Notes under the pieces: generated by a model
Told to the model about the DNA's origin: nothing
The model's input: the letters and a program-made list of their open reading frames with translations, nothing else
Databases searched by the model: none
Part shown: piece after piece, positions 1-21,272 of the stretch
How positions within the stretch are numbered: the stretch's first letter is position 1
How the letters are laid out: each line of letters starts with the position of its first letter
Assembly (NCBI RefSeq): GCF_021735925.1
Contig: NZ_WMEA01000011.1
Coordinates: 1-21,272, forward strand
DNA: 21,272 nt
Direction: 5' to 3'
DNA from: Loktanella sp. M215
GTDB taxonomy: Bacteria; Pseudomonadota; Alphaproteobacteria; Rhodobacterales; Rhodobacteraceae
Program-made: the position numbers and the translations under genes

Positions 1-1758
1 GCCTGCTGCTGGCGCACTGGTGGGTTTGTTTGCGCTCAGGATCTTTCGGGGCGCTGTGCTGGGCTGGACGCCTTCGATGATCCGACAACGCTTTTGGGCT
101 GGGCCGGCGCTCTCGTTGTTTACGTCGCGTGCTGGTGCGTCGCCGTCTGGCTCTGGACGGAGTAGTACCGGCATCGCCGCCCGCCTCCGGCGCGGGCGTG
201 GCGACAGTCACGGCTCTGCGCGGTTTGCCGACAAGAAAGATCTTGCGCGAATGGAGGGCGGCACCGGGCTGATCGTTGGGCGCAATCCCAACACCGGCCG
301 GCTGCTTACGCTATGACGGACCGGCCCATCTGCTGACCTTCGCGCCAACACGCTCGGGCAAGGGTGTGAGCAGCGTTCTGCCGAACCTGCTGCTGGTGGA
401 GCGCTCCGTGCTGGTGATTGACCCCAAGGGCGAGAACGCACGCATCGCGGGGGCGGTAAGGGAAGCGTTCGGCGATGTGTTCATCCTGATCCGTTCGGGG
501 TTACGGGCATGGCGTCGGCATCCTACAACCCGCTTCGACCGGTTGTCGGCTGACAGCCTCGATCTGGGCGATGATGCGAGCTCTCTGGCGGATGCGCTGG
601 TGATAGATGCGGCGGGTCAGGGCGGGGACTCTCACTGGAACGAAGAGGCCAAAGCTCTGATCGGCGGGCTGGATCATGTTCTGTGTCTCCCATGAGGAGG
701 CGGAGCGCCGGTGTCTCGCCACGGTCCGGGAGTACCTGACCTTGTCAGCAGAAAACTTCACTAAGCTGATGGAGCTGATGCAGGAGAGCACCGCAGCAGG
801 CGGTCTGATCGCACGGGCGGCCAACCGGCACCTCGGCAAGGCAGAGCGCGAAGCGGCGTCAGTGGTCTCGACAACGCAGCGCCACACGCACTTCCTCGAC
901 AGCCCGCGGATTATCAGCGTGACGTCCCGGTCCGACTTTCACTTCGCGGAACTGCGCCACCGGATCGCCTCGGTCTTCCTCGTGCTGCCTCCGAACCGCC
1001 TCGATGCCTACGCGCGCTGGCTGCGCCTGCTGGTCACCCGTGCTCTGCAGGAGATCGCTCGGGACGCAGAGGCGGTCTCCGGGCCTCAGGGAGATCTTGC
1101 GGCCGCCACAGCGGGGCGTACAACCTCACGTACCGCCGTTCCCCTCCTCAAGGCGGGTACAGAGCCCTCAGAGGCACAGACAGCCTCTGAGGGTGCCTCT
1201 GAGGGTGCCTCTGACGCACCAGACAGCGTGACGGGGCTCTCTGGGACCGCAGGGCTGCTGCGGATCCCTCAGGCCCCTCCCCTGGCCCCCACAACGCCCA
1301 CCCTGTTTTTGCTGGACGAGTTTGCGGCGCTGGGGCGTCTGGAGGCCGTGGAGCGGGCCATGGGGCTGATGGCGGGCTACGGGTTGCAGCTCTGGCCGAT
1401 CCTGCAGGATATGAGTCAGCTGAAGGATCTTTACGGGGCCCGGGCCAATACCTTCATCGCCAACGCCGGGGTGCAGCAGGTCTTCGGTGTCAACGACTTT
1501 GAGACCGCGAAATGGCTGAGCCAGACCATGGGTCAGGCCACCACCGGGTATCAGACCCAAAGCACGAAGCTCGGTGAGGACCCGTCCACCTCGCACAATG
1601 TCACCGGCCGGGATCTGCTGACCCCTGACGAGATCATGCAGATGCCACCCACTGTGCAGCTCCTCCGCATCCAAGGCCAGCCGCCCGCCGTGGTGCAGAA
1701 ACTGCGGTACTACGCTGATCCTGAGTTTGCCGGATTGTTCGTGGCGGAAGCCGCATGA
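1..1758 (+). pseudogene. traG: TraG/VirD4 type IV coupling protein, 5' partial, frameshifted
   Basis: Inner-membrane ATPase that couples the relaxosome to the type IV secretion channel in conjugation. The start lies before the window. A hydrophobic stretch is seen near 108-165 in one frame, then HGSARFADKKDL and VGRNPNTGRLL (to about 310). The frame then shifts to RYDGPAHLLTFAPTRSGKG with Walker A near 345-365, and VLVIDPKGENA. After another shift near 680 come HEEAERRCL, the Walker B block LFLLDEFAALGRLEAVER near 1305-1345, and WPILQDMSQLKDLYG. Inferred single-base indels lie near 310, 496 (ctgatccg lacks a G of GAT), 535 and 675, with more around 110-190. An Ala/Ser/Glu-rich segment of about 70 residues before Walker B looks inserted relative to typical family members. 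Family assignment is secure; whether the gene is intact in the cell is not. Confidence 0.9.
1183..1216 (+). repeat. 12-bp in-frame tandem repeat inside traG
   Basis: The unit gcctctgagggt occurs at 1183-1194 and 1195-1206, with a partial third copy at 1207-1216. It encodes repeated ASEG within the low-complexity segment ahead of the Walker B motif. This is a likely slippage-prone linker. Because the unit is a multiple of three, copy-number change keeps the frame. Confidence 0.8.
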
Positions 1759-1795
1759 CCGCATTCACCCGCCTTGTTTTGAAAGACCCCACCCG

Positions 1796-2343
1796 ATGAC
1801 AAACCAGACCCCCCTGCCCTCTCTGACGACGAGCTGCGCGAAACGCTGGATATGATCGGCACCGTCGTGGCCTCGGTTTCTGACCGCGTAGACGCCCAGA
1901 CGGATGCGCTGGACCGGCTGAACAAGACCACGACGGAAGCCCGCCAGGCGGCCTTCGCGGCGCAAAGGCAAACCGATCCGGAGTTCTACGGACAGATCGT
2001 TGGTGAAGTGGCTCTGAAGCTGATTGAACGTTCCCTCGCGGACCTGAAAGGGACGATCAGTGATCTCGATCGTCAGACCCGGCAGACGATAACTGTCCTG
2101 AAGCAGAAGGATGACGACCGGGACCGGGACCGCAAGACCCTCACGGAGCGCGAACGGCGTATTGATGCTTTCAAAGCAAAGCTGCCCTCGATGACATTCA
2201 CTGTCGGTGTCTTTGCGATGGTCATGACGCTGCCGGTGCCACGCTTCATCCCCCAGTTTCCGTCTGGCTGCGGTGTTCTCGGCGGGACCTTGACGGAGAC
2301 CAGTGCAAGCTCCTACGCATGCGTGTTCTTTCACCGAAGTTGA
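1796..2343 (+). CDS. Coiled-coil protein with C-terminal membrane segment, downstream of traG
   Basis: About 182 residues if one slip is repaired. ATG 1796 opens in one frame, but SDDELRETLDMIGTVV and everything after it run in the next frame, consistent with one missing base just after the start (near 1799-1802). The middle (about 1880-2170) is charged and rich in Gln, Glu, Arg and Lys and looks helical or coiled-coil. A hydrophobic segment (FTVGVFAMVMTL) lies near 2200-2235, followed by a short Cys-containing tail. It starts 37 bases after the traG stop, so it is probably in the same transfer operon. No named family is recognised; a mobilisation or transfer accessory role is inferred from position only. 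Confidence 0.65.
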
Positions 2344-2367
2344 GCGAAATGCGGTTGGGGAAGAGAC

Positions 2368-2376
2368 TTATCCACA
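2368..2376 (+). promoter_or_regulatory. DnaA box of the plasmid origin
   Basis: ttatccaca matches the consensus DnaA-binding 9-mer (TTATNCACA) exactly. It lies about 110 bp upstream of the iteron array and 255 bp upstream of repA. Just after it, at 2396-2424, gtgtta occurs three times at 11-12 bp spacing in an AT-rich stretch that could be the unwinding element. DnaA box plus iterons is the standard layout of iteron-regulated origins. Confidence 0.75.
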
Positions 2377-2480
2377 GGCTGCTAAAACGAAGAGGGTGTT
2401 AAATAGGTGTTAGACTCTGTGTTAAGCAAAAAATATCGCGTGTAAGATTTTGATTTTGTTGAGATCTTTTTAGGGCGTGC

Positions 2481-2619
2481 GTGTGTAAAAGTACGAAAGA
2501 ACGTGTGTGAAAGTACGAAGAACTGTGTGTGAAAGTACGAAAGGTCGGTCAGCGTGTGTGAAAGTACGAATCGTGGTGACTTTGAGCTTTTTGAACTTTA
2601 GTGTGTGTGAAAGTACGAA
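2481..2619 (+). repeat. oriV iteron array, five 17-bp copies
   Basis: Four perfect copies of gtgtgtgaaagtacgaa lie at 2503-2519, 2525-2541, 2554-2570 and 2603-2619. A variant (gtgtgtaaaagtacgaa) lies at 2481-2497. Start-to-start spacings are 22, 22, 29 and 49 bp; the first two are close to two helical turns. These are the expected binding sites for the RepA encoded immediately downstream. The last copy ends 11 bp before the proposed repA start, so initiator binding there would also be placed to repress repA. Confidence 0.92.
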
Positions 2620-2630
2620 AGGATCCAGTT

Positions 2631-3675
2631 TTGCCTGATGAGAGTGCGGTCAACCGCTCCCCTCTTTTGCCAGACAGGCACCCTCAAGGGGATTTTTTCG
2701 TTTGCGATATTTTTGATGCCGTTCCTAAAGCTGATATGGCTTCAATGGAGCATCCGATCTTTTCGCTTTCGACCAAAACCGGACACTCGTGTCCGTGAGT
2801 ATGAACACAATGGCATAAAGATTGCGATCAAGCCTTCAGTAGACGGACTTGCAACCGTACATGACAGGGACATTTTGATTTACTGCATCAGTCAACTTAT
2901 GACTGCTATCAACGATGGTAAAAAGGTCTCTCCAGCAGTTCGTTTTCGTGCATTCGATATGCTGGTTGCGACCAATCGTAACACAGCTGGATCTGGATAT
3001 GCTCAATTGAAGGCTGCCTTAGAAAGGCTTGCCGGAACCCGGATCAGTACAAACATTGTGACGGGCGGTCAGGAAGTATTTAGAACTTTTGGATTGATCG
3101 AAAGTGCCGAGATCGTGCGTGAAACACGTGATGGGCGGATGCAGGAAGTGGAGGTTAAGCTATCTGATTGGGTATTTAATGCTATCCAGTCAAAGGAGGT
3201 CTTGACCCTCCATCGAGACTACTTCCGCCTCCGTAAGCCACTGGAACGGCGCATTTATGAAATTGCGCGCAAACACTGTGGTGCACAGAAACAATGGCGG
3301 GTTAGTCTGCTGTTACTTCAGAAAAAATGCGGGTCGAACTCCACGCTTCGAGAGTTTCGACGTTTGGTCATGAATATTGTCCTGGAAGACCGGTCACATG
3401 ACCATATGCCTGATTATTCCATTGAACTGGACGAGCAGGATGACATGGTCGTTTTTTCGAACAGGCAGAGCGTCAAATTGGTGTTGCCACAGGCGACAGC
3501 GCCGCAGCTTGATCCGGATGTCTACGAGACTGCACGTATGCTCGTGTCTGGCCATGACGTCTATTATCTGGAGCGGGAGTGGCGAAAATGGTTACCTGAG
3601 ACGCCCCGCAATCCCGAAGCAGCATTTCTGGGATTTTGCAGAAAATGGGTGCAGAATAGAAAAAATACCGGATAA
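2631..3675 (+). CDS. repA: Plasmid replication initiator RepA (RPA family), one frameshift
   Basis: Initiator that should bind the iterons just upstream. The N-terminal block LLPDRHPQGDFFVCDIFDAV reads in one frame up to STK near 2777. The protein then continues as PDTRVREYEHNG in the next frame, implying one extra A in the AAAA run at 2775-2778. Corrected length is about 347 aa, typical for the family. Later blocks include DILIYCISQL, ATNRNTAGSGYAQLKAALER, TLHRDYFRLRKPLERRIYEI and KKCGSNSTLREFRR. The start chosen is TTG 2631, preceded by AAGGA at 2619-2623 (7-nt spacing). ATG 2638 is out of frame with the conserved N-terminus. The 3' end converges on the partition operon. Confidence 0.9.
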
Positions 3676-3700
3676 TTTTAGATACCGGATTTGTTTTTAT
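3667..3700. repeat. Two 17-bp partition-type repeats at the repA/partition convergence
   Basis: accggataattttagat (3667-3683) and accggatttgtttttat (3684-3700) are adjacent 17-bp units sharing accggat. They match the period and core of the array upstream of parA (4651-4735). They span the last codons of repA and the last codons of the convergent small partition gene. They may be a second binding site for the same centromere-binding protein. Confidence 0.6.
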
Positions 3701-3972
3701 ACATGGCCCACGCATCTTCGATGATGACCCCTTGCTGAACGCCCCGACGCCTTGCTTCGTTGGCAATCTCTTCTGAAATACCAGGCATTACTTTGGCATG
3801 AACCTGATCAGTGCGGGGGCTTGGTTTGCGACCGCGCTTCTTTTGGGGCTCCCGTGCAACAAAAACCAAGGGTTTCTCCTGCCTTATCCGTCTTCTCTAC
3901 AGCTTGTGCGCTTCTGTCTTTTTCGCGCGTCTTCAGGCGGCCAAGGTCGATATTGAAGGGCTTCTCAGTCAT
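3678..3972 (-). CDS. Small partition partner of ParA (putative centromere-binding protein), one frameshift
   Basis: ATG at 3972 overlaps the parA stop (3967-3965), so the two are translationally coupled. The N-terminal half (MTEKPFNIDLGRLKTREK) and C-terminal half (REPQKKRGRKPSPRTDQVHA through AWAMYKNKSGI) lie in different frames. One extra A in the plus-strand run at 3861-3865 explains this. Corrected length is about 97 aa. The layout is a basic, probably disordered N-terminus (KKRGRKP) followed by a short helical domain, as in ParG/omega-like RHH centromere binders of type Ib partition loci. The fold is inferred from size and position, not from a clear motif. It probably binds the 17-bp repeats on either side. 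Confidence 0.65.
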
Positions 3973-4633
3973 TTTCCACCTCACCGGCTAGTCGTTGATA
4001 TACAGCTTGCGCAAACTGCGCGGCATTCTCGATGGCTCTATCCATATTACCTTGCGCGGGCATACTATGCAGATCGCCGCCAAACTCAAAAAGCGCAGAA
4101 AAGGCAGCGCGCTCCATCAGAGGGGGATTAATCAGATCCACGCCCTGCTCGGTTAGTGAGCCCGCAATCCCACTGTGCTGCTTGGACTTAATGGCCTTCG
4201 TCATAGTAAAGACGACAGCGTGAGGAATTTTCCGGTCCAGTGCTTCCTCCTCTTCCGCAATAAGCTGTAAAGCTCGTACACCAATCGTTGCGTCCAAGGT
4301 GGTGGCTCGCATGGGGGTAATGACCAGATCAGCCTGAGATATTGCGCGCGAGACTAAGCGGGAGGCTACCCCTTCAAGGTCAACAATGACGATCTGGCCG
4401 TCTGTGTCATGACGCTTGATTGTTTTCACGATGTCGGACTCGCTGACGTTCGACAGAACGGTGATCCGTTCAGGTACTGGACCTTTGTCAGACCACAAAG
4501 TCAGGGACTGGTTTGGGTCGCAGTCCAGCATGACAACATTTGCACCTGCATGGGCAAGTTCGGTTCCCAAAAGGACAGCCGTAGTGGACTTTCCGGCCCC
4601 ACCTTTTGGCGAAGCGATGACAACTGTGGGCAT
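3965..4633 (-). CDS. parA: ParA-type partition ATPase (short, type Ib)
   Basis: Intact 222-aa protein. The deviant Walker A motif KGGAGKSTT lies at residues 10-18 (signature Lys10 and catalytic Lys15). Also seen are MLDCDPNQSLTLW and the Walker B-like IVIVDLEG. There is no N-terminal HTH, so it belongs to the small ParA (type Ib) class rather than P1 ParA/SopA. It moves plasmid copies over the nucleoid together with a centromere-binding partner, here the overlapping downstream gene. An AGGGAG ribosome binding site sits just before the ATG. The upstream region is a 17-bp repeat array that probably serves as both centromere and autoregulatory operator. Unlike most of its neighbours, it contains no frameshift. 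Confidence 0.93.
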   Translation of the reverse strand: MPTVVIASPKGGAGKSTTAVLLGTELAHAGANVVMLDCDPNQSLTLWSDKGPVPERITVLSNVSESDIVKTIKRHDTDGQIVIVDLEGVASRLVSRAISQADLVITPMRATTLDATIGVRALQLIAEEEEALDRKIPHAVVFTMTKAIKSKQHSGIAGSLTEQGVDLINPPLMERAAFSALFEFGGDLHSMPAQGNMDRAIENAAQFAQAVYQRLAGEVEND

Positions 4634-4650
4634 AACTTCTCCCTTATTTT

Positions 4651-4735
4651 ATCCGATATTTTAAGTAACCGGATATATTGATTAATTGGATATATAAGAT
4701 TACCGGATAAGTAAAGATACCAGATAATAGGTAGA
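4651..4735. repeat. parS-like centromere/operator: five 17-bp direct repeats
   Basis: Units start at 4651, 4668, 4685, 4702 and 4719, exactly 17 bp apart. Their first eight bases are atccgata, accggata, attggata, accggata and accagata; the remainder is AT-rich. The array ends 17 bp upstream of the parA start on the minus strand and must cover the parA promoter. Iterated short repeats upstream of a short parA are the classic centromere of type Ib partition systems. Two further copies lie at 3667-3700. Confidence 0.75.
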
Positions 4736-4756
4736 CTCTGGAGGGGGTGGAAGCAA

Positions 4757-4782
4757 GCCACACAAATGTTGTTTTGTGTGGC
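4757..4782. promoter_or_regulatory. Palindrome upstream of the toxin-antitoxin module
   Basis: A perfect 10-bp inverted repeat (gccacacaaa / tttgtgtggc) with a 6-nt centre, ending 21 bp before the antitoxin ATG. Toxin-antitoxin operons are normally autorepressed by RHH antitoxin binding to such palindromes, so this is probably the operator. A hairpin terminator is less likely because no T-run follows. Confidence 0.6.
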
Positions 4783-4803
4783 AGAACGTGCTAGTTCGAT
4801 CTC

Positions 4804-5069
4804 ATGCCCAGACTCTCAATCGACATTACGCCCGAGCAGCATCAAAAGCTGAAAGCCATTGCTGCGCTGAAAGGCGAAAGCATCAAAGAATATGTATTGA
4901 GCCGGACACTTGGGGACACGCCTTCTCTGGACGACATGAGCGAGGCCCGTGCGGTCATAGCCCCGCCAATTTCCTTAAGCCGCGGATTGAGCAAGCCCGG
5001 CGCGGCGAGCTTTCCGTGAAGTCCATAGCGGACATTCGGCGGGACGCACACAAGCAGGCGGGGCTATAA
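4804..5069 (+). CDS. ParD/RHH-type antitoxin, one frameshift
   Basis: The N-terminus MPRLSIDITPEQHQKLKAIA, followed by LKGESIKEYVLSRTL, is a typical ribbon-helix-helix antitoxin sequence. From about 4960 the protein continues in another frame (NFLKPRIEQARRGELSVKSI then ADIRRDAHKQAGL), so one base appears to be missing near 4950-4975. Corrected length is about 88 aa. It neutralises the downstream toxin by binding through its C-terminus and represses the operon through its N-terminal domain. Its stop lies 8 nt before the toxin ATG. Confidence 0.8.
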
Positions 5070-5077
5070 CTGCAGCT

Positions 5078-5382
5078 ATGCAGTCATACGACCTTACATT
5101 AGCGGCAGAGGAAGATTTGCGCGACATCTGGCATGATACCTATCGCAAGTGGGGCTTTGATCAGGCTGAGATGTACTTCAATCAGATAGAGGCATGTTGC
5201 GAAGCCTTAAATAATGGCCCGGGTGCGCTCCAAAGCTAAATGACCAGTTGCCAGACGGCGTCCGTGTTCACCAATGCCAGCATCATTACATCGTCTGGCT
5301 GAGCGAGAGCCGTCCGGTCATAATTGCCATTTTGCACGAACGCATGGATTTTCTGCGGCGGCTAAAAGCGAGGCTGTCATAG
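5078..5382 (+). CDS. ParE/RelE-superfamily toxin, one frameshift
   Basis: Opens with MQSYDLTLAAEEDLRDIWHD and YRKWGFDQAEMYFNQIE, typical of ParE-type toxins (gyrase poisons; the target here is not provable). A stop is met at about 5237. Frame 1 then carries the rest: KLNDQLPDGVRVHQCQHHYI, VWLSESRPVIIAILHERMD and FLRRLKARLS. One base is apparently missing near 5215-5230. Corrected length is about 101 aa, normal for the family. With the antitoxin upstream it forms a plasmid addiction module. Confidence 0.8.
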
Positions 5383-5487
5383 TCTCAGCATCACAGGTCT
5401 GATGGTTTGTGATGCCCTGCAGCGGCGAAAGTTACTACATATAGCAGCTCTGTTTTTACAATGTTCTTGTATTTTGGGAGGTATCAC

Positions 5488-5521
5488 GACACAGTGTCAG
5501 AAATATTCCCAGATGTCTGGG
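5488..5521. promoter_or_regulatory. Two palindromes upstream of the dcm-type gene (putative operator)
   Basis: gacacagtgtc (5488-5498) and cccagatgtctggg (5508-5521) are perfect inverted repeats, the second ending 19 bp before ATG 5541. C5 methyltransferases with an N-terminal HTH of the M.SsoII/M.EcoRII type repress their own promoter by binding an inverted repeat. The methyltransferase here has such an HTH, so an operator role is plausible but unproven. Confidence 0.5.
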
Positions 5522-5540
5522 CACTGGGAGCGTTTACCAT

Positions 5541-6762
5541 ATGACCGAATTTGAAATGCTGGTTCAGCAGACAGGCTGGAGTGTGGCTGAGGCTGCTAAG
5601 GTGCTCGGATACTCTGAAGGCCACGTCTACCGGTGGAAACGGGGCGAAGAAGTGCCGCGGGACGGTGTCATCAATCTGCTGCGTATGCATATCGATACGC
5701 ACAAGGGCGCACAACCTGAAGGAGCCTTCACCTTCATCGATCTCTTCGCCGGAATCGGCGGATTGCGCAAAGCGATGGCCAGTGCGGGCGGGCGTTGTGT
5801 TTACACATCGGAATGGGATGCCTTTGCCCAGAAGACCTATCACGCCAACTTCCCGGACAACCGGCCGATCGCGGGTGACATCCGTGAGGTGGACGCCGCT
5901 GACATCCCCGAGCACGACGTTCTGGTTGCAGGTTTTCCCTGTCAGCCATTTTCCATCGCGGGCGTCTCCAAGAAGAATGCTTTAGGCCGGCTGCACGGAT
6001 TTCAGGATGAAACCCAGGGCACGTTGTTCTTCGACGTGCTGCGTGTTCTGATGCACCACCGGCCGGCAGCGTTCCTGCTGGAGAACGTCAAGAACCTCAA
6101 AAAGCCATGACAAGGGCCGCACGTTTGATGTGATCAAACGCAAGCTGACTGGAGGAGCTGGGTTATACGCTGCATACCCGGATCATCGATGCAGCGAACT
6201 TCGTACCTCAGCACCGCGAACGGATCGTTATGGTAGGTTTCCGCGAAAAGACCGGCTTTTCCTTCGATGATCTTGTTCTGGCTGGCAGGGCGGGGCGCGG
6301 TATGCGCGACGTTCTGCATCCTGAAACCGGGACTGAAGTGCCTGAAAGTCACTTCACGGTAGGTCCGATGCAAAGGTGAGCGACAAATATACGCTCAGCG
6401 ACAAGCTCTGGCAGTACCTGCAGGGATACGCGGCCAAGCACAAAGCGGCCGGCAACGGTTTCGGGTTCGGTCTGGTGACGCCTGACAGCATCTCGCGGAC
6501 ACTGTCTGCACGCTACTACAAGGACGGCTCTGAGATCCTCGTCAGCCGTGGCCCGGGCCAGAACCCGCGCCGTCTGACACCGCGGGAATGCGCACGCCTG
6601 ATGGGCTATGACGACAGCTTCCGGATCCCGGTCTCGGACACACAGGCTTACAAACAGTTCGGCAATTCGGTTGCAGTGCCGGTTTTTGCCGAGGTGGCCC
6701 GCCTGATGCGGCCGCACATTCTGTCGCTGACCGAAGGGCAGGACCTGCGCAAAGTTGGCTGA
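5541..6762 (+). pseudogene. DNA cytosine-C5 methyltransferase with N-terminal HTH (Dcm/M.EcoRII-like), frameshifted
   Basis: Protective methyltransferase of the R-M operon. Residues 1-55 form an HTH (AEAAKVLGYSEGHVYRWKRG). Motif I is FIDLFAGIGGLRKA (about residues 65-78). Motif IV is GFPCQPFSIAG with catalytic Cys134, and motif VI is LLENVKNLK. The frame breaks at about 6103, where the AAAAA run has one extra A. It breaks again near 6150 (extra G) and near 6368 (missing G). Motif VIII (QHRERIVMVGFR), [30 protein letters not shown] and motif X ([16 protein letters not shown]) follow. Corrected length is about 406 aa. The company of Vsr and an MvaI/BcnI-type nuclease suggests a CCWGG, CCSGG or CCNGG target. 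It overlaps vsr by 8 nt. Confidence 0.9.
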
Positions 6763-7238
6763 TGTCCATGACCCCGCAACCCGGAGTCGCAATATGGCGG
6801 CCATCCGCAGCCGCGATACAAAACCTGAGCTGATCATCCGCAAAGGACTGCACGCACAGGGGTTCAGATTCAGACTGCAGGGCCGTGACCTCCCCGGCAG
6901 GCCGGATCTGGTCTTTCCTAAATATCATGCGCTGCTCTGGGTCCACGGCTGCTTCTGGCACGGGCACAGCTGCCCGCTGTTTCACTGGCCTAAGAGCCGT
7001 GAGGACTTCTGGCGGGCCAAGATCGGCCGCAATCAGGAACGGGACGCTGCCACATGGACAGCTGCCCGGGCCGCCGGCTGGCGATGTGGCGTTGTCTGGG
7101 AATGTGCTCTGGAAGGGCAGGGGGCGTCTGTCACCCGGTCATGTCATTGACTCAATAGCGCACTGGCTGTCCTCTGATGCAGATGAATTCTGCATTGAAG
7201 GCCAATGGATTGATAACGCCGCTCACCCGCCTGCTTGA
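6755..7238 (+). CDS. vsr: Very short patch repair endonuclease Vsr, one frameshift
   Basis: Nicks DNA at T:G mismatches that arise from deamination of 5-methylcytosine, and so limits mutation at the sites methylated by the upstream enzyme. Family blocks seen: [40 protein letters not shown] (catalytic Asp), [19 protein letters not shown] (metal-binding Cys/His region), [15 protein letters not shown] and [11 protein letters not shown]. Near 7110-7120 one extra G in a GGG run shifts the frame; the rest reads [20 protein letters not shown]. Corrected length is about 160 aa. TTG 6755 is taken as the start because it gives the conserved MADVHDP. It overlaps the methyltransferase end, as dcm-vsr pairs often do. 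Confidence 0.9.
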
Positions 7239-8539
7239 CCAGATGGCTGCCCATGGGGCGGTACGTTTCTACGCCAAGCGAATTGCTCCGAATGACAACT
7301 CAAAAATCAGGTTTATCTGGGCGGCGGATTTGGCGCCCTGAACATCATTCCGCATGGTCCGGTCGAGGGTGACGACAGTGACCGCGCGGGCAGCGTCCGA
7401 GACAGGGCCAAAGCCATGGTTCGTTTCTTCTGGCTCGATGCTGACGGCCCGACGCCCGCACCCGATGCGCAGCTAATCCTGTATCCGAAATATCCCGAGG
7501 TGCGGATGTCCGGCTTTTTGCGCGGAGCGAAACGTGCACCAGTCGTGCTGATGAGGTCGCGCGACGAAGGCAGAGTGCTGTTTTTGGGGATCTGTGCCGA
7601 TGGCCGGGTTCTGGGTCATGTCGTTGCAGCTGACGATCCCGTTGCCCACACCTTTGACGCAGCAGCGTCCGGTCTCGAAACGACCGGCGTCTTTCACGAT
7701 CTGGAAAAACTGCGCCAAGATGGCACCGACCCGAAGGAAGCACTGCTCGCCGCGCTCCGGCGGATTCACGCCAAAGGCTGGATCGCATCGCAGAAGATGG
7801 GCAGGGCAGGGGTGCCGGCCCCCCTACAGCGCCCGCAACGGCGGCGGCTATACGCTGGAAGCTGAGCTGGGCATCGCTCCGAACGGCTATGCGGATCCGG
7901 ACTTTATGGGCTGGGAGGTCAAGCAATACGGGGTAAACGACTTTACCAGCTACCGTGCAAAAGGCGCTGTGACCCTGATGACGCCGGAACCAACCGGCGG
8001 GCTGTACCGGGATGAGGGTGTCGCGGCGTTTCTGAACCGCTATGGCTATGCCGATAAGTCGGGCAAGGCAGACCGTATCAATTTCGGCGGGATCTACACC
8101 GCCAGCCGTGATTTCCACGCAGACACCGGCCTCATGCTGCGCCTTGACGGGTTCGACGCGGCAACGGGGAAGATCACAGATTTCGACGGCGGGATTGTCC
8201 TGCTGGACCGCGACAACACTGTCGCAGCTTCATGGGGGTTCCGGGGCATTATGGCCCACTGGAACCGCAAGCACGCCAAGGCCGTCTATGTGCCGTCTCT
8301 CATGCAGTTCCCACCGCCGGAGTACAGCTATGGAGGTGTAGTCCAGTTGTGCGAAGGAACTGACGTGCTCCCTCCTGCTGGCGGCGGTTTCAGCCGGAAG
8401 CGTTTACTACGATCCGGGCATCAAGATGGAAGCTGCGGGATCAGCAAAGCCGCTGATCAAGCGCCGGAGCCAGTTTCGAGTCCGGCACGCTGACTTGAAC
8501 GCATTATACAGGGGGGCTGAGGAGGTGGCGATAACATAA
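7210..8539 (+). pseudogene. MvaI/BcnI-family type II restriction endonuclease, frameshifted
   Basis: Restriction partner of the Dcm-type methyltransferase. MvaI and BcnI cut CCWGG and CCSGG and act as monomers. TTG 7210 is preceded by GAAGG at 7197-7201 and overlaps the vsr end; ATG 7243 is the alternative. Successive frames carry AVRFYAKRIAPND, LGGGFGALNIIPHGPVEGDD, YPKYPEVRMSGFLRG, RNGGGYTLEAELGIAPNGYA, the PD...ExK catalytic block DPDFMGWEVKQYG, and YSYGGVVQLCEGTDV. The C-terminus VYYDPGIKMEAAGS through DLNALYRGAEEVAIT is in a third frame. Slips: one missing A in AAAAA near 7305, one extra C near 7822, one extra C near 8371. Corrected length is about 442 aa, longer than MvaI itself, so it has an N-terminal extension. 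Confidence 0.85.
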
Positions 8540-8624
8540 TGACCGCAATACTATGCTCCACATGAATGAGGTCGGCTGAACGCATTGTGGGCAAGTCTGC
8601 ACCGCGACATCGCAGATTTCCGCC

Positions 8625-8660
8625 ATTTCAGTCTATAGAGTTCAGCTTATGGACTGAAAT
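8625..8660. repeat. Inverted repeat downstream of the R-M operon
   Basis: A perfect 9-bp inverted repeat, atttcagtc / gactgaaat, with an 18-nt centre. It lies 85 bp after the endonuclease stop and 38 bp before a strong-looking promoter. It could be an operator for the following operon or a weak hairpin; no T-run follows. The rest of 8540-8697 shows no gene. Confidence 0.4.
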
Positions 8661-8697
8661 AGGTTCTTACAAAGATAGTTATTTATCATATAGTACT

Positions 8698-8726
8698 TTG
8701 AAAAATATAGTGTTTTTTTGTATAAT
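8698..8726 (+). promoter_or_regulatory. Sigma70-type promoter
   Basis: TTGAAA at 8698-8703, a 17-bp AT-rich spacer, then a perfect TATAAT at 8721-8726. It sits in a strongly AT-rich region and faces the small membrane gene and twin winged-helix gene. It is the best match to the -35/-10 consensus that I noticed in the window. Confidence 0.65.
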
Positions 8727-8779
8727 TTAGAATACTTCAGAGAAGTCTATCTAGATAGAAAATAACGGGCATCGTATTT

Positions 8780-8968
8780 TTGGACATAATCGACGCAAAA
8801 AGTTCAAACCAAGGATTACCCACATGCCCCTCTGATGACGTTCTCTCCTCGCTGCTCTCAGCACCCCCGATCATCCTCGCGCTTCTCCTTGGAATTAGTG
8901 CTGTAGGTGTAGCCGGATTTGCGCTGCACGTAGTCCTTCACGCCATCACGAAGGAACGTCGCAAATGA
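8780..8968 (+). CDS. Small single-span membrane protein
   Basis: 62-aa frame from TTG 8780. A hydrophobic core APPIILALLLGISAVGVAGF is followed by ALHVVLHAITKERRK, giving one transmembrane helix with a basic C-terminal tail. The N-terminal 25 residues are polar. There is no ATG in frame and no clear ribosome binding site for the TTG, so the start is uncertain. Its TGA (8966-8968) overlaps the ATG of the next gene, which supports it being a real, coupled gene. No family is recognised. It lies downstream of the promoter at 8698-8726. Confidence 0.55.
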   Translation: MDIIDAKSSNQGLPTCPSDDVLSSLLSAPPIILALLLGISAVGVAGFALHVVLHAITKERRK

Positions 8969-9665
8969 ACATGCGTCAGTGGGTAAAGCTGCCGTCTGCT
9001 TGGATGGAAGAAGGCGGGCTTTCAGCCTTCAAGTGGCGTGCCGAGGCCGGGGCATCCGGAAACAGCAGCTCTCATGGTTCTGATGGCAATCGCGCATCGC
9101 GCTGATCTGGAAGAGGGCATCGCTCGCGCGACATACAACGACCTGTTTGCCGCAACTGGCGTAAGCCGCACCAAGATTGCCGATGGTCTCGAAATTCTGG
9201 CAGCACGTAATTTGGTGATACGCGAAGCTAACGGGCGCAGCACATTCCAACTCACAAACTACGGCAAGGGGCGTCCTTGGGCCGCGCTGCCTGCGAAACC
9301 TTTATACGATGGCAATGGAGCTATGCCGATGTTCGAAGACTTCTATCTTCGTAAGGTGGCAGAGCTGGATGCCGTGAAAATCTATCTCAGCGCTCGCGGC
9401 GCGGCGTGACACTAAACAGAACGTGACCCGGATCACCTACGATCAAATCAGCGACTATGCGGGTGTCCCGATTAAGCGCATTAAGCGCGCTCTTGGGATT
9501 CTGAACATCAACGGTCTTGTTACCGTGGAAAGCTATGAGCGGATGGATCGCTTACCCGGTGCATCTCATGGTTACCGACTGAGCCACTTATTTCCAAAAT
9601 TCCATGCCGGAACAACCGGGCGCACGACGCGCGGACTGGGTGGAGATTCAAAAAATTACGAGTAG
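8965..9665 (+). pseudogene. Twin winged-helix DNA-binding protein, frameshifted
   Basis: ATG 8965 has AAGGA at 8951-8955. The N-terminus MNMRQWVKLPSAWMEEGGL is followed, after a slip near 9045-9055, by TAALMVLMAIAHRADLEEG and a winged-helix segment TYNDLFAATGVSRTKIADGL then EILAARNLV. A second slip near 9385-9405 leads into DTKQNVTRITYDQISDYAG and VPIKRIKRALGILNINGLV, a second winged helix of the same layout. Corrected length is about 232 aa. Two tandem winged helices suggest a regulator or a replication-initiator-like protein; neither is proven. It is coupled to the small membrane protein by an ATGA overlap and is followed 71 bp later by the caspase-like gene. Confidence 0.6.
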
Positions 9666-9736
9666 CGGAACGGTTATGAACATTTGAGAACGCAAGTATG
9701 TGCGTCGGCAAGGGAGATTTAAGTTGAAAAGAAAAA

Positions 9737-11271
9737 ATGGCAGCTCTGGTTTTAGGGAATGCGGAGTATCCCGCAGGTGGCGAACTCGAAAATCCTGTCA
9801 ACGACGCTTTGGACATAAGTGAAAAACTAAAGTCCTACGACTTTGAGGTGATACTCGGGACAGACTGCTCAAAAGCGGCCATGGAAAAAAAGCTTAAAGA
9901 ATTTGGTGATCTTCTCAAAACCCATGATGTCGGAATGTTTTTTTCGCCGGTCATGGTATGCAAATTGATGGTAGCAATTATTTGCTAGCCATCGACACAG
10001 ACGACTCTTCAGAGATTGATGCAAAATACAGCTCACTCTCCTTGGATAAGGTTGTAGAGGTATTGGCAAAATCCAAGGCATTAACCAAGATTATTGTGTT
10101 GGATGCGTGCCGAAACAATCCTTGGAAGAGGGCGTGGCATCGGGATATAGCCATGCGCGGCCTTGCGTCTGTTTATGCCCCGAAAGGCACGATCATAGGA
10201 TTTGCAACGTCCCCCGGTGAAACCGCTGCTGATGGGGTCGGACGGAATGGCACTTATACTGAGGCTCTGTTGCAGCACATTGACACAAAAGACTGCCCCA
10301 TCGAGACAATGTTCAAGCGGGTAAGAAACACCGTCGCCGCCGCCAGCCAAGGTAAGCAGACTACATGGGAACACACATCCTTAGCCGGTGAGTTCTATTT
10401 CAATCTAGGTATCGACAAAATAGTTAAGGAATATGACGAAACCGCTCTTGCAGATGGCCTGTTTGGCCTCGACAACTCTAAGTTGTCACATAAAATTATA
10501 GAAGGTTTGAAGAGCTATAATTGGTATGTTCAAAATCCGGCATTACTGAAGCTTGATGAAAAAAGCGTTAAGCCGATGAGTATTAACAACCTATTCGTCC
10601 TTGGTCGAAATATATATCAAGCCGCTTGTGGATCATCTGGAGCCGCTGACGTTTTTATCGAAGACTTCAAATCGCGCACTGCACAGTTTGGCAAATTGAA
10701 GCGGAAGGCGTTGTTAGACGGGATGCTATTCGAGATATTTTTTGACTCGACAGGTAACCTCCGCCCCAAGATCAAAAGTAAATATTTTGACGAAGTATTT
10801 GACTTACAAAAAATACCCGAACTTAAGGCGAGTTTTGAATTTATTGCGGACACACTATCGGCTGCGGGCGCAAACTTCATCCAACTACCTGGTCGTGGGC
10901 ACGTACTGGACGTTACCGTTCCAACAAGAAAAAAAAAGAAAGGCTATCTTGTTGAATCAGTATTTATAGGCGGACTGGATTTATTTCAGCGTCCGGAAAG
11001 CGATTGGGATGACCTCGATGGTATACCGTTATACTCTAAAACTATCATTGAGAGACTGAACGCAAACCTTTCCCACGAACTTGTCGTCCCTCAGCGCCTG
11101 CTGAATGTGACCTACACCCCTGCATCTGTTGATGAAGACGATGTAATCCCTCATCCCGCACGGATGGAGCATCAAAAGATGATTAGGCCCGCAATCAAGC
11201 TAACCTACGCTGCTGTGTTCGACTCTTCCAGCCACGCCCAGTTCTTCACTGGATTGCGTTTCGCCAGATAG
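9737..11271 (+). CDS. Caspase-like cysteine protease (peptidase C14 fold) with unknown C-terminal domain, one frameshift
   Basis: The N-terminus MAALVLGNAEYPAGGELENP and NDALDISEKL match the metacaspase-like p20 start. A run of seven Ts near 9938-9944 lacks one base. After repair the protein reads FFFAGHGMQIDG with catalytic His (codon 9952) and IIVLDACRNNPW with catalytic Cys (codon 10108), the His/Cys dyad at about residues 73 and 125. GFATSPGETAADGVGRNGTY closes the domain. From about residue 225 to 511 there is a domain I do not recognise, containing a KKKKG stretch. A TTG at 9724 with AGGGAG at 9711-9716 may be the true start if one A in the run at 9732-9737 is extra. Bacterial caspase-like proteins often act as suicide effectors in defence. 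The gene converges with the recombinase 14 bp away. Confidence 0.8.
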
Positions 11272-11284
11272 GTCTGCGCGATCA

Positions 11285-11928
11285 TCAGAGATGGTATTTG
11301 CGGGCGATGTCGAGGGCCTCGGCCTGTTCGGTGCCGATGTATTCTTTCGTGCTCTCGATGCTGACGTGGCCCAGCAGGGAGCTGGGCAGCCCGTAGGTTG
11401 CCGGTCTGCTGGTGGATATAGGTCGGGAAGGTGCGGCGCAGGGAGTGCAGCCCGTAGAGCGCGGGATCGAGCCGAGCCCGTATCAGCCAGCCTTTGAACA
11501 GCCGCCAGAGCTGGCTTTCACTCAGGTGTGAATGCGACCAGCGCACGCCCTGTCCGGTGAACAGCCAGCTGTGCAGCGGCCGCTCGCTGGCGGCTGTAGA
11601 CGCGCAGGCTGTCGCGCGTCACCGCCGACAGCCGCGCTTGCACGGGGCGGGCATTCCGGGTCTCGGTCTTCTTCTGCCGGATCTCGACAATCTCGCGCAC
11701 CCCGAGCGGGGTGGCCACATCGGCGACCCGCAGCCGCACCAAGTCGGAGCCCCGGAAGCAGGTATCCAGTGGCCACGTTAAACAGCGCCAGTCACGGACC
11801 GCCGCAGCTTGCGTCCGGCTGTCCTGCCGCAGCAAGAGCCGGATCAGGCTGACCTCGTCAGGGGTGAGCGGGGGTTTCTTGCCCACCACCTTGCCGCGGT
11901 TCCGTGCCGGTTTCGGAGGGGGTGTCAT
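11285..11928 (-). pseudogene. Small tyrosine recombinase/integrase, frameshifted
   Basis: Read on the minus strand from ATG 11928: MTPPPKPARNRGKVVGKKPP then LTPDEVSLIRLLL. DTCFRGSDLVRLRVADVATP carries catalytic Arg I. After a shift near 11575-11600, GVRWSHSHLSESQLWRLFKG and LYGLHSLRRTFPTYIHQQTG (the HxLR box) follow. A further slip in a CCC run near 11385 restores QLLLGHVSIESTKEYIGTEQ, with the final His and nucleophilic Tyr, and then AEALDIARKYHL to the stop at 11285. Two compensating indels lie near 11780-11800. Corrected length is about 213 aa, a short catalytic-domain recombinase of the plasmid resolvase/XerD-like kind. The GC content is much higher than in both neighbours. It may have mobilised or resolved the adjacent modules. 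Confidence 0.82.
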
Positions 11929-11956
11929 GGGGCCAATCCTTGCAGGCTACGCACCC

Positions 11957-11962
11957 ATTATA
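11957..11962 (-). promoter_or_regulatory. Possible -10 element of the recombinase gene
   Basis: On the minus strand this reads TATAAT, about 29 bp upstream of ATG 11928. No good -35 hexamer is seen at 16-18 bp, so this is only a candidate promoter element. Confidence 0.35.
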
Positions 11963-12057
11963 GCGGGAAAGCGTGCATACCGGAAGAGGTGAAGCGCGAA
12001 GAACCCATGAAACCCCTGTTTTATATAGCTCAGCCCCATCGGTCGCCATGCGAGCTA

Positions 12058-12075
12058 ATATCAAAAAGCTTGCAT
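12058..12075 (+). repeat. 18-bp direct repeat, copy 1
   Basis: atatcaaaaagcttgcat is repeated exactly at 16472-16489. It lies 130 bp upstream of the recombinase start. The flanks of the two copies differ. It could be a recombination or crossover site, or the end of an inserted segment of about 4.4 kb. Confidence 0.6.
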
Positions 12076-12165
12076 GGATGGGTAAGCCGGTGCAGTTCAA
12101 AAACGTGTATCTACTGTTCGGCTTTTGAAGCGGGTTTGTGGCAGCTAAAAACAGGGCAGGGGATG

Positions 12166-12197
12166 CGTGTGCCAAAAACGAGGGTTTTTGGCACACG
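12166..12197. repeat. Perfect 14-bp hairpin
   Basis: cgtgtgccaaaaac and gtttttggcacacg pair perfectly around a 4-nt GAGG loop. No T-run follows in either direction, so a simple Rho-independent terminator is not indicated. It lies in the 400-bp gap between the recombinase and the gene at 12336, in which no coding region is seen. A looser variant of the core (ccaaaaac, 4 nt, gtttctgg) recurs at 13331-13350. Confidence 0.65.
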
Positions 12198-12335
12198 TCT
12201 GAATGACGGCAGTGCCGGATAAAGTTACCTTTCGCGTATCATATTTCTGACCTAAACTGGACACTTATCGCAGCGTCCCACAAAGCCGATTATAAAGGAC
12301 GAAAGCGACTATCATTATTTTATAAGGACAGATGA

Positions 12336-12563
12336 ATGAGCAAACAGTTTTACGAAGTTACAAAGGGACACCTAGGACAATACGAGGACTGGTGGAACTT
12401 TGATGCAGAAAAAAGTGTGGTCACGCACCATTGGGACTACGTCACAGTTAAAGGTTTGGCTCAGAATACGGGAAAAAGGACTTATTCGACAACAGAGTTT
12501 CTAGAAGGCGATCATCATAGTGGAGCAAAATCAGCCTTGAGAGAAATTTTGAAGGTTGAATAA
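12336..12563 (+). CDS. Small hypothetical protein
   Basis: 75 aa, intact: MSKQFYEVTKGHLGQYEDWW opens the protein and ALREILKVE ends it. ATG 12336 is preceded by ATAAGGACAG, giving a good AAGGA ribosome binding site. It is acidic, rich in aromatics (Trp, Tyr, His), and has no membrane segment or recognised domain. The next gene starts 5 nt after its stop, so the two form a pair. It lies in an AT-rich segment distinct from the GC-rich recombinase upstream. Function unknown. Confidence 0.65.
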   Translation: MSKQFYEVTKGHLGQYEDWWNFDAEKSVVTHHWDYVTVKGLAQNTGKRTYSTTEFLEGDHHSGAKSALREILKVE

Positions 12564-12568
12564 ATACT

Positions 12569-13167
12569 ATGAGAAACAGGCCTGAAAAATCTGAGAAACT
12601 ACCGGCGCTCCATACGCTCATCATCGGGGACATCCGCGCAGCATGGTCTAAAATGTATTGGGATGTGGATGCTTTCGGAGACGTCCAACGATCATTTCCG
12701 GAAGAACATGAGCCGCTCGCTTACTTAGCACTCAATGCATGTATTTCAGCGTCTTCTTTGGAAAACTGGGCGAGAACACGATGGATGCAACAAGAACGCA
12801 AGAAAAAGTTCAGGGTAAAGGAACAGGACTTTACTGATTTGGTAGACGCGAAAATACCTCATCAGGGTCTCTGTGTAGACGTTGCTAATACGACGAAGCA
12901 CGGTAAGCACAAGGAACGTCGCTGGAAAAAATGGAGAACTCAATTTCAGATATGACGCGGCCAGCGAGCATGACCCGCCTCGGCTTTGTCATCTTAAAGT
13001 TACATGAAAGTAAAACCAGCATCCTTTACAATGATCTTCATGATCTGCCGAACCTTTGGTGGGAATTTCTAAAAGAAGTTGATCTTGTTTCCGGTGAAAA
13101 ACCTACGCTGGAATGGTGGCAACGCAAAATTTCTCGAATGTTCCCCTATGATCTTACGCTAGCATAA
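12569..13167 (+). pseudogene. Hypothetical protein of unknown family, two slips
   Basis: The first frame reads from MRNRPEKSEKLPALHTLIIG and AYLALNACISASSLENWART to CVDVANTTKHGKHKERRW, then stops at 12955. A run of six As at 12926-12931, read one shorter, gives KNGELNFRYDAASEHDPP. The end FHESKTSILYNDLHDLPNLW-type sequence (as LHESKTSILYNDLHDLPNLW) then WEFLKEVDL is in a third frame, implying a second slip near 13000. The joined product is about 199 aa. If the joining is wrong, these are two genes, 12569-12955 and 12931-13167. The helical middle with a DVANTTKHG block might be a HEPN-like fold, but this is speculation. It is coupled to the small gene upstream and followed by a terminator. Confidence 0.5.
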
Positions 13168-13188
13168 ACGTACTCGCTATCGTGGTTT

Positions 13189-13224
13189 GTGCTAACAACC
13201 CTTTGTTGAAGGGTTTTTGAGCAC
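13189..13224 (+). terminator. Rho-independent terminator
   Basis: The inner stem aaccctt / aagggtt around tgttg (13197-13215) runs into five Ts (13214-13218). An outer stem gtgct / agcac (13189-13193, 13220-13224) extends the hairpin. It is placed 22 bp after the stop of the preceding gene. Confidence 0.75.
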
Positions 13225-13742
13225 TGTTTTCGTCCGGCAAACCATTTAGATTATTCCTGAACTAGAAGCCGACATTAGAGGTGCAAGTAAGTGTCGGAAG
13301 TTTGGGCTCAGAACCGCCATTCACCACGTTCCAAAAACCACCGTTTCTGGCTTACCCCCTTAACGCGGGAAGTAACGCCCTTCGTCCCTGTCCTGAACCG
13401 CAAGGGTCACGATCTGACTTACCGCAACGCCACAATCGAGACCGGCGTAAAAACGTTACAAGACGGCGACCACCATGTGCCGTACATGTCTGCGGAAGCT
13501 CGATTTTACAGACGTTTTCAGTGCGGTCGGTCATCCGCTTGGTCAATGAGGATGCCCGAGAGGCGTGGCCCCCGAGTTCATGAGTACGGATTAGAACGGC
13601 GTTGAAAAAGTCGGGTACGTTAAGGCTTACAGCAGGCGGCGTAGAGGTCGGTCGCGTTGGCTTAAGCCTTCCTCTGCAGGCTGCTCGAACAGCGCCAATC
13701 CAAGACAAATGTGGATTGGGTCTGATGTAGGCCAAGACTTTT
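13225..13742. other. Gene-poor stretch
   Basis: No convincing gene. Open frames at 13291-13605 (+) and 13352-13735 (-) overlap, resemble no family and have unlikely composition. A 7-bp inverted repeat ccaatcc / ggattgg lies at 13695-13719. The motif ccaaaaaccaccgtttctgg at 13331-13350 resembles part of the hairpin at 12166-12197 and a sequence at about 14864-14883. Confidence 0.4.
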
Positions 13743-13789
13743 AACAGGTGTCATTCACCTGTTGACTCAGCAGACTTCCCCTGTATATC
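13743..13789 (+). promoter_or_regulatory. Promoter with overlapping palindromic operator for the RHH gene
   Basis: aacaggtg / cacctgtt forms a perfect 8-bp inverted repeat with a 5-nt centre (13743-13763). TTGACT (13762-13767), a 16-bp spacer and TATATC (13784-13789) form a sigma70-like promoter whose -35 overlaps the right arm. An RHH protein is encoded 31 bp downstream, so autorepression at this site is likely. Confidence 0.55.
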
Positions 13790-13820
13790 AGCAGTCATAC
13801 ACTGGTGGAGTTTGTAAATT

Positions 13821-14342
13821 ATGACTGATAGTACAACCCGAATTTCCTTACGCCTCCGGAGCGATGTGGCCGACCTCATCAAGTCGCTATCCTCCGAAGC
13901 TGGGATCGATCCCTCCGCCTTCATGCAGCGCGCGCTGGAACGCGCCGTCTACGAACACCTACCGGCTGATCGGCGGCGGGAGATCGACAACACCACGGCC
14001 CTCTACGAGATGGCGCAGACCGTAGCCCGCGAGATCCGTGACGCGGGAAAAGCGGACGAGCATTTCACGCTCACTGTCTTTCGCGCGATGATGGCCATCC
14101 CAAACATTCGGGCTCTCTACGAGGAGGTGATCGGCGTGGACGCCTATGCTGACAAGGCGCCCGGAAAGATGCCGCTCAACATGTACCTAGGCTGGTACAT
14201 CAAGAAGGCGGTCGGCGCAGAGCCGCTTCTCGACGACGCGGGCACTCCACGCAGGGAGTATGTTACCGGCGAGCCGATCAAGAGCTACACACTCCTCGCT
14301 GTGGAGCCTCCCGTCGCAGCCGTCATCGTCCGTGCATCGTAA
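13821..14342 (+). CDS. RHH-domain protein with a conserved C-terminal region
   Basis: 173 aa, intact. The first 45 residues, TTRISLRLRSDVADLIKSLS then SEAGIDPSAFMQRALERAV, are a typical ribbon-helix-helix DNA-binding domain. The remainder (REIRDAGKADEHFTLTVFRA, NMYLGWYIKKAVGAEPLLDD) is of unknown function and makes the protein much longer than a plain antitoxin. GGAG at 13807-13810 serves ATG 13821. The promoter and palindrome at 13743-13789 suggest autoregulation. The next gene starts 11 nt after its stop. The GC-rich codon use differs from the AT-rich pair upstream. Confidence 0.75.
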   Translation: MTDSTTRISLRLRSDVADLIKSLSSEAGIDPSAFMQRALERAVYEHLPADRRREIDNTTALYEMAQTVAREIRDAGKADEHFTLTVFRAMMAIPNIRALYEEVIGVDAYADKAPGKMPLNMYLGWYIKKAVGAEPLLDDAGTPRREYVTGEPIKSYTLLAVEPPVAAVIVRAS

Positions 14343-14353
14343 GCGGAACCCCC

Positions 14354-14828
14354 ATGGCTGATCACAAGAACGTCCTGATCGCGATCGCGGCCACTACGGA
14401 CCCCGCCAAGCTCCGCAACTTTAGAGCCAATGCCCGCAGGCTCAGCGCGACCGATGTAGAGGAAGCCGCCTTCCGGCGCTTGGTGGAGATACTTCCGAAA
14501 GAAGAGCCCGGCACGCTCGAGCACGACTTCTGGAAGACGATCCACGCATTTGAGGAGATGCACAGCGAGGAGCGAGGAAAGACCATCAGGCTGTCCCGGA
14601 CGCGCCAGAAGGTCGCCCGTGTCGGCGTAAAGGAGACCCTGATCGGGTTCGCGACCAGCAAGACCCCGACAGACGGCTTCAGGATCTTGATCGACTATGG
14701 CTGCCCCGAGCTTACCGGCGAGGCACTGGTCCTAAAAACACAGTAAGGAGTTCAATCCGGAGGTGCAGCTTGCCGCCGGGCGACGACTAGAAGACGCAGG
14801 TGTCGATCCCTCGAAGCTGGTCTTGTGA
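14354..14828 (+). CDS. Conserved hypothetical protein paired with the RHH gene, one frameshift
   Basis: MADHKNVLIAIAATTDPAKL, EAAFRRLVEILPKEEPGTLE, HDFWKTIHAFEEMHSEERGK and TIRLSRTRQKVARVGVKETL lead to LTGEALVLK. A run of five As at about 14733-14737 has one extra base. After it the protein continues KEFNPEVQLAAGRRLEDAGV DPSKLVL to 14828, about 157 aa. The sequence resembles alphaproteobacterial accessory-region proteins with no assigned function. It is soluble, helical and rich in charged residues. It forms an operon with the RHH gene, a layout compatible with a regulatory or toxin-antitoxin pair, but nothing in it identifies a toxin. Confidence 0.65.
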
Positions 14829-15123
14829 TCCCTCCTTCTAGGTCACTCTGCCTTACTCTGAGCCCGAAACCACCGTTTGTGGCACTCAGTGCGAATCCTT
14901 GGCGGGAGATTGAAGATTTTGATTGGAATTCCTAAAAACGACTGTTTACTGCGCGATATGTTGGGATTTGCTCGTGCCCCTAGGAGAGCTGACTACCTTA
15001 AGCGTATAAAGGCTCTTGTCCTGCCGGTGGTCGAGATGAAACGGTACGAGGCGGTAAGTACATCGCTTACATCAATGCGGTGACATTAGCGACGCAGTCT
15101 GAACCTTTAACGAAAGACAGGAC
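14829..15123. other. Gene-poor stretch
   Basis: No supported gene. A 68-codon frame (14877-15083) has no recognisable sequence and no good ribosome binding site. The segment gaaaccaccgtttgtggc (14866-14883) resembles 13333-13350. Confidence 0.35.
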
Positions 15124-15998
15124 GTGGCAGCCCGATATTACTCACCGGACGATCCAGAGAACTACGTTACCTCGTCTAGGCTCAAGCGCTTCGCTCGGAC
15201 GAAGCAGATCGAGTATATGGTCCACTGGTTTCGAGGCATGTTTGAAGACCCTCAGAACGAGATGCCCTACGCGGACAAGGAAGACCCTGGCGACTCTCCC
15301 TATCGCTATCCTTGGGGCGGACCCTACGATGCCGACGAACAGCTCCAAGACGAGTTTAGCGACATAGTGCCCTTTGAGGTTATTCAGGAAGCCGTCCTAG
15401 AGGTACAATCAGACGGCACGATAGAATGGGCCCCAGGTCCAAATCATCCTGATCAGATAGCCGCCCGCGACGGGGCAATGGCCGAACACTATAACGAGCC
15501 CCCTTCACCGGCCTTAGAAGATATTCAGCGGCGGATAGAAAACGGCGTCGTTCCCGCCTTTGGCGATCCGTTTGAACACGAGGAACGCGTGGCATTGCGC
15601 CGCAAACTAGCGAGCTGCGCGCGCTCCTTGCTCAAGACCCGCCGTCGCATGGCGGGATTGGGCACAATCAACCGCCAGAGCAACCGGCACTGACGGTCGA
15701 GCTGAAGATCGAAGCAACCGATGCCATCGACCAGATGGATGCAGAGCTAGCTAACGAAAAGCCCGACGTAGAGGTCGTGCTCGAGGCAACAGGACGGCTG
15801 CAAAAAGTCCTCTTCTGGATGGGCAAGAAACTCGACAAGTCCGTCGACAGCTTCATGGCGACGATTGGCTCAGCGGGCGGTGTCGCGGTCGTCGGCGGCG
15901 TCACTGTTCAGCTCGCAGGGGTTCTTGTCGGTGAGAAGATTGGCCAAGTGGTAGAGACAGCACTGCAATGGCTAAACACTGTCACCCTGCCCTTCTGA
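15124..15998 (+). CDS. GIGHNQPPE-motif protein with C-terminal Gly-rich membrane-like segment, one frameshift
   Basis: GTG 15124 opens AARYYSPDDPENYVTSSRLK then RFARTKQIEYMVHWFRGMFE, followed by an acidic Pro/Asp/Tyr-rich stretch (DPGDSPYRYPWGGPYDADEQ). One G is missing near 15614. The corrected frame then reads LRALLAQDPPSHGGIGHNQP PE and continues through IEATDAIDQMDAELANEKPD and MGKKLDKSVDSFMATIGSAG to a Gly/Val-rich hydrophobic segment (GGVAVVGGVTVQLAGVLVGE) near the end. Corrected length is about 291 aa. The GIGHNxPPE motif recurs in many alphaproteobacterial proteins of unknown function. The C-terminal segment could insert in a membrane, so an effector or holin-like role is possible but unproven. 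Confidence 0.65.
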
Positions 15999-16707
15999 GT
16001 GACGTGTCTGCGATTAAGTCCGACTGAGCTGGTGCCTGTTCTTCGGAGCAGCCTTCGCCGCTGCAAACTAGGAGACGAACAGGATCCTGCGTCAAGAGGC
16101 TGGTGCGGCCTGCAAGCCGCAAGGCTGAAAACAAGGCCCCTGAAGCTAGTTACCTCAGCTCGGGCAGGTTTTCGGCCGGTTGCGCCCACAGTCTCTGTCA
16201 CTGGAAAAAATGACAGTTTATGGCAAGGTGTCATTGCCTAAAGTAGCCGTTCGTACCATTTGCAGATAATCTCAGTAACTAGCACAACCTGTTCATTGGA
16301 TGTTAGGCAGTGAAGGTTACGTCGTACGAGTGCAGCCCTTTCGCTTGCGACACGAAACTTGCGCAGAGCCTTAATACATAAAAACTACCAACCTCCGGAT
16401 GTGGTCATTTGCGCTCGAAGCGGCCTTTCGACGTACGGTGGGGCACAGTCCACTTCCGGCCGTACAAGCGTATATCAAAAAGCTTGCATAGTTCAGCTGC
16501 ACAGGGACAAAAAGAAGGAGGGCAGTCATGTTCAGGCCCATGCCTGACTCCTTAAAAATACCCTTAAGGTGTGTTAAGATACCATCAGGGAGGGCGGTGA
16601 CCACTCCATGCGGCGTGATGAGCTTAGCGGTTTGATGACTTACTTTTCCAAACGACTGGTTTATGAGTATGCCTCAAAGCAAAGGTTAATTGGGTCGATT
16701 AGGGCGT
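15999..16707. other. Long stretch without a supported gene
   Basis: Frames at 15999-16241 (+), 15908-16234 (-) and 16359-16547 (+) carry no family sequence. Short inverted repeats are present: ctgtca / tgacag near 16195-16216, caggc / gcctg with a 4-nt loop at 16533-16546, and ccttaa / ttaagg at 16550-16569. The second copy of the 18-bp repeat lies at 16472-16489. A regulatory RNA or promoter region for the next gene cannot be excluded. Confidence 0.4.
16472..16489 (+). repeat. 18-bp direct repeat, copy 2
   Basis: Identical to 12058-12075 (atatcaaaaagcttgcat), same orientation, 4414 bp apart. Copy 2 lies 236 bp upstream of the SEC-C methyltransferase gene, and copy 1 lies 278 bp upstream of the gene at 12336. 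Confidence 0.6.
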
Positions 16708-17622
16708 ATGATGGACTTTCAACCACATGAGCCCTGTCCCTGCGGCAGCGGTGATCTTCACAACGACTGTCATGGTCCCATCCTCTCCGCACCGCCGCAC
16801 AAGCAGCTTCAGGTTGCTCAAGCGCGTTACGCTAGTGGGTGGAACCAAAATGCGGAACGATATAAGGCCCAAGGCCTCTATCATCAGCTAGCGCTCAATC
16901 TTGTCTCGGTTGGAAATATCAAAAAAGTTTTTGATATAGGTTGCGGTCTCGGGCATGGGATTGAAGCTATAAAATCCGAACTACCACCTTTACAAAGCTC
17001 GATCGTTGGCGTTGATGAGAACCCCGATTGTATTTCGGGAGCAGTAAAGCTACTCGGCTTAGAGTTAATCCCAATGGCACATCAGCGCCTCAAATCTAAA
17101 CGGCAATTGAGCGGCCAATTTAGTATAGAAGTCCGAAAAGGACGTATACCCGCTCCAAGCGAAATCTCTGTTATTAACGCAGACATGTTACTTCGTGATC
17201 CGCAGTTCGAAATCTGGCTTGAAGAGCAAAGTCCGTTTGATGCAGTAACGATGTGGTTCATGGGTGTACACAAGGCCCGAAGCATGACCAAAATCTACAA
17301 TGAGATTGGTATTCACTCTGATCGTGAAAACCGCGAAGCACTCGAAAGAAGACAGCTCGAACTCGCATCACGGCTGCTTCATACTGGTGGGGTGTTGCAA
17401 CTGGTTAACCGAGTGGTTTCGAACGATATTGACAGTTATCGCGATACTCTGGTGCAGGAAGCGAAGACCAAGCTTACAGGAAGCGGCCTCAAGTTCTCCA
17501 GTCTCTCTACGTTTCAGTATGAAGAGCCTAATAACACAGGATCTATAAGAGTTTCGACGCCCGGCCTTGATGTAATGGGTATACCAACATTCGCAACTTC
17601 CATCCTAGCACTAAAAGCATAG
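16708..17622 (+). CDS. SEC-C zinc-motif protein fused to a SAM-dependent methyltransferase
   Basis: Intact, about 304 aa from ATG 16708. ATG 16711 is equally possible, and TTG 16690 would add six residues. Residues 3-25 hold a SEC-C motif (CPCGSGDLHNDCHG), a zinc-binding module found on SecA and many unrelated proteins. A Rossmann methyltransferase follows, with motif I VFDIGCGLGHGIEAI near residue 75, VDENPDCISGAVKLLG (acidic motif II), SVINADMLL and FDAVTMWFMGV (post-I/motif IV region), and LASRLLHTGGVLQLVNRVVS. The substrate is unknown. It is one of the few long genes here without any frameshift. Its lower GC and position next to a DNA methyltransferase cassette fit a defence-island cargo gene. 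Confidence 0.75.
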   Translation: MMDFQPHEPCPCGSGDLHNDCHGPILSAPPHKQLQVAQARYASGWNQNAERYKAQGLYHQLALNLVSVGNIKKVFDIGCGLGHGIEAIKSELPPLQSSIVGVDENPDCISGAVKLLGLELIPMAHQRLKSKRQLSGQFSIEVRKGRIPAPSEISVINADMLLRDPQFEIWLEEQSPFDAVTMWFMGVHKARSMTKIYNEIGIHSDRENREALERRQLELASRLLHTGGVLQLVNRVVSNDIDSYRDTLVQEAKTKLTGSGLKFSSLSTFQYEEPNNTGSIRVSTPGLDVMGIPTFATSILALKA

Positions 17623-17948
17623 GTAACTTCAGCGTCAAGTACTTATCAAGGATCCCCGCCCTACGATCGTTCACAAAACCTAGACACCTTGGCCTCATCA
17701 AACCATGCTACCGACCAACATACTCATACGGCGTACGTTTCATCCGGTTTCGAAAGCCACAACGGCATTGGCCAGCTCGAAAAACCTTTTCGAAGACGCA
17801 CATAAGCTGCTCGCATAGCCAAACATACCTTGGCACCTTAACTATCACCAAAGCTGGTCTCAGATCTCCTTCAGGTTTGATACAGGAATGAACCATACGA
17901 CAGCAAGGAGTCTTGCTCAGTACATCCAGATCGGGACCCGACATACAA
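17623..17948. other. Intergenic stretch before the second methyltransferase
   Basis: No gene supported. A minus-strand frame (17708-17944) ends in RMKRTPYEYVGR, faintly like a transposase C-terminus, but no other transposase block is seen. It may contain the promoter of the downstream operon; no strong -35/-10 pair was found. Confidence 0.35.
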
Positions 17949-19152
17949 GTGCCAGTAAAAATTAAATATGCCAGCTTATACAGCGGTTGTGGCGGTTTAG
18001 ATTTAGGCTTCGAACGAGCCGGATTTCAACAGCATTGCTCATTTGATCACGACGTAAATGCATTGGAAACACTTCAGAGAAACACAGGCGCAACTGTGAG
18101 GTTAGCTGACCTAAGCAAGCCAGACGCCGACGTAATTCAAAAAGGTATCTGAATCTGACATATTAATAGCTGGTCCACCTTGTCAGGGTTTTTTCTACCG
18201 CCGGAAAAAATGATCCAACAGATGAAAGAAACAAGCATCTGCTAAACGTCGCAGAAATCGCATGTCTTGCCAAACCAAAAGTTGGTATTGATTGAAAACG
18301 TTAAGGGCCTACTTAGCCCCACTAATAAATATCATTATGAAGAAACCGTCTCGAAGCTGGAAAGTTCAGATTACAAGGTAACGTCCAAGTCCTATCTCGT
18401 CTCTGATTTTGGAATAGCTCAATCTCGGACCAGAGTCCTGATAACCGCCGTTTTAGACGAGAAGCCACTGAACCTAAACCTAAAAGCATAAAAAGTCCCA
18501 AGAGGCTAAGTGACATTCTTAGAGGGTCTGAAGATATTATAAATGGTCAAATTTATCCCCTTTCAGAAGAGGGTAATGACTATAAGATTTCGCGGCGAAT
18601 TTCTCAAGGTCAAAAAATTATCAAACGTTAGGTGTGGTATATCTTCAATTCACACATGGAATATACCAGAAGTATTCGGGCAAGTTAATGATACGGAGAT
18701 ATCAATACTAGAGATCATTTCCAGACTACGGCGGCAAAACCGCCGGCGGAGCAACGGCGATGCCGATCCAGTAGAGCCTTATTATATTGATAAGTCATAT
18801 GGATCAGATACTAGCGAGATCTTAAATAGTCTTATTAAAAAGGATATGCTAAGCGTGTCGAAGATTATATCGATATAACGCACACTTTTAATGGAAAATA
18901 TAGACGCCCACATTGGAATGATGTATCGCCAACAGTTGACACGAGATTTGGGCAACCACGGTATTTCTTACATCCTGATCAACACCGAGGTTTTACTGTG
19001 CGTGAAGCAGCACGCATACAAAGTTTTCCTGATAGTTATAAATTCTTTCGGCTCAGATCAAGTAAACTTCAGAATGATCGGAAATGCCGTACCACCAAGT
19101 TTTTCCATACAAATTGCTGAATATATACGTGATGAATGGTTTAAAAAGATGA
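17949..19152 (+). pseudogene. Second DNA cytosine-C5 methyltransferase, heavily frameshifted
   Basis: Motif I YASLYSGCGGLDLGFERAGF lies near 17970-18030. After slips at about 18145 (GG) and 18190 (T run), ESDILIAGPPCQGFSTAGKN carries motif IV with the catalytic Cys. After a slip near 18283, VVLIENVKGLLSP (motif VI) and DFGIAQSRTRVLITA (motif VIII) follow. Further slips near 18475, 18613, 18841 and 19048 connect RLSDILRGSEDIINGQIYPL, WNDVSPTVDTRFGQPRYF, HRGFTVREAARIQSFPDSY and motif X FRMIGNAVPPSFSIQIAEYI. With a slip in AAAAA at 19143-19147 it ends in a TGA overlapping the next ATG. Corrected length is about 399 aa. GTG 17949 is taken as the start; TTG 17913 is possible. Target sequence unknown. 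AT-rich, unlike the first methyltransferase. Confidence 0.85.
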
Positions 19153-20186
19153 CACCTATTGAACTACAACGGAAACTACAGATTTGGTGCCAAGAAGACT
19201 ACGACGGATCCATTGGCATAAGTGATATTAAGAAGGACATAGAGTTTTTTGTCACGAGAGCTCTATAATGAATATGACGTCACAAAACATGGTGGTCATG
19301 GAGATTTTATCTTCCGGTTGGCGCGATGGATTGGATCTGCAGAAACTGATGACGACCAGAAATCTTTATTTGTACTATTGCGTCACCTAATTTTCTTTGG
19401 CGACAATGAACTTGATGCAGCTTACCGAACAGCATTCAGCCGTCACGTAGTATCTTGGTTGATGAACGATCAAAAATTAAATGTATTCTCTACAACGGCA
19501 GATGCAGATTTAAAAATCAATATTAAATAGGACTTTGCTCACTGAGATTACTGACAGTTTTGGGCTACGTAGCTTTTTGGGAAAAAATAATCTACACGGA
19601 AGGCCACGATATACATGGTATGCTCATCGTAAATCATGGCAGCGACAGCAATTTATAGATACCGAAATTGTCCGGAATCTTGGTGAAAAACATAAGCCAC
19701 ATAGTTTTATTTGAAGATTTCGTTGGCAGCGGTTCGCAAGTTGAGCCCTTTCTAAAGCTTGCGTGTAATGTCGATCGGAATATAAAAGTTTTGTTCTGTC
19801 CTATGTATATCCTGCTCGCGGGTGCCCAGTTAGCACTAAGGTTACAGAGACAATATAGAAACTTTAGTTTTAGTCCTGTCCTTGAAATACCTCAAAAAAT
19901 GTTTCATAACTAAAAATGCAATAGATGGCGAACACCCGGATTTTCCAACAATTAGGAAAACTGCAAACGTCGTCCATCCAAAGGTAGTTATCCCCGGATC
20001 TCCTCAAGATTTTGGGCCATTTGGTTTTGACGGGCGTCAATCAGCAAGGAGCTACTGGTGGCTTCATTGTTACATCGACAAATTGCCCGGATAATACTAT
20101 ACCTCTTATCCATCGCAGGCGAGCGGGATACTGGGAACCACTTTTTTTGAGAACATCAAGGGAAGCTTTTAGAGGTGACGCCATGA
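19149..20186 (+). pseudogene. Phosphoribosyltransferase-like protein (PRTase of conflict-system type), frameshifted
   Basis: ATG 19149 overlaps the inferred methyltransferase stop. The N-terminus is MTPIELQRKLQIWCQEDYDG. After a slip in six Ts (19245-19250) come ELYNEYDVTKHGGHGDFIFR and FVLLRHLIFFGDNELDAAYR. After a break near 19530, LLTEITDSFGLRSFLGKNNL and PRYTWYAHRKSWQRQQFIDT follow. IVLFEDFVGSGSQVEPFLKL at about 19701-19760 looks like a PRPP-binding loop of a phosphoribosyltransferase fold (hydrophobic strand, acidic pair, GSGSQ). Later NCPDNTIPLIHRRRAGYWEP LFLRT is in yet another frame. The family resembles the PRTase domains described by Burroughs and Aravind in predicted immune systems; that match is from memory. 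The stop probably overlaps the next ATG at 20183. Confidence 0.6.
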
Positions 20187-21272
20187 CTAATCCCTTTCAA
20201 CAATCTATATCATACCGAATCAAATACCAGCTGATAGGTTTGTAGAGATCTTTAGTCCCGTTTTACTTCCGTGAAAGTAAAAACGCATGAGCTGTTCCAA
20301 CCTCGGTAGTGTAGTATTAACTGGCCTGCAAGGTTCCGAAAATCAGCCTTACTGAATTTATTAAAACCAGAAGTTTTGATTGCTTATAAAAATAGTTCTG
20401 AACCTTGGCCATTACCAGTTCATTGCTCGAAGTTTTTATCTGCAAGTATCAAGTTCTTCGGTCAAGTGGTGCTTTTAGAACAACCATTCGGCCATATAGT
20501 GGAACTGTAATATCTGGAAGAAGTAGATAGCAACAAGAATATATTAGGTTTATTCTTTGGAGACTATCTAAATTACTGGATAGTCGACGATCTTTTGATA
20601 AAATATTGAGCTTCTCTGGTCCGATCGCGGCGCTAAGTTAGCCGATTTTATCGGCGCCGAAAATTTCGGAAAACGAAGCTTAATAATTTCGCCTCGAAAG
20701 AGAAACAAAAAAGGATTCAAAAGTGCTGGTTCGGTGTTCTTTGATAATGTCGATACATTTCATGCACTGAGGGAAGGTAAATCTCTAATAGAATTCTTCA
20801 GTACGAAAGTTTTCTTAAATTATAATCTCTCCTGACTTTCCGTAAAAGCCTTAATTTTACAAAGATCGAAGCCCGGTGATCCAATTGGAAGCATTGCAGA
20901 TGCTTTAAAGTCCAGTGGAACTCATACCGATCGATTCTCTACTAATTTTTATCACCATAGATCAATTTGAAGATTTGATGGATTTGGAGCGGGATAATGG
21001 CGAATTAGAACTCCGATTTTTCGCAGCGTGATAATGAGAAGTTCTGCTGGGAAATCGCGATAAAAGAGTATCATATAGAGTTTGAGCAGGACCGTATTCA
21101 ATGCTGAAGGGCCTTCAGGGATTTGGTGAAACAACTCCTTTTACTGAAGAGGGAGGGAATATGAGCTTGTTGATATCATCAAGATTTTGCGAGGCGGCGA
21201 GAATCGAAGAACGTTGTTTCAAGACTTATGTGAGGAGACGTATTTGATAGACGGCTGAGATCTGCCGAGTTC
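20183..21272 (+). pseudogene. ORC/CDC6-like AAA+ P-loop ATPase, 3' partial, heavily frameshifted
   Basis: ATG 20183 with GAGGTG upstream opens MTNPFQQSISYRIKYQ. In the next frame ADRFVEIFSPVLLP continues. Near 20310-20370, with one missing G in ggttccgaaaatc, the frames give VVLTGLQGSGKSALLNLLKP EVLIAY, a clear Walker A. LGLFFGDYLNYWIVDDLL (about 20545-20600) and SLIISPRKRNKKGFKS follow. IFITIDQFEDLMDLERDNGE at about 20945-21005 is Walker B (hhhhDQxE). The end shows RVSYR, PYSMLKGLQGFGETTPF and, in another frame, LVDIIKILRGGENRRTLFQD. A frame reading FDRRLRSAEF reaches the window edge, so the gene probably continues. It resembles the ORC-CDC6 family AAA ATPases of predicted conflict systems. 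At least eight indels are needed. Confidence 0.6.

Follow-up and report, generated by a model that had tools for sequence, protein, structure and literature searches.

A plasmid-borne operon of Loktanella sp. M215 joining a C5 methyltransferase, a PRTase-fold protein, an ORC/CDC6-like ATPase, and a CARF-fold protein as a candidate nuclease-free defence unit

Can a DNA methyltransferase and an ATPase defend a bacterium without a recognizable nuclease? We investigated this question for the end of contig C11 of Loktanella sp. M215, which is analyzed here over its entire 21,272 bases (hereafter, the window) and belongs to a genome of 5.2 Mb in 11 contigs. A sequence-only reading of this window had proposed a defence operon of three genes, encoding a C5 methyltransferase, a phosphoribosyltransferase (PRTase)-like protein, and an ORC/CDC6-like ATPase. 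Here, we discuss four genes, and we put the chances at about even that they form a plasmid-borne, defence-like unit in which the methyltransferase would set a mark, the ATPase and a CARF protein would form a switch, and the PRTase would be the effector, with no nuclease involved.

The window aligned with contig C2 from end to end (99.0% identity), with 110 gap openings, of which 94 were single-base and 59 lay within homopolymers, and contig C3 matched the window in two overlapping stretches. C3 also overlapped itself after approximately 25.9 kb, i.e., it reads beyond its own start, and this self-overlap of 11 kb was 98.3% identical (1.7% self-difference). Given the self-overlap and the alignments, C2, C3, and C11 appear to be three versions of a single circular plasmid of approximately 26 kb. 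In the first 12 kb of the window, the rep/par region shared 80% identity with a Roseinatronobacter plasmid, and the restriction–modification (R-M) region shared 83% with a Gemmobacter plasmid. A DNA search of PLSDB with the operon found nothing useful. The reading frames of the operon are split into short pieces in the window, which is best explained by sequencing or assembly errors, because C3 disagrees with itself and the gaps are mostly single-base, many of them in homopolymers. Gene decay was rejected, as the slips differ among the three sister contigs and within C3.

The coordinates and motifs given in the sequence-only reading proved correct. ATGA is present at 19149-19152 and 20183-20186, as is a GTG start at 17949, and both the methyltransferase and PRTase genes are intact on C2 with the ATGA overlaps retained. 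Four-base overlaps run throughout, in agreement with a single, tightly packed operon (Table 1). Extending the sequence past 21272, as had been suggested, revealed a fourth gene; the three-gene picture was thus right in its genes, order, and overlaps but incomplete, lacking a CARF-fold sensor beyond the window. Because of this sensor, a small-molecule ligand probably controls the system besides, or instead of, DNA.

Table 1. Positions of the operon genes and of other features discussed (window coordinates unless a contig or locus is named)
Feature	Position	Strand	Remarks
C5 DNA cytosine methyltransferase	17949..19152	+	Frame broken in C11, intact on C2; ATGA overlap with next gene
PRTase-CE gene	19149..20186	+	Frame broken in C11; C2 and C3 each carry an intact copy of 343 aa; ATGA overlap with next gene
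ORC-CDC6-like P-loop ATPase gene, N-terminal part	20183..21272	+	Continues beyond window end; PF24389
CARF gene	Beyond window end, after ATPase on C3		Complete, 341 aa; starts in 4-base TTGA overlap with ATPase
SMODS-type nucleotidyltransferase, own genome, other contig	G000:C4:85829-86308		Possible CARF ligand source
SMODS-type nucleotidyltransferase, own genome, other contig	G000:C5:87926-88393		Possible CARF ligand source
Second, classical R-M module	5541-8493		C5 methylase (frame broken), Vsr endonuclease, MvaI/BcnI-family restriction enzyme
Caspase-like peptidase	9737-11271		Peptidase_C14
Phage-integrase family recombinase, in pieces	11205-11928	-	PF00589
Protein upstream of operon	16690-17622		Weakly matches SEC-C and class I methyltransferase families
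Vsr endonuclease in two related loci	L041:10998-11471; L044:7623-8084		Directly downstream of CARF gene
DUF4365 gene in a related locus	L033:10993-11997		Abuts CARF gene

The assignment of the first gene to the C5 methyltransferases held: three pieces in the window matched PF00145 (Pfam; 8.6e-8 to 1.1e-13), the intact C2 copy (410 aa from TTG, 398 aa from GTG) matched the same family (DNA_methylase) over its cut-off with 3.4e-60, and the PCQGFS, ENV, QxRxR, and GNAVPP motifs were kept in 43 aligned copies. The PCQ, ENV, QxRxR, and GN(A)VPP motifs have known roles in C5 methyltransferases. The catalytic part resembles M.HaeIII (2e-31). Mean pairwise identity between copies was 0.54 in the core of the target-recognition domain (TRD) versus 0.42 in the catalytic half, whereas the TRD is usually where R-M families diverge if their specificities differ; one methylation motif is therefore likely to be common to the copies across phyla, and a single shared target motif is predicted. 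The stretch just before the TRD core, next to motif VIII, is variable (identity 0.22), which counts against the defence reading. A stand-alone C5 methyltransferase as a putative mark is reminiscent of type II R-M, but here the TRD core is conserved, all four products lack matches to nuclease families, as had been noted for the first three, and no cognate restriction endonuclease is found among them.

The second gene encodes a PRTase-CE protein. Three of its pieces in the window matched PF24390 (0.0066, 6.2e-6, and 2.2e-7, the last alone above the cut-off) and two further pieces had no Pfam match; the intact protein matched PF24390 with 1.6e-25 and 90.9 bits (cut-off 27). Its AF2 model (pLDDT 93.7) returned, among the structure matches listed, phosphoribosyltransferases or proteins without a functional title. 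As modelled, the protein has a type I PRTase fold, in line with the PRTase fold first proposed. The catalytic type I pattern is a PRPP loop with an acidic pair and TGxT. In the copies compared here, E188-D189 is invariant and GSGxQ stands in place of the textbook TGxT, and this departure makes catalysis by the PRTase uncertain and counts against the defence reading.

Neither of the two ATPase pieces of the window submitted to Pfam gave a match, and one window piece matched our own ATPase profile (9.6e-12). On the sister contigs, the ATPase matched PF24389 (ORC-CDC6-like; 2.2e-27 and 96.5 bits for the C2 copy, cut-off 27). Its frame slips close to the end of the gene on C2 and within the first third on C3, so it is intact on neither contig; the slipped pieces were left unjoined and intact relatives were used for analysis, such as that of Pseudorhodobacter aquimaris KCTC 23043 (L017, operon at about 1010-6304), in which all four genes are open, the ATPase scores 131.4 bits against PF24389, and the CARF protein is 58% identical. 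Walker A and Walker B residues were near-invariant in 46 copies. Judged by this profile and these motifs, the third product is an ORC-CDC6-like P-loop ATPase, as first proposed.

The CARF protein had no Pfam family match but matched the PADLOC CARF6 profile PDLC01923 (2e-55); the C2 copy of its gene is broken. In plain Foldseek, transporters and KaiC came out ahead of CARF proteins (TM ~0.25), whereas VIA re-alignment of the Foldseek candidates placed CARF/SAVED proteins first, with Can1 as the best fold match along most of the length. Profile match and predicted fold together make it a CARF6 family member. In Can1, a single chain contains two CARF units. The halves of the present protein matched each other weakly in sequence (E 0.057); this weak match and the plain Foldseek ranking count against the defence reading. 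Unlike Can1 and the CARF proteins of type III CRISPR systems, which it otherwise resembles in fold, the protein shows no nuclease or other effector domain, and its operon contains no cyclase. Sequence searches of the PDB with the PRTase, CARF, and ATPase proteins gave chance-level matches only, and a CARF protein search of INPHARED found nothing useful.

We then used the CARF alignment to search 84,980 species genomes and retrieved 50 loci, a lower bound because exact peptide patterns were needed. All four families were present in 44 of the 50 loci according to profiles grown from our own proteins, and in 40 loci all four copies covered >80% of the profiles in the same order. The co-occurrence proposed as a check was thus found, and such recurrence indicates that the arrangement is not due to chance. 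Among the other ten loci, L024, L042, L065, and L066 were cut by contig ends; L018, L028, and L029 had split genes (L029 also at a contig end); L060 carried a different methylase in place of the C5 enzyme; and neither methylase nor PRTase was found in L054 and L056, of which L056 is fragmentary and L054 retains the ATPase and CARF genes, a composition that counts against the defence reading. The 40 complete loci came from eight phyla according to record titles and tree labels: Pseudomonadota, Acidobacteriota, Planctomycetota, Nitrospinota, Bacteroidota, Verrucomicrobiota, Nitrospirota, and Thermodesulfobacteriota. The flanks of the 50 loci contained 13 shared families, of which only two were nuclease-like, namely Vsr-like (5 loci) and DUF4365 (4 loci), both named from profile matches of three members. 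An ordinary type II R-M system that has lost its nuclease and gained neighbours by chance might be suspected from the similarity to M.HaeIII and from the Vsr gene directly downstream in L041 and L044. However, with four genes in identical order in eight phyla and no flanking family common to more than six loci, this explanation is scarcely credible, and we rejected it on account of the 40 recurrences. A Vsr endonuclease is expected beside an active C5 methylase. The DUF4365 gene abuts the CARF gene in the closely related loci L033, L037, and L051 (profile match in L033 only).

An ATPase tree that took in 31 of the 40 complete loci mixed the phyla, for instance by placing a betaproteobacterial bin next to one from Nitrospirota, and a Verrucomicrobia bin next to Roseobacteraceae and a bin of Mangrovicoccus. 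This fits horizontal transfer, although bins may be mis-assigned. The C5 loci did not form one clade in this tree. Such mixing speaks against a purely regulatory or epigenetic unit, in which fixed-motif methylation and the ATPase would control replication or expression, with the PRTase and CARF proteins as metabolic sensors and no role in defence. The conserved TRD core would suit a regulatory motif and ORC/CDC6 proteins are replication factors elsewhere, but the PRTase is common to retrons and CARF6 sits in a defence library (PADLOC); we consider a regulatory role quite unlikely.

The plasmid is small and carries RepA (PF10134) and ParA-like genes, which invites another interpretation. If the operon were an addiction module, plasmid loss would remove the methyltransferase, leave DNA unmethylated, and let a longer-lived ATPase–PRTase kill the cured cell. 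This is compatible with the main defence reading, but for 25 of the 50 relatives the contig, be it plasmid or chromosome, exceeds 100 kb and no CARF relative was found among 72,556 PLSDB plasmids, and we see only a slim chance for it. The system is also rare in its own phylum, where a CARF-profile search of 398 sampled genomes fully matched our genome only, with one weak match (G585); this counts against the defence reading.

A search for PRTase-CE, independent of the CARF gene, placed 18 of 398 genomes over the cut-off, our own included. At the other 17 loci, a retron-type reverse transcriptase was next door in nine, PRTase, ATPase, and CARF genes stood in order in five, a NADAR gene and a DUF1156 methylase were next door in two, and none of these occurred in one. 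The C5 methylase was absent from all 17 within the retrieved stretch, and its absence, like the presence of the ATPase–CARF pair in only five, counts against the defence reading. A sixth PRTase–ATPase–CARF locus, L101, came from a class-wide PF24389 search, whose output was noisy (60 of the 385 genomes passed E 1e-3 and eight the cut-off, our own among the eight). We examined six of the seven other over-cut-off loci, leaving out G315: L100 and L101 carry CARF6, and L103-L106 have none of the four families by first-round profiles. In L100, a protein kinase is fused to the ATPase adjoining CARF, and no PRTase match was found in the locus.

Five of the six non-C5 PRTase–ATPase–CARF loci (L101, L144, L148, L149, and L150), which form one clade in the ATPase tree, encode a SIS-like-HAD protein of 641-653 aa, and four encode a PfkB kinase. 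The SIS label is weak, as Pfam SIS matched one of the five proteins, below the cut-off, and the other four are its close relatives. In L101, a ParB-N4/N6 methylase is encoded past PfkB on the opposite strand, whereas no methylase was found among the flanking genes scanned (a subset of the flanks) in the other four; the sixth locus, L139, has an N6 methylase downstream. In L060 and L158, a contig from a viral collection, an N4/N6-type methylase (PF01555, 6.3e-14 and 1.2e-14) replaces the C5 enzyme. Judging from these gene neighbourhoods, the ATPase and CARF genes seem to be the most constant part, the PRTase or kinase an exchangeable enzyme, as expected of an effector, and the methylases or sugar-phosphate genes an outer layer around the core. 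The three unrelated types of DNA methylase beside the core argue that a methyl mark on DNA, rather than C5 chemistry, would matter. Conversely, the division of labour first proposed, in which methylation would mark self and the ATPase–PRTase pair would act on unmarked DNA, is weakened as to the methyl mark by the five SIS-like-HAD loci; at least four of them have no methylase among the flanking genes scanned, which also counts against the defence reading.

NADAR proteins lie near the sister PRTase-CE loci L136, L137, L144, and L150, the last two belonging to the six non-C5 loci (with the NADAR gene on the same strand in L150 and on the opposite one in L144), while our own NADAR profile found no member in the 50 loci retrieved with the CARF gene. 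According to PMC11125620, NADAR family members reverse guanine ADP-ribosylation. It is conceivable, at a low probability, that the operon restricts without a nuclease, with the ATPase–PRTase adding phosphoribosyl to bases of unmarked DNA or to nucleotides under the control of a CARF ligand; methylation would protect the host in methylase loci, and NADAR would reverse the modification in sister loci. L136 and L137 themselves, in which PRTase-CE has NADAR and a large methylase as neighbours (the latter being DUF1156 in L136), belong to a different conflict-type cluster; a SNF2/NOV_C helicase protein was scanned there in L137.

How the four proteins might act together can be outlined as follows. 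In the defence reading, the C5 methyltransferase would mark resident DNA at one fixed sequence, and the ORC/CDC6-like ATPase and the tandem-CARF protein would together work as an ATP-dependent switch, combining a DNA cue with a negatively charged, nucleotide-like ligand. The switch would keep PRTase-CE inactive until triggered; once released, the PRTase may act as a toxin on PRPP, on nucleotides, or on the bases of nucleic acids and so halt the infected cell or the incoming replicon with no nuclease involved. The computations establish the gene set with its order and overlaps, the predicted folds of the CARF and PRTase proteins, the conserved methyltransferase and P-loop motifs, the recurrence in several phyla, and the changing neighbours around the PRTase–ATPase–CARF core; the defence function, the formation of a complex, the trigger, the ligand, and the chemistry and target of the PRTase are our inference.

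The source of the CARF ligand was sought with Cas10 palm and SMODS profiles in 23 host genomes (our own and those of 22 of the 50 loci). The Cas10 palm profile had no match in our own genome and weak matches in six others, three of them over the cut-off (best 5.6e-7). It also matched the E. coli control and gave five to six matches in single Pseudomonas genomes; these weak matches presumably represent GGDEF cyclases. SMODS cyclases occurred in four of the 23 genomes, including two copies in our own, and none of the four operon products is a CD-NTase. None of the 23 genomes had a strong Cas10 match. A gene ancillary to type III CRISPR or CBASS, reading their cyclic oligonucleotides, might be expected from the closeness of the CARF fold to Can1 and from the two SMODS cyclases of the genome, but the results for these two cyclase families in the 23 genomes make this very improbable, and we do not favour it as a general explanation.

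The same results are compatible with the PRTase itself being a messenger synthase, which, upon a DNA cue relayed by the ATPase, would make a phosphoribosyl nucleotide read by the CARF protein, with the output in the ATPase or elsewhere. A CARF operon without a cyclase, the co-variation of CARF and PRTase (r 0.84), and SIS-like-HAD and PfkB genes that could supply sugar phosphates to the PRTase all point this way. However, the CARF protein has no visible effector domain, the kinase–ATPase–CARF variant has CARF without PRTase, and PRTase-CE occurs in retron loci without CARF. We regard a messenger synthase as unlikely.

Several known systems share parts with the operon. Kinase–AAA+–CARF proteins are described in PMC4012209, and the CARF6/STK-AAA-CARF models of PADLOC (PDLC01910-01925) likewise have an ORC-like ATPase adjoining or fused with CARF6 and an enzyme–ATPase–CARF order; here, by contrast, a PRTase replaces the kinase, the genes are separate, and a DNA methyltransferase is added. 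Retron type III-A comprises a reverse transcriptase, a PRTase, and a winged-helix protein (PMC12548924). The same PRTase-CE family is involved (PADLOC PRTase_III-A, 1.7e-15), but no reverse transcriptase match was found on C2, C3, or the window with the seed that detected the enzyme in nine of the 17 other PRTase-CE loci, and an ATPase, CARF, and methylase are present instead. A PRTase-fold protein has been proposed as a toxic effector restrained by its partner in RqlHI and DprA-PRTase (PMC4670107, PMC9122126); the likeness lies in the proposed role, and the partner there is a helicase domain/RqlI or DprA, whereas here it would be the ATPase and CARF. BREX and related systems contain ORC-Cdc6 ATPases (BrxC/DUF499; PMC12839542) and combine a DNA methylase with an ORC/Cdc6-clade ATPase in one defence unit; PRTase and CARF are found here instead.

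PRTase effectors are common to several immune systems. The retron, DprA-PRTase, and RqlHI papers treat PRTases as effectors or toxins, and PMC9122126 calls their mode of action unknown. With a PRTase family in one operon with a probable switch, a probable ligand sensor, and a probable self-mark, the activating cue and the target would be testable in one construct, and a CARF sensor without a cyclase in its operon raises the question of which molecule is sensed. In the open-licence full-text literature, we recognized no paper that treats a methylase, a PRTase, an ORC-like ATPase, and a CARF protein as a single system; the name PRTase-CE was not found there and CARF6 appeared only in an unrelated context; an earlier description is possible. 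The Pfam accessions PF24389 and PF24390 are neighbours and PADLOC lists CARF6 as a family, which shows that others have already noticed the parts and perhaps how they are linked.

The plasmid carries further genes of interest. The protein encoded upstream of the operon matched SEC-C and class I methyltransferase families below the Pfam cut-offs and PADLOC mads_2 with 4.4e-7. In the classical R-M module, Vsr scored 4.3e-33 and, on the C3 copy, the MvaI/BcnI-family enzyme scored 1.1e-31. Also on C3, the recombinase matched its family with 1e-17 and the caspase-like peptidase with 1.2e-22, the latter possibly being another defence or death gene.
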